This document shows positions 1 through 64,000 of a stretch of 64,000 bases of DNA, piece by piece. The DNA is from Halapricum desulfuricans (GTDB lineage Archaea; Halobacteriota; Halobacteria; Halobacteriales; Haloarculaceae): assembly GCF_017094525.1 (NCBI RefSeq), contig NZ_CP064788.1, forward strand, positions 2,403,030-2,467,029, given 5' to 3'. Within the stretch, counting starts at the first letter, position 1. Every line of letters begins with the position of its first letter. A program made the translations under genes and the position numbers. Under the pieces are notes generated by a model. It did not search any database and was not told the DNA's origin. It was given only the letters and a program-made list of their open reading frames with translations.

Positions 1-73
1 CAGCGACCATTACTCGAATTCCGTTCATGCAATACGAACGTCGGTAGAGACGTACCGGATAGTGGCATCCCTC

Positions 74-154
74 ATACGGTCGGTTGTAAGTCTGTTCCAG
101 ATCGATCGCATCCGTTATGCGATCGTACCGGTAAATCGTTACAACCGACCGTAT
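74..154. repeat. Nested inverted repeats downstream of the GH4 gene
   Basis: A perfect 16-base inverted repeat (74-89 ATACGGTCGGTTGTAA, complement at 139-154) encloses a second hairpin with a 9-base stem (103-111 CGATCGCAT with 117-125 ATGCGATCG, loop CCGTT). The structure lies about 15 bases beyond the stop codon of the leftward GH4 gene, so it could fold in the 3' end of that mRNA and act in termination or processing. No T-run follows it, so it is not a textbook terminator; a mobile-element remnant is the other possibility. The rest of bases 1-168 shows no gene. Confidence 0.75.
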
Positions 155-168
155 CAGTCGGTCCTCGA

Positions 169-1518
169 TCAGTCGTCCGCCGCCGGAATCGCAACCTGCT
201 CGTCTTCCGGGAACGTCAGCTCGGGGAGATACGCCTCGTTGGCTTCGATCAACTCCTCGGTCATCTCGTGGAGTTCCTCGAGCGTGCAGGCCGCCGCCGA
301 GAGCGGATCGAGCTTGACCGCCCTGTGGACCTTCGATCGGTCACCCTCTAGGGCACCCTCGACGGCGAGCTCGTAGACGGCCGTGTGCTGCTGATCGAGC
401 GTCGCGATTTCGGGTGGCAGCTCGCCGACTGAGCACGGGTGGATCCCTGCTCCATCGGCGAATACCGGCACCTCGACGCACGCGTCGTTCGGCAGGTTCG
501 CGATCGAGTTCTCGTGGTTGGGCACGTTGAGGTTGAACCGCCGCGGCGTGTCGGTCTCCAGCGAATGGATCAGTCGCGCCGCGTACTCCTCGGAGCGTTC
601 GACGCCAACCTCCTCGAGATCCACGTCGAGTTCTGGACTGTCGCGTTCCTCGGACCGCTCCGTCCAGCCCTCGAGGTACGTCGCCGTCGGCATCCGCTCG
701 GCGTAGTCGGTGCCGGTCAACTCCTCGATGGCGTCCTCGTCGGTGCGAAAGTACGGGACGTACTCGCTCATGTGGTGGCTGGACTCGGTCGGGAACAGCC
801 CGAAGTGACGCAGCATCTCGAAGCGGACCGTGTCCTTGCGGTAGGTCTCCTCGTCGTGATAGGCTTCCCGGAGGTCCGGATAGATGGACTCGCCGTCGTG
901 TTTCGCTTCGAGGAAAAACGCCATGTGGTTGATACCCGCGACCCAGTAGTCGAGTTCGTCCTCGGGCACGTCGACGTACTCGGCGATCGCTTCGGCCGTG
1001 TGTGGAACCGAATGGCACAGCCCGACGACTTCGATGTCGGTCGCCTCGTCGACGGCCTTGCAGACGATCGCCATCGGGTTCGTGTAGTTCAAAAGCAAGG
1101 CGTCGGGGCAGACGTCCTCCATGTCGCGAGCGATGTCGAGCATCGTCGGGATCGTCCGCAATCCGCGGAATACGCCGCCCGGACCCGTCGTGTCGCCGAT
1201 GGCCTGCTCGATCCCGTATTTTTCGGGGATGCGGATCTCGTTCTCGAACGGCTCCGTCCCGCCGACGTTGATCATGTTAAGGACGTAATCCGCTCCGTCA
1301 AGCGCCGCCCGGCGGTCGGTCGTCGCCTCGACGGTAGCGTCGAGACCCTCGTTGTCGACCATTGCGTCCGCGACCGCGTGAGTCTGTTCGAGCCGGTGCT
1401 CGTCGACGTCCATCAGCCTGATCTCGCTGTCGGACAGTTCCTCGTAGGAGAGAATGTCCCCGATCAGGTTCGTGGCGAACACCATACTGCCGGCTCCGAT
1501 AAACGTGATCGTCGGCAT
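169..1518 (-). CDS. GH4 family alpha-galactosidase (MelA-like)
   Basis: This 449-residue protein is a glycoside hydrolase family 4 enzyme, which cleaves glycosides by an NAD+ and Mn2+ dependent oxidation-elimination route. The N terminus has the nucleotide-binding FIGAGSMVF segment (residues 6-14). The metal-binding pair is visible as GLCHS (Cys168, His169) and GINHMAF (His198). NYTNP at 144-148 is also typical. The GINHMAFF and LCHSV surroundings resemble MelA-type alpha-galactosidases more than phospho-glucosidases; the exact sugar is inferred. I chose the ATG at 1518 because the nucleotide-binding fold begins at once; a GTG three codons upstream is possible. It lies tail-on to a nested hairpin and next to a GH27 alpha-galactosidase and an oligosaccharide importer, which supports a cytoplasmic role on imported alpha-galactosides. 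Confidence 0.9.
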   Translation of the reverse strand: MPTITFIGAGSMVFATNLIGDILSYEELSDSEIRLMDVDEHRLEQTHAVADAMVDNEGLDATVEATTDRRAALDGADYVLNMINVGGTEPFENEIRIPEKYGIEQAIGDTTGPGGVFRGLRTIPTMLDIARDMEDVCPDALLLNYTNPMAIVCKAVDEATDIEVVGLCHSVPHTAEAIAEYVDVPEDELDYWVAGINHMAFFLEAKHDGESIYPDLREAYHDEETYRKDTVRFEMLRHFGLFPTESSHHMSEYVPYFRTDEDAIEELTGTDYAERMPTATYLEGWTERSEERDSPELDVDLEEVGVERSEEYAARLIHSLETDTPRRFNLNVPNHENSIANLPNDACVEVPVFADGAGIHPCSVGELPPEIATLDQQHTAVYELAVEGALEGDRSKVHRAVKLDPLSAAACTLEELHEMTEELIEANEAYLPELTFPEDEQVAIPAADD

Positions 1519-1590
1519 GCGAAGCACTCGCGATTGAAGGATAATAAATCTTGTCTAATTTTCACCGATCTCGGAGTGCAAAGGGTGCAG

Positions 1591-2772
1591 TTATTCGGGA
1601 ATGACTCGGAACATCGCGACGTCGTGCGGGTCGACCGTCGCGTGCAACTGCCCGTCAGTCTCCCGGACCTCGTCGTTCCAGACGTCTCGCACGGTGTAGG
1701 TCGCCGCGTCGACCGGCATGTCGACCGTCTCGACAGTCGTCTCGATGTCCGTGGTCGACTCGCCGCGGTTGAACAGGATCACTGCACACTCCTCGCCGGC
1801 CAGTCGCTTGCTCCAGACCTCCGTCTCCTCGAGTACGCCGTCGCGAGTCCCCTGGACCCCCAGCGGGTCCTGGTCGATCGCGATGGCGTCCTCGTTGGTC
1901 AGCAGTTCGCGGGTCCAGTCGTCCATCGCCGCGAGGTCGTTGCCGGCCATCAGCGGCGCGCCGAACAGACACCAGAAGCTGAAGTGCGTTCGCTCCTCGG
2001 CGGGCGTCAGCGCACGGTCGACGTCCACGTCTTCGAGCTTCGACTGGCCCGAGTCCGGGCCGTTCCCGATCTGGAGCATGTCGGGATCGTTCCATCCGCC
2101 GGGACCCTGATGCGGGTCCATTCCGCGCTCGTGCATCTGATCGATGATGTCGACGATCCCGAGGCCGAACTCCTGCTCGTCGGTCGTCCACTTCGCGACG
2201 ATGTCGTGGGTCGCCCGCCAGAGGTGGCCGCCGGCGTTGCGGCCCCAGCGCCACGGTTCGTTCCGCCCCCACTCGCAGATGCTGTAGACGATGTCGCGAT
2301 CGACTTCTGCGAGCGCGTTCCCCATCGCGCTGTAGCGCGCGATCGCGTCGTTGCTCCCGTGGTCGCCGCAGTTGTCGTACTTCAGGTAGTCGACCCCCCA
2401 GTCGGCGAACTGCCTGGCGTGCAGGCGCTCGCGTCCGAGGCTCGCCGGGAGCCCCTGACAGGTCCGCGTCCCCGCCGAGGAGTAGATGCCGAACTTGAGC
2501 CCCTTCCCGTGGACGTATTCGGCCAGCGACTCGATACCGCTCGGGAAGTCGTCCGGGTGGGGCTGGAGTCGACCCTCGTCGTCTACCCCGTCGGCCATCC
2601 AGCAGTCGTCGACCACGAGATACTCGTAGCCGGCGTCCCGGAGTCCGGTCTCGACGAGCTGGTCCGCCGCAGTTCGGATGTCCCCCTCGGTCACGTCACA
2701 GCTGAACGCGTTCCAGGAATTCCAGCCCATCGGCGGCGTCGCGGCTAGTTCAGTGTCGCCTGTCGCGAACAT
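1591..2772 (-). CDS. GH27 family alpha-galactosidase
   Basis: This 393-residue protein has the classical GH27 landmarks: MGWNSWNAF at 15-23, DDCW at 55-58, KYDNC at 131-135 with the nucleophile Asp133, and WNDPDML at 227-233 containing the acid/base aspartate. It hydrolyses terminal alpha-galactosyl residues by a retaining mechanism. No signal peptide is seen, so it is probably intracellular and works on imported oligosaccharides. The ATG at 2772 is preferred over a longer reading because a TATA-like box lies about 28 bases upstream, implying a leaderless transcript, and because the conserved domain starts within 15 residues. It is co-oriented with the GH4 gene (72 bases between them, probably one transcript) and divergent from the ABC transporter genes. 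Confidence 0.93.
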   Translation of the reverse strand: MFATGDTELAATPPMGWNSWNAFSCDVTEGDIRTAADQLVETGLRDAGYEYLVVDDCWMADGVDDEGRLQPHPDDFPSGIESLAEYVHGKGLKFGIYSSAGTRTCQGLPASLGRERLHARQFADWGVDYLKYDNCGDHGSNDAIARYSAMGNALAEVDRDIVYSICEWGRNEPWRWGRNAGGHLWRATHDIVAKWTTDEQEFGLGIVDIIDQMHERGMDPHQGPGGWNDPDMLQIGNGPDSGQSKLEDVDVDRALTPAEERTHFSFWCLFGAPLMAGNDLAAMDDWTRELLTNEDAIAIDQDPLGVQGTRDGVLEETEVWSKRLAGEECAVILFNRGESTTDIETTVETVDMPVDAATYTVRDVWNDEVRETDGQLHATVDPHDVAMFRVIPE

Positions 2773-2790
2773 GCGATCATCTGTACGGTC

Positions 2791-2807
2791 AAAACATAAA
2801 TATCTAT
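2791..2807 (-). promoter_or_regulatory. TATA-like box for the GH27-GH4 transcript
   Basis: On the minus strand the AT-rich stretch TAGATATTTATGTTTT is centred about 27 bases before the GH27 start codon at 2772. This is the spacing expected for a haloarchaeal TATA box driving a leaderless message. Confidence 0.55.
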
Positions 2808-2836
2808 CTACCGCACACACCGATTAGTGTAAACAG

Positions 2837-2884
2837 AAAATAATAAAGACATAAGTGGGCGTATCAAGAGTACCCATGCATGGG
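2837..2884 (+). promoter_or_regulatory. Promoter and candidate operator of the sugar importer ATPase
   Basis: An AT-rich TATA candidate (AAAATAATAAAG, about 2837-2848) is followed by TGGGCGTA (2856-2863), TACCCAT (2871-2877) and a perfect 12-base palindrome CCCATGCATGGG (2873-2884) that includes the start codon at 2880. The same TGGGCGTA and TACCCAT words recur in front of the binding-protein gene at 4118-4143. A repressor bound here would block initiation; this role is inferred. Confidence 0.45.
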
Positions 2885-4061
2885 AGAACTCGAGATCAGA
2901 GACCTCACGAAGGTATTCCACGACGACGGCGGTGATATCGTGGCCGTCGACGACCTCGGCATCGAGGTCGAGGACGGGGAGTTGATCGTTCTCGTCGGCC
3001 CCTCGGGCTGCGGGAAGTCGACGACGCTGCGCTGCGTCGCGGGACTGGAGTCGCCGACGGACGGCGACATCGTCCTCGACGGGACGGCCGTGACCGATCA
3101 AAAGCCGAAAGAGCGGGACATGGCGATGGTGTTCCAGAGCTACGCGCTGTACCCTCACATGTCCTCCCGGGAGAACATGGAGTTCGGACTGAAGATGGCG
3201 ACCGATCTCCCGGAAGACGAGATCAGGTCACGGGTCGAAGAGACGGCAGCGATGCTGGGGATCTCGGAACTGCTCGACAAGAAGCCGGACGAGCTTTCCG
3301 GCGGCCAACAGCAGCGAGTCGCGCTTGGACGGGCGATCGTTCGCGAACCCGAGGTGTTCCTGATGGACGAGCCGCTCTCGAACCTCGACGCGAAGCTGCG
3401 CACCCAGATGCGGACCGAGCTGCAGGAGCTCCAGCAGGACCTCGGAGTGACGACGCTGTACGTGACTCACGACCAGACCGAGGCGATGACGATGAGCGAT
3501 CGGATCGCCGTGCTCAACGACGGGGAACTCCAGCAGATCGGGACGCCGCTGGAATGCTACCACGAGCCCGAAAACGAGTTCGTCGCCGGCTTCATCGGCT
3601 CGCCGAGCATGAACTTCTTCGACGTCGAACTGGACACGACAGGTGACCGTCCCGCGCTCGTCCACGAGGGCTTCAGGTACGACCTCGACGAGGACGTCTA
3701 CGCGGACATCGAGGGCCACGGCGAGCGGTTCACGCTCGGCATCCGACCGGAAGACCTCGAACTGGCGACCGCCGACGAACCAAACGCCGTGACGACGACG
3801 GTCGAAGTCACCGAACCGCTCGGGGAGGTGACCTACGTCTACCTCGAGATCGGCGACCGGCAGTACACCGCGACGCTCGAGGGCGACCTCGTGATCGAGA
3901 CAGGACGGACGCTGACAATCCGGTTCCCGCAGGACCGCATCCACGTTTTCGACGGGCAGACGGGCGAGGCGCTCCGGAACCGCTCCCGGCCGGACGACGA
4001 GGCCGTCGAATCGTTACCCGGCTTCCAGAGCCCCGATAGCGTGGAAGCCGGTATGGAGTGA
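2880..4061 (+). CDS. ABC transporter ATPase for oligosaccharides (MsmX/UgpC/MalK type)
   Basis: This 393-residue protein powers a carbohracate importer from the cytoplasmic face. Visible motifs are Walker A GPSGCGKST (40-48), Q-loop MVFQSYALYPH (83-93), the signature LSGGQQQR (139-146), Walker B FLMDEP (160-165) and the H-loop YVTHDQ (194-199). A C-terminal OB-type domain of about 150 residues (LGIRPEDLELA within it) places it in the MalK/UgpC/MsmX family. It stands first, about 90 bases before the binding-protein gene, and that gene seems to have its own promoter. Such ATPases often serve several permeases, so it may energise importers elsewhere as well. Substrate is inferred from the adjacent galactosidase genes. 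Confidence 0.92.
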   Translation: MGELEIRDLTKVFHDDGGDIVAVDDLGIEVEDGELIVLVGPSGCGKSTTLRCVAGLESPTDGDIVLDGTAVTDQKPKERDMAMVFQSYALYPHMSSRENMEFGLKMATDLPEDEIRSRVEETAAMLGISELLDKKPDELSGGQQQRVALGRAIVREPEVFLMDEPLSNLDAKLRTQMRTELQELQQDLGVTTLYVTHDQTEAMTMSDRIAVLNDGELQQIGTPLECYHEPENEFVAGFIGSPSMNFFDVELDTTGDRPALVHEGFRYDLDEDVYADIEGHGERFTLGIRPEDLELATADEPNAVTTTVEVTEPLGEVTYVYLEIGDRQYTATLEGDLVIETGRTLTIRFPQDRIHVFDGQTGEALRNRSRPDDEAVESLPGFQSPDSVEAGME

Positions 4062-4106
4062 GATGTGTCAATGTTTCTCTCTACAGCCCCGGGAACGTCT
4101 GGGAAA

Positions 4107-4143
4107 GATATAAATACTACCCATCATAATGGGCGTAATGGGT
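4107..4143 (+). promoter_or_regulatory. Promoter and candidate operator of the sugar-binding protein gene
   Basis: A good TATA box (GATATAAATA, 4107-4116) lies about 40 bases before the ATG at 4152. Between the two are TACCCAT (4118-4124), TGGGCGTA (4130-4137) and ATGGGTA (4138-4144), giving inverted repeats CCCAT-CATA-ATGGG and TACCCAT/ATGGGTA, and a direct repeat TAATGGG with 9-base period. The position between TATA and start is typical for an archaeal repressor site. No sugar-specific regulator gene is adjacent. Confidence 0.5.
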
Positions 4144-4151
4144 ATTAAATC

Positions 4152-5498
4152 ATGAACGAGTCAGGTACGAGTGGCTTGAGTCGACGGTCGATGCTGAAGG
4201 GACTCGGCGTCGGAGCGGCAGCCGGTCTCGCAGGCTGTAATGCACTCGGCGGTAACGGCAACGGCAATGGTGGGCAGGCCCTCATGTGGGAGTACGGGTT
4301 CCCGAACACCGAAGGCGCAGAACCGGTCTGGCGGAACAAGTTCGAGTCGAAGTACGAGGAACTGGCCGGCGAGGAAATCAAGATCAGCCGGTATTCGTAC
4401 GAGGACCTCCGGCAAAAGTTCCTCACAGGTGCGAGTACTGGTGACCCCGACGCGATCGAGGGGTCGCTGAGCCACCTCTCGGAGTACATCGCCGCGGGAC
4501 ACGTCGAACCGCTCGACGACCTCGCCGAATCACTCGATCACTTCGACGGGTACGTCGACAGCACCATCGAGGCGATGACATACCAGGACACGCTGTACGC
4601 ACTCCCCTACGAGGGCAACGCGAGAGCGTTTTTCGTCCGGCAGGACATCCTCGACGAACTCGGTCAAGACGTCCCGGAGTCGGCCGAGGCGTTCCACGAA
4701 ATAGGCCGGATGATCAACGACGAGTACGACGACTTGATCGGCTTTCACAACTGCACGAAAGACGGGAGCGTCCGGGCCTTCCAGGAGTGGATGACCCACA
4801 TCTACCAGCATACCGACCAACTGTACGTCCCGGATGGAGACAGCTGGCAGCTCAACATCGAGGCCGACGCGCTGGGGCAGGTCTTCGACAACTGGTACTA
4901 CCAGATCTACGCGGCCGACAACCCGGTCGGCGATCCGGACGATCTCGGTACGGGCTGGCAGACCAACGACCCCGGCTACATCAACGGGAACTACGCGTTC
5001 ATCGAAAGCGGGACCTGGATGCGTAACTGGACGACAGGAGAAAACATCCAAAGTAGCGACACTGCCGAGGATATCCTCAACAACAAGACCCAGATCGCCC
5101 ACCCGCCGCGCGCCGATGGGGCCTCGAAGGGGACGTTCCTCGAGGTCAAGCCGGTCATGGTCAACACCCACTCCGATCAGATCGAGAAGGGGAAGACAGC
5201 CGTCGAGGCCTATACGCACCCGGAGACGCTCAGCGAAGGCATGGCGCAGGATCCCGAAGGGTCGGGGAAGGCGATGACACCAGTTCACGACAACGTCGAG
5301 TCGACGATCGAAAACGAGAACTGGCAGCCGCTCACCGACATCTTCACGACTGGCCGCGCCCTCGCGAAGGCGACCTGGGGGCCGGTCCGCGAGGAGTTCT
5401 ACACCTACATGCAGGAGGTCTCCTACGGCGAGACCGACCCGTACGACGCCGGCGAACAGTTCCACGAAGCGCTGCAGGACCTCGAAAGCGAGATATAA
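4152..5498 (+). CDS. Sugar ABC transporter substrate-binding lipoprotein (Tat exported)
   Basis: This 448-residue extracellular binding protein begins with a Tat-type signal: twin arginines (residues 11-12, LSRRSMLKGLG), a small-residue hydrophobic stretch, and the lipobox LAGC with the lipidated Cys29, followed by a Gly/Asn-rich linker. This is the usual haloarchaeal way of anchoring a binding protein outside the membrane. The remaining sequence is of the extracellular solute-binding family 1 kind (PYEGNARAFFVRQDIL is a typical early motif). It starts the binding protein-permease-permease run; the first permease begins 10 bases downstream. The ligand is unknown but is probably a galactoside, judging by the hydrolase genes on both sides. 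Confidence 0.92.
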   Translation: MNESGTSGLSRRSMLKGLGVGAAAGLAGCNALGGNGNGNGGQALMWEYGFPNTEGAEPVWRNKFESKYEELAGEEIKISRYSYEDLRQKFLTGASTGDPDAIEGSLSHLSEYIAAGHVEPLDDLAESLDHFDGYVDSTIEAMTYQDTLYALPYEGNARAFFVRQDILDELGQDVPESAEAFHEIGRMINDEYDDLIGFHNCTKDGSVRAFQEWMTHIYQHTDQLYVPDGDSWQLNIEADALGQVFDNWYYQIYAADNPVGDPDDLGTGWQTNDPGYINGNYAFIESGTWMRNWTTGENIQSSDTAEDILNNKTQIAHPPRADGASKGTFLEVKPVMVNTHSDQIEKGKTAVEAYTHPETLSEGMAQDPEGSGKAMTPVHDNVESTIENENWQPLTDIFTTGRALAKATWGPVREEFYTYMQEVSYGETDPYDAGEQFHEALQDLESEI

Positions 5499-5507
5499 CC
5501 ACCTCAC

Positions 5508-6422
5508 ATGGCAACGCAGACAGAATCGCAATTCAGCCGATACAAAGAGGAGTTCTCGTCGTTTCTCACGGACACGTGGATCGGCTACGCGTTCGTGATC
5601 CCGGCGACACTCCTCCTCGCTGTTGTCATCGGCTATCCCACGCTCCGTGGGCTCTATCTGGCGTTTTTCGAGGTGTCGCTGTTGAATCCAGAGCAGATGG
5701 AGTTCGTCGGCCTGCAGCACTTCCGTGCGCTCGCGGCCGATCCGATATTCAAGGCCGCCCTGTGGCATACGGTCCTGCTGACCGCGCTGGCCGTCTCGTT
5801 TCAGTACCTCCTGGGGCTCGGACTGGCACTGGCGCTGAAAGAGAAGGTTCCCGGTGCCGGAATATTCCGGAGCCTGTCGATGGTGACGTGGGTAATGCCG
5901 ATCATCGTGATGGTCATCATCTTCCGGTTCATGGTCCAGAACGGGTTCGGCCCGGTCAACATCATCCTCGACAGCCTCGGGATGCGCACGACCTACTGGT
6001 TCGGCGAACCGGGCGTGGCGTTCCCGCTGATCGTGGTCATGCACGTCTGGCGGAACGTCCCGTTCTACGCGATCTCGCTGCTGGCCGCGATGAACTCCAT
6101 CCCGAAAGAGCAGTACGAGGCGGCACGGCTGGACGGGGCCGGTCCGCTCGAGCGGTTCCGGCACGTCACGCTGCCCCAGATCTCCTACGTGTCGATGATC
6201 ATGATCGTGCTGCACGTCACATTCACGTTCAAGAACTTCGACATCGTCTACCTCTCGACGGGCGGCGGACCACTGGGGAACACCGAGGTGCTTGCAACCT
6301 ACGTCTACAAGCAGGCCTTCGAGCAGTACGCGCTCGGGTACGGCGCCAGCATCGGCGTCGTGATGTTGATCCTCATGCTCACGTTCACCGTCGTCTACGT
6401 CAAACTGGAGGAGGTCGACTGA
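5508..6422 (+). CDS. Sugar ABC transporter permease (MalF/UgpA type)
   Basis: This 304-residue integral membrane protein has about six hydrophobic helices and the cytoplasmic EAA loop EQYEAARLDGAGPLERFRHVTLPQ region (near residues 202-225) that docks onto the ATPase. It is the first of two permeases and should pair with the next gene to form the transmembrane channel. The start ATG follows the binding-protein stop by only a few bases, consistent with one transcript. The annotation as a carbohydrate permease rests on the family and the neighbours. Confidence 0.92.
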   Translation: MATQTESQFSRYKEEFSSFLTDTWIGYAFVIPATLLLAVVIGYPTLRGLYLAFFEVSLLNPEQMEFVGLQHFRALAADPIFKAALWHTVLLTALAVSFQYLLGLGLALALKEKVPGAGIFRSLSMVTWVMPIIVMVIIFRFMVQNGFGPVNIILDSLGMRTTYWFGEPGVAFPLIVVMHVWRNVPFYAISLLAAMNSIPKEQYEAARLDGAGPLERFRHVTLPQISYVSMIMIVLHVTFTFKNFDIVYLSTGGGPLGNTEVLATYVYKQAFEQYALGYGASIGVVMLILMLTFTVVYVKLEEVD

Positions 6423-6423
6423 C

Positions 6424-7320
6424 ATGGCAACCAACACAGATTCCGAAGATCGCAATCTCTCCCAGCGGATCGACGCGTGGTTAGACGAAGACATGTCCCC
6501 TCGCCGTGCGATCGGCGTGTACCTCGTGTTGGGGCTGTACTTCGCGTTCCTGCTGTTGCCGGTCGTCTACATGGTGTTGGCGTCGTTCACCCGTCAGAGC
6601 TTCCTGTTCTCTCCGGAACTGGTCCCAGCGCTGGGCGATCTCACGCTCGCAAACTACGAGACTGTCCTCTCGCGGGGCGACTTCCGGACGTACTTCTACA
6701 ACTCGCTGATCGTCGCCACGTCGACGACGCTGCTGGTGTTGACCGTGGGAATTCTGGCGGGATACTCGATGAGCCGGTTCGACTACCCGGGACGTGGCGG
6801 CCTGCTGTACGCGTTCCTCTCGACACAGATGCTCCCCATCGTGCTCATCCTGATACCGTTTTATATCCTGATGTTCTCGCTGAACCTCGTCGACTCGCTT
6901 ATCGGGATCGTCATCGCCCACTCCGTGATCGGCATCCCGCTGGGCACGTGGCTGCTGAAGGGATATATCGACGACATCCCCGAGTCGCTGGACGAGGCGG
7001 CGAAGATGGACGGCTGTTCTCATCTGAGCGTCCTGCGACGGGTCATCATCCCGCTCGCGATGCCGGGCATCGCCGTCGCCGGCTTCTACACGTTCATCCT
7101 CTCCTGGAACGACTACCTGCTGGTGTCCGTCCTCTCGCAGACGGCGGGGACCCGGACGCTGCCGTTCGGCCTGCAGCTGTTCCAGTCACAGAACGCTGTC
7201 GCGTGGAACCTGTTGATCACCGCCGCGGTGATCACGATGGCGCCGGTCATCCTGCTGTTCGCGGTCGCCCAGCGGTGGGTCGTCGAAGGACTCGCCAGCG
7301 GCGGCATGAAGGGGAACTGA
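6424..7320 (+). CDS. Sugar ABC transporter permease (MalG/UgpE type)
   Basis: This 298-residue protein has about six transmembrane helices and the EAA-type loop LDEAAKMDGCSHLSVLRRVI (around residues 191-210). It is the second permease of the importer. Its start codon overlaps closely with the end of the preceding permease (one base between them), suggesting translational coupling. The C terminus GLASGGMKG is characteristic of MalG-like permeases. Confidence 0.92.
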   Translation: MATNTDSEDRNLSQRIDAWLDEDMSPRRAIGVYLVLGLYFAFLLLPVVYMVLASFTRQSFLFSPELVPALGDLTLANYETVLSRGDFRTYFYNSLIVATSTTLLVLTVGILAGYSMSRFDYPGRGGLLYAFLSTQMLPIVLILIPFYILMFSLNLVDSLIGIVIAHSVIGIPLGTWLLKGYIDDIPESLDEAAKMDGCSHLSVLRRVIIPLAMPGIAVAGFYTFILSWNDYLLVSVLSQTAGTRTLPFGLQLFQSQNAVAWNLLITAAVITMAPVILLFAVAQRWVVEGLASGGMKGN

Positions 7321-7388
7321 CTGCACCCCTTTCGTCTTTCTTTCGCGCCGACAAAACGCTTTAGCGGTTGGCCTATGTCAACTGTGAC

Positions 7389-9395
7389 ATGACAGTCGGA
7401 GTCTGCTATTTCCCCGAGCACTGGCCGCGCCAGCGCTGGGAGCGAGACATCGAACAGATGGCCGAGGCGGGGCTGGAGTACGTCCGCATGGCCGAATTCT
7501 CCTGGGGACGGATCGAACCCGAGCGCGGACAGTTCGACTTCGAGTGGCTCGACGAGGCGATCGAGTTGATCGGCGACCACGGGATGGAAGTCATCCTCTG
7601 TACCCCGACCGCGACGCCGCCGAAGTGGCTCGTCGACGAGCGCCCCGAAATTCTGCAGGAGGACCCCGACGGAACCGTCCGGGAGTTCGGCAGCCGTCGC
7701 CACTACTGCTTCAACTCCCCGGCCTACCGCGAGGAGACCGAGCGGATCGTCACGCGGATGGCCGAACGCTACGCCGACAACCCGCACGTCGCGGGCTGGC
7801 AGACCGACAACGAGTACGGCTGTCACGAGACCGTCCGGTGTTACTGTGCGGACTGCTCGAACGCGTTCAGCGAGTGGCTCGCAGACCGCCACGGCGACGT
7901 CGACGCGCTCAACGAGGCCTGGGGGACGACCTTCTGGAGCCAGCAGTACCCCGACTTCGAGGCGGTCGAGCCGCCGGGCCCGACGCCGGCCGAACACCAC
8001 CCCTCGAGGCTGCTCGCGTACTACCGGTTCGCCAGCGACAGCGTCGTCGAGTACAACCGCCTCCAGACTGAGATCCTCCGGGAGATCAACGACGACTGGC
8101 TGGTGACGCACAACTTCATGGGACACTTCTCGACGCTCGACGCCTACGACGTGGCCGGGGACCTGGATCTCGTCTCGTGGGACTCCTATCCGACGGGGTT
8201 CGTCCAGGACCGCCGCGAAGCCGAGGCGACCGTCGAGGAGCTGCGGGCGGGCGACCCGGATCAGGTCGGACTCAACCACGACATCTACCGCGGCGCGCTG
8301 GAACAGCCGTTCTGGGTGATGGAACAGCAACCGGGCGACGTCAACTGGCCGCCACACGCACCCCAGCCCGCCGACGGCGCGATGCGGCTGTGGGCGCATC
8401 ACGCGGTCGCCCACGGCGGCGACGCCGTGCTCTACTTCCGGTGGCGACGCTGTCGGCAGGGCCAGGAGCAGTATCACGCGGGCCTGCGCAAGCAGGACGG
8501 CTCGCCCGACCGCGGCTACGCGGATGCGAGCACGGCTGCCGAGGAGCTGTTCGATCTCGGTCCCGTCGACGCGCCGGTCGCGTTGCTCCACAGCTACGAG
8601 AACCTCTGGGCCACGAACATACAGCCGCACGCGCCGGAGTTCGACTACTGGACGCACGCGGGCACCTACTACCGGGCGCTTCGCCGCCGCGGCGTGCAGG
8701 TGGACGTCGTGCCGCCGGAGCGCGACCTCGATGGGTACGCGGCCGTCGTCGCGCCGACGCTGTATCTCCTCGACGACGCGCTGGCGACCCGGCTGGAAGC
8801 GTACGTCGAAGACGGTGGACAGCTCCTGATCGGTGCCCGGAGCGGCGAGAAGGACCCGTACAACAAGCTGCCGGACGCCCTTCAACCAGGGCCGCTCGCC
8901 GGCCTCGTCGGTGCGACCGTCGCCCAGCACGAGAGCCTCCCGGAGCAGGTGCCGACGCGGGTCGGCTACGGCGGCGACGAGTACGAGTACCGCACCTGGG
9001 CCGAGTGGCTCGACGCCGACGACGCGACAGTCCAGGGGCGACATCGCAGCGGCCCGGCTGACGGGCAAGCGGCCGTCGTCGACGCCGAGCGCGGACGGGG
9101 ACGGGTCACGTACTGCGGCGTCTGGCCCGGCCGGGAACTGGCCGACGCGCTCGTCGGCGACCTCCTCGAGCGGGCCGGCGTCACGACTCACGCACCGCTC
9201 CCCGACGGCGTGCGAATCGCCGAGCGGGACGGCCACGTCTGGGTGACGAACTTCACGGACGCCCCGGTGTCGGTCGACGTCCCGGGCGGCGCTGCCTGGA
9301 TTGTCGGCCACGAGCGGGTCGGGGCCTACGACGTCGGCGTCCTCGAAGGCACGCTCGGAGACGTGACCGTGACACGGGAGAACAGCGAACCGTGA
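7389..9395 (+). CDS. GH42 family beta-galactosidase
   Basis: This 668-residue enzyme hydrolyses terminal beta-galactosyl bonds. The acid/base Glu142 sits in TDNEYG, and the nucleophile Glu312 in WVMEQQPG, the same spacing as in characterised GH42 enzymes. A zinc-binding cysteine group is complete (Cys107, then Cys151, Cys153, Cys156 in RCYCADC). The start at ATG 7389 is chosen because a TTTAG TATA-like box lies near 7359-7363, about 27 bases upstream, so the message would be leaderless; an in-frame TTG at 7368 is less likely. No signal peptide is present. The final codons lie in the first unit of a 23-base tandem repeat. It works with GalK and GalT, encoded convergently just downstream. Confidence 0.95.
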   Translation: MTVGVCYFPEHWPRQRWERDIEQMAEAGLEYVRMAEFSWGRIEPERGQFDFEWLDEAIELIGDHGMEVILCTPTATPPKWLVDERPEILQEDPDGTVREFGSRRHYCFNSPAYREETERIVTRMAERYADNPHVAGWQTDNEYGCHETVRCYCADCSNAFSEWLADRHGDVDALNEAWGTTFWSQQYPDFEAVEPPGPTPAEHHPSRLLAYYRFASDSVVEYNRLQTEILREINDDWLVTHNFMGHFSTLDAYDVAGDLDLVSWDSYPTGFVQDRREAEATVEELRAGDPDQVGLNHDIYRGALEQPFWVMEQQPGDVNWPPHAPQPADGAMRLWAHHAVAHGGDAVLYFRWRRCRQGQEQYHAGLRKQDGSPDRGYADASTAAEELFDLGPVDAPVALLHSYENLWATNIQPHAPEFDYWTHAGTYYRALRRRGVQVDVVPPERDLDGYAAVVAPTLYLLDDALATRLEAYVEDGGQLLIGARSGEKDPYNKLPDALQPGPLAGLVGATVAQHESLPEQVPTRVGYGGDEYEYRTWAEWLDADDATVQGRHRSGPADGQAAVVDAERGRGRVTYCGVWPGRELADALVGDLLERAGVTTHAPLPDGVRIAERDGHVWVTNFTDAPVSVDVPGGAAWIVGHERVGAYDVGVLEGTLGDVTVTRENSEP

Positions 9396-9458
9396 CACGG
9401 GAGAACAGCGGACCGTGACACGGGAGAACAGCGGACCGCGATACGAGAGAACAGCGAA
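9367..9458. repeat. Four tandem 23-base repeats at the GH42 gene end
   Basis: The unit CCGTGACACGGGAGAACAGC plus three bases is present at 9367-9389, 9390-9412, 9413-9435 and, degenerate, at 9436-9458. Each unit starts with an 11-base palindrome CCGTGACACGG (changed in the last copy). The GH42 stop codon lies at the start of the second unit, so the array spans the 3' end of the gene and runs towards the convergent galK stop at 9473. Confidence 0.9.
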
Positions 9459-9472
9459 GACGATGGGGAGCG

Positions 9473-10552
9473 TCACGTTCTGGAGACAGAGACGCCCTCG
9501 GAGGGCGCGATCAGGTGGACGGCCGGGTCGTGCTCGGGGAAGCGCTGCTCGTACGCCTCTCGCAGCGACTGTGCGAACGGCTCTGCTTCGGAGGTGTCGA
9601 CGAGGGCGATCGCCGCGCCGCCCCAGCCGGCGCCGGTCAGCCGTGCGCCGTAGGCACCTCGCTTGACAGCGGTCTCGACGACGTAATCCAGTTCCGGACA
9701 GCTGGCCTCGTAGTTCTCGGCGATGTCGTGATGGGCTTTCACGAGTACGTCCCCGAAGGCCTCGACATCCCCACGCTTGAGGGTCGTGACGGCCCGCTCG
9801 ACACGGTCGTTCTCTCGGACGACGTAGCCCAGTCGCTGGCGTTGACTCGGGGTGAGCCCGTCGAGATCGTTGGCCTCGAGTTCGACCGAGGAGTCGACGC
9901 CCAGCGTCTCCATCGCCGCTTCGACGGTCTCGCGGCGCTGGTTATATGCCGAGTCGACCAGCTCGCGCTCGACGCCGGTGTGAAAGACGACGACCTGGAT
10001 GTCTTCCGGGAACGGGACCGTCTCGTACGCCAGAGTGCCGGTGTCGAGATACAGGGCGTGATTTGCCTCGCCCAGCGCGACGGCGAACTGATCCATGATA
10101 CCACAGGAGACGCCCACGAAGTCGTTCTCGACGCGCTGACTCAGTTCGGCCAGTCGCTCGCGGGACAGTCCGAGGTCGTACGCCTCGTTCAGAAAGGCCA
10201 TGACCGCGAGTTCGAGACTCGCCGAGGAACTCAGACCGGATCCCAGCGGCAAATCTCCGGACAACTCGCCCCGGAAGCCGCCGGGTCGATGCCCTTCCGC
10301 TTCGAGGACTGCGTAGCAGCCCTTGACGTAGTCGGTCCAGTCGCCCTCACGCTCGCGATCAGTCGTCGAAAACGTCCGTTGCTCCTCGAACGCCGCCGAG
10401 TATACGGTCACGTCGTCGTCCGGCGCTGCCTCCAGTTGCGTGTGAAGGTCTGTCGCCATCGGGAGGACGTAGCCGCCCGTGTAATCGGTGTGTTCCCCGA
10501 TCAGATTCACGCGACCCGGCGAACGCACGCGATAGCTGTATTCGTCGCTCAT
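9473..10552 (-). CDS. galK: Galactokinase
   Basis: This 359-residue GHMP kinase phosphorylates galactose with ATP to galactose-1-phosphate. It has the galactokinase signature GRVNLIGEHTDYTGG (13-27), the ATP loop PLGSGLSSSASLE (102-114), the catalytic Asp154 in GIMDQFAV, and the C-terminal GHMP motif RLTGAGWGGAAIAL. The ATG at 10552 is chosen because the signature follows directly; a much longer in-frame extension upstream overlaps galT and has no homology. It lies 122 bases after galT on the same strand, and is convergent with the GH42 gene. GalK homologues are uncommon in haloarchaea, many of which oxidise galactose instead. Confidence 0.94.
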   Translation of the reverse strand: MSDEYSYRVRSPGRVNLIGEHTDYTGGYVLPMATDLHTQLEAAPDDDVTVYSAAFEEQRTFSTTDREREGDWTDYVKGCYAVLEAEGHRPGGFRGELSGDLPLGSGLSSSASLELAVMAFLNEAYDLGLSRERLAELSQRVENDFVGVSCGIMDQFAVALGEANHALYLDTGTLAYETVPFPEDIQVVVFHTGVERELVDSAYNQRRETVEAAMETLGVDSSVELEANDLDGLTPSQRQRLGYVVRENDRVERAVTTLKRGDVEAFGDVLVKAHHDIAENYEASCPELDYVVETAVKRGAYGARLTGAGWGGAAIALVDTSEAEPFAQSLREAYEQRFPEHDPAVHLIAPSEGVSVSRT

Positions 10553-10674
10553 TGTACGATCGTCCACCCGGACAATCGAAGTCCACCGTTGTAAAACAAT
10601 CGGGTGCCGACGGGGAGCGAAGACGGCTGGCCGCAGTGGTGACGCGCCGGACGGATAGCTGGCCGCCGGTGCCG

Positions 10675-11661
10675 TCACTCTCGCGCGGCGTCGAGACTCT
10701 CGCGGAGTTCGGCGGCCGACTCCTCGGCGAGTTTGTTGTTGATATAGGTGCCGGCACCGAGTTCGCTCCCGGCGAGGTGCTTGAGCTTGTCCTCGGTGCG
10801 CTTGGGCGGATAGAACTCCATGTGGAAGTGGGCGTAGTCCTCGCCGGTCCCGGTCGTGGGTTGCTGGTGCATGGCCATCACGTAGGGCATCTCGACGTCG
10901 AATAGCCCGTCGTAGGCGAGCTGGACATCCTTGAGCAGCTGACCAAGCTGTTGTTCGTGGTCGGAGTCGAACGCCGCGAGCGACGGAAGGTGGTCGTTCG
11001 CGTAGACGTGGACTTCGTACGCCCACCGGGCGAAGTACGGCACGACTGCAGTAAAGGCGTCGTTGTCGGCGACGATCCGCCGGCCGTCCTCGCGCTCGGC
11101 GTCGACCAAGTCACAGAACAGACAACGTCCGTGTTCCTCGAGGTGGTCCTGACTCGATTGGAGCTCCGTCTGGATCTTCGGCGGAACGAACGGATAGGCG
11201 TAGATCTGACCGTGGGGGTGGTGCAGCGTGACGCCGACGTCTTCGCCGCGGTTCTCGAAAACGTAGACGTATTCATGATCGTCCTTTTGGCCGAGGGTCT
11301 CGTAGCGATCGCGCCAGAGTTTGACGAGCTTGACGAACCGTGAGACCGGCTCCTGGGACATCGTGCCGTCGTGCTCGGGGGTGAACAGGACGACCTCACA
11401 CTGGCCGTTAGCAGGCTCGGCAGGGAGGAGATCGGACCCTTCGACAGCGGGTTCGGGCGGGTCAGGCTGTAGCGACGGGAAGCCGTTCTCGACGACGGCC
11501 ATGTCGTAGTCCGGCTCGGGAATCGCCGTCGGGTACTCCGCGTCCTCCTCGGTTGGACAGAACGGACAGTAGTCCGCCGGCGGCTTGAACGTCCGCTCCT
11601 GGCGATGAGTCGCCGTGATGACCCACTCCTGGAGCGTCGGATCCCACCTGCGCTCAGTCAT
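10675..11661 (-). CDS. galT: Galactose-1-phosphate uridylyltransferase
   Basis: This 328-residue enzyme exchanges galactose-1-phosphate and UDP-glucose to UDP-galactose and glucose-1-phosphate, the second Leloir step. The histidine-triad active site is HPHGQ (148-152) with the nucleophilic His150, and the metal-binding YCPFCP motif is at 31-36. The C-terminal AHFHMEFYPP motif is also characteristic. It is followed by galK in the same direction. A possible 38-residue peptide gene overlaps its start by eight bases, suggesting coupling. Confidence 0.94.
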   Translation of the reverse strand: MTERRWDPTLQEWVITATHRQERTFKPPADYCPFCPTEEDAEYPTAIPEPDYDMAVVENGFPSLQPDPPEPAVEGSDLLPAEPANGQCEVVLFTPEHDGTMSQEPVSRFVKLVKLWRDRYETLGQKDDHEYVYVFENRGEDVGVTLHHPHGQIYAYPFVPPKIQTELQSSQDHLEEHGRCLFCDLVDAEREDGRRIVADNDAFTAVVPYFARWAYEVHVYANDHLPSLAAFDSDHEQQLGQLLKDVQLAYDGLFDVEMPYVMAMHQQPTTGTGEDYAHFHMEFYPPKRTEDKLKHLAGSELGAGTYINNKLAEESAAELRESLDAARE

Positions 11662-11770
11662 CGTCGCCCTCCGCTTTCCCGTCGTCGACTGGCGTCAACG
11701 CGTCCGATTCGTCGAACTCGAAGAATACGACGTACTTGTCGTTGTGATTGACGTGCTTGCGCTTACGCAT
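11654..11770 (-). CDS. Possible 38-residue acidic protein overlapping galT
   Basis: An ATG at 11770 opens a 38-codon frame that begins MRKRKHVNHNDKYVVFFEFD and ends in an acidic tail, stopping inside the start of galT (8-base overlap). The basic head, hydrophobic YVVFFEF core and acidic tail look like a small haloarchaeal protein, and the overlap is typical of coupled genes. I do not recognise the family, and it could be an upstream leader or chance. No clear TATA box or Shine-Dalgarno site was found before it. Confidence 0.4.
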   Translation of the reverse strand: MRKRKHVNHNDKYVVFFEFDESDALTPVDDGKAEGDDD

Positions 11771-12017
11771 GGTCTATCATCCCGAACCCTTCGATTCCAT
11801 GGGTGAAAAATCCAGGGGATACGGGACTGATTCCGACTGCCGTCCGTTCGAGAACGCGTATCGTTACACGACAGAGAACACGGCGCAAATATTCATAAAA
11901 TACGAACGTCTGCGTGACCACGACAGACGGCAGATGCCGGCCGAAGACCGGTATTGTCGGCCGTCACGTGAGCCTCATCGGCAGCTATTTAACGTTCATT
12001 TACGACGTAGTACGCGT

Positions 12018-12965
12018 ATGCAACTCACCGATAGCCGTATTCTGATCACAGGCGGTGCTGGATTGATCGGTGCGCCGCTGGCCGAGCGTCTGGTCGCGGA
12101 CAACGAGGTGATCGTCGTCGACGACCTCTCGAACGGGATCCGCGAGTCCGTCCCCGAGGAGGCCGAGTTCGTCGAGGGCGACCTGACCGATCCCGAGGTC
12201 GTTGCGGAGGTCGTGACGGGTGATCTGGACGCGGTGTTTCACCTGGCCGCGGACAAGTACGTCAACGCCGAGCGCCCGCGCGAACAGTTCGAGTCCAACG
12301 AGGCGATGACCTACAACTTGCTGGAGCGCATGGCGGAGGTCGGCGTCAAGAACGTCCTGTTCACCTCTTCGTCGACGGTCTACGGGGAGGCCCCGCGGCC
12401 GACGCCCGAGGATTACGCGCCCCTGGAGCCGATCAGCGAGTACGGCGCGGCGAAACTCGCTGAAGAGGGCTTGCTCTCAGTGTACGCGCACACGCGCGGG
12501 TTCACGGTCTGGAACTTCCGGTTCGCCAACATCGTCGGGCCCCGCTACGGCGCGGGCGTCGTGCCGGATTTCGTCTACAAACTCCAGGAGGATCCCGACT
12601 CGCTGACGATCCTGGGCGACGGCCGCCAGGAGAAATCCTACATGTACATCGACGACTGTATCGACGCGATGTGCCACGTCGTCGAACACGCCGACGAGGC
12701 GATGAACACCTACAACCTGGGGACGCGCACGACGACGTCGGTCACCCGGATCGCCGACATCGTCAGCGACGAACTGGGCGTCGATCCCGACTACGAGTAC
12801 ACGGGCGGCGACCGCGGCTGGGAGGGCGACGTACCAAAGATGCGCCTCTCGATCGAGAAACTGGCCGCGCTGGGCTGGCAACCCACCCGCTCCAGCGACG
12901 AAACTATCCGCCAGGGCGTGCGCGACCTGCTCGAAACCCCCGAGAACGAACCGCACTTGAGTTGA
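12018..12965 (+). CDS. NAD-dependent sugar epimerase (GalE-like)
   Basis: This 315-residue extended short-chain dehydrogenase has the Rossmann motif TGGAGLIG (residues 10-17), the TSSSTVYG segment and the YGAAK catalytic Tyr/Lys pair. The family interconverts NDP-sugars, most often UDP-galactose and UDP-glucose. Here, beside galK and galT, it is the natural candidate to complete the Leloir route, though sugar-nucleotide epimerases are hard to assign by sequence and a role in glycan synthesis is also possible. The ATG at 12018 is preferred because the Rossmann fold begins at once and a CTATTTAACG TATA candidate (about 11984-11993) lies about 28 bases upstream. Confidence 0.85.
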   Translation: MQLTDSRILITGGAGLIGAPLAERLVADNEVIVVDDLSNGIRESVPEEAEFVEGDLTDPEVVAEVVTGDLDAVFHLAADKYVNAERPREQFESNEAMTYNLLERMAEVGVKNVLFTSSSTVYGEAPRPTPEDYAPLEPISEYGAAKLAEEGLLSVYAHTRGFTVWNFRFANIVGPRYGAGVVPDFVYKLQEDPDSLTILGDGRQEKSYMYIDDCIDAMCHVVEHADEAMNTYNLGTRTTTSVTRIADIVSDELGVDPDYEYTGGDRGWEGDVPKMRLSIEKLAALGWQPTRSSDETIRQGVRDLLETPENEPHLS

Positions 12966-13072
12966 CACCGTCGCACACGCAAGGTGTTTATAGCATATGA
13001 ACTGATCGTCGGCGGATACGTTCAGCCCGTCGTTCATACTTTGATGCGTGGATCGAAAGCGAATCACCATGC

Positions 13073-13088
13073 ACGGCTGTACAGCCGT
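13073..13088. repeat. 16-base perfect palindrome upstream of rdfA
   Basis: ACGGCTGTACAGCCGT reads the same on both strands. It lies 37 bases before the TATA-like box of the next gene, a position suited to an activator or repressor dimer. The rest of the 188-base gap after the epimerase gene has no coding frame of note. Confidence 0.7.
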
Positions 13089-13124
13089 TTGTCAGTTGGT
13101 AACTAGATGTCCGACGGCAACTGG

Positions 13125-13132
13125 TATATTTC
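13125..13132 (+). promoter_or_regulatory. TATA box of the rdfA-like gene
   Basis: TATATTTC is centred about 26 bases before the ATG at 13154, as expected for a leaderless haloarchaeal transcript. Confidence 0.55.
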
Positions 13133-13153
13133 TCGGACGAGTGATGGTCACGT

Positions 13154-13768
13154 ATGGTCGGCCACGAACCCAGAGCGGACGGCGGCAGATCGCGGAGCAA
13201 AGTCGCACGGGTAATCGAAGCGTACGACCTCGACGGTGTCGGAAACGAACTGGAACAACGGTGGCTGGCGACGGGCGAGGACGGCATGAGTCTGCGCGAA
13301 CTGGCTGATTACTTCAATCGATCGGTCCTCGAAGCGGCCATCGAACGGAGTGACATGAGTGTTCTCGACGTCGACGTCGACCGGCTCTACGAACAGTTGA
13401 CTGACGATGACGTGAGCGGCGGCGTCCGGACGCGAACCCAGCGCCGACTCGAGCGGAACGGGATCGACGTCGAGTCGGTGACCGGGGATTTCGTCTCTCA
13501 CCAGACGATCTATACGTATCTCCGTGAGTACCGCGATGTCGAACAACCAGAACCGACACCCCAACAACGTCGTGAATCGGCACTCGAACGCATTCAGAAA
13601 CTTCAGGATCGATCGGCGGCGGTCACCCAGGACGCCATCGAAGGGCTTCAGCGGGCAGAGCTGGCCCCGGAGGGAGACGTGGACGTTGTCGTGGATATTC
13701 AGGTCATCTACACCGACACCGGCGAACAGTTCGACGTCTTCGATCTTATCGAGCGCGGCAATGAGTGA
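13154..13768 (+). CDS. rdfA: Rod-determining factor RdfA-like protein
   Basis: This 204-residue soluble protein matches my memory of the haloarchaeal RdfA family, named for its need in rod-shaped cell formation in Haloferax volcanii. The N-terminal part (about 15-60, SKVARVIEAYDL to LRELADYFNRSVLEAA) is helical with a HTH-like look; the middle carries the SHQTIYTYL segment and the C-terminal third ends with IQVIYTDTGEQFDVFDLI. There is no signal peptide or membrane span. It is followed after 51 bases by an SMC-like gene with its own promoter, the same pairing seen for RdfA and an archaeal SMC-related protein in other haloarchaea. The family call is from memory and would need a profile search. 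Confidence 0.75.
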   Translation: MVGHEPRADGGRSRSKVARVIEAYDLDGVGNELEQRWLATGEDGMSLRELADYFNRSVLEAAIERSDMSVLDVDVDRLYEQLTDDDVSGGVRTRTQRRLERNGIDVESVTGDFVSHQTIYTYLREYRDVEQPEPTPQQRRESALERIQKLQDRSAAVTQDAIEGLQRAELAPEGDVDVVVDIQVIYTDTGEQFDVFDLIERGNE

Positions 13769-13783
13769 TCCGTTCTTCTGGGC

Positions 13784-13797
13784 AAAAAATATATATC
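13784..13797 (+). promoter_or_regulatory. TATA box of the SMC-like gene
   Basis: AAAAAATATATATC is centred about 28 bases before the ATG at 13820. The close spacing implies a leaderless transcript separate from, or in addition to, read-through from the rdfA-like gene. Confidence 0.65.
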
Positions 13798-13819
13798 TTC
13801 CCAGTTCTGTACACTTATT

Positions 13820-15757
13820 ATGACTAAGACAACGCAAATTACAGATGAAGCGACAGTGTCGGTCAGAAATATCGGGGGGATCGACGAGACGACAGTCGAT
13901 TTGCATCCGAGGGTGAACGTCCTCGCTGGGCGGAACGCGACCAATCGGACGTCTTTCCTGCAGGCGATTATGGCCGTGACAGGCAGTCAGGATGTCTCGA
14001 TGAAAGGTGATGCCGAGCAAGCGGAAGTGACGCTGACGATCGGTGATTCGACGTATCGCCGTCGATTGGCCCGCCGGAACGAGACAGTTACGTTCGACGG
14101 CGAGCCCTATCTCGATGATCCTGAGCTGGCCGACCTATTTGCCTTTCTGCTTGAATCGAACGAGGCGCGACGTGCGGTCACGACCGGGCAGAATCTGCGG
14201 GACCTCATCATGCGGCCAGTCGATCTCGAGGAGATCAGATCCGAGATATCGCGACTCGAATCCGAAAAAGATGAGATCGACGAAGAGATCGAAGCGATCG
14301 AACAGCGCAAGCAGTCCCTCCCCGAGTTGGAGTCCGAACGGGAACAGCTCAGAGCGGAGATAGAAGCGACGCGGACGGCACTGGCCGACAAGGAGGCAGA
14401 GATCGACGCTGCCGATGCTGACGTCCAAGCCCAGCGCCAGGAACAGCAACAGCTCGAAGCGAAACTCGACGAGTTGCGCCAGACGCGAGCCGATCTCGAA
14501 GACGTCCGCTACGATCTTGAGACCGAGCGCGAGAGCATCGAAACGCTCAAGCAGGACCGTGAAACGCTCCGGACAGAGCTAGACGCGCTTCCGGAAGCGC
14601 CCAAAGAAGACATCGAACGGCTCGAATCCGAGATCGACCGGCTTCGCGAGCGACGGCGACGGCTTGACAGCGAGATCAACTCCCTGCAGAGTACGGTCCG
14701 ATTCAACGAAGAGATGCTCGAAGGCGAGCGAACTGACGTGTACGAGGCAATGACAGACGACAGCGGCCATACGACTGACGAACTGCTGGGCGACGATGTC
14801 GTCTGCTGGACCTGTGGTTCGGATGTCCCCCGCGAACAGATCGAGGGGACACTCGATGATCTCAGAGATCTCCGGCAGGCAAAACTCGACGCGAAACAGG
14901 AGATCAGTGACGAACTCGACGATCTGAAAGCCGATAGGGACGCGCTCGAGGAGCAACGAGCACGCCGTGAGGAGTACCAGCAGCGACTCACGGAAACTGA
15001 AGACGAACTCGCGCAGCGAGAGGAACGCGTCGAACAGCTCAAAGACCGTCGTTCGGAACTCGAATCGGCGGTCAAAGCGCTGGAGAACGAGGTCGAGTCG
15101 TCTGACTCTGACCAGTTCGGGGACGTGCTCGAACTCCACCAGGAAGCAAACGAACTCGAATACAAACTCGGCCGTCTGGAAACTGATCTCGAGGATGTCG
15201 AGAGTGAGATCGATACCATCGAATCACGACTGGACGAGCAGTCACAGTTGGAAGAAGAACGTGATCGCATCTCGGAGGAACTGACTGATCTTCGGACGCG
15301 AGTCGAAACGATAGAGGAGGAGGCAATCGAGGCGTTCAACAGTCACATGGGCGCAATTCTCGACACCCTCGATTACGACAACCTCGAGCGGATCTGGCTC
15401 GAGCGCGTCCAGCGAGAGGTCCGAGAGGGACGGCGCAAAGCGATCAAGACGTTCTTCGAACTGCACGTCGTCCGATCGACCTCCTCCGGCGTGACCTACG
15501 AAGATACGGTCGACCACCTTAGCGAATCCGAGCGAGAAGTCACGGGACTGGTGTTCGCGTTGGCCGGCTACCTCGTCCACGATGTCTACGAGGAGGTGCC
15601 GTTCATGCTACTGGACTCGCTGGAAGCCATAGATTCAGAACGGATCGCTGATCTCGTCGATCACTTCAGTGACTTCCCCGATTATCTGCTCGTTGCGCTG
15701 TTGCCCGAGGACGCGCAGGCGCTCGATGACAAGTATGCCCGTATCACGTCGATTTGA
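13820..15757 (+). CDS. Archaea-specific SMC-related protein (Sph-like ATPase)
   Basis: This 645-residue protein has the SMC/Rad50 architecture in miniature: an N-terminal ATPase half with a P-loop-like GRNATNRTS (37-45), a long coiled coil (about 140-560), a hinge-like break containing a CWTC pair (Cys329, Cys332) reminiscent of a zinc hook, and a C-terminal half with a signature-like LSESEREVTGL followed by Walker B FMLLDSLEAID. The P-loop has Arg-Thr where Lys-Ser/Thr is usual, so nucleotide binding may differ. Such proteins are paired with RdfA in haloarchaea and have been linked to cell shape. It is not the chromosomal Smc or Rad50, being shorter and with a weak P-loop. Confidence 0.85.
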   Translation: MTKTTQITDEATVSVRNIGGIDETTVDLHPRVNVLAGRNATNRTSFLQAIMAVTGSQDVSMKGDAEQAEVTLTIGDSTYRRRLARRNETVTFDGEPYLDDPELADLFAFLLESNEARRAVTTGQNLRDLIMRPVDLEEIRSEISRLESEKDEIDEEIEAIEQRKQSLPELESEREQLRAEIEATRTALADKEAEIDAADADVQAQRQEQQQLEAKLDELRQTRADLEDVRYDLETERESIETLKQDRETLRTELDALPEAPKEDIERLESEIDRLRERRRRLDSEINSLQSTVRFNEEMLEGERTDVYEAMTDDSGHTTDELLGDDVVCWTCGSDVPREQIEGTLDDLRDLRQAKLDAKQEISDELDDLKADRDALEEQRARREEYQQRLTETEDELAQREERVEQLKDRRSELESAVKALENEVESSDSDQFGDVLELHQEANELEYKLGRLETDLEDVESEIDTIESRLDEQSQLEEERDRISEELTDLRTRVETIEEEAIEAFNSHMGAILDTLDYDNLERIWLERVQREVREGRRKAIKTFFELHVVRSTSSGVTYEDTVDHLSESEREVTGLVFALAGYLVHDVYEEVPFMLLDSLEAIDSERIADLVDHFSDFPDYLLVALLPEDAQALDDKYARITSI

Positions 15758-15852
15758 TCCGGACTGGTTCGACCGGGGATAATCATATCGCTCCGACGGC
15801 GACGCTGCCGGGGGTGTCCACGCCTCGTAGGCAACGCTATGCAGCTGGACCG

Positions 15853-16926
15853 CTATATCGTCGATAGATCCACGTCGTCAAGCGTCTCTGGGTTCTTGAC
15901 GTGCATCGGATCCTCGCCGGATAGGAGCGCCTCGATGTCCTGGACGATGAGTTCGGAGTGACGGTCGATCACGTCCTGGGACGCAGAAGCGATATGCGGC
16001 GTCGTGACGACGTTGTCCATCCCGAGTAGCGGGTCGTCTTCGGCGATCGGTTCCTGATGATAGACATCCATCGCTGCCCCCCGGATCTCATCGTTCTGGA
16101 GCGCTTCGACGAGCGTGCCTTCCTGGATGATCGCCGCGCGAGCTGTATTGATAAAGAAGGCGTGGTCCGGCATCGCCTCGAATTCCTCTGAGCCAACGAG
16201 ATCGCGTGATGTCGGGTTCACGTCTGCGTGCAGGCTGACGACGTCACTCTGCCGACACAGATCCTGCAGATCAGTCACCTTCTCAACGCCGAACGGCTCC
16301 ATTTCGACGTGATCGACAAAGGGATCGTAGGCGATAACGTTCATGTTGAACCCGTCTTTTGCACGCTTTGCGACGCGACGGCCGATCCGACCGAATCCGA
16401 CGATGCCGAGCGTCCGCGTCCCCAGTTCAGGGCCACGTAGCGTGACGTACGGTGAATCCCTGCCGATTCCCCAGGTCACGTCTTCTCGTTCGCCCCCTTC
16501 GGCCGCGTCTGCCGAGGGACTCCCGGTGTAAGTCCCCTCGCGAAGTCGGTGATGAGCGAGGGAGATATTCCGGGTGACACTAAGTAACAGCCCCAGCGTG
16601 TGGTCAGCGACCGTCTCCGCGTTCCGTCCGGGGGCGTACAGCACCGGAATCCCCCGTTCAGTCGCAGCCCCGATGTCGACGCTCGCTTCCGGGCCGCCGC
16701 GCGGGCAGGCGATCACCTCGAGATCGGGAGCCGCGTCCATGACTTCTGCCGGGACTCCCTCGAAACCGGAGACGAAAATCTCGACGTCCGCTAGCCGCTC
16801 CTTCAGCGTCTCGGTGGGCATTCGACCATCGCGTTCTTCGATCGGATCGTACTCGACATTGAGGCCGAGTGATTCGAGCCGCTCGATGCCATCCTCCGAA
16901 AGGTTTGCTGCTACGAATACGTTCAT
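15853..16926 (-). CDS. D-isomer specific 2-hydroxyacid dehydrogenase
   Basis: This 357-residue NAD(P)-dependent enzyme reversibly reduces a 2-keto acid to a D-2-hydroxy acid. The NAD fold motif GIVGFGRIG is central, and the catalytic triad is seen as Arg in NTARAAI, Glu in YHQEPI and His in TPHIAS. It carries an insertion rich in Gly/Glu (near residues 135-160) before the NAD fold. It lacks the ACT and ASB domains of SerA, so it is not the biosynthetic phosphoglycerate dehydrogenase, which is encoded at 29.8 kb. Beside an IclR regulator and sugar-acid enzymes, it may recycle glyoxylate, hydroxypyruvate or a similar product. ATG 16926 is used; a TTG three codons upstream is less likely. Confidence 0.85.
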   Translation of the reverse strand: MNVFVAANLSEDGIERLESLGLNVEYDPIEERDGRMPTETLKERLADVEIFVSGFEGVPAEVMDAAPDLEVIACPRGGPEASVDIGAATERGIPVLYAPGRNAETVADHTLGLLLSVTRNISLAHHRLREGTYTGSPSADAAEGGEREDVTWGIGRDSPYVTLRGPELGTRTLGIVGFGRIGRRVAKRAKDGFNMNVIAYDPFVDHVEMEPFGVEKVTDLQDLCRQSDVVSLHADVNPTSRDLVGSEEFEAMPDHAFFINTARAAIIQEGTLVEALQNDEIRGAAMDVYHQEPIAEDDPLLGMDNVVTTPHIASASQDVIDRHSELIVQDIEALLSGEDPMHVKNPETLDDVDLSTI

Positions 16927-17270
16927 TGTTATCAACCACTGTGGGTTCCAGATCTACCGAGTGTTTGCACCCGTTGATCCTGATTTTGACTACACAGTTC
17001 AGCGGACAAATTGTGCCGCATCAATATAATTCTTTGGACCAGAAGAATCCAACGGTTCTGCGCGTTTTCTACCCGACGACAGCTCTGTTCACTATTACCG
17101 AACCAACGAGACCGCAACCTGCCAGTGGTAGTTACAATAGTATGTGTGTAAAGACAATCGTGTCTATCGTGCTACCGACGAAGTGAGGCGGAGGGGCTTC
17201 GAGGTAGCTACCGGGGCGACGAGTGTGCTATAGAGTCACCAGCTGTTCGGAAATAGTGGACAGGGTTCGA
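16927..17270. other. Intergenic region between the dehydrogenase and iclR genes
   Basis: This 344-base stretch is less GC-rich than its surroundings and shows no convincing gene. An AT-rich CAATATAATTC sits near 17021-17031, about 100 bases before the dehydrogenase start, and CCACTGTGGG sits within 20 bases of that start; the latter resembles the CCAC/GTGG halves of the candidate IclR site at 18061 but with wrong spacing. Confidence 0.4.
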
Positions 17271-18026
17271 TCAGGATAGCTTTGATCGGATTTCCTGGGC
17301 TGAACTGATGAGCAGCCCGGGAACGTCCTGCTCAAATCGCTTACCGGACAGTGAGTCAGTCGGGCCAGTGACACAGAGTGCCCCATGGAGATTGCCGTCA
17401 GTATCGGAGACGGCTGTCGCAATACATCGAATCCCTGTCTGCCACTCCTCACGATCGACTGCCCACCCCTGGGTGCGAATGTCCTCCAGTGATTCTCGCA
17501 ACGCTTCAGTCGACTGCGTGTTCTCCGTACACGGTGTTCGCTCGGATTCCGAGAGAAGCACCGCTGCTTCTTCAGCGGAATGTGCCGCCAGGATGGCTTT
17601 TCCGGGGGCCGTACAATGAAGCGGAAGCACGTCACCGGTCGTGATGGGGGAGCCGTTGACGTCCATCGCGGATGCTGTGTACAGGCAGGTGAGTTGTTCG
17701 CGTTCGAACGTGAGTAGACTCGCGCTCAGGCCGGTCGCGTCGGATAGGTTCTCGGCGTGGGGGCGACCGACGTTGTAGAGATCAAAGTGCGTGCGCGCCG
17801 TTGCCCCGATCTCCAGAAACCGGAGACTGGTTCTGTACGTTTGCCCGTCCTTGATCACGTATCCCAACTGAGTGAGCGCGGAGAGATGATTGTGGATCGA
17901 ACTTCGGGAGTGATCCAGCTGGTCGTCAAGATCTGCGAGTGTTACGCCGCCGGACTCGACAATCGCTTCCAGAACTCGGTGGCTAGTCTGGACCGCCTTG
18001 ACCGGGGGATTGTCGCTGTCTGTCAT
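17271..18026 (-). CDS. IclR family transcriptional regulator
   Basis: This 251-residue protein has the IclR layout: an N-terminal winged helix (about 9-65; SSIHNHLSALTQLGYV is the recognition region) and a C-terminal effector-binding domain with LPLHCTAPGKAILA (around 135-148) and GIRCIATAVSD (around 203-213). Family members bind a small metabolite and control adjacent catabolic genes. It lies between the 2-hydroxyacid dehydrogenase gene and the dehydratase-kinase-aldolase genes and is preceded by a strong palindrome, so autoregulation and control of this cluster are likely. The ligand is unknown. Confidence 0.92.
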   Translation of the reverse strand: MTDSDNPPVKAVQTSHRVLEAIVESGGVTLADLDDQLDHSRSSIHNHLSALTQLGYVIKDGQTYRTSLRFLEIGATARTHFDLYNVGRPHAENLSDATGLSASLLTFEREQLTCLYTASAMDVNGSPITTGDVLPLHCTAPGKAILAAHSAEEAAVLLSESERTPCTENTQSTEALRESLEDIRTQGWAVDREEWQTGIRCIATAVSDTDGNLHGALCVTGPTDSLSGKRFEQDVPGLLISSAQEIRSKLS

Positions 18027-18044
18027 ACGATAGTAAACGATAGT

Positions 18045-18077
18045 TATGCGTAAATATGTTGTCCACTATTAGTGGAC
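18045..18077 (-). promoter_or_regulatory. iclR promoter and candidate IclR operator
   Basis: The minus strand has ACATATTTACGCATAA as a TATA-like region about 25 bases before the iclR start (18026). Directly behind it is GTCCACTATTAGTGGAC (18061-18077), a perfect inverted repeat of GTCCAC and GTGGAC with a 5-base spacer. A related CCATTATAGTGG lies before the FGGY kinase gene. A direct repeat ACGATAGT (18027-18034, 18037-18044) is also present at the start. The role is inferred from position and symmetry. Confidence 0.6.
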
Positions 18078-18088
18078 TAGCGTGGATC

Positions 18089-19240
18089 TCACCACTCACC
18101 AATACTTCCGTCGTCGTGATACCAGATCGGGTTCTGCCAGTTGACGTCCAGCTCGGCCTGTCGGCGAATGTATTTTTCGTTGACACCGATGCCGAGCCCG
18201 GGGGCATTCGGAGCCCGGACATGGCCATCCTCGAAACCGAACGCGGTCGGATCGTCCAGGTATGCCAGCAGATCGTTGTTCTCCGGTTCATGAATTTCGA
18301 GGTCCTGGCCCTGTGCGAGGGCGTTCGGGCAGACCATGTCGAGTTGGAGGCAGGCTGCGAAAGCAATTGGACCGAACGGCGAGTGGAGAGAGACGCTAAT
18401 ATCGACTGCTTCGGCGGCGTTGGCGATCTTTTTGACTTCCGAGATACCGCCAGCACTCGATGGATCCGGCTGTACGACATCAACCAGCCGGTCTCCGATG
18501 AGATCCTGGAATGCCCATCGTGAGTAGAGTCGTTCGCCGGTTCCGAGCGGAGTCGTCGTGTGAGCTTCGACTTTCGGAAGCGCTTCCAGATGAGCGGGTC
18601 TGACCGGCTCTTCGTAGAACAGCGGTTCATACTCGTCGAGCTCCGCCGCGAGCCGCTTTGCTGTCCCCGTCGCAACCCGCCCACTGAAGTCGACGACGAG
18701 ATCGATCTGCTCGCCGATTTCTTCACGCACGGCGGCGACACGATCACGCGCCTGGTCGATCGTGTCAGGAGAGCTGAGCCGTTCGGTCTGTGCGACTGCT
18801 TCCATTTTGAGTATATTGTACCCGTTCGCGACGGCAGTGGCTGCGGCGTCCCTGACGACGGAAGCGGACTCGCCGCCGATCCACTGGTACACGTCGATAT
18901 AATCGCGTGCTCGGCCGCCGAGAAGCTCGTAGATGGGGGCGCCGAAGTGCTTGCCCTTGAGATCCCACAGTGCCATATCGATTCCGCCGATCGCGCTCGT
19001 GAGAATCGGACCGTCCCGGAAGTACTGCCCGCGATACATGGCCTGCCAGTGGCGCTCGATCTCCAGCGGATCTTTGCCCAGCAGGTAGTGTTCCATGACC
19101 GTTTCAACGGCTGCGATCGTCGTTTTCGAATGACCAGCCAGCGTCGCTTCGCCCCATCCAATCAGTCCAGTGTCCGTTTCGAGTCGGAGAAAGACCCATC
19201 GAGGCGGCACGGAGAACACCTCGTAGTCCGTGATTTCCAT
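18089..19240 (-). CDS. Enolase-superfamily sugar-acid dehydratase (D-galactonate dehydratase-like)
   Basis: This 383-residue protein belongs to the mandelate racemase/muconate lactonising group and is closest, from memory, to DgoD-type galactonate dehydratases: compare the start VPPRWVFLRLETDTGLIGWGEA, the segment DGPILTSAIGGIDMALWDLKGK, and the C-terminal GERLYSRW, QPDPSSAGGI and LHSPFGPIAFAA motifs. Metal-binding residues are in VVDFSG, EEPV and GERL. The likely reaction is removal of water from a sugar acid to give a 2-keto-3-deoxy acid. The start at 19240 is set by the conserved N terminus; a longer upstream reading overlaps the divergent kinase gene. Substrate cannot be fixed; D-galactonate is plausible given the galactose genes at 1-13 kb. 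Confidence 0.85.
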   Translation of the reverse strand: MEITDYEVFSVPPRWVFLRLETDTGLIGWGEATLAGHSKTTIAAVETVMEHYLLGKDPLEIERHWQAMYRGQYFRDGPILTSAIGGIDMALWDLKGKHFGAPIYELLGGRARDYIDVYQWIGGESASVVRDAAATAVANGYNILKMEAVAQTERLSSPDTIDQARDRVAAVREEIGEQIDLVVDFSGRVATGTAKRLAAELDEYEPLFYEEPVRPAHLEALPKVEAHTTTPLGTGERLYSRWAFQDLIGDRLVDVVQPDPSSAGGISEVKKIANAAEAVDISVSLHSPFGPIAFAACLQLDMVCPNALAQGQDLEIHEPENNDLLAYLDDPTAFGFEDGHVRAPNAPGLGIGVNEKYIRRQAELDVNWQNPIWYHDDGSIGEW

Positions 19241-19327
19241 ACTGGAGTAACGACGGGGTCCACCTTGTAGATTGTGCGCACTGATTCGATGTGTGCGGAA
19301 GAATGTCACCACACCTAAACACAAACA

Positions 19328-19361
19328 TTTATATACCCAATTATCGACCATTATAGTGGGT
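19328..19361. promoter_or_regulatory. Divergent promoter and candidate operator, dehydratase/kinase
   Basis: TTTATATA (19328-19335) is a TATA box readable on both strands; on the plus strand it is about 36 bases before the kinase ATG at 19368. Downstream of it, ACCCA (19335-19339) and TGGGT (19357-19361) form an inverted repeat, and CCATTATAGTGG (19348-19359) resembles the palindrome in front of iclR. One regulator could therefore control both directions. Confidence 0.5.
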
Positions 19362-19367
19362 CTTCCA

Positions 19368-20915
19368 ATGACAGACGTACTCATCGGTGTCGACGCTGGC
19401 ACGTCGATGATCAAGGCGGTGGCATACACAACAGAGGGGCAACCCCTGTACAAGAGCAGTCGAAAGAACGAGGTTTTGCGTCCCGAGTCCGGGTGGCGCG
19501 AGCAGGATATGGATGATACGTGGGACGCGACGGCTGCGACACTCCGGGAAGTCGCCGAGCAGCTAAATCCGCAAGACGAGATCCTCGGGCTGGGAGTTAC
19601 AGGACAAGGCGACGGCTGTTGGCTGATCGACGACGAAGGGCAGCCGGTCCGGGACGCGATCCTCTGGCACGACGAACGGGCGAGCGATATCATCGGCGAA
19701 TGGCAGGAGACCGACGTCAACGAACAGCTGTACGACGTTTGTGGCAGTGTCCAGTTCCCGGGATCGAGTCTGGCGATACTGTTGTGGTTGCAGGAACACG
19801 AGACGGAGACGATCATGCAGGCCGATACGGTCTTTTTCAGTAAAGACTGGCTCAAGTACAGGCTCACCGGAGAAGTTACGTCGGACCCTAGTGATATGTC
19901 GCTGCCGTACGTCGACGTTGAGACCGGCGAATACTCCTCGGAAGTGTTCGAAATCGTTGACGCTCCGCAACTCGAATCGCTGCTACCGCCATTGCACGAC
20001 CCGCTTGACGTCATCGGCGAGGTGACGACCGAGGCGGCCAAGCAAACTGATATTCCAGCAGGGACCCCTGTCGTCTCTGGCCTATTCGACGTTCCCTGTT
20101 CGATGTTCGGTAGTGGCGTCTCTCACGCCGGGGAAGGTGCCTCGGTCGTCGGAACGACCTCGCTCAATCAGGTGCTGATGGACGAACCCGATCCCAGTCC
20201 CGACGGTGTCGGGATGACGCTGTCGCTGGGGCTGGACGGTGAGAACGGGTTCGGCGAGCAGCGATGGACCAGGGTCATGGCTTCGATGATCGGCACGCCG
20301 AACCTGGACTGGTGGCTGGACATGCTCCGGTACAGGGAGGACCCTGACTATGCGGCCATCGAGAAACGTGCCTCCGAGATCCCGATCGGCAGCGAAGGTG
20401 TACTCTACCATCCGTATCTCAGTGGCTCCGGCGAGCGCGCGCCGTTTCTCAACACGAAGGCACGTGCCCAGATGATCGGTCTGGAACCCGATCATACCGA
20501 AGAACACATCGTCCGGGCTGTTTACGAGGGTGTCGGAATGGCGATGAAAGACTGCTACGAGCATATCCCGGACACACCCGAGGAAGTCTATGTGGCCGGA
20601 GGTGGGGCCAACTCTGACTTCTGGTGTCAGATGTTCGCCGACGCCATCGACGCCGAGTTCGCCGTCCCCGAAGGAGAGGAGTTCGGTGCCAAGGGCGCTG
20701 CATTGCTCGCTGGGGCGGCAGTCGGTGTCTTCGACGACTTCCAGGCCGCCGTTCGAGAATCGAGGACTGTCGAACAGACGTACCAGACTGATCCGGCCGC
20801 GTCAGAGAAATACGATAAACTTTATCAATATTACAAGCACACGTACGAGACGATGTTCGACATCTGGGACAAGCGCGTCGAGACGATGGAGGCGATCGAG
20901 AGGATAGACGAGTAA
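19368..20915 (+). CDS. FGGY family carbohydrate kinase
   Basis: This 515-residue kinase phosphorylates a sugar or polyol with ATP. The N-terminal phosphate motif is GVDAGTSMIKA (about 6-16), a GVTGQGDGCWLID segment lies near 80-92, and the C-terminal FGGY-type region includes YVAGGGANSDFWCQMFAD and FGAKGAALLAGAAVG. GVTGQGDG-type kinases include those for L-xylulose and erythritol, whereas xylulokinase and glycerol kinase differ at this point; this is a hint only. It starts at the ATG after the shared promoter; the aldolase follows after 112 bases. Together they could phosphorylate a ketose and split it. Confidence 0.9.
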   Translation: MTDVLIGVDAGTSMIKAVAYTTEGQPLYKSSRKNEVLRPESGWREQDMDDTWDATAATLREVAEQLNPQDEILGLGVTGQGDGCWLIDDEGQPVRDAILWHDERASDIIGEWQETDVNEQLYDVCGSVQFPGSSLAILLWLQEHETETIMQADTVFFSKDWLKYRLTGEVTSDPSDMSLPYVDVETGEYSSEVFEIVDAPQLESLLPPLHDPLDVIGEVTTEAAKQTDIPAGTPVVSGLFDVPCSMFGSGVSHAGEGASVVGTTSLNQVLMDEPDPSPDGVGMTLSLGLDGENGFGEQRWTRVMASMIGTPNLDWWLDMLRYREDPDYAAIEKRASEIPIGSEGVLYHPYLSGSGERAPFLNTKARAQMIGLEPDHTEEHIVRAVYEGVGMAMKDCYEHIPDTPEEVYVAGGGANSDFWCQMFADAIDAEFAVPEGEEFGAKGAALLAGAAVGVFDDFQAAVRESRTVEQTYQTDPAASEKYDKLYQYYKHTYETMFDIWDKRVETMEAIERIDE

Positions 20916-21027
20916 ACGGACGCGTTCGTCGTGGTAGCGCGAACGAGGCTACCACGGCACCGGTTACAGACGGCATCATCGATCGAACAGAAAACGACAA
21001 CGTGCGGTAAGCGACACGAAACAAATC

Positions 21028-21681
21028 ATGACAGATGACCTCATGCTTCAGACGGAGCGCGCGAAAGTAAGCGAACTCGGACGCGAGATGCTTGACCAGG
21101 GACTCACGAAGGGGACTGGCGGAAACATCAGCGTCAGGAGCGGCGATCGGGTAGCGATTAGCCCGTCGGGCGTTCCGTACAGAGAAATCGAACCCGAAGA
21201 CGTTCCTGTCGTCGACCTCGATGGCAACCGGCTTGACGGCGAGCGTGAACCGTCAAGCGAGATCGCGATGCACACCGGGATACTCCGCGAACGCGACGAC
21301 GTCGGTGGCGTCGTGCATAACCACTCGCCGTATGCGACCACCTTCGCGAGTCTGGGCGAGCCGGTCCCGGCCAGCCACTACCTCATCGCCTACGTCGGCG
21401 ACCAGATCCCCGTTGCGCCGTACGAGACCTTCGGGACGCCCGAACTGGCTGAAGCGGCACTCGACACCCTCGGCGACGAGTACAACGCCTGCCTGCTGGA
21501 GAACCACGGCGTCGTGACCGTCGGCGAGACCGTCGACGCCGCTTTCGAGGTCGCAATGATGGTCGAGTACTGTGCGCGCATCCACTATCAGGCAGTCAGT
21601 ATCGGCGAACCGAACGTCCTGCCCGGCGAGGAGATCGACACGCTCCTCGAGGCCTTCGAGGGCTACGGTGAGGCGCACTGA
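21028..21681 (+). CDS. Class II aldolase (L-fuculose-phosphate aldolase-like)
   Basis: This 217-residue enzyme is of the FucA/AraD family, zinc enzymes that split or epimerise phosphorylated ketoses. The catalytic Glu is in SSEIAMHTG (about 72-80), the zinc ligands in VVHNHSPYA and ENHGVV. Length and motifs fit an aldolase making dihydroxyacetone phosphate plus an aldehyde. It stands between the FGGY kinase and the GlpA-like flavoprotein on the same strand, which suggests kinase then aldolase action. The sugar could be fuculose, rhamnulose, xylulose or ribulose phosphate. Confidence 0.9.
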   Translation: MTDDLMLQTERAKVSELGREMLDQGLTKGTGGNISVRSGDRVAISPSGVPYREIEPEDVPVVDLDGNRLDGEREPSSEIAMHTGILRERDDVGGVVHNHSPYATTFASLGEPVPASHYLIAYVGDQIPVAPYETFGTPELAEAALDTLGDEYNACLLENHGVVTVGETVDAAFEVAMMVEYCARIHYQAVSIGEPNVLPGEEIDTLLEAFEGYGEAH

Positions 21682-21717
21682 TCAATGGACTCCCCGACAC
21701 GCAGGAAGTGAACCAGT

Positions 21718-23394
21718 TTGCCACCCAGAGTCGTCGTGATCGGCGGCGGTGCGACCGGCACGGGCACTGCTCGTGACCTCGCGATGCGCGGGTTCGACGT
21801 CACACTGCTCGAGCGAGGGAATCTCACCCACGGGACGACCGGTCGGACGCACGGACATCTCCACAGCGGGGGCCGATACGCCGTCTCCGATCAGGAGAGT
21901 GCCATCGACTGCATCGAGGAGAACAGGATTCTCAGAGATATTGCGTCACACTGCATCGAGGACACCGGTGGTCTGTTCGTCCAGCTTGAGGGCGACTCGG
22001 ACGAATACTTCCAGCAGAAACTCGACGGGTGCGAGGAGTGTGGTATCCCGACAGAAGTCATCTCCGGTGAGGAAGCACGCAGACAGGAACCGCATCTCAC
22101 TGAGAAGACCGAACGGGCGATCCGAGTCCCGGACGGTGCGCTCGATCCGTTCCGGCTGGCCGTCGCTAACGCCGCTGACGCCGTCGAACACGGTGCGACG
22201 ATCGAGACACACGCCGAGGTCGTCGATCTGCTCGTCGAGGACGACGCTGTCGCTGGTGTCAGATTCGAGCGCCAGCAGTCGAACCACCTCGGCGAAGGAA
22301 CTGAGGGTGACATCGCGACGATCGACGCGGATCACGTCGTCAACGCGGCCGGCGCGTGGGCCGGCCAGATCGCTGCCATGGCCGATATCGACGTGGCAAT
22401 GGCAATCTCGAAGGGGGCGATGGTCGTCACGAACGTCCGCCAGGTCGATACCGTGATCAATCGCTGCCTCCCCAAAGGTGAGGGCGATACGATCATCCCC
22501 CACGAGACGACGGTCCTGCTGGGTGCCAACGACGAACCCGTCGACGATCCGGACGACTATCCCGAAAAGCAGTGGGAAGTAGAGATGATGATCGACGTCG
22601 CGTCGGAGATGGTACCGATCGTCGAGAACGCGCGGATGCTCCGCGCGTACTGGGGAGTCAGGCCGCTTTACGATCCGAATTCGGGCGAGACTGAAGATAC
22701 TGGAGATGTGACGCGTAACTACTTTGTCCTCGATCACGCACAGAGAGACGGCGTCGCTGGATTTACCACCGTTGTCGGGGGCAAACTCACGACCTACCGC
22801 GAGATGGCCGAATCCGTCACCGACCACGTCTGCGAGCAGTTCGGCATCGAGCGCGAATGTCGGACCGCCGATGAACCGCTACCGGGCAGCGAGGACTTCT
22901 CGGTCCTGCGCGATTACATGGCGGAGTTCGGGCTTCGATCGCCGGTCGGGCGGCGCAGCGTCGAGCGACTCGGCTCGCGCGCGGACGAGGTGCTCACGAC
23001 CGACGACCCGAACCCGGTGATCTGTGAGTGTGAGGGCGTCACGCGCGCGGAGGTGCAGGACGCGATCGAGCAGTCCGGCTCGGATCTCAACGCCGTCCGC
23101 ATCAGGACCCGCGCCTCGATGGGCAACTGTCAGGGCGGCATGTGCGTCCACCGGCTGGCGAGTGAACTCCACGAGGCCAACGTCGACGGCGAAACCTTCG
23201 ACGAAACCGTCGCCCGCGAGGCCTGGGACGAACTGCTTCAGGAACGCTGGAAGGGCCAGCGCCACGCCCTCTGGGGCCAGCAACTCTCCCAGGCGATGCT
23301 GAACTACGCGCTCCACGCGACCACCCAAAACCGCGACAACGACCCCGCAGACGGCGAGCCGATCGACTTCGCCGCGTTCGATTCAGACCCGTAA
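21718..23394 (+). CDS. GlpA-like FAD-dependent dehydrogenase (glycerol-3-phosphate dehydrogenase family)
   Basis: This 558-residue flavoprotein has an N-terminal FAD fold ([21 protein letters not shown]), a DAO-type core with [14 protein letters not shown], and a C-terminal BFD-like iron-sulfur region with cysteines in ICECEG and MGNCQGGMC. This is the architecture of GlpA, the catalytic subunit of anaerobic glycerol-3-phosphate dehydrogenase. The start is TTG at 21718: an in-frame stop lies three codons upstream, and GGAAGTGA, close to the haloarchaeal ribosome-binding consensus, sits about six bases before it. GlpB and GlpC, its usual partners, are not present downstream. It may instead oxidise a phosphorylated polyol made by the neighbouring kinase. 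Confidence 0.85.
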
Positions 23395-23619
23395 CCCGAC
23401 ACTGCGGCAGACGACGGGTCGAACTGTGGTGATTGAGATCCGCTCCTTTCGGACGAACGCAACGGTCGTCGTCGACCGTCAGTCGCATCTGTGCTGGCGT
23501 CACCAAAATAGTTTGTATACTGGTAGAAATACTATTTTAACAAATAACATATATTTCGCTTCGCTGGTGTTGCCGTGTTGTTATACTGGGGACTATACGT
23601 TTGTCAAGACACTCGGTAC

Positions 23620-23990
23620 GCCACCGTGCCGAATCAGCCCGAAATACTCTGGCCGCCAGTATCCGTGTCTATATTCGTGTCGTTGGCAGGCGTTTTTCGA
23701 CGAGAGCCGTCCATCGGTGAGAATCTTGGCGTTGTCGACGTGTATCCCTTCCCAGTCCGAAAAATCAGCAAGAATTTCAATTTTCTACCAACAATTTGCA
23801 TTTGTATAGTAAATTTTCCAATTTTGTGGTTAGCTGTGGGAACAGCCAGTATTGCCTGTTTTCGAGTCGATCTCCGCCCCATCGACCGTAACGTGGTCCG
23901 GGCTGGATCCGCTTCCGAGATGCGGTGTGGCTCTGCGAATCCAATTATTGTCGGTGGACCTCGCTTGTTCGATAACTAGTATAAAGAATA
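23620..23990 (-). pseudogene. Remnant of an IS6 family transposase
   Basis: Reading the minus strand from about 23990 gives STDNNWIRRATPHLGS followed by PDHVTVDG (23901-23878), the typical start of the DDE domain of haloarchaeal IS6-type transposases (Trp in the NWxxxA helix, then the catalytic Asp of VD). After a frameshift near 23865 the next frame continues ENRQYWLF (23863-23840), which normally follows directly. Further fragments downstream are interrupted by stops. The gene is therefore short, frameshifted and non-functional. The family call rests on remembered motifs; the boundaries are approximate. Confidence 0.5.
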
Positions 23991-24065
23991 TTTTATACAT
24001 GTGAATATGATTTCTTTCTACGATACAACGGCATATCCGGTACTCTCCGGTCGACTTGACCACCA

Positions 24066-24094
24066 CCACACGACTGAAGTCGTGTGGGCTTTTT
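24066..24094 (+). terminator. Hairpin with T-run (terminator-like or IS end)
   Basis: CCACACGACT (24066-24075) pairs with AGTCGTGTGG (24078-24087) across a two-base gap, followed by GC and five T. This looks like an intrinsic terminator. Similar ACGACTGAAGTCGT palindromes occur at ends of haloarchaeal IS200/IS605-type elements, so it may also be a solo element end. Confidence 0.5.
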
Positions 24095-24214
24095 CCTGTA
24101 TTTCTGTAATCCGCAGTATCGACCACGAGAGAGTGTCTATGTGTGAATGTGTCCGATTTCCAGGTCCAGGACAAAAGGCGTAGTAGAAGACGTCATTCTC
24201 CTACTTCCCTTCCC

Positions 24215-24298
24215 GGGCAGCGGAGGGGGCTGCCGGCATTACAGCCGGGCAGCTGAGGGGGCTGCCGGCATTACAGCCGGGCAGCTGAGGGGGAGCTG
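24215..24298. repeat. Tandem 32-base hairpin-forming repeats
   Basis: Units at 24215-24246 and 24247-24278 differ by one base or so, and a partial third unit runs to about 24298. Each contains GGGCAGC and GGCTGCC separated by a G-rich loop, and between units GCTGCCGGC and GCCGGGCAGC can also pair. The array ends ten bases from the hemB stop codon, so a termination or mRNA-stability role is possible. Confidence 0.85.
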
Positions 24299-24307
24299 AC
24301 CGGTACG

Positions 24308-25288
24308 CTACAACCGATCAGCGATGTCTTCGGCGAAGTACGTCAGGATGAGATCCGCTCCGGCACGCTTGATCGAGAGCAGCGCCTCGTAGGCCGTCTC
24401 CTCCAGATCGAGCCAGCCCTTCTCGGCGGCGGCGTGGAGCATGGCGTACTCCCCGGAGACGTTGTAGGCCGCGACGGGGCGGTCGAAGTGCTCGCGCACG
24501 TCGCTCACGACGTCGAGGTACGGCAACGCGGGCTTGACCATCAGCACGTCCGCGCCCTGCCGGACGTCGAGTTCGACCTCGCGGATCGCTTCCCGGCGGT
24601 TTGCCGGGTCCATTTGGTAGTGGCGTCGGTCGCCGAACGCGGGCGCGCCGTCGGCCGCGTCGCGGAACGGCCCGTAGAAGGCCGACTCGTATTTCGCGGC
24701 GTAGCTCATGATCGGTACGTCCGCGTACTCCGCTTCGTCCAGCGCCTCCCGGATCGCGCCGACCATCCCGTCGGTCATCGAGGAGGGAGCGACCATGTCC
24801 GCGCCGGCCTCGGCGTGGGAGACGGCCGTCTTCGCGAGCAACTCGAGGGTCGGGTCGTTCTCGACGGTGAGCGTCGGATCGGCCCGGGCGTCCGGTTCGA
24901 TCACGCCACAGTGGCCGTGCTCGGTGTACTCACACAGGCAGACGTCGGTGATGACGTAGGCGTCGGTCGCCGTGCTGATCCGCCGGACGGCCTCCTGGAC
25001 GACGCCCTCAGTGGCCCAGGCGCGCGATCCCGTCTCGTCTTTCGACTCGGGGATCCCGAAGACGATGACCGCCTCGACGCCGGTTTCACGGATCTCCTCG
25101 ACACGGTCGACGGCCTCGTCGATCGGGACGCGCTCGTGGCCGGGCATCGACTCGATCGGGCGGCGTTCGTCGGTCGTCGCGTCGACGAACACCGGCGCGA
25201 TCAGGTCGCTGGCCGAGAGGTCGGTTTCGCTGACCAGTCCCCGGATCCCGTCGCGTCGGAGGCGACGCGGGCGCTCTGTGAGGTCCAT
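24308..25288 (-). CDS. hemB: Delta-aminolevulinic acid dehydratase (porphobilinogen synthase)
   Basis: This 326-residue enzyme condenses two 5-aminolevulinates to porphobilinogen for haem and cobalamin synthesis. The zinc site is complete ([14 protein letters not shown]), and the two catalytic lysines are in [17 protein letters not shown] and [11 protein letters not shown]. The ATG at 25288 gives the usual length and the conserved start [15 protein letters not shown] longer reading upstream would overlap pntB and is rejected. The gene follows the transhydrogenase operon on the same strand after about 80 bases. Confidence 0.96.
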
Positions 25289-25368
25289 ACCGTCCCTTCG
25301 GCCCGCACGTAGAAAACGTTGGCATCGTCGTGCGACCGCGAGTCCGCGGGCCGAGAGCGATTGCCGTC

Positions 25369-26817
25369 CTACGAGGTCGCTTCCTTGTACTCGTTGACCA
25401 GCGCCTGCATCGACTCCTTGGCGTCGCCAAATAGCATCGAGGCGTTGTCGCGGGCGAACAGCGGGTTGGCGATCCCGGAGAAGCCGGGGCTGAGACTGCG
25501 CTTGTTGACGACGACGTGGCGGGCCTGATCGACGTTGAGGATCGGCATCCCCGAGATCGGGCTCCCGTCGTCCTCGTTGGCCCGCGGGTTGACGACGTCG
25601 TTGGCACCGGTGACGATCACCAGATCCGTCTGTGAGAAGGTCGGATTGACCTCCTCGAGTTCGCGCATCTTGTCGTAGGGCACGTCCGCCTCGGCCAACA
25701 GGGCGTTCATGTGTCCGGGCATTCGACCCGCGACCGGGTGGATCCCGAACTCGACGTCGACGCCGTTGTCCTCGAGCAGTTCGACGAGTTCCGCGACGGC
25801 GTGCTGGGCCTGGGCGACGGCCATCCCGTAGCCGGGGACAATGACGACCCGGTCGGCCGTCTCCATGAGCATGACGACCTCTTCGGGCGAGGTCTCGGTG
25901 ATGTTGCCCTCGTAGATGTCCTCCATCTCCTCGCTGTCGTCGTCGCCGCCGAGACCGCCGAAGAAGACGTTCGCCAGCGAGCGGTTCATCGATTCGCACA
26001 TGATGATCGTCAGGATCATCCCGGCTGCGCCGACGAGCGTCCCGGCGACGATCAGCACGGTGTTGTTCAGGACGAACCCGGTCGTTGCGGCCGCCAGCCC
26101 CGAGTAGGAGTTCAGAAGCGAGATGACGACCGGCATGTCCGCGCCGCCGATCGGCACGACGAGGAACACGCCCAGAAGGAGTGCCGCCGCGACGACGAGC
26201 CAGTAGACGGGGATCCACTCCGCGGTCGGCACGCCGCCGAACAGCGACGGCTGGACGACGAGGACGGTGCCGGCGACAAGCGCGACCGAGAGGAACGCGA
26301 CCTTGAGCGCGTGGCCGGTGTTGGTACCGACCGGCGAGTCGCCGACAACCCCGTGGAGCTTCCCTGCGGCGACGAAGCTCCCGGAGAACGTCACTGAGCC
26401 GATGATCGCGGCGACGGCCGCCGACGCCGTCAGTTCGACACTAAGGGGGCCACCGCCGGCGAACACGTCGACCAGTTCCGCGCCGGCGACGACCGCCGAC
26501 GCGCCGCCGCCGAACCCGTTGAACAACCCGACCAGCTGTGGCATCTCCGTGGTCTCGACCGCGACCGCGAGATACGCCCCGATCGCGCCGCCGACCAGCA
26601 GCCCCGCCGCGAGGACCGCCGGCGAGAGGATCTCGAACCACAGGACGGTGATCGTGACCGCCAGGAACATCCCGCCGGACGAGATCAGGTTCCCGCGCGT
26701 TGCCGTCCGCGGATGGGTCATGTCGCGCAGGCCCTGGATGAACATGATCGCGGCGACGAGATACACGAGCTGGAGTACCTGTTCGTCAAACTGCTGGGCG
26801 AGGATTCCGTCGGCCAT
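25369..26817 (-). CDS. pntB: NAD(P) transhydrogenase subunit beta
   Basis: This 482-residue protein combines about eight to nine membrane helices with the cytoplasmic NADP(H)-binding domain III. The C-terminal half shows the conserved [37 protein letters not shown] and [10 protein letters not shown] motifs. With the alpha subunits it couples proton flow to hydride transfer between NADH and NADP+. An acidic linker ([12 protein letters not shown]) separates membrane and soluble parts. It begins one base after the stop of the small alpha subunit, so the operon is tightly packed. Confidence 0.96.
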
Positions 26818-26818
26818 C

Positions 26819-27100
26819 CTATCGGCCCCCCTGGCTGAACTCGCTCAGCATGAAGTGACTCACCAGGTAGCCACCGACGACGTTGATCGTCGCCATGACG
26901 ACCGCGACGAATCCCAGCGCGGTCGCCAGCGTCGTCGACCCGGAGCCGGCGACGACGACTGACCCCAGCAGGGTGATCCCGGAAATGGCGTTCGCGCCGG
27001 ACATCAGCGGCGTGTGCAGGTTCGTCGGAATCTTCGTGATGATCTCGTAGCCGACGAACGCCGAGAGGACGAACAGCGTCAGGTTCTCGACGAACGTCAC
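26819..27100 (-). CDS. NAD(P) transhydrogenase subunit alpha, membrane part
   Basis: This 93-residue protein has three hydrophobic helices and matches the C-terminal membrane portion of PntA, which is a separate polypeptide in split-alpha transhydrogenases. FVGYEIITKIPTNLHTPLMSGANAISGI is the conserved core. Its start overlaps the end of the NAD-binding alpha subunit by four bases, as expected for translational coupling. Confidence 0.94.
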   Translation of the reverse strand: MTFVENLTLFVLSAFVGYEIITKIPTNLHTPLMSGANAISGITLLGSVVVAGSGSTTLATALGFVAVVMATINVVGGYLVSHFMLSEFSQGGR

Positions 27101-28371
27101 GCCTCGCTCACCCCCTCCGTGTCGGCCGCGTCGTCGCCTGTCTTCTCAGTGCCGTCTCCGTTGGCCGCCTCACCGCTGGCTTGGTCACCAGTGGCGACGT
27201 CCTCGTCGGCGTCGCCGCTTTCGTCGGTATCATCATCCCCGCCGGCGCCGTCCCTGTGAGGGTTGCGCACGGCCCCGTCGTGGACAAGCAGCGTCGACTC
27301 GATGATCTCGTCCTCGAAGTCGAACGCGAGTTCGCCGTCCTCCAGCAGGTTCTCGAGGAAGTTGGCGACGTTGTTGGCGTACTGCTCGCTGGCGGTGTGG
27401 CTGATCCGGGACGGCATGTTCGTCGGGCCGTGGATCGTGACGCCGTCGTGTTCGATCGTCTCGCCCGGGACGGTCGGCTCGCAGTTGCCGCCCGTCGGGG
27501 CCGAGAGGTCGACGACGACCGACCCGTCGTCCATCGCCTCGATCAGCTCCGTCGAGACGATCTCGGGGGCCGGCGCACCGGGAATCGCGGCCGTCGTGAT
27601 GAGGACGTCCGACTCGGGGACGACCGCCCGCATCTGTTCGCGCTGGGCCGCGTAGAACTCCTCGTCCATCTCGCGGGCGTATCCCTCCTCGTCGCCCGAC
27701 CCCTCCGTCTCGAGGTCGAGTTCGACGAAGTCCGCGCCGAGGCTCTCGACGTCCTGTTTGGCCTCAAGGCGGATGTCGTAGGCCTCGACGGACGCGCCGA
27801 GGCGCTCGGCCGTCGCGATCGCTTTCAGCCCGGCGACGCCGGCCCCGATGACGAACACGTCCGCGGGGCGAATCGTCCCCGCCGCAGTCATCTCCATCGG
27901 GAACATCTTCGGCAGTTCCTCGGCGGCGACCAGACAGGCCTTGTACCCCGAGAGACTGGCCTGCGAGGACAGCGCGTCCATGCTCTGGGCGCGGCTGATC
28001 CGCGGGATCAACTCTAAGGCGAACGCGCTGACGCCGCGGTCCGCGAGCGCCTCGAGCGTGTCGTCTTCGATCTCGTAGGGGCCGAGCATCCCGATAACGA
28101 CCTGTCCCTCGCGGTACTGCGCGACGTCCGGGTCTTCGGCGGCACCCAGCGCCTGCACCTGCAGTACGACCTCGGCCGTTTCGAAGACCGTTTCGCGGTC
28201 GACGACCGTGCAGCCGACCGATTCGTACTCGCTGTCGGCCCGGCCGGCACCCTCGCCGGCCCCGCGCTCGACGTACACCTCGTGTCCGCCCTCGATCAAC
28301 TCGGCCGCGACGGACGGCACGAGCGCCACGCGGGCCTCGTCGCCGGCCTCGTTCGGCACGCCGACGATCAC
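27097..28371 (-). CDS. pntA: NAD(P) transhydrogenase subunit alpha, NAD-binding part
   Basis: This 424-residue soluble subunit binds NAD(H) as domain I of the proton-translocating transhydrogenase. The start is marked by VGVPNEAGDEARVALVP, and the Rossmann motif is VIGAGVAGLKAIATAERLGA. The last 45 residues are a very acidic Asp/Glu/Gly tail, probably disordered, seen in some haloarchaeal homologues. I place the start at the GTG at 28371 because a strong Shine-Dalgarno site GGAGGTG lies at 28377-28383 and the conserved domain starts there. A 26-codon frame ends in a four-base GTGA overlap with this start. Confidence 0.94.
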   Translation of the reverse strand: MIVGVPNEAGDEARVALVPSVAAELIEGGHEVYVERGAGEGAGRADSEYESVGCTVVDRETVFETAEVVLQVQALGAAEDPDVAQYREGQVVIGMLGPYEIEDDTLEALADRGVSAFALELIPRISRAQSMDALSSQASLSGYKACLVAAEELPKMFPMEMTAAGTIRPADVFVIGAGVAGLKAIATAERLGASVEAYDIRLEAKQDVESLGADFVELDLETEGSGDEEGYAREMDEEFYAAQREQMRAVVPESDVLITTAAIPGAPAPEIVSTELIEAMDDGSVVVDLSAPTGGNCEPTVPGETIEHDGVTIHGPTNMPSRISHTASEQYANNVANFLENLLEDGELAFDFEDEIIESTLLVHDGAVRNPHRDGAGGDDDTDESGDADEDVATGDQASGEAANGDGTEKTGDDAADTEGVSEA

Positions 28372-28448
28372 GACGACACCTCCTCGAACTGACCCGCCGG
28401 AATCGCGATCGGCTGTTCGTGACTGACGCCCAATGCACCGTGTACCAT
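28368..28448 (-). CDS. Possible 26-residue leader peptide of the pnt operon
   Basis: An ATG at 28448 opens a frame encoding MVHGALGVSHEQPIAIPAGQ and six more residues, stopping at TGA 28368-28370. This stop overlaps the GTG start of pntA by four bases, and the pntA ribosome-binding site lies inside the peptide codons. Such an arrangement usually means translational coupling. I know no family for the peptide, and a chance frame cannot be excluded; the codon composition is typical of haloarchaeal genes. Confidence 0.45.
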   Translation of the reverse strand: MVHGALGVSHEQPIAIPAGQFEEVSS

Positions 28449-28588
28449 TGTCTGCTTTTACTCCGGGGGTGGGGGTTACTTTTCTTACGGTCTCGGAAAG
28501 CGGGCGGCGAAATTTGAGATATGTAATTTCCACCCGGTACGTGCAGATACAAGCGTAGATGCCGGTACTGCCGTCACGAGGGCCGAGA

Positions 28589-29434
28589 TCAAGCGTACGC
28601 CTGACCGCTATCGTACTCCCAGATCAGATCGAACAGTCGCTCGATGCCGGCGACGAAACTCCCGTTGTCGGTGACTGCGGCCTGGCGCATCGACAGCGGG
28701 ATGTCCTTCTCTTCAACCAACAAGATCGCCCTCCCGGATTCGTAGTCCATGCTCGGATCGGCGACCGTCCCGCGCAGGGGCAGTTTCTCGTTGCTGAACC
28801 TGACCGCGATCTCGGGATAGTTGTCGGTCAGGACCTCGTAGATTTCGGCCTGCGCTTCGCGGTTGTCCGCCGAGAGATGCGACGGTTCGAGCAGCAACAC
28901 CCTGATCTCGACGTTCCGATCCAGCGCGTCTTCCAGCGCCGGCCGGACCGACTCCAGATACGCGAAGCTCTTGGTCATGACGTCGACCTGCTCGCGAGCG
29001 TCGTGATAGAGCTTTCTCGTCTCGGTCTCGCTGGGTTCGCCGACGTCGACGACGTGAAACAGGTCCTCGGTCGGGGTGACGTCCTCGCTCGCGCGCTGGA
29101 AAAGCGGACCAAAGGTCGAGACGAACTCCTCGCGGACGTCGTCGATCTCCGCGCGGAACGACTCGAAGTCCTGACGCTCGTTCTCGACGGCGCGGTCGAG
29201 GATCTCCTCGGGGTGTTTGGCCTGGTACTCCTTGGGTCGGCCGGGGATCACCTCGATGAACCCGCGATCGGCGAGTTCGTCGAGCACCTCGTAGATCCGC
29301 GCTCGCGGGATCCCCGTCGCCTCCGCCAGGTTCGGTGCCGTCGAGCGGCCGAGCGTCAGCAGTTCTCGCAGAGCCGTCGTCTCGTACTCCCGCAACTCCA
29401 GATGCGCGAGTAGATCTTCGGCGTCGCTCATCAT
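28589..29434 (-). CDS. TrmB family transcriptional regulator
   Basis: This 281-residue regulator has an N-terminal winged helix (ELREYETTALRELLTLGRSTAPNLAEATGIPRARIYEVLDELADRGFIEV region, about 10-60), a helical linker with a coiled-coil look, and a C-terminal TrmB-type sensing domain. In haloarchaea members of this family control sugar and central carbon genes. The start at 29434 is favoured by a GCTTAACT TATA-like box (29456-29463), about 25 bases upstream; the adjacent ATG at 29431 is nearly equivalent. The gene is convergent with nothing obvious and divergent from a 37-residue small protein. Confidence 0.88.
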   Translation of the reverse strand: MMSDAEDLLAHLELREYETTALRELLTLGRSTAPNLAEATGIPRARIYEVLDELADRGFIEVIPGRPKEYQAKHPEEILDRAVENERQDFESFRAEIDDVREEFVSTFGPLFQRASEDVTPTEDLFHVVDVGEPSETETRKLYHDAREQVDVMTKSFAYLESVRPALEDALDRNVEIRVLLLEPSHLSADNREAQAEIYEVLTDNYPEIAVRFSNEKLPLRGTVADPSMDYESGRAILLVEEKDIPLSMRQAAVTDNGSFVAGIERLFDLIWEYDSGQAYA

Positions 29435-29544
29435 CCCAGGGTGGAACTGCAAGCGAGTTAAGCGTGTGCTTCGCTCCCGAGCGGAGCAAGCCCACAACGC
29501 TTATACCAGTAGACGCAAATGGTGTTACTAAGATCGTGAGTAAC

Positions 29545-29658
29545 ATGGACGAACCGGAGCCACACCCCGACGACCATCTGGACGAACTGGAAGACGGTGC
29601 CGGCTGTACGGAGATCTGGGAGAAGTTGAGCGAGCAGCGCGAGTCGGCAGCCGATTGA
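29545..29658 (+). CDS. Conserved-type small acidic protein, 37 residues
   Basis: The frame from ATG 29545 encodes 37 residues with an acidic head, the core DGAGCTEIWEKLSEQRE and an acidic end. I recall similar GAGCTEIWEHLSEQR small proteins in other haloarchaea, all without known function. A TATA-like GCTTATACC (29498-29506) lies upstream, compatible with a 10-20 base leader. Cys20 could bind metal but it is single. The next 127 bases hold only the serA promoter region. Confidence 0.65.
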   Translation: MDEPEPHPDDHLDELEDGAGCTEIWEKLSEQRESAAD

Positions 29659-29785
29659 GATCACTGGCTTTCCCGACGTCTCGAGGCGCAATCGTCGGTG
29701 GCTGTCGCTATCCATCACGGTTGAACACGGTCGCTGTCTCGCGCGTTTCGGTACAGATAAACCGTAGGATGGGTACCTACAGAGT

Positions 29786-31354
29786 ATGAAGGTACTGGTC
29801 ACGGATCCGATCTCCGACGCCGGCCTCGCCCGATTGCGCGACGCCGGGTACGAGGTCGTGACCGACTACGAGGTCGATACCGAGGGCGTCATCGAGCAGA
29901 TAGCGGACGTCGACGGCCTGCTGATTCGCGGGACCGAGATTACCCGCGAGGTGTTCGAGGCCGCGCCCGACCTGCAGATCGTCTCGCGGGCCGGCATCGG
30001 CGTCGACAACATCGACATTCCGGCGGCGACCGATCACGGTGTCATCGTTGCCAACGCCCCGCGCGGGAACGTCCGCGCGGCCGCGGAGCTGACGATCGGC
30101 CTGGCGTTCAACGTCGCCAGTCAGGTCCCGCAGGCCCACCAGCGGCTCATCGAGGGCGAGTGGGCCAAAGACGACATCACTCGAAGCGAACTCGGCGGGA
30201 TGACCGTCGGAATCGTCGGCCTCGGCCGGCTCGGTCAGGAGGTCGCCTGGCGGTTCGACAATCTCGGGCTCGACGTCGCCGTCTACGACCCCTATCTGGG
30301 CGCGGACCGGGCCGAGCAGATGGACGCCGAATTGCTCGAACTGGACGAACTACTCGAGACGGTCGATATCCTCTCGGTGCAGGCCCGTCTGACCGAGGAA
30401 ACGCGGGGTCTCATCGGTCCTGAAGAGATCGATCAGTTCGAGGGCGACTTCGTCATCCTCACCTCGCGCGGCGGGATCATCGACGAACCCGCGCTCGCGG
30501 AGGCCGTCGAGTCAGGCCGGATCAAGGGTGCGGGCGTCGACGTCTACAGCGAAGAGCCGCCGGGCGAAGACCATCCGTTCATGGACGTCGAGAACATCGT
30601 CACGACCCCCCACCTCGGCGCGAAGACCCGAAACGCCCAGGTCAACGTCGCCGTGACCGCCGCCGACCAGATCGTCGACGCGCTGAACGGGGAACTGGTC
30701 AAAAACGCGATCAACGTCCCCTCTGTCGAGGCGACTGCCTACCCGCGCATCCGCAACTACGTCGAGGTCGCGGAGACGGCGAGTCTGGTCGCGATGCGGC
30801 TGTTCGACGGTCGCGTCGAGGAGATCGAGATCACCTACGCCGGAGACATCGCCGACGAGGACCTGGATCTGGTGACCGCAGCCGTGTTCAAACCCTACGG
30901 CTGGCAGGACCAGGTGGTCAACGCTCCCGCACGCATCGCAGAACGGCGCGGGATCGACGTTACCGAGAGCCGCCGCCGCGAGACCAAGGACTTCCGGAAC
31001 CTGCTTTCGGTCACTGTCAGCGACGGCGACGACTCGCTGACCGTCTCCGGAACGCTCTACGCCGGCGAGGACCCCCGCATCGTCGAGATCGACGGCTATC
31101 GGGTCGACGCCGAACTGTACGGCTACATCCTGCTGTCGCGCAACCGCGACGAGCCGGGCGTCATCGGGACGATCGGCCGGATCCTCGGCGAGCACGACGT
31201 CAACATCGCGAGCATGTCGAACGCCCGCGAGAGCATCGACGGCGAAGCACTGACCGTCTACAACCTCGACGACCCCGTCGACGACGACGTCGTCGCCGAA
31301 CTGCTCGAAGACGACCGGATCGTCGACGTGACGCTGATCGACCTCGAACAGTAA
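29786..31354 (+). CDS. serA: D-3-phosphoglycerate dehydrogenase
   Basis: This 522-residue enzyme oxidises 3-phosphoglycerate at the first committed step of serine synthesis. It has the substrate-binding N terminus (VLVTDPISDAGLARL), the NAD motif GIVGLGRLG, the catalytic region LTSRGGIIDEPAL, GVDVYSEEPP and TTPHLGAKT, then the allosteric-site-binding domain and a C-terminal ACT domain (YILLSRNRDEPGVIGTIG), which usually senses serine. The full-length layout separates it from the shorter catabolic dehydrogenase at 15.9 kb. GATAAACCG about 30 bases upstream is a TATA candidate. Confidence 0.95.
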   Translation: MKVLVTDPISDAGLARLRDAGYEVVTDYEVDTEGVIEQIADVDGLLIRGTEITREVFEAAPDLQIVSRAGIGVDNIDIPAATDHGVIVANAPRGNVRAAAELTIGLAFNVASQVPQAHQRLIEGEWAKDDITRSELGGMTVGIVGLGRLGQEVAWRFDNLGLDVAVYDPYLGADRAEQMDAELLELDELLETVDILSVQARLTEETRGLIGPEEIDQFEGDFVILTSRGGIIDEPALAEAVESGRIKGAGVDVYSEEPPGEDHPFMDVENIVTTPHLGAKTRNAQVNVAVTAADQIVDALNGELVKNAINVPSVEATAYPRIRNYVEVAETASLVAMRLFDGRVEEIEITYAGDIADEDLDLVTAAVFKPYGWQDQVVNAPARIAERRGIDVTESRRRETKDFRNLLSVTVSDGDDSLTVSGTLYAGEDPRIVEIDGYRVDAELYGYILLSRNRDEPGVIGTIGRILGEHDVNIASMSNARESIDGEALTVYNLDDPVDDDVVAELLEDDRIVDVTLIDLEQ

Positions 31355-31384
31355 CCGTCCGGTTCGAGCGTTCCCGCCGACTTT

Positions 31385-32446
31385 TCACCGGACGCCCTGT
31401 ATCCTGTCGAGGGTCGTGACGACACCCGCGTGTGGCAGCGTCAGCACGGCGAGCACCACCAGATAGACGCCGCCGAGGCTCGCGAGCGATCCCGGTTCGT
31501 TCGGCACGGCCACGGCGATCACGCCGAACAGCACGAGCGCGCCCGCGGTCATCGGGAACGCGTCTCGACCGACCCGCCTCAGAAGCCGGCCGGTCTCGCC
31601 CCGGTCGATCGCCGTCGTCGCGCCGTCGTCGATGGCGACAAGCCGTGCCAGATGGCGAAGCGAGTGCCAGACGACGAAGTAGATCCCGATCGCCAGGATC
31701 GGCGGGACCGTCAGGAAGAACGCCCACAGCAGAGCCGTCTCGATAGCGTCGACCCGCCAGCCGCGCCGATCGTCGGCGACGCGATAGCCCAGCGCAAGCG
31801 TCACGAGCGTCACGGACCCGAATCCGAGACCCACCGCCAGTCGCGTCGTCGGCTCGAAAACCGGCGCGAGCCACGCCGCGCTCCCGGCGGGGTCGAACAG
31901 TGCTACGACTGTCGTCGCGACTGATTCGTAGGCCCCGGGAAAGCCGAGCAACGGGACCACCATCGGGAGTCCGCCGCGGACGAGTAGCGTCAGCCGATTG
32001 GTCAGCGGGTCCTCGAGATGCGAGGCGTCGGCGATCACTGCGAGGTGTGCGCGGTCGCCCTGCCCCCAGTGAAACCACGTCAGCAGGACGAACCCGACGA
32101 ATGACACCGTCGGCGCGAGAAGCCACGCCAGCCCGTACACGCCGGCAACTGCGAGGTACGCCACCGAGAAGCCGGCGACCCCGCGCAGCGTCACTGGCTG
32201 GCCCCGCGCACGGGGCAGCGTGAGGTGATCGAGCGCGCCGTGGGGCAACCCCAGGACGAGCACCGTCGACAGGAGCACGGCGTACTGGGTCGTCCGCGGG
32301 ACGCGGACACCCAGCACGTGAACGACGGCGACGACCGCGAGCGCGATCCAGACGGGTCGAAACGTCGCCGCGGTCAGTCGTCGCCGGGCGTCGCCGGACA
32401 GCACTGCATTCCGACTCCCCTGCCGTGTGTCGTCAGTCAGCGCCAC
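31385..32446 (-). CDS. blh: Beta-carotene 15,15'-dioxygenase, Brp/Blh family
   Basis: This 353-residue membrane protein is of the Brp/Blh family, which cleaves beta-carotene to two retinals, the chromophore of bacteriorhodopsin. It has about eight hydrophobic helices, and the iron-binding histidines characteristic of the family appear in LPHGALDH, WFHWGQGD, WHSLRH and LPHAGVV. I place the start at GTG 32446, which overlaps the end of crtY by ten bases; a longer upstream reading runs antisense-like through crtY and is rejected. The order bop-crtY-blh makes one probable transcript for opsin, carotene cyclisation and retinal production. Confidence 0.9.
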   Translation of the reverse strand: MALTDDTRQGSRNAVLSGDARRRLTAATFRPVWIALAVVAVVHVLGVRVPRTTQYAVLLSTVLVLGLPHGALDHLTLPRARGQPVTLRGVAGFSVAYLAVAGVYGLAWLLAPTVSFVGFVLLTWFHWGQGDRAHLAVIADASHLEDPLTNRLTLLVRGGLPMVVPLLGFPGAYESVATTVVALFDPAGSAAWLAPVFEPTTRLAVGLGFGSVTLVTLALGYRVADDRRGWRVDAIETALLWAFFLTVPPILAIGIYFVVWHSLRHLARLVAIDDGATTAIDRGETGRLLRRVGRDAFPMTAGALVLFGVIAVAVPNEPGSLASLGGVYLVVLAVLTLPHAGVVTTLDRIQGVR

Positions 32447-33168
32447 CGCTCGATCACCCACGGGTAGAGCACGAGCCCCTGGACGACGAACAGCGTCGTC
32501 ACGAGGAAGAACGTCCCCTCCTCGATCGGGAGCCCGCCGATCGTCAGCCCGGTCGTGTACCGGTCGGCGAGCGTCCAGATCCCGTACTCGATAGCGATCC
32601 GATCGGCGGCGGAGAAATACACCGCCGGCCCGAGCGTCCCGATCGCCGTGAGCCGCCAGCGGGCCAGCAAATAGCGCCAGCCGACCGCCCACTGCAGCGC
32701 CAGCACCGGCGAGGCCCACGAGAGGATCGCACCCATGTAAAACGTCGCCGGTCGGGTCAACATTGCGAGCCCGACGACGCCGACGACCGCGGCGGCTGCG
32801 ACGCCCAGCAGTCGGTCCCGCAGGCGCATCTCGACGCGCTCGCTCGGCCACTCGAAGGCCGTCGCAATCGTCCCCAGCCACAGCGTCGCGACGATCGGCT
32901 GCAGCAGGACGAACAGGTACTCCTCGATCGGAGCGAGCCAGAGTCGCCCGGCGACGACGCCATCGCCGTACCACCACACGCCGCGGTGGATCAGGTAGTT
33001 GTCCCAGGGCGTAGTGTACGCGAGTGCCATCACGAGGATGGCAACGATCGGAATCGCTCGGACGACCGGCCGTGCCGGTCGGGTCCGGTTGACGGCTACC
33101 GACGCTAATACGAACAGTGGCGGAGCGACAAACACGGCGTGAAATCCGACGTACGTGAGTTCTACCAT
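32437..33168 (-). CDS. crtY: Lycopene beta-cyclase
   Basis: This 243-residue protein with about seven membrane helices belongs to the CrtYc/CrtYd-type cyclases fused in one chain, which convert lycopene to beta-carotene. Two repeats of the family motif are visible, PWDNYLIHRGVWWYGDGVV with APIEEYLFVLLQP, and later GIWTLADRYTTGLTIGGLPIEEGTFF. It lies between bop and blh on the same strand, with 67 bases to bop and a ten-base overlap with blh, so it supplies the carotene that Blh cleaves. Confidence 0.93.
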   Translation of the reverse strand: MVELTYVGFHAVFVAPPLFVLASVAVNRTRPARPVVRAIPIVAILVMALAYTTPWDNYLIHRGVWWYGDGVVAGRLWLAPIEEYLFVLLQPIVATLWLGTIATAFEWPSERVEMRLRDRLLGVAAAAVVGVVGLAMLTRPATFYMGAILSWASPVLALQWAVGWRYLLARWRLTAIGTLGPAVYFSAADRIAIEYGIWTLADRYTTGLTIGGLPIEEGTFFLVTTLFVVQGLVLYPWVIERWR

Positions 33169-33235
33169 TTCGGAGTGACCGCGTTAGTACGGACGGAACG
33201 ATAAAACGCCCGTCGAAGCGATGCGACGACTCGGC

Positions 33236-34051
33236 TTACGCAGTCGACGCCGTCGACGTACCGGCGTCGTCGAGGACGCTGTGACTGCGCAGGAGCACGA
33301 TCCCGAACCCGACCTTCGCGGTCAGGTCGAGCACCATGAATCCGGCCGTCTCGATCGGAAGGCCGACGACGGCGAGCCCTTCAGTCCCGATCAGCCACCA
33401 GACCGGGTAGACGAACCACAGGCCGACGATCATGTACCGGAGCGTGTTGAACGTGCTCTTGGTATCTCCCGTTAGCTGGGCCGCCTTCTCCGAGAGGCCC
33501 TGGAACAGGTAGAAGATCAGCACCAGGAAGAAACCGGTGCTGACGCCCCACCAGACCAGCCGGTGGGCATCGACGCTCAGGCCGAGCGAGTCGATCGGGG
33601 CGATCGTCAGCGTCGCGACCAGCCCGGTCAGGATCATCATGACGTCAAGCCCGACCAGCGTCGCGATGGTGTTGCGGTCTGCCCCCGCGAGCAGCGCCAG
33701 GTCATACAGCAACAGCGGCGTCGTCAGCACCCAGTCGGTGTACCGGGGCCAGTAAATCTTCAGCTCCTCTGTCCCTTCGATGAGCGGCGCGAGGTCTATC
33801 ACGCCGAACCCGGTCGCCATCGCGAGATAGTTCGTGAACGCGATCGCGGCGATGAACGTCGTCACGATGTAGAACTTCTGGCGACGCGAGTCGGTAACGC
33901 CCCAGCCACGGGCGATGAAGTACAGCATCCCGAGGAACATGCCCGCTGTGCCGAGCCACAGCCAGATCACCTCGTCTCCCGGGGTTGCGCTAAGATTTGG
34001 TAGTTGCAGTACGGCTGTACCGATCGATGCGAGTTGGCTACCTAGTGCCAT
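33236..34051 (-). CDS. bop: Bacteriorhodopsin (light-driven proton pump)
   Basis: This 271-residue seven-helix protein carries the full set of proton-pump residues: Arg103, Asp106 and Asp117 in [19 protein letters not shown] (equivalent to Arg82, Asp85, Asp96), Glu224 and Glu234 of the release group, Asp242, and the retinal lysine Lys246 in DLTAKVGFG. This excludes halorhodopsin and sensory rhodopsins. Compared with Halobacterium bacteriorhodopsin the loop between helices D and E is about nine residues longer ([18 protein letters not shown]). A GATTATAGC TATA candidate lies about 20-25 bases upstream, so the leader is short or absent. It builds the proton gradient that the ATP synthase encoded next door can use. 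Confidence 0.97.
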
Positions 34052-34389
34052 GGTACATCACATGCTATAATCCGATTCGAATTATGAATGGAGCACAATA
34101 TTTTTGGTTCGTGACGGGCCCGCGTGCGCGTCGGACCCCGTCAGTGTTCGCCGTCAGCAGCTATATTGTGAGTTTCACTGATAGGTGGATAGGTCTCCTA
34201 CGGCCAAAACCACAATACGTTGGGCACTATTTTCCTACCGCAGATAGTACAGGTGATCCATATGTAGGATAATGGCTGGCCCGTCGATGGTTCGTCGCAA
34301 GCGCTGCACGGGGCAACCTCACAGAGTCAAGGAGTTGCACAGAGAAATTACGGTCGATCCGATCGAAAACCGTCACAAACAGACAACAG
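34052..34389. other. Intergenic region between bop and atpB
   Basis: This 338-base region holds the bop promoter at its left end (TATA-like GATTATAGC on the minus strand near 34066-34074, with a further AT-rich ATATTTTTGG near 34098) and the 3' flank of atpB at its right end. I see no gene. A candidate light- or oxygen-responsive upstream site like that of Halobacterium bop was looked for and not found. Confidence 0.5.
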
Positions 34390-35799
34390 TTAGTCCGCAG
34401 TGACCTGTTCTTCGGTCTCTTCGCGGTAGTGCTCTTCGATGAGATCCTCGTCGACGCGGTTGAGTTCCTCTTTGGGGAGCATGCTGAGCAGGTCCCAGCC
34501 GATCTCGAGCGTTTCCTCGATGTCCCGATCCGTCGTGAAGCCCTGCTGGACGAACTCCGCCTCGAAGCGGTCGGCGAAGTCCAGGTACTTGTTGTCGCGT
34601 TCGGACAGCGCCTCGCGACCGACGATGTTCACCAGATCGCGCAGGTCCTCACCTTCCGCGTAGGCGGCGTACAGCTGGTCGGAGACATCGGCGTGGTCGG
34701 CACGGGTCAGTCCCTCGCCGATCCCGTCGTCCATCAGCCGCGAGAGGCTCGGCAGGACGTTGATCGGCGGCTGGATACCCTGACTGTTGAGGTCGGGATC
34801 GATGATGATCTGGCCCTCGGTAATGTAGCCGGTCAGGTCCGGGATCGGATGGGTGATGTCGTCGGAAGGCATCGTCAGGATCGGGATCTGGGTGATCGAT
34901 CCGTCCACACCCTTGATCCGCCCGGCCCGCTCGTACAGCTGGGCGAGGTCGGTGTACATGTACCCGGGATAGCCACGCCGACCGGGGACCTCCTCGCGGG
35001 CGGCTCCGATCTCACGCAACGCCTCACAGTAGTTGGTCATGTCCGTCAGGATCGTCAGGACGTGATACCCCTTCTCGAAGGCCAGATACTCCGCGGTCGT
35101 CAGTGCCAGCCGCGGGGTGAGCGTCCGCTCGGTCGCGGGGTCGTCCGCGAGGTTCATGAAGACGACGCTGCGTTCGAGCGCGCCCGTGCGCTCGAAGTCG
35201 TCCATGAACTCGTTTGCCTCTTCGGCGGTGATCCCCATCGCGCCGAAGATCACTGCGAACTCCGACTCTCCGCCTTCTTTCTCCTCTTCGGGGACGGTCG
35301 CTTGACGGGCGATCTGCAGGGCCAGATCGTTGTGCGGCTGACCCGAACTGGAGAAGATCGGCAGCTTCTGGCCGCGCACGAGCGTGTTCATCCCGTCGAT
35401 GGCCGAAACCCCCGTCTGGATGAACTCCGCGGGGTACTCCCGGGAATAGGGGTTGATCGCCGCGCCGACGATGTCCTCGCGCTTGTCCGGCTCGATCTCC
35501 GGCCCGCCGTCGATCGGCTGACCCGAGCCGTCCAGGACGCGACCGAGCAGGTCCTCGGTCAGCTTCATCTTCATCGTTTCACCGAGGAATCGCACGGACG
35601 ACTCCCGGTCGATACCGCCAGTCCCTTCGAAGACCTGGATAGCGACGTGGTCGCTGGTCGTTTCCAGCACTTGCCCGCGGCGGGTCTGGCCGTCCGGCGT
35701 CTCGATCTCGACGATCTCGTTGTACCCGACCGGCTCGTCGACCTCGGCAAACACCAGCGGTCCGCTGATCTCCGTGATCGTCTTGTATTCTTTCTGCAT
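34390..35799 (-). CDS. atpB: A-type ATP synthase subunit B
   Basis: This 469-residue regulatory, nucleotide-binding subunit forms the A3B3 head with AtpA. It starts [18 protein letters not shown] and contains the family segments [40 protein letters not shown] and [21 protein letters not shown]; like other B subunits it has a degenerate P-loop (SSSGQPHND). Its start is two bases after the atpA stop. It is the last ATPase gene here: the usual downstream atpD is not in the window. Confidence 0.97.
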
Positions 35800-35801
35800 G
35801 G

Positions 35802-38800
35802 TTAGTACATCTCCCGGAGTTCGCTCGCGATGTCGTCCTCGAGTTCGTCGACGAACTCGTTGTAGTCCTCCTGAACGCCGATGCGGTTCAGCCGCGGCAG
35901 CGACTCGATGTCGGTAATCTCTTCGACCGGTACGCCCGCATCGAGCGCGTCGAAGGCCTCGTCGTTGAACGTCTTGATCGATTCGAGAATCCGGTAGGTC
36001 TTCTCCGGTTCACAGTAGGTGTCGACGTCGTGGAAGGCGTTCTGCTGGAGCCACGCCTCGCGCAGGTACCGGGCGACCTCCAGCGTGAGTTGCTGGTCGT
36101 CCGGCAGCGCGTCCTTGCCGACCAGCTGGACGATCTCCTGCAACTCGGATTCCTCGTCGAGGGTGTCGATCGCCCACTGGCGCTGTTCGGACCAGTCCGA
36201 CTCGACGTTCTCCTCGAACCACGGGTCGAGCTGGTCGCGATACAGCGAGTAGGACTCGTCCCAGTTGATCGCCGGGAAGTGTCGCCGTTCAGCGAGGTCG
36301 GCGTCCAGCGCCCAGAACGTCTTGACGATCCGTAGCGTGTTCTGAGTGACCGGCTCCGAGAAGTCCCCGCCCGGGGGCGAAACTGCGCCGATGACCGAGA
36401 TCGATCCCTCGGTGCCGTTGATGTTCTCGAAGTAGCCGGCCCGCTCGTAGAACTCCGCCAGTCGCGCGGCTAGATAGGCCGGATAGCCTTCCTCGCCGGG
36501 CATCTCCTCGAGCCGCGAGGAGATCTCGCGCATGGCCTCGGCCCACCGCGAGGTGGAGTCGGCCATCAGCGCGACGTTGTAGCCCATGTCACGGAAGTAT
36601 TCGGCGATGGTGATGCCCGTGTACACCGACGACTCCCGGGCCGCGACGGGCATGTTCGAGGTGTTGGCGATCAGCGTCGTCCGGTCCATCAGCGGGTTAC
36701 CCGTCGTCGGGTCCTCCAGTTCGGGGAAGTCCTCGATGACTTCGGTCATCTCGTTGCCCCGCTCGCCACAGCCGACGTAGACGACGATGTCCGCGTCGGC
36801 CCACTTGGCGAGCTGGTGCTGGGTGACGGTATTGTGCAGGACACTTGGGACGTGGCCGCCCACGAAGTTCTGTGTGCCGGGCACGGTCACGTCGTAGACC
36901 GTCTGCTCGCCCTCGATCACCTCGATATCGACGATCGGATCGAAGAACACGTCATCGAGCGCGTCAGCGATCGACGACGCGCGATCGGCCAGTGCGGCTC
37001 CGCCGTCGGCGAGGACGCTCGCGATGTCGTCCCAGGCGTCTCGGCTCGGCGCCTGACCGAGGTTCGTGTAATTGGTCGGTTCGACGCCGGCTTCTGCGAA
37101 GTCAGCGTACCGTGCCGCCTCGGCGATCTGTGCCATCGTCGTCGGATCGACGGGCACGGTGTCGAGGTTGGTATTGGCGGTCGTCGTCCGGGCATACTCC
37201 CCGACAGCATCGATCTTCGGGTGCTCGAATCCCGCGATCGCACCGTGGAACGTCGCGAGTTCGTCCGCCCCGGTCACGACGATCCGATGTGATCGGTCGC
37301 GTTCGCGGGCACGATAGCGGACGCCGAGTCGCGTCAGCAGTCGGGCGAGGCCCGCTACCATGCTGTCACTCGACGTGCCGATCTCCATCGTACTCCCGCT
37401 GAACGAACCGTCTCCGAGGTAATACCCCCGGAGGAACGCCGCCGCGATCGCGTCGGTGCCCCGTTCGACGGCGTCCGGGACCGTCGCCGTGATCGACTTG
37501 TCGGTCTCGGGGACGCCCAGCGACACGAGCAGCCTGGAAACGACGGCACTCCGGACCTCGGCTGTCTCGACGGTATTGTGGACGGTCTCTGCGACATCGA
37601 CGCCGAAGAGCCTGTCGGCCAGTTCCGCGAACCTGTCACGCAGTCGCTCGTCGGAGTTGTGGAACCGGACTGTCTTCTCAGTCAGACTACCGTCGCTCAA
37701 CACGAGCCCGAGCAGTTCCGCGAACCGCTCGTCGACGACCGTCGGCAACGACACCGGCTTGCCGTTGCTCCCAGGCTTGACGTGCTCGACGGTCGGTCGC
37801 TCGGCCCCGACGGCCGAACAGACCGCATCGATCACCGACAGCGTGGGACGAGTTCGACCGAGCGTGTAGTTGATGAACGCGTCGTCGCTCACTCCGGCCG
37901 CGTCCGCGAGGTCGGTTTTCGGTGTGTCTGTCTTCTCGACGAGCTCCCGGAACCGCTCAAGCACGTGCTCGTCAACAGCACGAGCGTCAGGGAGCAGTTC
38001 GTACGGATCGAGACTGACTTCCTCGCCGTCGATCGGGAGCTGTCGAGGCATGACCAGCGAGTCGCCGACCGACAGCTCCGCCGCCGGCGTCTCCTCGATC
38101 TCCAGCCCGGCACCCATCCGGAACAGCTTGTGGGCAGGGGTTACCTCGAGTTCACGGCCGCTTGCGGTCTCGACCCGGACGATCCGGTCGGTCGAGCCAC
38201 GATAGACGTGCGAGATCTCGCCGGGACGGACGGCGCCCGCTTGCTCGTCGAAGGTGAGGATCTCGGCGTCGGCTTCCCGGACCACCTCGCCGGTCTCGGG
38301 CACGTCCCCAGTCAGCCGATCGAACAGCTCCTCGATCGGCAGCGTCTCGCCGTCGGCCAGCGTCACCGGCGTCTCCGGCGTGACACACTTCCCGGAACCG
38401 AACGGTCCCGGGATCGCGGCCGTTCCACCCTTGGCAATGGGGAACAGCCCGTCGAGGATCCGCTGGCCGGAGACCAGCGGTTCGGTCGGCGTCTGTTTCT
38501 CGTCGGCCGGGCGCTTCTGGCGGACCGGCCACTCCTGGTGCATCGTGATCTCTTCGCCGTTGGCCAGTTCGACGACCGGCTCCTCGACGGTGAAGTTACC
38601 CGACTTCGCCTTGACGACCTCCCCGCCCTCGTAGTCGGGCGGGACCATCACCTTGTGGTCGATCGTCCGCGTCTCCGGGACGATCCCGACGATATCACCG
38701 GGTTCGACCTCGTCACCTTCCTCGACCTCGGGAGTGAACTCCCAGACGGTCTCCATGTCGATCCCGGGGGCGTCGACTCCGCGATCGAGGAACGCACTGT

Positions 38801-39116
38801 TCATCTTCTCTTCGAGCACCCGCAGTGGACGCTGGACACCGTCGTAGATGGAGTCCAGCATCCCCGGTCCGAGATCGACCGTCAGCGGCTGCCCGGTCGT
38901 TTCGACGGGTTCGCCCGACGAGACGCCGGACGTTTCCTCGTACACCTGGATCGTCGTCACGTCACCTTCGATCTCGATCACTTCGCCCATCAGCCCTTCG
39001 TGACCGACGTACACCACGTCGTTCATCCGGGCGTCGAGGTCCGCCGTGACGACGGGGCCCGATACGCTCTCGATGACGCCGTCTTCACGGACGTCGGATT
39101 CTTGTGCTTGACTCAT
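35802..39116 (-). CDS. atpA: A-type ATP synthase catalytic subunit A with intein
   Basis: The frame encodes 1104 residues: an N-extein of 243, an intein of 519 (residues 244-762) and a C-extein of 342, giving a mature subunit of 585, normal for the family. The exteins carry the catalytic domain: GPFGSGK joined to [14 protein letters not shown] restores the P-loop, followed by [14 protein letters not shown] and [29 protein letters not shown]. The mature protein hydrolyses or makes ATP in the A3B3 head. The gene starts in a four-base overlap with atpF and ends two bases before atpB. Splicing is essential, since the intein splits the ATP-binding loop. Confidence 0.97.
36831..38387 (-). mobile_element. 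Intein in AtpA with LAGLIDADG homing endonuclease
   Basis: The intein begins with Cys244 directly after the P-loop lysine and ends VPSVLHN before Thr763 of the C-extein. Splicing blocks are intact: block [14 protein letters not shown], block [14 protein letters not shown] (with the TPxH histidine), block [17 protein letters not shown] and block G with the terminal His-Asn. Two endonuclease motifs keep their acidic residues, [11 protein letters not shown] and [10 protein letters not shown], so homing activity may persist. Between block B and the endonuclease is a helix-turn-helix-like stretch ([22 protein letters not shown]). The insertion point between K and T of GPFGSGKT is a known intein site of archaeal A subunits. 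Confidence 0.93.
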
Positions 39117-39448
39117 AGTTGCTGTTCGTCTTCTTCCATCAGGTCGATACCGATCGCTCGCTTGATCTGTTCGCGCAGATTCCCGCTCTCGGTGCCGCCG
39201 CCGAGCGTCACCAGCACGGGATCGACGCTCTGCTGTACCGTCTCGCGGACGCCCCGTGAGAGATACTCCAGGTCGTCGTCGTGCATCACGAGGATGCCCA
39301 CCTCGTCGCTGTTGAGCAACTCCACGACGGTATCATCGAGTTCCGACGCCATCTCGTCTTCCCGGACGTTGATCGCTTGCCGAACGCCCGCGAGCCGGAA
39401 CCCGGTCGTGAAATCGGGCGTGCCGACGACGGCGATTTCCTTGCTCAT
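39113..39448 (-). CDS. atpF: A-type ATP synthase subunit F
   Basis: This 111-residue stalk subunit has the typical start [20 protein letters not shown] and the motif [14 protein letters not shown]. It belongs to the central stalk that turns with the D subunit. Four-base overlaps join it to atpC upstream and atpA downstream. Confidence 0.94.
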
Positions 39449-40521
39449 AGCGTGATCAGCTCCGTTTCGATCTCCTCCAGCGAGAGGTCTGCCTCTCGAC
39501 CACGGGCGATCGCTCGGATGTTGTCGACCTCTCGCTCTTTGGCGAGGACGTAGGCTACGACCGGACAGACCGATAGCGGATAGCGATTGCTCAGTCGATC
39601 GCCGTATTCGAGCAACGCCGCGTCGAGGGCGTTCTCGAACTCGGTCAGGTCGCCGGCCTCCTCAAGCATGTCCAGCGCTTCTTCTATGTCGTCGCTGTAG
39701 ACACTCTGGCGGATATGTTCGACGAGCTGTTCGGTGTTCGACGCCAGTTGCCGCAACTCGTCGGCATCGAAGAGCCGCCCACCGTCGATGAAGTACGCCG
39801 ACGGATCCATGTCCGCTCCGCTGCGAGCGATCCGTAGCGCGTTGCGCACGTTACGGAAATCGATCTCGGCCGTGATGAACTCGATGTACAGTCTGTCCGG
39901 CGTGTCAGCGTCGGACGCCGACGGCAGCCCTTCGTCGATGTCTTCGTAGAACGTTCGGTCGACAGCGTTTTCGAGGGGGACGAGCAGATCCGTCCGCTCG
40001 TAGTCCCCGTAGGCATCCTCCAGCGCATCCCCGAATATCGACGGTTCCAGCATGTCGATGATCGACTTGATCGACTCGGCGTTGGCCATCCGTTCGAGCT
40101 GTTCACCGTCGAGTTCACCCGCACGAATGTAGTCGGTCTCGATCGCGTCGGCGCTGGCGTCGGAGTAGACTCCCCGGATCGCTGTCTTGATGTTCCAGGC
40201 GTCGAATTTCCGGAGGTACCGTGCGATGTAATCGTAGAGTTGCCCGTCGGCCCATCGAAGCAAATCCTCGAAGTGCTTTGCGAGGTTGCGGTTCAGCGCG
40301 TACTCGATGAGGTCGACGCCGGACTCCCGGGAGCCGAGCGCGTTCATCTCCGCCTCGTACTCGGTCTCTTCCATGAACCGGGCGATTTCGCCCGTCCCCA
40401 TACGAATCAGCTTCCGATAGTCGTCCTCGTCGAACAGCACGGACCGGCGCGACCGGACCCGCGCAGTGACGTACTCGTAGTTGCCGGGCTCGCCACCCTG
40501 TCCTGCTTTGCGTGCGCTCAT
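39445..40521 (-). CDS. atpC: A-type ATP synthase subunit C
   Basis: This 358-residue subunit links the central stalk to the membrane rotor ring (the equivalent of eukaryotic V-ATPase subunit d). Typical segments are NYEYVTARVRSRRSVLFDEDDYRKL at the N terminus and YIARYLRKFDAWNIKTAIRGVYS in the middle. The protein is mostly helical and has no membrane span. It overlaps atpE and atpF by four bases each. Confidence 0.94.
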   Translation of the reverse strand: MSARKAGQGGEPGNYEYVTARVRSRRSVLFDEDDYRKLIRMGTGEIARFMEETEYEAEMNALGSRESGVDLIEYALNRNLAKHFEDLLRWADGQLYDYIARYLRKFDAWNIKTAIRGVYSDASADAIETDYIRAGELDGEQLERMANAESIKSIIDMLEPSIFGDALEDAYGDYERTDLLVPLENAVDRTFYEDIDEGLPSASDADTPDRLYIEFITAEIDFRNVRNALRIARSGADMDPSAYFIDGGRLFDADELRQLASNTEQLVEHIRQSVYSDDIEEALDMLEEAGDLTEFENALDAALLEYGDRLSNRYPLSVCPVVAYVLAKEREVDNIRAIARGREADLSLEEIETELITL

Positions 40522-41102
40522 TGTTCTGCGAATAACCGATCGCTTATGCCTTGCAGGTTGTCCTGCCAGACGTCCTCGAGCACCGAGTCAAACGTGTTGT
40601 TGATCCGGATGCGCGAGTCCGCGCTCTCGACGACGACGCCGCCGAGACACTCGTACTCCCCGGCGAAGCTGTACCCCTCGTAGTCCTCGAGGATCGATTT
40701 CAGCAGCTCTTCGTCGTCAGCACGGCCGTACACAGCGACGTCGGCGTCGTCGTCGAACTCGCCGACCGTCGCATCGAGCAGGGCCCGGGTCAGTTCCTCC
40801 CGGGTCTCCTCATCGAGGTCGGCCAGCATCGCTTCGACTCTCTCTCGTGCCCGTTCGAGGACCTCGCGCCGGCTTGCGAGGCGCATCTGCTTGGCCTCCA
40901 GATGGGCACTGGAGAGGCGTTGTTCACGCTCCTGTTCGATCCTGTTTTCGACTTCGCGTTCGCGCTCTTCCCGGATCTGCTCGGCGTCCGAGCGCGCGTC
41001 CGCGATTATCTCTTCGGCTTCTGCCTCGGCCTCGGACCTTATTTCGTCTGCACGCGTGCGAGCTTCGTCACGGATGTCCTCTATTACGCCATCGAGACTC
41101 AT
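40518..41102 (-). CDS. atpE: A-type ATP synthase subunit E
   Basis: This 194-residue protein forms part of the peripheral stalk. The first 100 residues are a charged coiled coil (DEARTRADEIRSEAEAEAEEI onward), and the C-terminal half is a globular domain with EYECLGGVVVESADSRIRINNTFDS, the usual E-subunit motif. It pairs with AtpH to hold the catalytic head static. Confidence 0.94.
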   Translation of the reverse strand: MSLDGVIEDIRDEARTRADEIRSEAEAEAEEIIADARSDAEQIREEREREVENRIEQEREQRLSSAHLEAKQMRLASRREVLERARERVEAMLADLDEETREELTRALLDATVGEFDDDADVAVYGRADDEELLKSILEDYEGYSFAGEYECLGGVVVESADSRIRINNTFDSVLEDVWQDNLQGISDRLFAEQ

Positions 41103-41125
41103 GGTGAATGAAGAACGGTCGGTGT

Positions 41126-41368
41126 TTACACGATGAACACGACGACCAGCGCGAGAATGACTAGCGTCTCAGGGATGACCGTGAGGATCAGCCCGCGACC
41201 GAACATATCGTCGTCTTCTGCGATCGCGCCGACGGCCGCGGCACCGATACCACGCTCGGCAATACCCGCACCTAGAGCGGCCAGTCCGACCGCTAACGCG
41301 GCGCCAGTCGGCGCAGGAACAGCTTGCAGTACAACGAACAGTTGCGTGAATGTGAATTGCTCGATCAT
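41126..41368 (-). CDS. atpK: A-type ATP synthase subunit K (membrane rotor)
   Basis: This 80-residue proteolipid has two hydrophobic helices, AALAVGLAALGAGIAERGIGAAAVGAI and LILTVIPETLVILALVVVFIV. The ion-carrying glutamate is in VIPETLVI of helix two, and with no other polar ligand pattern it is taken as a proton carrier. I use the ATG at 41368, which gives the normal size; an upstream in-frame ATG at 41443 would add 25 residues with no family match. Confidence 0.92.
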   Translation of the reverse strand: MIEQFTFTQLFVVLQAVPAPTGAALAVGLAALGAGIAERGIGAAAVGAIAEDDDMFGRGLILTVIPETLVILALVVVFIV

Positions 41369-41499
41369 ATTTTGTATCCCTATTTTCTCCGGACGGTCGA
41401 TACTGGTTGCACCATACTCATAAATCTTCCCAAAGCCGTTCACACCCTCTTTTCTCGCGGTTTCAAGATCTGTTCGCCGTGATGGATGCTGTCAGCGGC

Positions 41500-43749
41500 C
41501 TAGTCCTTGACAGTGTACGTCCGCTCGTGACCGAACGGGTTGTACGCCGCCCCGCCACCTTCATAGAACTTGCCGAAGAACTCGACGTACTCGAGACGAA
41601 CGGCCTGAAGGCCGGCACTGGTGATCCCGAGTGCCAACACGAGCAAGTGACCGAGCACCAGGATGACGATCCCGCCGACAACTGCGGGGATACTACCGTG
41701 GACAAGGCCACCGAACATGATCTCGGTTACTTCATGTCCATGATACATCACAGTCTCCGAGCCTTCGGGTATTGTCGGCATACCGCTGATGCCGAAGTGC
41801 CACTTCTGGTCGCCGGTGACGTACACGCCGAAGAAAAGCAGGTTGACCACGAAAGCCATACCCGCTTTCGCCAGCAGTACCGCTGCCAGCCGCGTATACG
41901 ACAGGACGTGGCCGAACACCTGCGTGACGCTCTCGATGACGACGATTGCGCCTTCCGCGTAGAATCCGAGGACGAGTCCGACGACCAGCATGCCGAGGCC
42001 GGCGATTCCGACAGTCTCCGGGAGGCCACTGAACCCGAGTTCGAAGACGGCCGGATCGCCTGCGTCGAGGACCTCGAACATGAACTGGGGCTTTGGGCCG
42101 CTGACGTGCGTGCTGAACACCCACAGCCACATGCCAATCGTCATCAGCATCCACGATCCACTCTCGACGAACGCGTCTTTGACGCCGTGTTTGAGGTTGT
42201 TGACGAAGTCGAACACGCGTCCCGACACGAGGTGGAGGACGCCGACGATCACACTCACCAGCAGCCACGCCCGAGCGTAGCCGATGTAATGGGGTTGCAG
42301 CCCCTTGTGGATCGGCGGATTGCCGCCCCAGACGATTTCGCCGAGTTGGTGCAGACCGAAGAACTCGCCGTACAGGACCCCGAACAGCGCGGTAAATCCA
42401 CCCGCCCACAGTGCGATCCCGCCGAGGCTCGCCAGCACGTCGCTGTCGACGTTGCGCATGAGCCAGTACCCCAGTCCCATGTACAGGATCCCGTACCCGA
42501 GATCCCCGATCATGAACCCGAAGAAGGCCGGGAACGTCAGAAACAGGACGATCGTCGGGTCGAGCTCCGTGTACTTCGGACGGTTGATCACTTCGACAAG
42601 CGCCTCGAACGGCCTGATGCCCTTCGGGTTGTCTTGGACCGTGGGCGGCTTGTCGTCCGCCAGCGGAACGTACCCGCCGTCGGCGGCCGTCCGCTCGTCG
42701 TCGGCCTGGTCTCTGGCGACCGGGCCGTCGGTCCGGTCCGGTTCGCGACTGCTTGCTGGCCCGGACTGTGAGCCGCCACCCGATCCACCCTCGATGTCTT
42801 CGGTATGTTCGGGGTGGCCGTTCTCGTCGTATTCGGCCTGCTCAAGCTCCTCGATCTCGACTGTCCCGTCGGCGGCCGTCTCGACAGCGTCTCTGAGGGT
42901 GTCGATCTCGTCGGTCGGGATCCACCCTTCAGCGACGAAGGCGTTATCGGTCGTCGCAAACGACAGCGGCGCTTCCCGTTTCTGGACGGCGATCGTCAGC
43001 TTCTCCTCGGCGGCCAGCAGGAACCCGCTTACTTCCAGCCGGAGGTCCTCGAGTTCGTCCTCGACGGTACTGAGCTTCGATTCGAGCTGTTGCTTGCGGT
43101 GGCGGCGATCCTTCAGGTACTCCGCGGGATCGCCGCTCCCCTCGGGGATCGTTACCTGGCTGAACGTCGCGCCCACGAGGGCGTCCTCGAGGACACCGGA
43201 ATCGTCGACCTGGGCGAACACTGCGACCGCGTCGTCTTCCGCGGCGACCTCGAAGGTCTCGATCTCGCTGTCCTCCAGTTCCGCCCGTACTTCCTTGGCG
43301 TCGCCCTCGCCGACTGCGACCGCGAGCGTGTCGTACCCGCGAAGCAGGTCGAGGTCGATCCCGAGCCGGACGAAAAACTCGAGTTGCTCGATGTCGTCCT
43401 CGACCGACCGGAGTTCGCTCCGGAGCTCATCGCGGCGGTCGTCAAGCGCGTTTACCTCCTGGCGGACGTCCTCGAGTTCGTCTTCGAGGCCCTCGTCAGT
43501 GACAACGTGGGTCGGACCCTCGTAGTCTTCCTCGATTCCGAGGGTGCTCTGCAGCGCCCGGACGGTCACGAGCTTCTCGGAGTACTTGTCCGCGCCTTCG
43601 AGCGGATCGCCGGGTTCGAACCCCTCGATCTCGTTGGTGTAGTCGCTGAGGTGCAACAGATCGAGGTCGTGGACTGCCTCGATCACGTCGTCCATCACCC
43701 GCCTGGAGCCGGTCACCGAGACCCGGCTCATCCGCTCAGGCCTGAGCAT
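41500..43749 (-). CDS. atpI: A-type ATP synthase subunit I
   Basis: This 749-residue subunit (equivalent of subunit a) has a cytoplasmic N-terminal half with coiled coils (around 95-135 and 220-260) and a C-terminal half of about seven to eight membrane helices that form the proton path next to the K ring. An acidic, glycine-serine rich linker (about 345-400) separates or extends the halves. The start MLRPERMSRVSVTGSRRVMDDVIEAVHDL is typical. It overlaps the end of atpH by 14 bases; a longer upstream reading is rejected because it runs through atpH in another frame. Confidence 0.93.
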   Translation of the reverse strand: MLRPERMSRVSVTGSRRVMDDVIEAVHDLDLLHLSDYTNEIEGFEPGDPLEGADKYSEKLVTVRALQSTLGIEEDYEGPTHVVTDEGLEDELEDVRQEVNALDDRRDELRSELRSVEDDIEQLEFFVRLGIDLDLLRGYDTLAVAVGEGDAKEVRAELEDSEIETFEVAAEDDAVAVFAQVDDSGVLEDALVGATFSQVTIPEGSGDPAEYLKDRRHRKQQLESKLSTVEDELEDLRLEVSGFLLAAEEKLTIAVQKREAPLSFATTDNAFVAEGWIPTDEIDTLRDAVETAADGTVEIEELEQAEYDENGHPEHTEDIEGGSGGGSQSGPASSREPDRTDGPVARDQADDERTAADGGYVPLADDKPPTVQDNPKGIRPFEALVEVINRPKYTELDPTIVLFLTFPAFFGFMIGDLGYGILYMGLGYWLMRNVDSDVLASLGGIALWAGGFTALFGVLYGEFFGLHQLGEIVWGGNPPIHKGLQPHYIGYARAWLLVSVIVGVLHLVSGRVFDFVNNLKHGVKDAFVESGSWMLMTIGMWLWVFSTHVSGPKPQFMFEVLDAGDPAVFELGFSGLPETVGIAGLGMLVVGLVLGFYAEGAIVVIESVTQVFGHVLSYTRLAAVLLAKAGMAFVVNLLFFGVYVTGDQKWHFGISGMPTIPEGSETVMYHGHEVTEIMFGGLVHGSIPAVVGGIVILVLGHLLVLALGITSAGLQAVRLEYVEFFGKFYEGGGAAYNPFGHERTYTVKD

Positions 43750-44068
43750 GTACCTCCTCCTCGAACAGCGACACGACGCGTTCGACGGTCTCGTCGAGCC
43801 GCTGTTCGGCGCGCTCTTCGAGGCGCTCGCTCTCTTTCTCGCCCTCCTCGATGATCTGATCGCGCTCGGCCTCGATCTCCTCGCGAGCCTCGTCGAGGCG
43901 TTCGTCGGCCATTTCTTCGGCCTCCTGCTTGGCATCCTCGCGGATCTGTTCGGCGCGCTCGCGCGCCGCCTCGATCCGCTCTTCGCGCTCGGCCTCGGCG
44001 TTCGAAACGATCTCCTCCGCCTCTTTCTCGGCTTCCTTGATGTCCCTGAGAACCTGTTCCCGTGGCAT
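43736..44068 (-). CDS. atpH: A-type ATP synthase subunit H
   Basis: This 110-residue protein is almost entirely a charged heptad coiled coil (from EQVLRDIKEAEKEAEEIVSNAEAE to the end). It forms the peripheral stalk together with subunit E. It is the first gene of the operon; an AT-rich box on the minus strand near 44100-44107 (CCAAATAGG) is the best TATA candidate. Confidence 0.9.
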   Translation of the reverse strand: MPREQVLRDIKEAEKEAEEIVSNAEAEREERIEAARERAEQIREDAKQEAEEMADERLDEAREEIEAERDQIIEEGEKESERLEERAEQRLDETVERVVSLFEEEVHAQA

Positions 44069-44168
44069 TGTCCAGTCGTATTCCAGTTGTAAGACCGCCT
44101 ATTTGGTAGTTGCGAAGTCCGCAGTCGAATCCGGGAGATTATGATGGCCGGGTTCTAACGTGCCCCCA

Positions 44169-44792
44169 ATGGGCGTTCTCGAACACAAGGGCCGAGCACG
44201 GGTCTTCTACAAGTATCTCTCGCAGGTCTACGACCGGATCAACCCCTTCATCTGGAACGAGGAGATGCGCGACGAGGCCATCGGCTGGCTGGAACTGGAC
44301 GGCGACGAGCGCGTGCTCGACGTCGGCTGTGGCACCGGTTTCGCCACGGAGGGGCTGCTCCAGCACGTCGAGACCGTCTACGGGCTCGATCAGAGTCCCC
44401 ACCAGCTGGAGAAAGCCTACGCGAAGTTCGGCCGCAGCGGTCCCGTCCGGTTCACCCGTGGCGATGCCGAACGCCTGCCCTATCAGGACGACACCTTCGA
44501 CGTCGTCTGGTCGTCGGGGTCGATCGAGTACTGGCCCAACCCGGTCGACGCCCTCGAAGAGATCCGTCGGGTCGCCGCCCCCGGAGGAAAAGTCCTGATC
44601 GTCGGTCCCGATTACCCCTCCAACACCGTCTTCCAGAAGCTCGCCGACGCGATCATGCTGTTCTACGACGAGGACGAAGCCGACCGGATGTTCCGGGAAG
44701 CCGGCTTCGAGTCCTTCGAGCACCACATTCAGCAGGCCCGACCGGGGAGTCCACGGGCGATTACGACTGTTGCAACCGTGCCCGAACAGTAG
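44169..44792 (+). CDS. SAM-dependent methyltransferase (UbiE/MenG-like)
   Basis: This 207-residue class I methyltransferase has the SAM motif VLDVGCGTGFATEGLL (about 50-65), the acidic end of strand two (YGLDQSP), and GDAERLPYQDDTFDVVWSSGSIEYWPNP, which is shared with quinone methyltransferases. A role in menaquinone or prenyl-quinone methylation is likely from this and from remembered gene order next to atpH in other haloarchaea, but the acceptor is not certain. ATG 44169 is preferred over GTG 44160 because GATTATGAT lies about 28 bases upstream. The last 20 codons belong to a 107-base segment duplicated downstream. Confidence 0.85.
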   Translation: MGVLEHKGRARVFYKYLSQVYDRINPFIWNEEMRDEAIGWLELDGDERVLDVGCGTGFATEGLLQHVETVYGLDQSPHQLEKAYAKFGRSGPVRFTRGDAERLPYQDDTFDVVWSSGSIEYWPNPVDALEEIRRVAAPGGKVLIVGPDYPSNTVFQKLADAIMLFYDEDEADRMFREAGFESFEHHIQQARPGSPRAITTVATVPEQ

Positions 44793-45030
44793 GCTGGACA
44801 AGCATACGCCGAGCGGAGCGAGGCGTTTCACCGCGACGACTGCAAGGAGTCGCGGTCTTTTTCGTCCAGCTTTTTGCCGTGAGTGGTCGCCAGCGGCGAC
44901 CCGAGCGGGAAAAAGGTGGTCTGGCAGGCCCGACCGGGGAGTCCACGGGCGATTACGACTGTTGCAACCGTGCCCGAACAGTAGGCTGGACAAGCATACG
45001 CCGAGCGGAGCGAGGCGTTTCACCGCGACG
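44732..45030. repeat. Perfect 107-base direct duplication of a gene end
   Basis: Bases 44732-44838 (last 20 codons of the methyltransferase, its stop and 46 bases after) are repeated without change at 44924-45030, 85 bases further on. The second copy has no upstream gene and so is an orphan gene end. Identity without a single change suggests a recent event. Confidence 0.95.
44831..44862 (+). terminator. Terminator-like hairpin after the methyltransferase gene
   Basis: CCGCGAC (44831-44837) pairs with GTCGCGG (44849-44855) and is followed by a T-rich TCTTTTT run (44856-44862). It lies about 40 bases past the stop codon and is cut by the end of the duplicated segment, so only the first copy is complete. 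Confidence 0.65.
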
Positions 45031-45054
45031 CGGTGAGGGCGATCGGGCGACTGT

Positions 45055-45513
45055 CTACGCCACCGCTTCCAGTCGCGCGATCGTCCCGCGATCGGTCGCG
45101 ACCGTCACGGCGACGGTCTCGCCGGGATCGATCGTCGGCGCGTTGGTCGTGGCGAGTTCGAGCGCCGCAGTTTCGCCGGCCGTCCACGTCGTGTCCCCGC
45201 CGGAGTTGAACGGGCCGGTCGGGCCGCTGACGAACCCGCGTGCGGCGAAAAACGGCACCGGCGGCTGATAGGCGAGCGCCCGCCCGTCGACCTCGACCCG
45301 AACGGTCAACGCTTCCGTCGAGAGGGTATCGCCGCTCTCGTGCGTGACGGCGATCCGGTCGGCCCCGGCGTCGACATCGAGAGTGAGCCGCGCGCGTGGC
45401 GGCGACTCGGCGGGATCAGAGCCGAGGACGATCGCCCCGGTCAGTCCGGCCAGAGCGACGGTCACGACGACGAGAAGCACGGCACCAACGGCTGGCGTGA
45501 GCGCACGTGTCAC
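45055..45513 (-). CDS. Archaeal type IV pilin-like protein
   Basis: This 152-residue protein starts with TRALTPAVGAVLLVVVTVALAGLTGAIVLG, the conserved haloarchaeal pilin N terminus: a short basic head, the ALTPAVG processing region and a hydrophobic helix. The rest is an acidic beta-rich domain outside the membrane. The charged Arg before the hydrophobic helix fits cleavage by the prepilin peptidase PibD. It may be a minor pilin or a membrane-anchored surface protein; neighbours give no pilus assembly genes. Confidence 0.8.
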   Translation of the reverse strand: MTRALTPAVGAVLLVVVTVALAGLTGAIVLGSDPAESPPRARLTLDVDAGADRIAVTHESGDTLSTEALTVRVEVDGRALAYQPPVPFFAARGFVSGPTGPFNSGGDTTWTAGETAALELATTNAPTIDPGETVAVTVATDRGTIARLEAVA

Positions 45514-45558
45514 GCGCCGGGGTGGGTCGGGATCGTATTTGAACGTGCGGTCGTCCAG

Positions 45559-46806
45559 TCACCCGGACAGGTCCTCGGGGTCCACTTCGACGGTGAACGT
45601 GGCACCATCGGCAGCCGTGACTCGAACCGTGGTCGGGCCACGGGTGTCGACTGTCCACAGGTGTCCGTCGGAACCAGTCGAGCCGACGGTCGTTCCGTCA
45701 ATCATGATCGAGGCGGTCGCACTCTCTCCTGTCGTCCGCCGGACAAGTGAGACTTCAAGCGGGCCGGTATCGTGAGTCGTGTTGACTGTCAGAACATACT
45801 TTTCGGTCCGATTTGTGTACGTCTGAGCGACAGGGAGGTCAGAGAGATGTTTTATTTGATATTCTTTGAATACCTCACCAGTTGAAGCGTCAACGTATGT
45901 ATGTAGCTCCCCCTGAGTGTGAGGGACCCGAGCGGAGAATACGTTCCCAGCCCAGAGGGTGTTGAATGTAGCTGCCTGATCTCTGTTTGACGTATTTAAT
46001 GTCCACGGATAGTACCTCGTGATATGGTCAATCGCGTCGGTCATCTGGAGTTGCGGTTGGGTATCGACATCAACACCAGTACTGTCAAACGCACTTCGAA
46101 TGTACCGGTCGTCGTCGATCATGGCGAAGACGGCGATCTCGTTACTCGTCTCAAGATATATCGAAGACGACGGGTCGAAACCGACGATCGCCGCGCGAAA
46201 CTGATCACGTCTTATCGGCCCACTGATGGGGGAAGCTTCCGCGTCTAGACGGTCGATCCGTTCCGCTAGGTCCGGTTGGATTTCGTACTCGAAGGTCGAA
46301 TCGCCCACGTCTTCGATATTTGTCGCGGCCGAATCAATTGCCCGCACAGCCGCGTCGCCCCGGGCCAGAACGGCGACATACTGTCGGGGCGTTATGTCTC
46401 CTCGATTGTACTTCTTGAGGGCCGCCACCTGACGCTCGTTTACTTGTTCCGAGCGTTTTTCAAGTCTCTGTATTGCAGTACGTACGGCGGCAGTCCGTTC
46501 CGAAGCCGTATGTGAATCTTCATACTCACTGTTGAACGATGCAGTAACCAACCGAGCACCGATACGGTTGTTATCAATTTGCGTGGCTGCTGTCACGTCG
46601 ACACCGCTCTGTAATAGGACCGCGCGCTCTAGATTCTCGTCAGATACGTGCCCGTAGTTGCTCGTCCCGTTGGCTTCTGCAAGAGAAGACTCAAGCGACT
46701 GGGTGTGCTGATCGGCCGTTTGAGCGAATCCGACTGCTGCACCGCTTACAGTGAGTATCGAAATGACAAGCAACAGAGCTGGACAACCAGTGCCGGGAAC
46801 GTCCAT
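45559..46806 (-). CDS. Secreted haloarchaeal protein of unknown function
   Basis: This 415-residue protein begins with a Sec-type signal or anchor (LLLVISILTVSGAAVGFA, about 11-28). The body has charged helical stretches (about 100-150, RTAIQRLEKRSEQVNERQVAALKKY) and a C-terminal beta-rich domain of about 90 residues (LEVSLVRRTTGESATASIMIDG to TFTVEVDPEDLSG), which looks Ig- or PEGA-like. I do not know its role. The gene is divergent from a membrane-anchored winged-helix protein 191 bases away, so they may work together at the cell surface. The codon use is less GC-rich than neighbours in the middle part. Confidence 0.75.
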   Translation of the reverse strand: MDVPGTGCPALLLVISILTVSGAAVGFAQTADQHTQSLESSLAEANGTSNYGHVSDENLERAVLLQSGVDVTAATQIDNNRIGARLVTASFNSEYEDSHTASERTAAVRTAIQRLEKRSEQVNERQVAALKKYNRGDITPRQYVAVLARGDAAVRAIDSAATNIEDVGDSTFEYEIQPDLAERIDRLDAEASPISGPIRRDQFRAAIVGFDPSSSIYLETSNEIAVFAMIDDDRYIRSAFDSTGVDVDTQPQLQMTDAIDHITRYYPWTLNTSNRDQAATFNTLWAGNVFSARVPHTQGELHTYVDASTGEVFKEYQIKHLSDLPVAQTYTNRTEKYVLTVNTTHDTGPLEVSLVRRTTGESATASIMIDGTTVGSTGSDGHLWTVDTRGPTTVRVTAADGATFTVEVDPEDLSG

Positions 46807-46997
46807 GCTGTTCTTATCTATACAAACGGGAACGCAAAAACCTATCTACCGAGCAAGCAAGCTGAGTGTCTCAGGATCGTTCGGTGACGAGTCGCTTGAA
46901 TCGGAATCGTTCTCGGCCGTACACAAATATCGTTAATCCTATCGGAGGACGGTGATAGAAAGGGTTTTCAGCCAGCGGGAAGCATCCCACAGTAACA

Positions 46998-48212
46998 ATG
47001 CCCGCGTGGTCCCGCGCTATCGTCGCCATCGCGCTGGCTGGCGTCCTCCTTGTTGCCGGCGTCGCGCCCCTGTATGCCCTCGCACCCGGCGGGCCATCTA
47101 CTGGCGGGTCTCACTCGCCCGCCGATGCCCGGGTACAGGCTCTCCCGGAGTCGTCGTTCGACGTCGCGACCACGTATCGGATCGACATCCGGTCGGACGG
47201 CGACGCCCGGTGGACGATCAACCGGACGTTCGCACTCGAGAACGACTCGCATCGCGAGGGGTTCGAAGCGATCGCGGAGGAGTTCATCGATGGAGAATAC
47301 TCCGGACAGACGGTCGACGCGTTCGAGGGAGCGAGTGGCCTCGCAGCCGAGGCGACTGGACGGGAGATGACCATTGTGGACGTGAGTCATAACGTGCGAA
47401 CCAGCAATGACAGCGGTTCGCTCTTGCTGTCGTTTATCTGGACAAACTTCAGCTACGAGAACGGGGACCGTCTCCACGTCGATGACGTCTTTGAGACGGA
47501 CCCGAGCTGGTTTCCCGGTCTCTCGGAACACGAGAGGTTGATCATCGCTCGACCGGCCGGCTATCAGTACTACAGCGCCAGCACGAACGTCGAAAACCAG
47601 CTACTCCGCTGGGAGGGGCCACACACGTTCGGATCAGAACGCCCGTATATCGTCTTCAGTCCGATTTCACCGTCCGGTCCAACGGGGCAGACGGGTCCGG
47701 GTGCATTCGTCCTCGGTGGCGTCGCGTTGCTCAGCGTACTCGTCATACTCGGATACGCGGCTCGCATCGGGAAACTCCCCGGACGGAGACCGACAGCCGA
47801 AGCCGGATCGAGTGCGTCGACGACCGCCGGGGACTCGCGAGCCGACGACGAGCCGGGTGGTGCAACCGACGAGCGAGCGACCGGTGTCGACGAATACGAC
47901 GAGGGAGCCGATAGCGAAGGCGTGGGCGACAGTGAACACACGGCCGCGACAACCCCGGAGGAAGGAGCCGAGGAGGCCGAAGAAGACGAGGTCGACAAAG
48001 ACCTGTTGAGCGACGAGGAGCGCGTCGAGCGGTTGCTCGACGAAAACGGCGGACGGATGAAACAGGCCCACATCGTCGAGGAGACAGGCTGGTCGAACGC
48101 CAAGGTCTCGCAGCTGCTCTCCGCGATGGCCGATGATGGCCGCATCGAGAAGCTCCGGATCGGCCGCGAGAACCTCATCTCGTTCCCCGACGAGGAACCC
48201 GACCAGCGGTAG
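46998..48212 (+). CDS. Membrane-anchored winged-helix protein
   Basis: This 404-residue protein has a signal peptide or first helix (about 6-28), an extracellular domain of about 200 residues with beta character (FDVATTYRIDIRSDGDARWTINRTFAL onward), a transmembrane helix (235-256), a disordered acidic linker rich in Asp, Glu, Ala and Thr, and a C-terminal winged helix (about 335-400; VERLLDENGGRMKQAHIVEETGWSNAKVSQLLSAMADDGRIEKLRIGRENLIS). The HTH would face the cytoplasm, so this could be a one-component transmembrane regulator responding to the outside. The target is unknown. Confidence 0.82.
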   Translation: MPAWSRAIVAIALAGVLLVAGVAPLYALAPGGPSTGGSHSPADARVQALPESSFDVATTYRIDIRSDGDARWTINRTFALENDSHREGFEAIAEEFIDGEYSGQTVDAFEGASGLAAEATGREMTIVDVSHNVRTSNDSGSLLLSFIWTNFSYENGDRLHVDDVFETDPSWFPGLSEHERLIIARPAGYQYYSASTNVENQLLRWEGPHTFGSERPYIVFSPISPSGPTGQTGPGAFVLGGVALLSVLVILGYAARIGKLPGRRPTAEAGSSASTTAGDSRADDEPGGATDERATGVDEYDEGADSEGVGDSEHTAATTPEEGAEEAEEDEVDKDLLSDEERVERLLDENGGRMKQAHIVEETGWSNAKVSQLLSAMADDGRIEKLRIGRENLISFPDEEPDQR

Positions 48213-48286
48213 TGACGCAGCCGGGTGCGTCCAGCGGGCGGACCCGTCGGAAACGTTTACCGGCTCGCAGCCGTCAGCCACGTCCG

Positions 48287-49069
48287 ATGAAGATCCTTGT
48301 CACGATCACGGAAGCCAGGTCCGTCGATACGATCTTCGAGATCGACGGGCTCGAAATCGACGACCGATACCTCTCGAGCGACCTCAACGAGTGGGATGCC
48401 TACGCGCTCGAGGAGGCCGTCCAGCGCACCGAAGACGAGGACGGCGAGGTCGTCGCAGTTACAATCGGTCCCGAAGAGGTCGAGGGGACGATCAGACAGG
48501 CACTGGCGAAAGGTGCCGACCGGGCGATCCGGGTCTGGGACGAGCAGCTGGCGGCGCTCGATCTCCTCGACCCGCTGACGAAAGCCGCGGTGCTCGGGTC
48601 GGTCGTCGACGCCGAGCAGCCCGATCTCGTGTTCACCGGCGTCCAGTCCGGCGACGACGCGTTCGGCGCGACGCCCATCGCGCTCGCGTCGACGCTCGGA
48701 TGGGCGTGGGGCACCGTCGTCAACGACCTCCGACTCGAGGCGTCGGTCGCACACGTCCATCGAGAACTGGAGGGAAACCTCGAAGAACTGACTGACGTCG
48801 AGCGACCGGCCGTGCTGTCGATCCAGACCGGGATCAACGAGCCGAGACACGCCAGTCTACGCGACATCACGGAGGCCCAGCAGGCCGACATCGCCGTCCG
48901 CGACCTCGCTGATCTGAGCCTCGATGGAGGCGCGCTCACGTCCTCGATCGACCAGATCACCCTCTACGAACCGGAGCGCGAAAGCGAGGCGACGATCTAC
49001 GAGGGGAGTCCCGAGGAGACGGCGGCCGAACTCGCGACCGTCATCGAGGAGACGGGGGTGCTGCAATGA
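48287..49069 (+). CDS. etfB: Electron transfer flavoprotein beta subunit
   Basis: This 260-residue protein is the AMP-binding beta subunit that with EtfA carries electrons from acyl-CoA dehydrogenases or similar flavoenzymes to a quinone reductase. Family segments are LNEWDAYALEEAVQ, ALAKGADRAIRV and DLVFTGVQSGDDAFGATPIALA. The start at ATG 48287 is supported by GTTTACC at about 48257-48263. EtfA follows with a four-base overlap. Confidence 0.94.
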   Translation: MKILVTITEARSVDTIFEIDGLEIDDRYLSSDLNEWDAYALEEAVQRTEDEDGEVVAVTIGPEEVEGTIRQALAKGADRAIRVWDEQLAALDLLDPLTKAAVLGSVVDAEQPDLVFTGVQSGDDAFGATPIALASTLGWAWGTVVNDLRLEASVAHVHRELEGNLEELTDVERPAVLSIQTGINEPRHASLRDITEAQQADIAVRDLADLSLDGGALTSSIDQITLYEPERESEATIYEGSPEETAAELATVIEETGVLQ

Positions 49070-50016
49070 CGGTACTGGTCGTCGCGGAGCATCGCCGCGG
49101 CGAACTGCGCGACCCGAGTTTCGAAGCGCTCACAGCGGGTCGAGAACTGGCCGACGCCACCGACGGCGAACTGCACGTTGGCGTCGTCGGCGGCGACGTC
49201 GAACGCTACGCCGAGCGACTGAACCGCGAGGGCGTCGACGCCGTCCACACGGTCGCTCGCGGCGAGGAGTTCAACCACGACGTCACCACGCAGGCGATTA
49301 CCCAGCTCGTCGAGGCGGTCGAGCCGACGGTGCTGCTCGCACCGGACACAGTCAACGGCCTGGACTTCCTGCCGGCGGTCGCCGAACGTCTCGATCTTCC
49401 GCTCGTGACGGATGTGATCGATATCGAGTACGACGAGGGGCTGACGGTCACGCGAGAACTGTACGAGGGGAAAGTCGAGACGACGCTGTCGATCGACGCG
49501 CCCCGGGCCGCGATAACGGTACGTCCCGGATCGTGGCCGCAGGCAGCGGGAACCGGCGACGCCGAAATCAAGGCTTTCGACGCGACAGTCGACGAGTCGG
49601 CCGTCCGATCGACCGTCACCGGGTTTCAGGAGATCGGCGGCGAGGTCGACGTCGCCGAGGCCGACGTCCTGGTCGCTGTCGGTCGCGGCATAGAGTCCGA
49701 GGACAACCTCGATATCGTCCGCGAGCTGGCCGACGTGCTGGGCGCGACGCTGGCGGCCTCGCGGCCGGTCATCGACAACGGCTGGCTGCCCGCGGACCGA
49801 CAGGTCGGTCAGAGCGGCAAGACCGTCTCGCCGGAACTGTATATCGCGGTGGGAATCTCCGGGACGGCCCAGCACGTCTCGGGCGTCCGCGCGGAGACGT
49901 TCGTCGCGATCAACGACGACCCGAACGCGCCGATCTTCGACGTCGCCGACTACGGCGTCGTCGACGACCTCTTTGAGGTCGTCCCGGCGCTGACAGAACG
50001 GCTCAAGCGATCGTAG
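49066..50016 (+). CDS. etfA: Electron transfer flavoprotein alpha subunit
   Basis: This 316-residue protein is the FAD-binding alpha subunit. The C-terminal FAD domain is clear: VAVGRGIESEDNLDIVRELADVLGATLAASRPVIDNGWLP, RQVGQSGKTVSPELYIAVGISGTAQH and FVAINDDPNAPIFDVADYGVVDD. It overlaps etfB by four bases. No FixC/FixX quinone reductase genes lie nearby. Confidence 0.95.
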   Translation: MTVLVVAEHRRGELRDPSFEALTAGRELADATDGELHVGVVGGDVERYAERLNREGVDAVHTVARGEEFNHDVTTQAITQLVEAVEPTVLLAPDTVNGLDFLPAVAERLDLPLVTDVIDIEYDEGLTVTRELYEGKVETTLSIDAPRAAITVRPGSWPQAAGTGDAEIKAFDATVDESAVRSTVTGFQEIGGEVDVAEADVLVAVGRGIESEDNLDIVRELADVLGATLAASRPVIDNGWLPADRQVGQSGKTVSPELYIAVGISGTAQHVSGVRAETFVAINDDPNAPIFDVADYGVVDDLFEVVPALTERLKRS

Positions 50017-50021
50017 CCGGG

Positions 50022-51332
50022 CTATCGGGACCGGCTCCCGTCGACAGACGGCCCGCCAGACACGCGCTCCAGCGACAGCACGAGCGCCGCGCCGGACAGC
50101 ACGAGCCCGGCGGCGATCACGAACGCAGCGACATAGCCGACGGTCGCGACCCAGCCGCCGAGGAGGCCGCCGACGCCGCCCGCGACCGCCCCGAGAGCCG
50201 CGTGGACGCCGAGGATCTCGCCCCGGACCTCCGGGGGTGCGAGGTGCGTCACGATCGCCGTCCCGACGACGGCCATGACGCCCCAGGTGCCACCGATGAT
50301 CGCAAGCCAGAGGCCGACGAAGCCGAACCGGAACGAGACGATCCCGATCCCGGCCGCCAGCGCGACGACTGGAAGCGAGACCGCCCGGACGGCGAGCGCG
50401 CCCGCCTGGAGCCGACGGAGATCGTATCGCGACGCGAGCCGGCCGGCAGGTTCGTACAGCACCGCCGAACCGAGACTCGCCAGCAAGTAGAGCCCGAAGA
50501 CCGGACCCGATCCGATCCCGGCGTCCGTGAGCGCGAGCGGCAGCGGTGCCCAGAAGGCAGCCGAACCCGACAGGAACAGCGCGGCCGCCAGCAGATACGT
50601 GACCAGCGCGGGGCTGAACCGCTCGCGCAGTCGCTCCGGACGGAGCGCGCGCGTCGACCAGTAGAGTCGGTTCGGCGAGAAGGCGACAGTCGTGCCCCGG
50701 ATACTGCCACGAGACGTGGCGAGGAGCCGGCCGATCCGCCGGAGCTGACGCGGGCTCGTGACGTGATCGTCCGGACGCGGAAGCGTCCACGCCGTCCCCG
50801 CGGCACTGACGGCTCCGCAGGCGGCGAACATCCAGAACAGCGTCCGCGTCGCCGTCTCGACGCCGACGGACCGGCCGACGGCCAGCGGCCAGACCGTCCC
50901 GACGAGTAGCCCGACGGCCCACCCGTACCCCTGGAACTTGTTGAGCCGGCCGATCCGTCCGGCCCAGGCCGACTCCGGAGTCGCGTCGACGACGACCATC
51001 GTCACCACGGGCGCGACGGCGGCGATGACCAGCCAGAGCGCGGCGTTGGCGACGACGACGGCTGTAACGGTCGAGACGAACGGAATCGCGGCGAGACACG
51101 CGGCCACGACCGCCAGCGTCCCGACGACGAGCGGTCGGCGAACGGAAACGCGATCGGCGAGCCTGCCGAAGACGACCGCACCGGGTGCGCCGGCGAGCGC
51201 GGCGGCCGACGCCAGCAGCCCGAGCTGGAACGCGGACGCCCCGAGCTGGACGGCATACAGCGGGACCAGAAGCGACGCGCCGCCGAACGCGACGGAACCG
51301 AGCCCCCACGGATACAGCCAGCGATCGGTCAT
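50022..51332 (-). CDS. Major facilitator superfamily transporter
   Basis: This 436-residue protein has about twelve hydrophobic helices in two halves with a central basic loop (about 180-230). The MFS signature GRLADRVSVRRPLVVG follows helix two, and a similar PAGRLASRYDLRRLQAG occurs in the second half. The substrate is unknown. It is convergent with etfA (five bases between stops). The ATG at 51332 is used; a longer reading through the intergenic region has no homology. Confidence 0.88.
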   Translation of the reverse strand: MTDRWLYPWGLGSVAFGGASLLVPLYAVQLGASAFQLGLLASAAALAGAPGAVVFGRLADRVSVRRPLVVGTLAVVAACLAAIPFVSTVTAVVVANAALWLVIAAVAPVVTMVVVDATPESAWAGRIGRLNKFQGYGWAVGLLVGTVWPLAVGRSVGVETATRTLFWMFAACGAVSAAGTAWTLPRPDDHVTSPRQLRRIGRLLATSRGSIRGTTVAFSPNRLYWSTRALRPERLRERFSPALVTYLLAAALFLSGSAAFWAPLPLALTDAGIGSGPVFGLYLLASLGSAVLYEPAGRLASRYDLRRLQAGALAVRAVSLPVVALAAGIGIVSFRFGFVGLWLAIIGGTWGVMAVVGTAIVTHLAPPEVRGEILGVHAALGAVAGGVGGLLGGWVATVGYVAAFVIAAGLVLSGAALVLSLERVSGGPSVDGSRSR

Positions 51333-51497
51333 CGATCGGTGACGGTTCGTCGGCCGTCGGTATAGTTCCCCCGACGGTGCCCGCCGGTCGGTCCCGTGTG
51401 CGACCGGTGATCGACGGTACCGTCCGCGACCGGCGAGCGGCGGGGTCGATCCGCGCTCGGACGCGAGGCTTTTGCCGACGGTACTCCAAGCGACGCC

Positions 51498-52202
51498 ATG
51501 GACTTCGACTCGTTCGTGCTGGCGGCCTCGACGGCGGATCTCGCCGACGAACCCGACGCGAGAGAACACGCCGACTGCATCGAGTTCCGCATGGATCTGG
51601 CCGAATCGCCGCTGGAGGCACTCGAGAGCTACGACGGGGAACTCCCAGTCCTCGCGACCAACCGGGCCGACTGGGAGGGCGGCGAGGCGACCGACGACGG
51701 GCGGCGGCTCGACGAACTCGAGCGGGCGGCCGAACGCGACGCCGTCGGGGCGATCGACCTCGAACTCGAGACGATGCGCTCGGGCGACGGCGAGCGCGTG
51801 GCCGATCACGCCCGCGAGCACGGCGCGGACGTAGTGGTCTCGAGTCACGACTTCGAAGGGACGCCCGGCATGACCGAACTCCAGGAGACGCTCCGGGCGG
51901 CCTGCACGTACGGCGACGTCGGCAAGCTCGCCGTGACCGCACAGGCCCGTGCCGACGTGCTCGACCTGCTGGTCGCGACGCGGGCCGCGACCGCCGAGGG
52001 CGATCGCGTCGCGACGATGGCGATGGGCGAGCCGGGTCGCCACTCCCGCGCGGTCGCGCCGCTGTACGGCTCGCGGATCGGCTACGCGCCGGTCGATCCG
52101 GCCGAGGCGACCGCACCCGGGCAGTACGATCTGGCGACGCTCCGGGAGTTGATCGAGACGCTCGCCGGCGAAGGAGACAGTGTTAACACGCCCGAACGTT
52201 GA
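51498..52202 (+). CDS. aroD: 3-dehydroquinate dehydratase, type I
   Basis: This 234-residue enzyme dehydrates 3-dehydroquinate to 3-dehydroshikimate through a Schiff-base lysine. The lysine is in GKLAVTAQ (about 145-150) and the catalytic histidine in VSSHDFEGTP. The N-terminal ADCIEFRMDL motif supplies substrate contacts. It works directly after AroB-prime, encoded at 56.9 kb. The 165 bases upstream have no gene. Confidence 0.93.
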   Translation: MDFDSFVLAASTADLADEPDAREHADCIEFRMDLAESPLEALESYDGELPVLATNRADWEGGEATDDGRRLDELERAAERDAVGAIDLELETMRSGDGERVADHAREHGADVVVSSHDFEGTPGMTELQETLRAACTYGDVGKLAVTAQARADVLDLLVATRAATAEGDRVATMAMGEPGRHSRAVAPLYGSRIGYAPVDPAEATAPGQYDLATLRELIETLAGEGDSVNTPER

Positions 52203-52756
52203 GTTACGATCGGACTGTGACACGCTCACGAAAGCGGCCATGGCTCGCGGCTGTGCTCTCGCTTCTGTACCCGGGGATCGGGCACCTGTACCTCCGGGAG
52301 TGGTTTCGGGCCCTGCTGTGGCTCGTGCTCGTCTTCGCGGCGTCGTACGTGTTCGTGCCGGCCGAAGCGACACCCGAGACGCTGAGCGTCTCGACGATCA
52401 TAGAGGCGAGTCAGGCGGTCCCGACCTACGGGATGGTCGCGATGCTGGCGCTGACGCTGCTCAGTATGGGCGACGCGTACGTGCTGGCGCGACGACTGAA
52501 CGCGAGCCAGTCGCGCGGACCGCAGGCGAGGCTCTCGATCGGGCGCGCGGGCGAGGACCGTACCGCGGGCTTCGACCTGCCGAAGGAATTGCAGACGGTC
52601 GGCGGGTCGGACGACGACCGTACGACGGCCCAGCAGGACGTCGAACAGACACCGGAACAGACGGCCGCACCCGGTCGCTGTCCGTCCTGCGGGCACGAGA
52701 TCGACGACCCGGAACTGGACTTCTGTCCGTGGTGCGCCGAGCCGTTCGACGAGTGA
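52199..52756 (+). CDS. Small membrane protein with C-terminal zinc ribbon
   Basis: This 185-residue protein has two to three hydrophobic helices (about 14-52 and 70-95), a charged linker, and a C-terminal zinc ribbon with RCPSCG and DFCPWCAEPFDE (four cysteines). The first helix hairpin AAVLSLLYPGIGHLYLREW resembles the short TM2-type domains. The start is a TTG in a four-base overlap with the aroD stop; a GTG six codons on is an alternative. Function is unknown. Confidence 0.75.
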   Translation: MSYDRTVTRSRKRPWLAAVLSLLYPGIGHLYLREWFRALLWLVLVFAASYVFVPAEATPETLSVSTIIEASQAVPTYGMVAMLALTLLSMGDAYVLARRLNASQSRGPQARLSIGRAGEDRTAGFDLPKELQTVGGSDDDRTTAQQDVEQTPEQTAAPGRCPSCGHEIDDPELDFCPWCAEPFDE

Positions 52757-54004
52757 TTACTGTTCCGTGCTCGGCTCGCCGAATCTGGCCTGGACAGCCG
52801 TCTCGAAGGGGCCGGAGTACTGCATAAGTGTTGTCCCGATCACGGCCATGACCAGCACGTACCCCACCGCGAATGCGCTGATCCGCTCTCCGACCGGCCC
52901 CGGAATCGTTCCGGCTGCGACCCCCGAGACGGCGAGCGTCGCGATGATGAGCGAGAACTCGCCGCGAGTGGTCATCGCGAGCGCGGTCCGCGCGGAGCGG
53001 CGTGCGTCGAGATCGAACGCTCGGCCCCCGAGATAGCCGCTGAGGACCTTCGTGGGCGTCGTCGCCAAGACGGCGACCGCGATCAGTCCCGCGGCCCCGG
53101 CGACCGCGAGCGGGTCGGTCACCAGCCCGATCCAGAAGAAGAACACCGCCGCGAACAGGTCACGCAGCGGTTCGAGCAGCTCCTCGATCTGCTGGACGTG
53201 CCCGGTCGAAGCGAGCGCCATCCCGACGAAAAACGCCGCGACGGCCTCGCTAACGCCAAGCGCCAGTGCCATTCCGGCGACCAGCACGGCGAGCCCGACG
53301 GCACGGAGCACGATGAACTCGTGGGAGTCGGTCGCGAACAGCCGCTCGAAGGCCGGCGTCCCGAACTGGACGGCGACCACCAGCACGACGAGAAACGCGA
53401 GCGCGACCCCGACCGATCGTGCGGCCTGGGTCGGGTCGCCGCCGCCAAGCACGAGCGCGCCGGCCACGGCCAGATAGACGGCGATGAGCAGGTCCTCGTA
53501 GACGAGCGTCCCCAGGATCGGCTCGGCCTCGTCGTTGGCGATCCAGCCCAGGTCGATCAGCGACTTCGTGATGATCGCCGACGAGGAGATGTAGACGATC
53601 CCGGCGACGAGAAACGCCGGCAGGGCCGACCCGAAAAAGAGCCACCCCAGCGCGAGCCCCGCGGGGAAGTTGATCAGGAAATCGATCGTCCCGGCGGAGC
53701 CGATCTGTGTGCGCCGAGCCAGCAGCCGATCGAGGTTGAACTCCAGCCCGAGGAAAAACAGCAGGAAGACGATCCCCAGCTCCGCGCCGAGTTCGATAAA
53801 TTCAGTCTCCGTGACGTAGATCTCGGCCGGCAACGCGACCCCCCAGAGTTCGGCCGGCAGGTCGAGGCGACCGACGACGAACTCGCTGGCGACCATGCCG
53901 ATCACGATGTAAAAGGGGATGACCGACTGGCCGAGCCGGTCGGCCAGCCAGCCGACGGCCGCGATCGAGGCGAACATCAGCCCGACCTCGAGCAGACTAG
54001 CCAC
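52757..54004 (-). CDS. Cation/proton antiporter, CPA2 (KefB-like) type
   Basis: This 415-residue protein has about twelve to thirteen membrane helices and no soluble C-terminal domain. Typical CPA2 segments are GIVFLLFFLGLEFNLDRL, YISSSAIITKSLIDLGW, EPILGTLVYEDLLIAVYLA (with the ion-binding acidic residue) and TTRGEFSLIIATLA. It probably exchanges K+ or Na+ for protons. A TrkA-C-domain protein, encoded just upstream on the same strand, is its likely regulatory subunit. Confidence 0.9.
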   Translation of the reverse strand: MASLLEVGLMFASIAAVGWLADRLGQSVIPFYIVIGMVASEFVVGRLDLPAELWGVALPAEIYVTETEFIELGAELGIVFLLFFLGLEFNLDRLLARRTQIGSAGTIDFLINFPAGLALGWLFFGSALPAFLVAGIVYISSSAIITKSLIDLGWIANDEAEPILGTLVYEDLLIAVYLAVAGALVLGGGDPTQAARSVGVALAFLVVLVVAVQFGTPAFERLFATDSHEFIVLRAVGLAVLVAGMALALGVSEAVAAFFVGMALASTGHVQQIEELLEPLRDLFAAVFFFWIGLVTDPLAVAGAAGLIAVAVLATTPTKVLSGYLGGRAFDLDARRSARTALAMTTRGEFSLIIATLAVSGVAAGTIPGPVGERISAFAVGYVLVMAVIGTTLMQYSGPFETAVQARFGEPSTEQ

Positions 54005-54066
54005 GCGAGATCACCCCCCTCTGGATAGCGACCTCGCTGGGGCATCGGGCGGAAGCCCGCTCGGGC

Positions 54067-54552
54067 TCATTCTTCACCGGCCAGCAACCGCTCGAAGGCA
54101 TCACAGTCCTCGCTCGTACCAGTGACGACGAGCGTGTCGCCCTCCTGTATTTCGGTGTCCGGGCCGGGACTCTCGACGGTCGCGCCGCCGCGCTCGATTG
54201 CGACGATGCTCGCGCCCGTCTTCCGGCCGACGTGTGCGTCTCCGATCGTCGTCCCCGCCAGCGGCGAGCCGGGCTGGACCTCGTACCACTCCAGCAAGAT
54301 TCCGCCGGGGAGGGTCGTCTCGCGCTTTTCGGCCTCGACCGGCTGGAAGTACGCCCCCTCGAGGATCGTCCCGACGGTCCGCGCGAGGTCGTCGGACAGT
54401 TCAAACAGTTTCTCCGAGTCGGTGTCCGAATCCGGACGCCTGAACACCTCACGCTTGCCGGTGTTGTGCGTGACGATCACGAGTTGCTCCCCGTTGAGTT
54501 CGACGACGTGTTTCTTGCCCACACCGGGGAGTTCGCTCTCTTCGACGGTCAT
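54067..54552 (-). CDS. TrkA-C domain regulatory subunit of the antiporter
   Basis: This 161-residue soluble protein has a KhtT-like N-terminal part and a C-terminal TrkA-C (RCK-C) domain (GTTIGDAHVGRKTGASIVAIERGG to EGDTLVVTGTSEDCDAFERLL). Such proteins bind nucleotides or ions and gate a partner CPA2 antiporter. It lies 62 bases before the antiporter gene on the same strand, so both are probably co-transcribed. Confidence 0.88.
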   Translation of the reverse strand: MTVEESELPGVGKKHVVELNGEQLVIVTHNTGKREVFRRPDSDTDSEKLFELSDDLARTVGTILEGAYFQPVEAEKRETTLPGGILLEWYEVQPGSPLAGTTIGDAHVGRKTGASIVAIERGGATVESPGPDTEIQEGDTLVVTGTSEDCDAFERLLAGEE

Positions 54553-54681
54553 GGCTAGAGGCGTGGGGAAGTCAGCATAAAAAGACCCGGTCAGAACAGG
54601 ACCGTCACCACCAGTGCGACTGGCGTGACCGAGCTCACACGCAGTCGAGCAGACAAAGATATATCAGCAGTATACGCGAAC

Positions 54682-56880
54682 ATGCATACAATGGCTTCAG
54701 AAGCCGGCGAGAGGCATATCTCTACGCTCGTCGTCACGGCTGACCAGGAGTTCGCCACCGCATGTCGCACTCGGCTCCCCCCACATGCCGATATCGACGT
54801 CACGGTCGTCGAAACGGTCGGCAAAGCGATCGATGTCTTCGTCTCCCGTGACCGTCTCGACTGTATCATCAGCGACCACGATCTCCCGGACACCGACGGG
54901 ATCGCGTTTCTCGAAATCGTCAGAGCCCAGGCACCGACACTCCCGTTCGTTCTCTTCACCAGCCACGGGAGCGAGCAGGTCGCCAGTCGGGCGATTTCGG
55001 CCGACGTCACGGAGTATCTGATCAAGGAATCACACGCCGATCAATGGGAACGTCTCGCCTCGCTGATCGAAGACGCCGTCACCTACTACCGGAACCACAG
55101 TGACCTCATCGATCCAGGAACTCGAGCTCAGACGCTTCTCGATGCGGTACACGACGGGATCGTCGTGCTCAGGGACGGGCACGTCGAATACATAAACAAC
55201 CCGGGGACGGAGCTCATCGCAGCGAAGTCCCGGTCGTCGCTGATCGGGCGGGCCATCGGGGACGTACTCGATGTCGAGGAACGTCGTTCGCTATCCGATA
55301 TCCTTGCTGCCATCCAGCGGCGCGACCGATCGTTCGATCGTTTCAAGGCCCGGCTACAGCGACAGAACGGTGCGGTATTGCCGGTCGAAATCACGATCAC
55401 AGCGGCTGAATGGACCGGGTCAGCCGCGACGATCCTCGTCGTTCGCGACGTCAGTGAACACGAGGAGCGCGAACAGGACCTGTGGTTGAAGAACCGAGCG
55501 ATGGACAACGCCCCTATCGGTATTACCATCGCTGACGCGGACAATCCGGACAGGTCGCTCATCTACGTCAACGATCAATTCGAACAGCTGACAGGCTATT
55601 CGAAGGACGAAGCGCTGGGAGCCAATTGTCGCTTCCTGCAAGGCGCGGACACCGATCCAGCGGCTGTCCGGGAAATGCGCGACGCGATCGACGCTCAAGA
55701 GTCGGTCCGCGTCCAGATACGCAACTACCGCGAAGACGGAACCGAGTTCTGGAACCAGGTGACGCTCGCGCCGGTTCGAAATGCCGACGGTGACGTAACC
55801 CACTACATCGGCTTTCAAGAGGATGTCACCGAACAGGTGGTTCGTGAACGACGACTGCGGCAGTACGAGTACGCGATCGAGAGCACGAGCGACCTGATCG
55901 CGGCTGTCGACGAGGACTACCAGTTCCTGTTCGCCAATCAGGCCTATCGTGACTTCTACGACCTCGATGCGGACGAGGTGACGGACAGGGCGCTACCAGA
56001 CGTCGTCGGCACCGAGACGTGGGAGACGATCCAGCCGTACGTCGATCGGAGTTTCACCGGCGAGTCGATCCAGTTCGAGATGACACGCTCGCGACCCGAT
56101 CAACCGACCCGGTCGTTCGACGTCAGATATCACCCGCTCAAGGGAGTTGACGACGAGACCGGCGGAACGATGGCAACGATGCGGGACATCACCGACCAGC
56201 GAGAGCGCGAACGCCAGCTCGCGTCGCTCGACAGGATGCTCCGGCACACTCTGCACAACGAACTGAACGTCATCACGGGACGCGCGGAGATGATCGCCGA
56301 ACGAACGTCCGGCGAAGTCACGCAGTGGGCCGGAGTGATCGACCGAGTCGCAGACCGAATCCTCGAACAGGCGGACAAGGAACGCGACATCGTCGACTTC
56401 CTCTCACAGCCGTCGACACCGACGGAGATCGACGTCAGCGAGATGGTCGTCGACGTGGCCGATCGGATGGAGACACGCCATCCAGACGCCGACATCTCCG
56501 TCGACGTGGCCGACGATCTGCATCTTCTGACACTGCCGGAGCTCGAGCGGGCGCTCGAAGAGCTGGTCGAAAACGCCGTCGTTCACAACGACGGGACGCC
56601 GGTCACGGTTGCAGTGTCTGCCGACACCGACGAAACCACAGTGACGCTCACCGTCGAGGACAACGGCCCCGGCATCCCGGACGAGGAGCGGCGCGTGATC
56701 GTCGACAATGCGGACATCGAACCGCTGTTGCACAGCAGTGGAATGGGGCTGTGGCTCGTCAAGCGAATCATCACTCGCGCCGGTGGCACGCTCCAGTTCG
56801 ATGCCGGCGACACCGGCGGGAGCCGCGTGACGCTCGTCGTCCCCCGGAGAGGGGCGAGCGGTCGCGCTCGACGAGAGTGA
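54682..56880 (+). CDS. LOV-domain sensor histidine kinase with receiver domain
   Basis: This 732-residue soluble protein starts with a receiver domain (phosphoacceptor Asp in CIISDHDLPDTDG), followed by a PAS domain, a second PAS with LOV-type signature ANCRFLQGADTD (flavin-adduct Cys316) and FWNQVTLAPVRNADGDVTHYIGFQEDVTE, and a third PAS. The kinase core has the H-box LRHTLHNELNVI and the ATPase motifs ENAVVHND and VEDNGPGIP. It should sense blue light via FMN and pass phosphate on; its output target is unknown. TATA-like AGATATATC (54657-54665) supports ATG 54682 or 54691 as start. Confidence 0.9.
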   Translation: MHTMASEAGERHISTLVVTADQEFATACRTRLPPHADIDVTVVETVGKAIDVFVSRDRLDCIISDHDLPDTDGIAFLEIVRAQAPTLPFVLFTSHGSEQVASRAISADVTEYLIKESHADQWERLASLIEDAVTYYRNHSDLIDPGTRAQTLLDAVHDGIVVLRDGHVEYINNPGTELIAAKSRSSLIGRAIGDVLDVEERRSLSDILAAIQRRDRSFDRFKARLQRQNGAVLPVEITITAAEWTGSAATILVVRDVSEHEEREQDLWLKNRAMDNAPIGITIADADNPDRSLIYVNDQFEQLTGYSKDEALGANCRFLQGADTDPAAVREMRDAIDAQESVRVQIRNYREDGTEFWNQVTLAPVRNADGDVTHYIGFQEDVTEQVVRERRLRQYEYAIESTSDLIAAVDEDYQFLFANQAYRDFYDLDADEVTDRALPDVVGTETWETIQPYVDRSFTGESIQFEMTRSRPDQPTRSFDVRYHPLKGVDDETGGTMATMRDITDQRERERQLASLDRMLRHTLHNELNVITGRAEMIAERTSGEVTQWAGVIDRVADRILEQADKERDIVDFLSQPSTPTEIDVSEMVVDVADRMETRHPDADISVDVADDLHLLTLPELERALEELVENAVVHNDGTPVTVAVSADTDETTVTLTVEDNGPGIPDEERRVIVDNADIEPLLHSSGMGLWLVKRIITRAGGTLQFDAGDTGGSRVTLVVPRRGASGRARRE

Positions 56881-56914
56881 GGAGGCCGCTCACAGCGGGT
56901 GTCGACGGAGGCGC

Positions 56915-58090
56915 TTACTTCTCGATGATCGACTCCTCGACGGCCTCGCCGAAGTGTCGGGCCGTGTCCTCGTAGTAGAGCGCGATCTCGTCGCCGACCT
57001 CGAGATCGGTCACGGCTTTCCGGCCCTCGCGGGTGCGGACCTTGATCGTCTCGGCGTTCTGCAGCAGCGTCTCGACGCGGTCGGTCTCGCCGTCCTCGCG
57101 CTGGAGTTCGGCCTGGATCCGGAACATCGGCCGTTTCTCGATTTTCGCCCGGCCGACGATCGCCTCGCGGGTATGGCCCTCGCTGTCGACGACCTGCACC
57201 TCGTCGCCGCTCTGCAGTTCCGAGAGGTACTTCGTACCGCCGTCGGGCGTCCGGACGTAGGCGTGGACCGCGCCGGCGTTGACTCTAAAGGGTCGGGAGG
57301 CGACGTACGGCGACTCGGCGGTCTCGGCGTGGACGAAGAACAGGCCGCGGGACATCGAGCCGACGAGCATTCCCTCGTCGTGGTCCATCAGGTTCGCCGT
57401 GTCGATACAGACCCGGTCCGCGGAGCCGGTCTGCTCGACGGCCGTGACCTCGGCGTACTGCAGCGCCAGGGTCTCGCGGCCGGCCTCGTCGCGGACCTCG
57501 ACAGTCCTGCGGATCTCGTCGGGATCGTCGGTGTCCAGCAGGACGCCGTCCGCGCCGATCTCGAGAGTCTCGTAGGCGGTTCGGGCGTCTTCGGCGGTCT
57601 GGACGCCCGCGATGAGGTGCGTCTCCTCGCCGACGCGGGCGATGAGGTTCTCGAGGGGAATGATCTGCCAGTCCTCGCCGACGACGATCGTGTAATCGGC
57701 CTCCGCGGCGACCGCCTCGGCGAAGGCCTCGTAGTTCTCGTCGAAGATGCGGACATATCCCCCGTCACCGCCGCCGTTCGCCCGGAGTGCCGACAGGTCG
57801 GCCGAGCCCGAGAAGTCCGCGGGCAGGTCGACGGTGCCGTCGCCCTCGCCGTCCTTGCCGACGATCGTCGCGTCGGGCGCGGGTTCCTCGCCCTCGGCTT
57901 CCATCACCTGGACATCGCCGTGAGCGAACGCCGCGACCTCGACCGCGCCGAGTTCGCGGACCCGCTCGACGTCGTGTTCGTCCACCAGCACCCAGTCGAC
58001 GCCGGCCTCGAGTCCGGCGGTGATCCGTCGCTTGCGCGCCTCCCAGTCGCCGACCTCGCTGTCGGCCTTGAGCCAGACTGTCCGTGTCAT
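56915..58090 (-). CDS. 3-dehydroquinate synthase II (AroB-prime)
   Basis: This 391-residue enzyme makes 3-dehydroquinate from the aminoheptulosonate intermediate used by archaea in place of DAHP. Typical parts are TRTVWLKADSEVGDWEARKRRIT at the N terminus, DWQIIPLENLIA, GADGVLLDTDDPDEIRRT, MLVGSMSRGLFFVHAETAESPYVASRPFRVNAGAVHAYV and GKTKYLSEL-like TKYLSELQSGDEV. A loop of acidic and Gly residues (about 65-105) lengthens it. The start is ATG 58090; a longer reading has no family match. Confidence 0.94.
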   Translation of the reverse strand: MTRTVWLKADSEVGDWEARKRRITAGLEAGVDWVLVDEHDVERVRELGAVEVAAFAHGDVQVMEAEGEEPAPDATIVGKDGEGDGTVDLPADFSGSADLSALRANGGGDGGYVRIFDENYEAFAEAVAAEADYTIVVGEDWQIIPLENLIARVGEETHLIAGVQTAEDARTAYETLEIGADGVLLDTDDPDEIRRTVEVRDEAGRETLALQYAEVTAVEQTGSADRVCIDTANLMDHDEGMLVGSMSRGLFFVHAETAESPYVASRPFRVNAGAVHAYVRTPDGGTKYLSELQSGDEVQVVDSEGHTREAIVGRAKIEKRPMFRIQAELQREDGETDRVETLLQNAETIKVRTREGRKAVTDLEVGDEIALYYEDTARHFGEAVEESIIEK

Positions 58091-58221
58091 GTTCCAACGC
58101 TTGTAGGCGGGGCGCTTGAGACTGGCGGTTGGGGCGCGTTTTCGCAGAGACAACGTCGCAGTCCAGAATTTTCGCCCGAGACAGTCACCAGTCTCAAGTC
58201 GACCGATCCCTACTTCGGAGT

Positions 58222-58866
58222 ATGGCCGCCGATCCGTTCGAGGAGATCTCAGCACACGATTCGAAGTCGCTGTTCAAGCCGAAAGTCGTCGCGCTGGTCG
58301 TCACCGACAGCCCGGAGACGGGGCCGAACGTCATGACGGCCTCGTGGTGGATGCTGGCCGGCTACGACCCGTTGCGCTACCAGCTGGCCGTCAGCCACAA
58401 GACCCACACTCACGAGATCATCGAGGAACGCGGCGAGTTCGTGCTGGCGGCCCCTTCGACCGGGATGATCGACGCGCTGGCGGTCGCCGGACAGGTCAGC
58501 GGCCGCGACATCGACAAGATCGAGTATCTGGATCTCGATACCGTCCCCGGCAAGCACGTCGACGTCCCGCTTTTGGCCGACGCAGTCGGCAACATCGAGT
58601 GTTCGGTCATCGACTCGTTCACCTTCGAGAACTGCACCTACTACTTCGCGGACGTCGAGACGGCACACGTGACTCGCGGTGGCCTCGACGGGCGCGTGCT
58701 GTCGCTCGACGACGCGGACGTGCTGGCGTACATGGGCAGCGACTGGGACGAGGGCGACGAGGGGACGAAATCCCGCTACTACCTCGATCTGAGCGACGAC
58801 GACGTGCGCCGGTACCCCGGCGACGCCGTTCACGAGGCGCTCCCCGATACGGAAAGCTCCGAGTGA
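58222..58866 (+). CDS. Flavin reductase-like FMN-binding protein
   Basis: This 214-residue protein belongs to the flavoredoxin/flavin reductase family: PKVVALVVTDSPETGPNVMTASWWMLAGYDPLRYQLAV is the FMN-binding start, and the GEFVLAAPSTGMID segment follows. It may reduce FMN or act as a flavodoxin-like carrier. The gene is divergent from AroB-prime. It is followed by a small membrane protein with its own promoter. Confidence 0.88.
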   Translation: MAADPFEEISAHDSKSLFKPKVVALVVTDSPETGPNVMTASWWMLAGYDPLRYQLAVSHKTHTHEIIEERGEFVLAAPSTGMIDALAVAGQVSGRDIDKIEYLDLDTVPGKHVDVPLLADAVGNIECSVIDSFTFENCTYYFADVETAHVTRGGLDGRVLSLDDADVLAYMGSDWDEGDEGTKSRYYLDLSDDDVRRYPGDAVHEALPDTESSE

Positions 58867-58954
58867 CCGTCTCGAAAGGCGCTACGGCCGGGCAATCGCC
58901 GGTAGATTTGTTCTGGCCGAATTATAATTATAGAATAGTAGTGAGTCACACGCG

Positions 58955-59233
58955 ATGATCGTTTCGGGGCCGCCACTGTCAGTCGTCGTCGGCGTCCTCA
59001 CGCGGACGGTCGTAGCGGGCAGTGGTATCGTCGGCACAGCAGCGCTGTTGCTTTTCGTTCCGGTGTATGCGCTGCGCCTGCTGACGGCGGTGTTGATCGT
59101 CGGTGCCGCCGTACTCGCGCTGATGATTCTTCAGTCGGTGCTGATCACGCTGTTCGCGCTCGCGGGCCTGCTCGCGCTCGCGTCGCTACCGGTGTCGGTC
59201 GAGCGGACTACATCGAAGGCGCTCGAACAGTGA
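58955..59233 (+). CDS. Small two-to-three helix membrane protein, unknown
   Basis: This 92-residue protein is almost wholly hydrophobic (about 15-85), with short polar ends. A strong TATA-like AATTATAATTATAG (58919-58932) lies about 28 bases upstream, so it is probably transcribed on its own, with a leader of only a few bases. I know no family. Confidence 0.6.
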   Translation: MIVSGPPLSVVVGVLTRTVVAGSGIVGTAALLLFVPVYALRLLTAVLIVGAAVLALMILQSVLITLFALAGLLALASLPVSVERTTSKALEQ

Positions 59234-59306
59234 GCGTTCAGCTATCCGCACCGGCGGCGAAGCGTCAAGCGGCTCTCGGCGACGACAGGACGACGGCGTG
59301 AAGCCG

Positions 59307-59504
59307 TTACGCGGACGCCTCGTAGCCGGCGTCGGCGACTGCCGCGACCAGTTCGGCGGTGTCGGCCGAGCCGTCGACCTCGGCGACGTCGGCTTCGTGG
59401 TCGGCCGACGCACCGGTCACGCCGTCGACGGCTTCCAGCGCCTCGACGACGGCCTGTTCGCAGTGTTCACAGCTCATCCCTTCGACGGTGAGTGTCAGGC
59501 TCAT
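59307..59504 (-). CDS. copZ: Copper chaperone CopZ (HMA domain)
   Basis: This 65-residue heavy-metal-associated domain carries the copper-binding GMSCEHC motif at residues 9-15. It would bind Cu+ in the cytoplasm and hand it to the CopA ATPase encoded at 60.3 kb. It is divergent from the Lrp-TRASH regulator; each promoter has a copy of a CTTTCG-type palindrome. Confidence 0.93.
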   Translation of the reverse strand: MSLTLTVEGMSCEHCEQAVVEALEAVDGVTGASADHEADVAEVDGSADTAELVAAVADAGYEASA

Positions 59505-59545
59505 TGCGAGTGAACGTACGTGCTGGCGGTCTTTTGCGATTGCTC

Positions 59546-59559
59546 CTTCTAGACGAAAG
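59546..59559 (-). promoter_or_regulatory. Candidate copper operator, copZ side
   Basis: CTTTCGTCTAGAAG on the minus strand, about 42 bases before the copZ start. It shares the CTTTCG half-site with sites at 59577 and 60233. Confidence 0.45.
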
Positions 59560-59576
59560 CTGACGGTCCGACACAG

Positions 59577-59590
59577 TTTCGAGTCGAAAG
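59577..59590 (+). promoter_or_regulatory. Candidate copper operator, regulator side
   Basis: TTTCGAGTCGAAAG contains a perfect inverted repeat TTTCGA-G-TCGAAA, about 44 bases before the regulator start at 59634. It is the most symmetrical of three related sites. Confidence 0.5.
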
Positions 59591-59633
59591 TAGCGTCCGG
59601 CAGATACTCCCGTCCGAGGGACGTAGCAGTCGT

Positions 59634-60215
59634 ATGCGCCAGCTGGACGAGACGGACCTGGAGATCCTGTCGCTGCTCGCGGCGGACGCCCGCCGGCCCT
59701 ACAGCGAGATCGGCGAGGAGATCGGCCTGTCCGGGCCGGCGGTCTCCGATCGGGTCACGCGGCTGCAGGAAGCGGGGATCATCCGCAACTTCACGATCGA
59801 CGTCGACCGCTCGGAACTGCGGGCCGGGGTGCCGGTGTTGATCCGACTCGAGACGACGGCGATCGACCGGCTCCGGGACCGACTGCGCGAGGCCGACCCG
59901 GTCGAGCACGTGTTCGTCACCGCCGAGGGCGAGGTCTGGTTTTACGCCCGCGCCGAGGCCCGGAACGTCCGCACGTGGGTCGAATCGCTGCTGGGTGAGG
60001 CCGAAGCCACATACACTGTCACGCTGGTCGAGGAAGCCGAGTGGACGCCGTCGATCGACGGCCTGGAGTTCGCGCTCACCTGTGCGGAGTGTGGCAACAC
60101 GGTCGACGCCGAGGGTGAGACGGCCCGGATCGACGAGGAGGTCTATCACTTCTGCTGTCCGTCCTGTCTCGATCGCTTCCGAAGCCGGTATCAGCGGCTC
60201 GAAGAGAGCGCGTAG
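59634..60215 (+). CDS. Lrp/AsnC-type copper regulator with TRASH domain
   Basis: This 193-residue protein has an N-terminal Lrp-type HTH (LDETDLEILSLLAADARRPYSEIGEEIGLSGPAVSDRVTRLQEAGIIRNF), a middle part similar to the AsnC ligand domain, and a C-terminal TRASH metal-binding domain with CAEC and HFCCPSC cysteines. It matches the haloarchaeal regulator (VNG1179C type) that turns on a copper ATPase when copper is high. It lies between copZ and copA and is well placed to regulate both. Confidence 0.9.
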   Translation: MRQLDETDLEILSLLAADARRPYSEIGEEIGLSGPAVSDRVTRLQEAGIIRNFTIDVDRSELRAGVPVLIRLETTAIDRLRDRLREADPVEHVFVTAEGEVWFYARAEARNVRTWVESLLGEAEATYTVTLVEEAEWTPSIDGLEFALTCAECGNTVDAEGETARIDEEVYHFCCPSCLDRFRSRYQRLEESA

Positions 60216-60232
60216 GGCCACATCGCCGCTCA

Positions 60233-60247
60233 CTTTAGAATCGAAAG
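60233..60247 (+). promoter_or_regulatory. Candidate copper operator, copA side
   Basis: CTTTAGAATCGAAAG, with inverted ends CTTT and AAAG, lies about 75 bases before the copA start at 60321. It shares TCGAAAG with the site at 59577. It may also include a TATA-like CTTTAGAA. Confidence 0.45.
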
Positions 60248-60320
60248 CATGGGCGGGCAGCGAGCCCCGGTCTCGAAGCAACAAACCGCCTAAGCGAGGG
60301 GACCGTAGGAACAGGTAACG

Positions 60321-62954
60321 ATGAGTACGCGAACGACACAGCTCGACATCACGGGGATGTCCTGTGCCAACTGTTCGGGGACGGTACAGGACGCCCTGGA
60401 GTCGCTTTCGGGCGTCGAGTCGGCGACGGTCAACTACGCGACCGACGAGGGATCGGTCACGTACGACCCCGATCGGGTTTCGCTCGCCGAGATCTACGAC
60501 GCGATCGAGGAGGCCGGCTATGGCGTGGTCTCGGAGACAGTGACAGTCGGGATCTCGGATATGTCCTGCGCCAACTGCGCGCAGGCCAACGCGACCGCCC
60601 TTGAGGCGACGCCGGGCGTCCTCAGCGCGGAGGTCAACTACGCGACCGACGAGGCGCAGGTGACCTACAACCCGGCCGAGGCGAGCCGGGAGGACTTCTA
60701 CGACGCGATCGAGGAGGCCGGCTACGAGCCCGTTCGCGAGCAGACCGGCGAGGACGACTCGACGGACGCTCGCGACGCCGCCCGCGACGCCGAGATCCGC
60801 CGCCAGCGCAACCTCACGCTGTTCGGGGCGGCGCTGACGACGCCGTTCCTGCTGTTCATGCTCGATCGCTTCCTGCTCGGCGGGAGCGTCTTCCCCGAGG
60901 CGATTCTGGGCGTCGAGATCGGGTGGGTCGAGTTCCTGCTGGCGACGCCCGTGCAGGTCGTGCTCGGTCGGCAGTTCTACAGGAACTCCTACAAGGCGAT
61001 CGTGACCAACGGCCAGGCCAACATGGACGTGCTGATCGCGCTGGGTTCCTCGACGGCCTATCTCTACTCCATCGCGTCGCTGACGGGCCTGATCGCGGGC
61101 GGGCTCTACTTCGACACGGCGGCGTTCATCCTGGTGTTCATCACGCTGGGCAACTACCTCGAGGCTCGCTCGAAGGGGCAGGCCAGCGACGCGCTCCGGA
61201 AGTTGCTGGAGATGGAAGCCGAGACGGCGACGATCATCGCCGGCGACGGGACCGAACGGGAAGTCCCCCTGGAGGACGTCGCAGTCGGCGACCTGATGAA
61301 GGTCCGGCCGGGCGAGCGGATCCCGACCGACGGCACCGTCGTGGACGGACAGAGCGCGGTCGACGAGTCGATGGTCACCGGCGAGAGCGTCCCCGTCGAG
61401 AAGAGCGAGGGCGACGAGGTCGTCGGCTCGACGATCAACGAGAACGGCGTCCTCACCGTCAAGGCCACCAAGGTCGGGGCCGACACGGCGCTCCAGCAGA
61501 TCGTCCAGACGGTCAAGGAGGCCCAGTCGCGCCAGCCCGAGATCCAGAACCTGGCCGACCGCATCTCGGCGTACTTCGTGCCCGCGGTGATCGCGAACGC
61601 CCTGCTGTGGGGGACGGTCTGGTTCCTGTTCCCCGGGGCGCTGGCGGGCTTCGTCGACTCGCTGCCGCTGTGGGGGCTGGTCGCCGGCGGGCCGGGCGTC
61701 GCCGGCGGCGGCGTCTCGATCTTCGAGTTCGCCGTCATCGTGTTCGCATCGTCCGTGCTGATCGCCTGTCCCTGCGCGCTGGGGCTTGCAACGCCCGCGG
61801 CGACAATGGTCGGGACCGCGATCGGCGCGCGAAACGGCGTCCTGTTCAAGGGCGGTGACGTCCTCGAGCGCGCCAAGGACGTCGACACGGTTGTCTTCGA
61901 CAAGACCGGAACGCTCACCGAGGGCGAGATGGAGTTGACCGACGTGATCGCGCTCGATTCGGTCGGCGACGCTGTCGCTGACGGCGGCGAACCGCCGGTC
62001 GCGGACGGCGAGGGCGAACCGGCGGCCGACGGCGGGGCGCTCGCGACCCGCGAACGGATCGGCGAGACGGAACTGCTCCGGCTGGCGGCGACCGCCGAGC
62101 GCGGGAGCGAACACCCCCTCGCACAGGCGATCGTCGAGGGCGCACGCGAGCGCGGTATCGAGATCGGCGACGCCGAGGCGTTCGAGAACGTCCCCGGGCA
62201 GGGGATCCGGGCGACCGTCGACGGTCGCGAAGTGCTGGTCGGCAACCGGAAGCTGCTTCGCGAGCACGGGATCGATCCCTCGCCGGCGGCCGACACGATG
62301 GAGCGACTCGAAAGCGAGGGCAAGACGGCGATGCTAGTCGCCTACGAAGGTGACCTCGCTGGCGTCGTCGCCGACGCCGACACGGTCAAACCGAGCGCGA
62401 AAGAGGCCGTGAGCGCCCTTCGAAAGCGGGGCATCGACGTGATGATGATCACCGGCGACAACGAGCGGACCGCCCGGGCGGTCGCCGAGCGGGTCGGGAT
62501 CGACCCCGACAACGTCCGGGCGGAGGTCCTGCCCGAGGACAAGTCCGACGCCGTCGAGGCGATCCAGGACGAGGGACGACAGGCGATGATGGTCGGCGAC
62601 GGCGTCAACGACGCGCCGGCGCTGGCGGTCGCCTACGTCGGGACGGCCATCGGTTCGGGCACGGATGTCGCCATCGAGGCGGCGGACGTGACGCTGATGC
62701 GAGACGACCCGATGGACGTGCTCAAGGCCATCCGGGTCTCGGACGCCACGCTCCAGAAGATCAAGCAGAACCTGCTGTGGGCGCTGGGGTACAACACGCT
62801 GATGATCCCGCTGGCGTCGCTGGGGCTGCTCCAGCCGGTGCTGGCGGCCGCGGCGATGGCCTTCTCCAGCGTCTCGGTGCTGACCAACAGCCTGCTGTTC
62901 CGGGCGTACACCCCCGACCGGGACTACAGGCTACTGGGTCGGCTGCGGCGGTAG
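60321..62954 (+). CDS. copA: P1B-type copper-exporting ATPase
   Basis: This 877-residue pump exports Cu+ with ATP. Two N-terminal HMA domains have CxxC pairs (Cys15-Cys18 and Cys83-Cys86). The membrane metal site is CPC at 483-485, the phosphorylation site DKTGTLTEG at 527-535, and the hinge motif [10 protein letters not shown] is present. The last helices carry the NALLW-type [12 protein letters not shown] and [15 protein letters not shown] residues of the copper subgroup (P1B-1). A low-complexity insertion ([19 protein letters not shown]) follows the phosphorylation domain start. The gene is preceded by a candidate copper operator. Confidence 0.96.
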
Positions 62955-62980
62955 GACTGAGCCGGCCGTCGATCTCTCGC

Positions 62981-63367
62981 TTACGACGGATCGTGGCGAA
63001 ACCGGACCGTCGGCGTCCCGTCGAAGGTCGGGCCGGTCCCGTCGCGCTCGAACCCCGCTTCTTCGACCGCTTGCCGGACCGTGTCGTTCGATTCGGGGAC
63101 CAGCAACTCGACGGCCATGCCCTCGCCCGCGGCGAAGCTCATCGGTTCTTCGAGCAGCCGCGTGCACGCGTCGGACGTGCCCTCAAGCTGCGTGACGTGG
63201 ACGGTCCGCTCGCGGGCGTCGAAGCTCACGAATCCGGAGATCTCCTCGTCGGACTCGGCGACGCGGACCGTCCGGTCGTGGATCAGGTTGCGCATGACGT
63301 CCCGCGGTGCGTCGGTCAACTCTGCCAGCCGTCCGGCGTCGGCCTCGACGGCGTCGCGAACCTGCAT
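62981..63367 (-). CDS. GNAT-like protein
   Basis: This 128-residue protein has a pattern resembling the GNAT acetyltransferase fold (MQVRDAVEADAGRLAEL at the start, ISGFVSFDARERTVHVTQLEGT in the middle, VPESNDTVRQAVEEAGFERDG near the end). An acetyl-CoA loop is not obvious, so it could be a degenerate member. The ATG at 63367 is chosen because a TATA-like CAGTATAAGT (about 63391-63400) lies 28 bases upstream; a longer reading from 63421 would start before that box. Divergent from lysC. Confidence 0.6.
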   Translation of the reverse strand: MQVRDAVEADAGRLAELTDAPRDVMRNLIHDRTVRVAESDEEISGFVSFDARERTVHVTQLEGTSDACTRLLEEPMSFAAGEGMAVELLVPESNDTVRQAVEEAGFERDGTGPTFDGTPTVRFRHDPS

Positions 63368-63531
63368 ATCCGGTTCGTCGGTCGCCTCGTACTTATACTG
63401 TCTGTTGTCAGCATATCTCACGATACCCGTGTACCGGGAGCGCAGACTGCGAGACGCGAATGAACACAGTTATTCCCGGCGACGGGATATGGCGGGGTAA
63501 TGAGTCACGCACACACGACGCAGGTGATGGC

Positions 63532-64000
63532 ATGCGCGTAGTCACGAAGTTCGGCGGGACGAGCCTCGGGAACGGCGAGCGGATCAACCGGGCTGCGGAC
63601 TCGATCGCCAAGGCGGTCGAGCAGGGCCACGAGATCGCTGTCGTCGCTTCGGCGATGGGGAACACGACCGACGAACTCCTCGATGAGATCGAGTTCGACG
63701 CCGACGAGGCCGACAAGGCACAGATCGTCTCGATGGGTGAGCGGACGTCCGTCCGGATGCTCAAGGCGGCGCTTGCGGCCCGCGGCATCGAAGCGATCTT
63801 CCTGGAGCCGGGCAGCGACCAGTGGCCGATCATCACCGACGAGCACGGCGAGGTCGACATCGAAGAGACGACCCGGCGGGCGCACGCGCTGGCCGGACAG
63901 CTGGGCGACATCGTCCCGGTCATCACGGGCTTTCTCGCGGAGGACCACCAGGGCAACGTGACGACGCTCGGCCGCGGCGGCAGCGACACGACGGCCGTGA
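63532..64000 (+). CDS. lysC: Aspartate kinase, 5' part (cut by window end)
   Basis: The first 156 codons of aspartate kinase are present. The protein begins MRVVTKFGGTSLGNGERINR, with the family KFGGTS motif, followed by VVASAMGNTTDELL and VPVITGFLA, then GRGGSDTTAV at the edge. The enzyme phosphorylates aspartate for threonine, methionine and lysine synthesis. Nothing can be said about the regulatory ACT domains, which lie outside. Confidence 0.92.
   Translation, partial: MRVVTKFGGTSLGNGERINRAADSIAKAVEQGHEIAVVASAMGNTTDELLDEIEFDADEADKAQIVSMGERTSVRMLKAALAARGIEAIFLEPGSDQWPIITDEHGEVDIEETTRRAHALAGQLGDIVPVITGFLAEDHQGNVTTLGRGGSDTTAV

Follow-up and report, generated by a model that had tools for sequence, protein, structure and literature searches.

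The window, a 64,000-nucleotide stretch of the Halapricum desulfuricans genome (NZ_CP064788.1, positions 2,403,030 to 2,467,029), contains a copper locus in which the chaperone gene copZ is transcribed divergently from an Lrp-TRASH regulator gene that is followed by copA (Table 1), an order that most of 80 relatives share with the window. The copZ product matches NCBIfam CopZ_AFE_1862 just below the cut-off (4.6e-21) and the copA product exceeds the cut-off of TIGR01511 (copper-translocating ATPase). The TRASH domain of the regulator is recognized by a second Pfam family, PF08394 (3.8e-6), and C150, C153, C174, C175 and C178, invariant among eight sequences, are the conserved C-terminal TRASH cysteines. 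With its Lrp/AsnC-type helix-turn-helix, C-terminal TRASH domain and location in a P1B-ATPase/chaperone cluster, the regulator is of the archaeal CopR (Lrp-TRASH) kind, and its TRASH family is present in 281 of 293 haloarchaeal genomes. A 92-aa hydrophobic open reading frame without a Pfam match adjoins copZ (58955-59233, plus strand). Cassettes of copZ, regulator and copA that hardly differ from one another occur in about 15 genera (L056-L075), at least once on a plasmid, which looks like recent horizontal spread.

Table 1. Genes, candidate operators and putative promoter elements of the copper locus (window coordinates).
Feature	Position	Strand	Characteristics
copZ	59307..59504	-	65-aa HMA-domain copper chaperone; ATG at 59504; Pfam HMA 1e-14
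Putative copZ core promoter, BRE/TATA-like GGAGCAATCGCAAAAG	59531..59546	-	-27 to -42 from copZ ATG
Candidate operator 1, copZ-proximal CCTTCTAGACGAAAG (the copZ site of the original prediction)	59545..59559		9.0 bits, rank 4 in the 64-kb window
Candidate operator 2, copZ-distal and regulator-upstream GTTTCGAGTCGAAAG	59576..59590		18.1 bits, rank 2 in the window
Possible regulator TATA element GATACTC	59603..59609	+	-31 to -25; assigned by position only
Lrp-TRASH regulator	59634..60215	+	PF24273 TRASH_HVO_1752_C 3.5e-25; HTH_AsnC-type 1.3e-15
Candidate operator 3, copA-distal CTTTAGAATCGAAAG	60233..60247		22.1 bits, rank 1 in the window; -88 from copA ATG
Degenerate copA-proximal candidate operator	60264..60279		half-site TCTCGAAGC at 60271-60279; 31-32 bp from operator 3
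Putative copA core promoter, BRE/TATA-like AACAAACCGCCTAAG	60280..60294	+	conserved at -41 to -24 in 61 copA promoters
copA	60321..62954	+	877-aa P1B copper-export ATPase, two HMA domains; Pfam E1-E2_ATPase 3.1e-51

The original prediction had proposed that one palindromic motif with a common CGAAAG half precedes copZ, the regulator gene and copA and serves as binding site of the regulator. All three sequences are present as described, CTTCTAGACGAAAG at 59546-59559, TTTCGAGTCGAAAG at 59577-59590 and CTTTAGAATCGAAAG at 60233-60247, and, aligned as 15-mers in one register (Table 1), rank among the top four sites of the window. Operator 2 includes the perfect palindrome TTTCGA-G-TCGAAA, is spaced by 31 bp from operator 1 and is located at -58 from the regulator ATG, a position occupied at -54 to -60 in relatives. 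The degenerate copA-proximal site has a sub-threshold score in the window, with a full site at that position in many relatives. As to the promoter elements, the putative copZ core promoter coincides with the A-rich stretch that 35 copZ promoters conserve at -26 to -44, and many relatives have TATTGTATCC at roughly the same place as the candidate regulator TATA element.

Across 30 loci whose regulators belong to this TRASH family, sequences close to a single palindrome occur at approximately -88 and -57 relative to the start of the regulator gene and again shortly after its stop codon. Expectation-maximization motif searches of 49 dereplicated promoters retrieved ACTTTGGATTCsAAA from the regulator-side region (log-likelihood ratio 296) and CTTTsGAwTCsAAAn from the region after the regulator (289), compared to 60-71 for dinucleotide-shuffled controls of both searches; each motif correlates with its own reverse complement at 0.94 and the palindrome common to both is CTTTSGAWTCSAAAG. 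On the copZ side, the de novo search returned the copZ core promoter first (TTTGTssnTTnCTGC, plus strand) and did not return the operator, so that the copZ-side sites are supported by position and matrix, the de novo search aside.

Conservation upstream of copA in other haloarchaea, the check that had been proposed along with the motif, turned out to be nearly complete, as at least one site is found in 60 of 61 copA promoters, as well as in 34 of 35 copZ promoters (dereplicated and aligned on the start codon). The main site is located at -83 to -88 from the ATG (typically near -86) and often accompanied by a second site at -52 to -56 (near -55), with a spacing of 31 bp in 19 copA promoters and of 30-32 bp in 11 copZ promoters. 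Downstream of the sites, from approximately -41 to -24, lies a distinct A-rich block that is presumably the BRE/TATA core. Judged from these alignments, the sites are used as pairs approximately 31 bp apart just upstream of BRE/TATA; as 31 bp corresponds to three helical turns, the paired sites lie on the same face of the DNA. In the window, one such pair (59545/59576) belongs to copZ and the other, 60233 with its degenerate partner near 60264-60279, to copA. The three predicted sites are thus real, but are parts of two paired operators rather than one motif per promoter, and the site assigned to the regulator, which indeed lies upstream of that gene, is at the same time the distal copZ operator within a pair common to copZ and the divergent regulator. 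The copA promoters of one genus (L287-L291) have a drifted site with a core GAAAC and an A-rich right half, for example CTTTGGAAACAAAAA, whose position is the same in all of them, perhaps together with a co-evolved regulator.

The significance of the sites was assessed with a scoring matrix built from 74 sites of other genera, the genus of the window being left out. A first-order Markov model predicts 5.5 sites per 64 kb at 9.0 bits, 0.005 at 18.1 bits and 0 at 22.1 bits. With 5.5 chance sites at its score, the copZ-proximal site is not significant on its own; it is backed by its position (-88 to -94 in relatives) and by stronger matches at the same place in sister species, CCTTCGAGACGAAAG (L186) and CCTTCGATCCGAAAG (L187). 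As the CGAAAG half occurs 35 times in the window, the original observation as first made was weak evidence, and it is the full palindrome, not the half, that is special. Genome-wide counts beyond the window are pattern searches rather than full matrix scans; by this measure CTTTSGANTCSAAAG with at most one mismatch occurs twice in the whole 2.89-Mb genome, both times at the cop locus. A second exact 13-mer in the genome (C1:1308143) was dismissed as it is situated inside a creatininase-like coding sequence. Among 293 haloarchaeal genomes, the exact 15-mer CTTTSGANTCSAAAG is found at 31 places compared to 2 for the reversed control pattern; 20 of the 31 are within cop loci, one of them counted by its adjoining TRASH match, and 2 more are near cop-like genes. 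Approximately one third of the places are not beside cop genes. An Rfam search gave no family matching the operator region, and no operator site was found at the other HMA ATPase gene of this genome.

The association with copA persists when the genes are unlinked. An additional set of 40 copA upstream regions includes 32 in which the 2.5 kb before copA contain no regulator. A site scoring 12 bits or more is retained in 29 of these 32 (15 bits or more in 24), compared to 0.6% of 320 control stretches. The element therefore goes with copA and does not serve as terminator of the regulator gene. Regulators distant from copA, on the other hand, are mostly without an operator site: no good site was found at three stand-alone regulators (L307, L310, L314) and none at three further regulators away from copA (L308, L309, L313), while regulators divergent from copZ and far from copA (L305, L306, L312) have the copZ-proximal site only. 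The -57 site is often kept in loci without an adjacent copZ (L103, L113, L119), which makes autoregulation likely in part of the group.

Several sites are found in other contexts. In genome G097 (L137 / L263), copZ keeps a pair at -82/-52, although no PF24273 regulator and no CopA ortholog were found in that genome. Exact CTTTCGATTCGAAAG is present just upstream of a major facilitator (MFS) transporter gene in three haloarchaeal families (L215, L216, L217; position 1501), as a single site without a 31-bp partner, and marks either a further target or the site of another factor. In L203 (1501-1515), CTTTGGATTCCAAAG is located 116 bp upstream of a gene for a small Met/Gly-rich SHOCT membrane protein near a TetR-like gene, a possible further copper target.

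One genome of the set (G064) we take to be that of Halobacterium salinarum, since its bacteriorhodopsin is 100% identical to that of H. salinarum. Here the TRASH regulator and copA are on different contigs; CTTTCGAATCAAAAG precedes copA at -85, and a pair at -86/-54 precedes one copZ. No site was found at the unlinked regulator, at the HMA gene beside copA or at two other P-type ATPase genes. According to the original reports, VNG1179C of H. salinarum activates yvgX and two metallochaperones in a Cu(II)-dependent manner (PMC3600143, where it is printed VNG1197C; PMC3551603), its copper regulon comprises yvgX/VNG0700G, VNG0702H and VNG2581H, and its own transcript is unresponsive to copper (PMC3551603, PMC3600143). 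With a site preceding the copA gene that VNG1179C activates, the motif lies where that regulator acts. Among its known targets, a site is thus found upstream of copA and of one copZ and none at the VNG0702H-like gene beside copA, possibly because this gene is reached by read-through from copA.

Cumulatively, the palindromes are very probably operators of the Lrp-TRASH regulator, arranged in pairs for copper-responsive activation of copA and copZ. Conservation at copA and copZ, retention when the regulator is encoded elsewhere and the site at H. salinarum copA make the proposed Lrp-TRASH operator the best explanation of the motif, as far as sequence comparison can tell. One dimer, probably within an octamer, would read each 15-bp CTTTSGAWTCSAAAG palindrome and the oligomer would span both sites of the approximately 31-bp pair, with the proximal site abutting BRE/TATA of the target gene. 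Copper would be sensed by the TRASH cysteines, upon which the bound protein would raise transcription of copA and copZ, and the divergent copZ pair, upstream of the regulator promoter, probably sets the basal level of the regulator. Counting against this reading are the low score of the copZ-proximal site and the degeneration of the copA-proximal site in this genome, the missing site at the VNG0702H-like gene of H. salinarum, the different motifs obtained by ChIP-chip for the H. salinarum Lrp family (PMC4177876) and the roughly one third of exact sites that are not beside cop genes. Neither the G097 copZ pair without a recognized TRASH regulator nor the exact sites upstream of the MFS gene in three families are explained by it. 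Our confidence is evenly balanced on a more general model, in which haloarchaeal copper promoters have an exact helical-phase architecture in common: a pair of Lrp-TRASH operators separated by three turns, the inner operator lying next to BRE. Copper would then turn the DNA-wrapped oligomer into an activator while still DNA-bound, and at the present locus copZ and the regulator would share a single divergent pair.

Alternatively, the palindromes might be operators of another factor with control over copper genes, the Lrp-TRASH protein not being the binder. The latter two unexplained observations would fit such a factor; nevertheless it is improbable, as the sites flank the Lrp-TRASH regulator in most genomes with a linked cluster, the gene with the best site in H. 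salinarum, copA, is a known target of activation by the TRASH regulator, and size, symmetry and position resemble the site of Pyrococcus furiosus CopR. Chance similarity picked by eye, which the abundance of CGAAAG in the window and the chance-level score of the copZ site alone might suggest, has next to no probability and is refuted by the fixed positions that the sites keep across dozens of dereplicated promoters, together with the specificity observed in 293 genomes.

The haloarchaeal BRE consensus is near CGAAA. The resemblance of CGAAAG to this element, along with proximal sites that touch the BRE/TATA region, could indicate that the repeats are ordinary basal promoter elements rather than operators. 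This is highly improbable, though, because the conserved unit is the full palindrome, the distal copy at -84 to -88 is far from the core, where a BRE/TATA-like block of its own is conserved from -41 to -24, and the 15-mer with at most one mismatch occurs nowhere in the genome outside the cop locus. That the copA palindrome, which begins 17 bp past the regulator stop codon, acts as transcription terminator of the regulator gene has a negligible probability: no T run follows the palindrome, the search found no terminator-like site, and conservation at -83 to -88 of copA without an upstream regulator refutes this reading, which was dropped.

As operators of the Lrp-TRASH regulator, the palindromes provide a precise candidate binding site for the copper regulator of nearly all haloarchaea. 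For the H. salinarum ortholog, the literature found reports ChIP-chip that did not resolve an operator; the motifs derived from such data for the Lrp family of H. salinarum are AT-rich and TATA-like, unlike the present operator (PMC4177876), and no operator sequence was found in the available text on VNG1179C (PMC3551603, PMC3600143). The literature search gave no published haloarchaeal operator or spacing, one of which may be contained in Kaur et al. 2006. The fixed 31-bp pairing beside BRE furthermore bears on the activator/autorepressor duality of one Lrp-family protein, which, as far as the available text of PMC7830388 goes, is disputed between Pyrococcus and Thermococcus CopR.

Among characterized systems, P. 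furiosus CopR (PF0739), described in the available text of PMC7830388 as forming octamers, activating copA and repressing its own gene, likewise combines an Lrp-type helix-turn-helix with TRASH in a cop gene cluster and positively regulates copA. It recognizes the 15-bp semi-palindrome TTNNCAWWWTGNNAA directly upstream of BRE, a size and position that the window sites share by sequence comparison. In contrast, copR and copA are divergent in P. furiosus, 31-bp pairs were not found in that text, and the cop-motif TTNNCAWWWTGNNAA is not matched, as the window sites and the consensus CTTTSGAWTCSAAAG, compared by eye, are without the CA...TG core. CopT/CopR of Saccharolobus solfataricus, although from a distant phylum, is according to the available text of PMC7830388 and PMC3600143 also an activator, and its cop cluster likewise unites a TRASH regulator with a chaperone and CopA. 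Closest is the VNG1179C regulon, with an orthologous Lrp-TRASH regulator, CopA as target and the same palindrome at H. salinarum copA and one copZ; the H. salinarum regulator is, however, unlinked and without a site of its own, whereas the regulator of the window resides between copZ and copA with operators in common. While the Lrp-TRASH regulator, its targets and its role in the copper response are already known, the probable DNA site is supplied by the present comparison.
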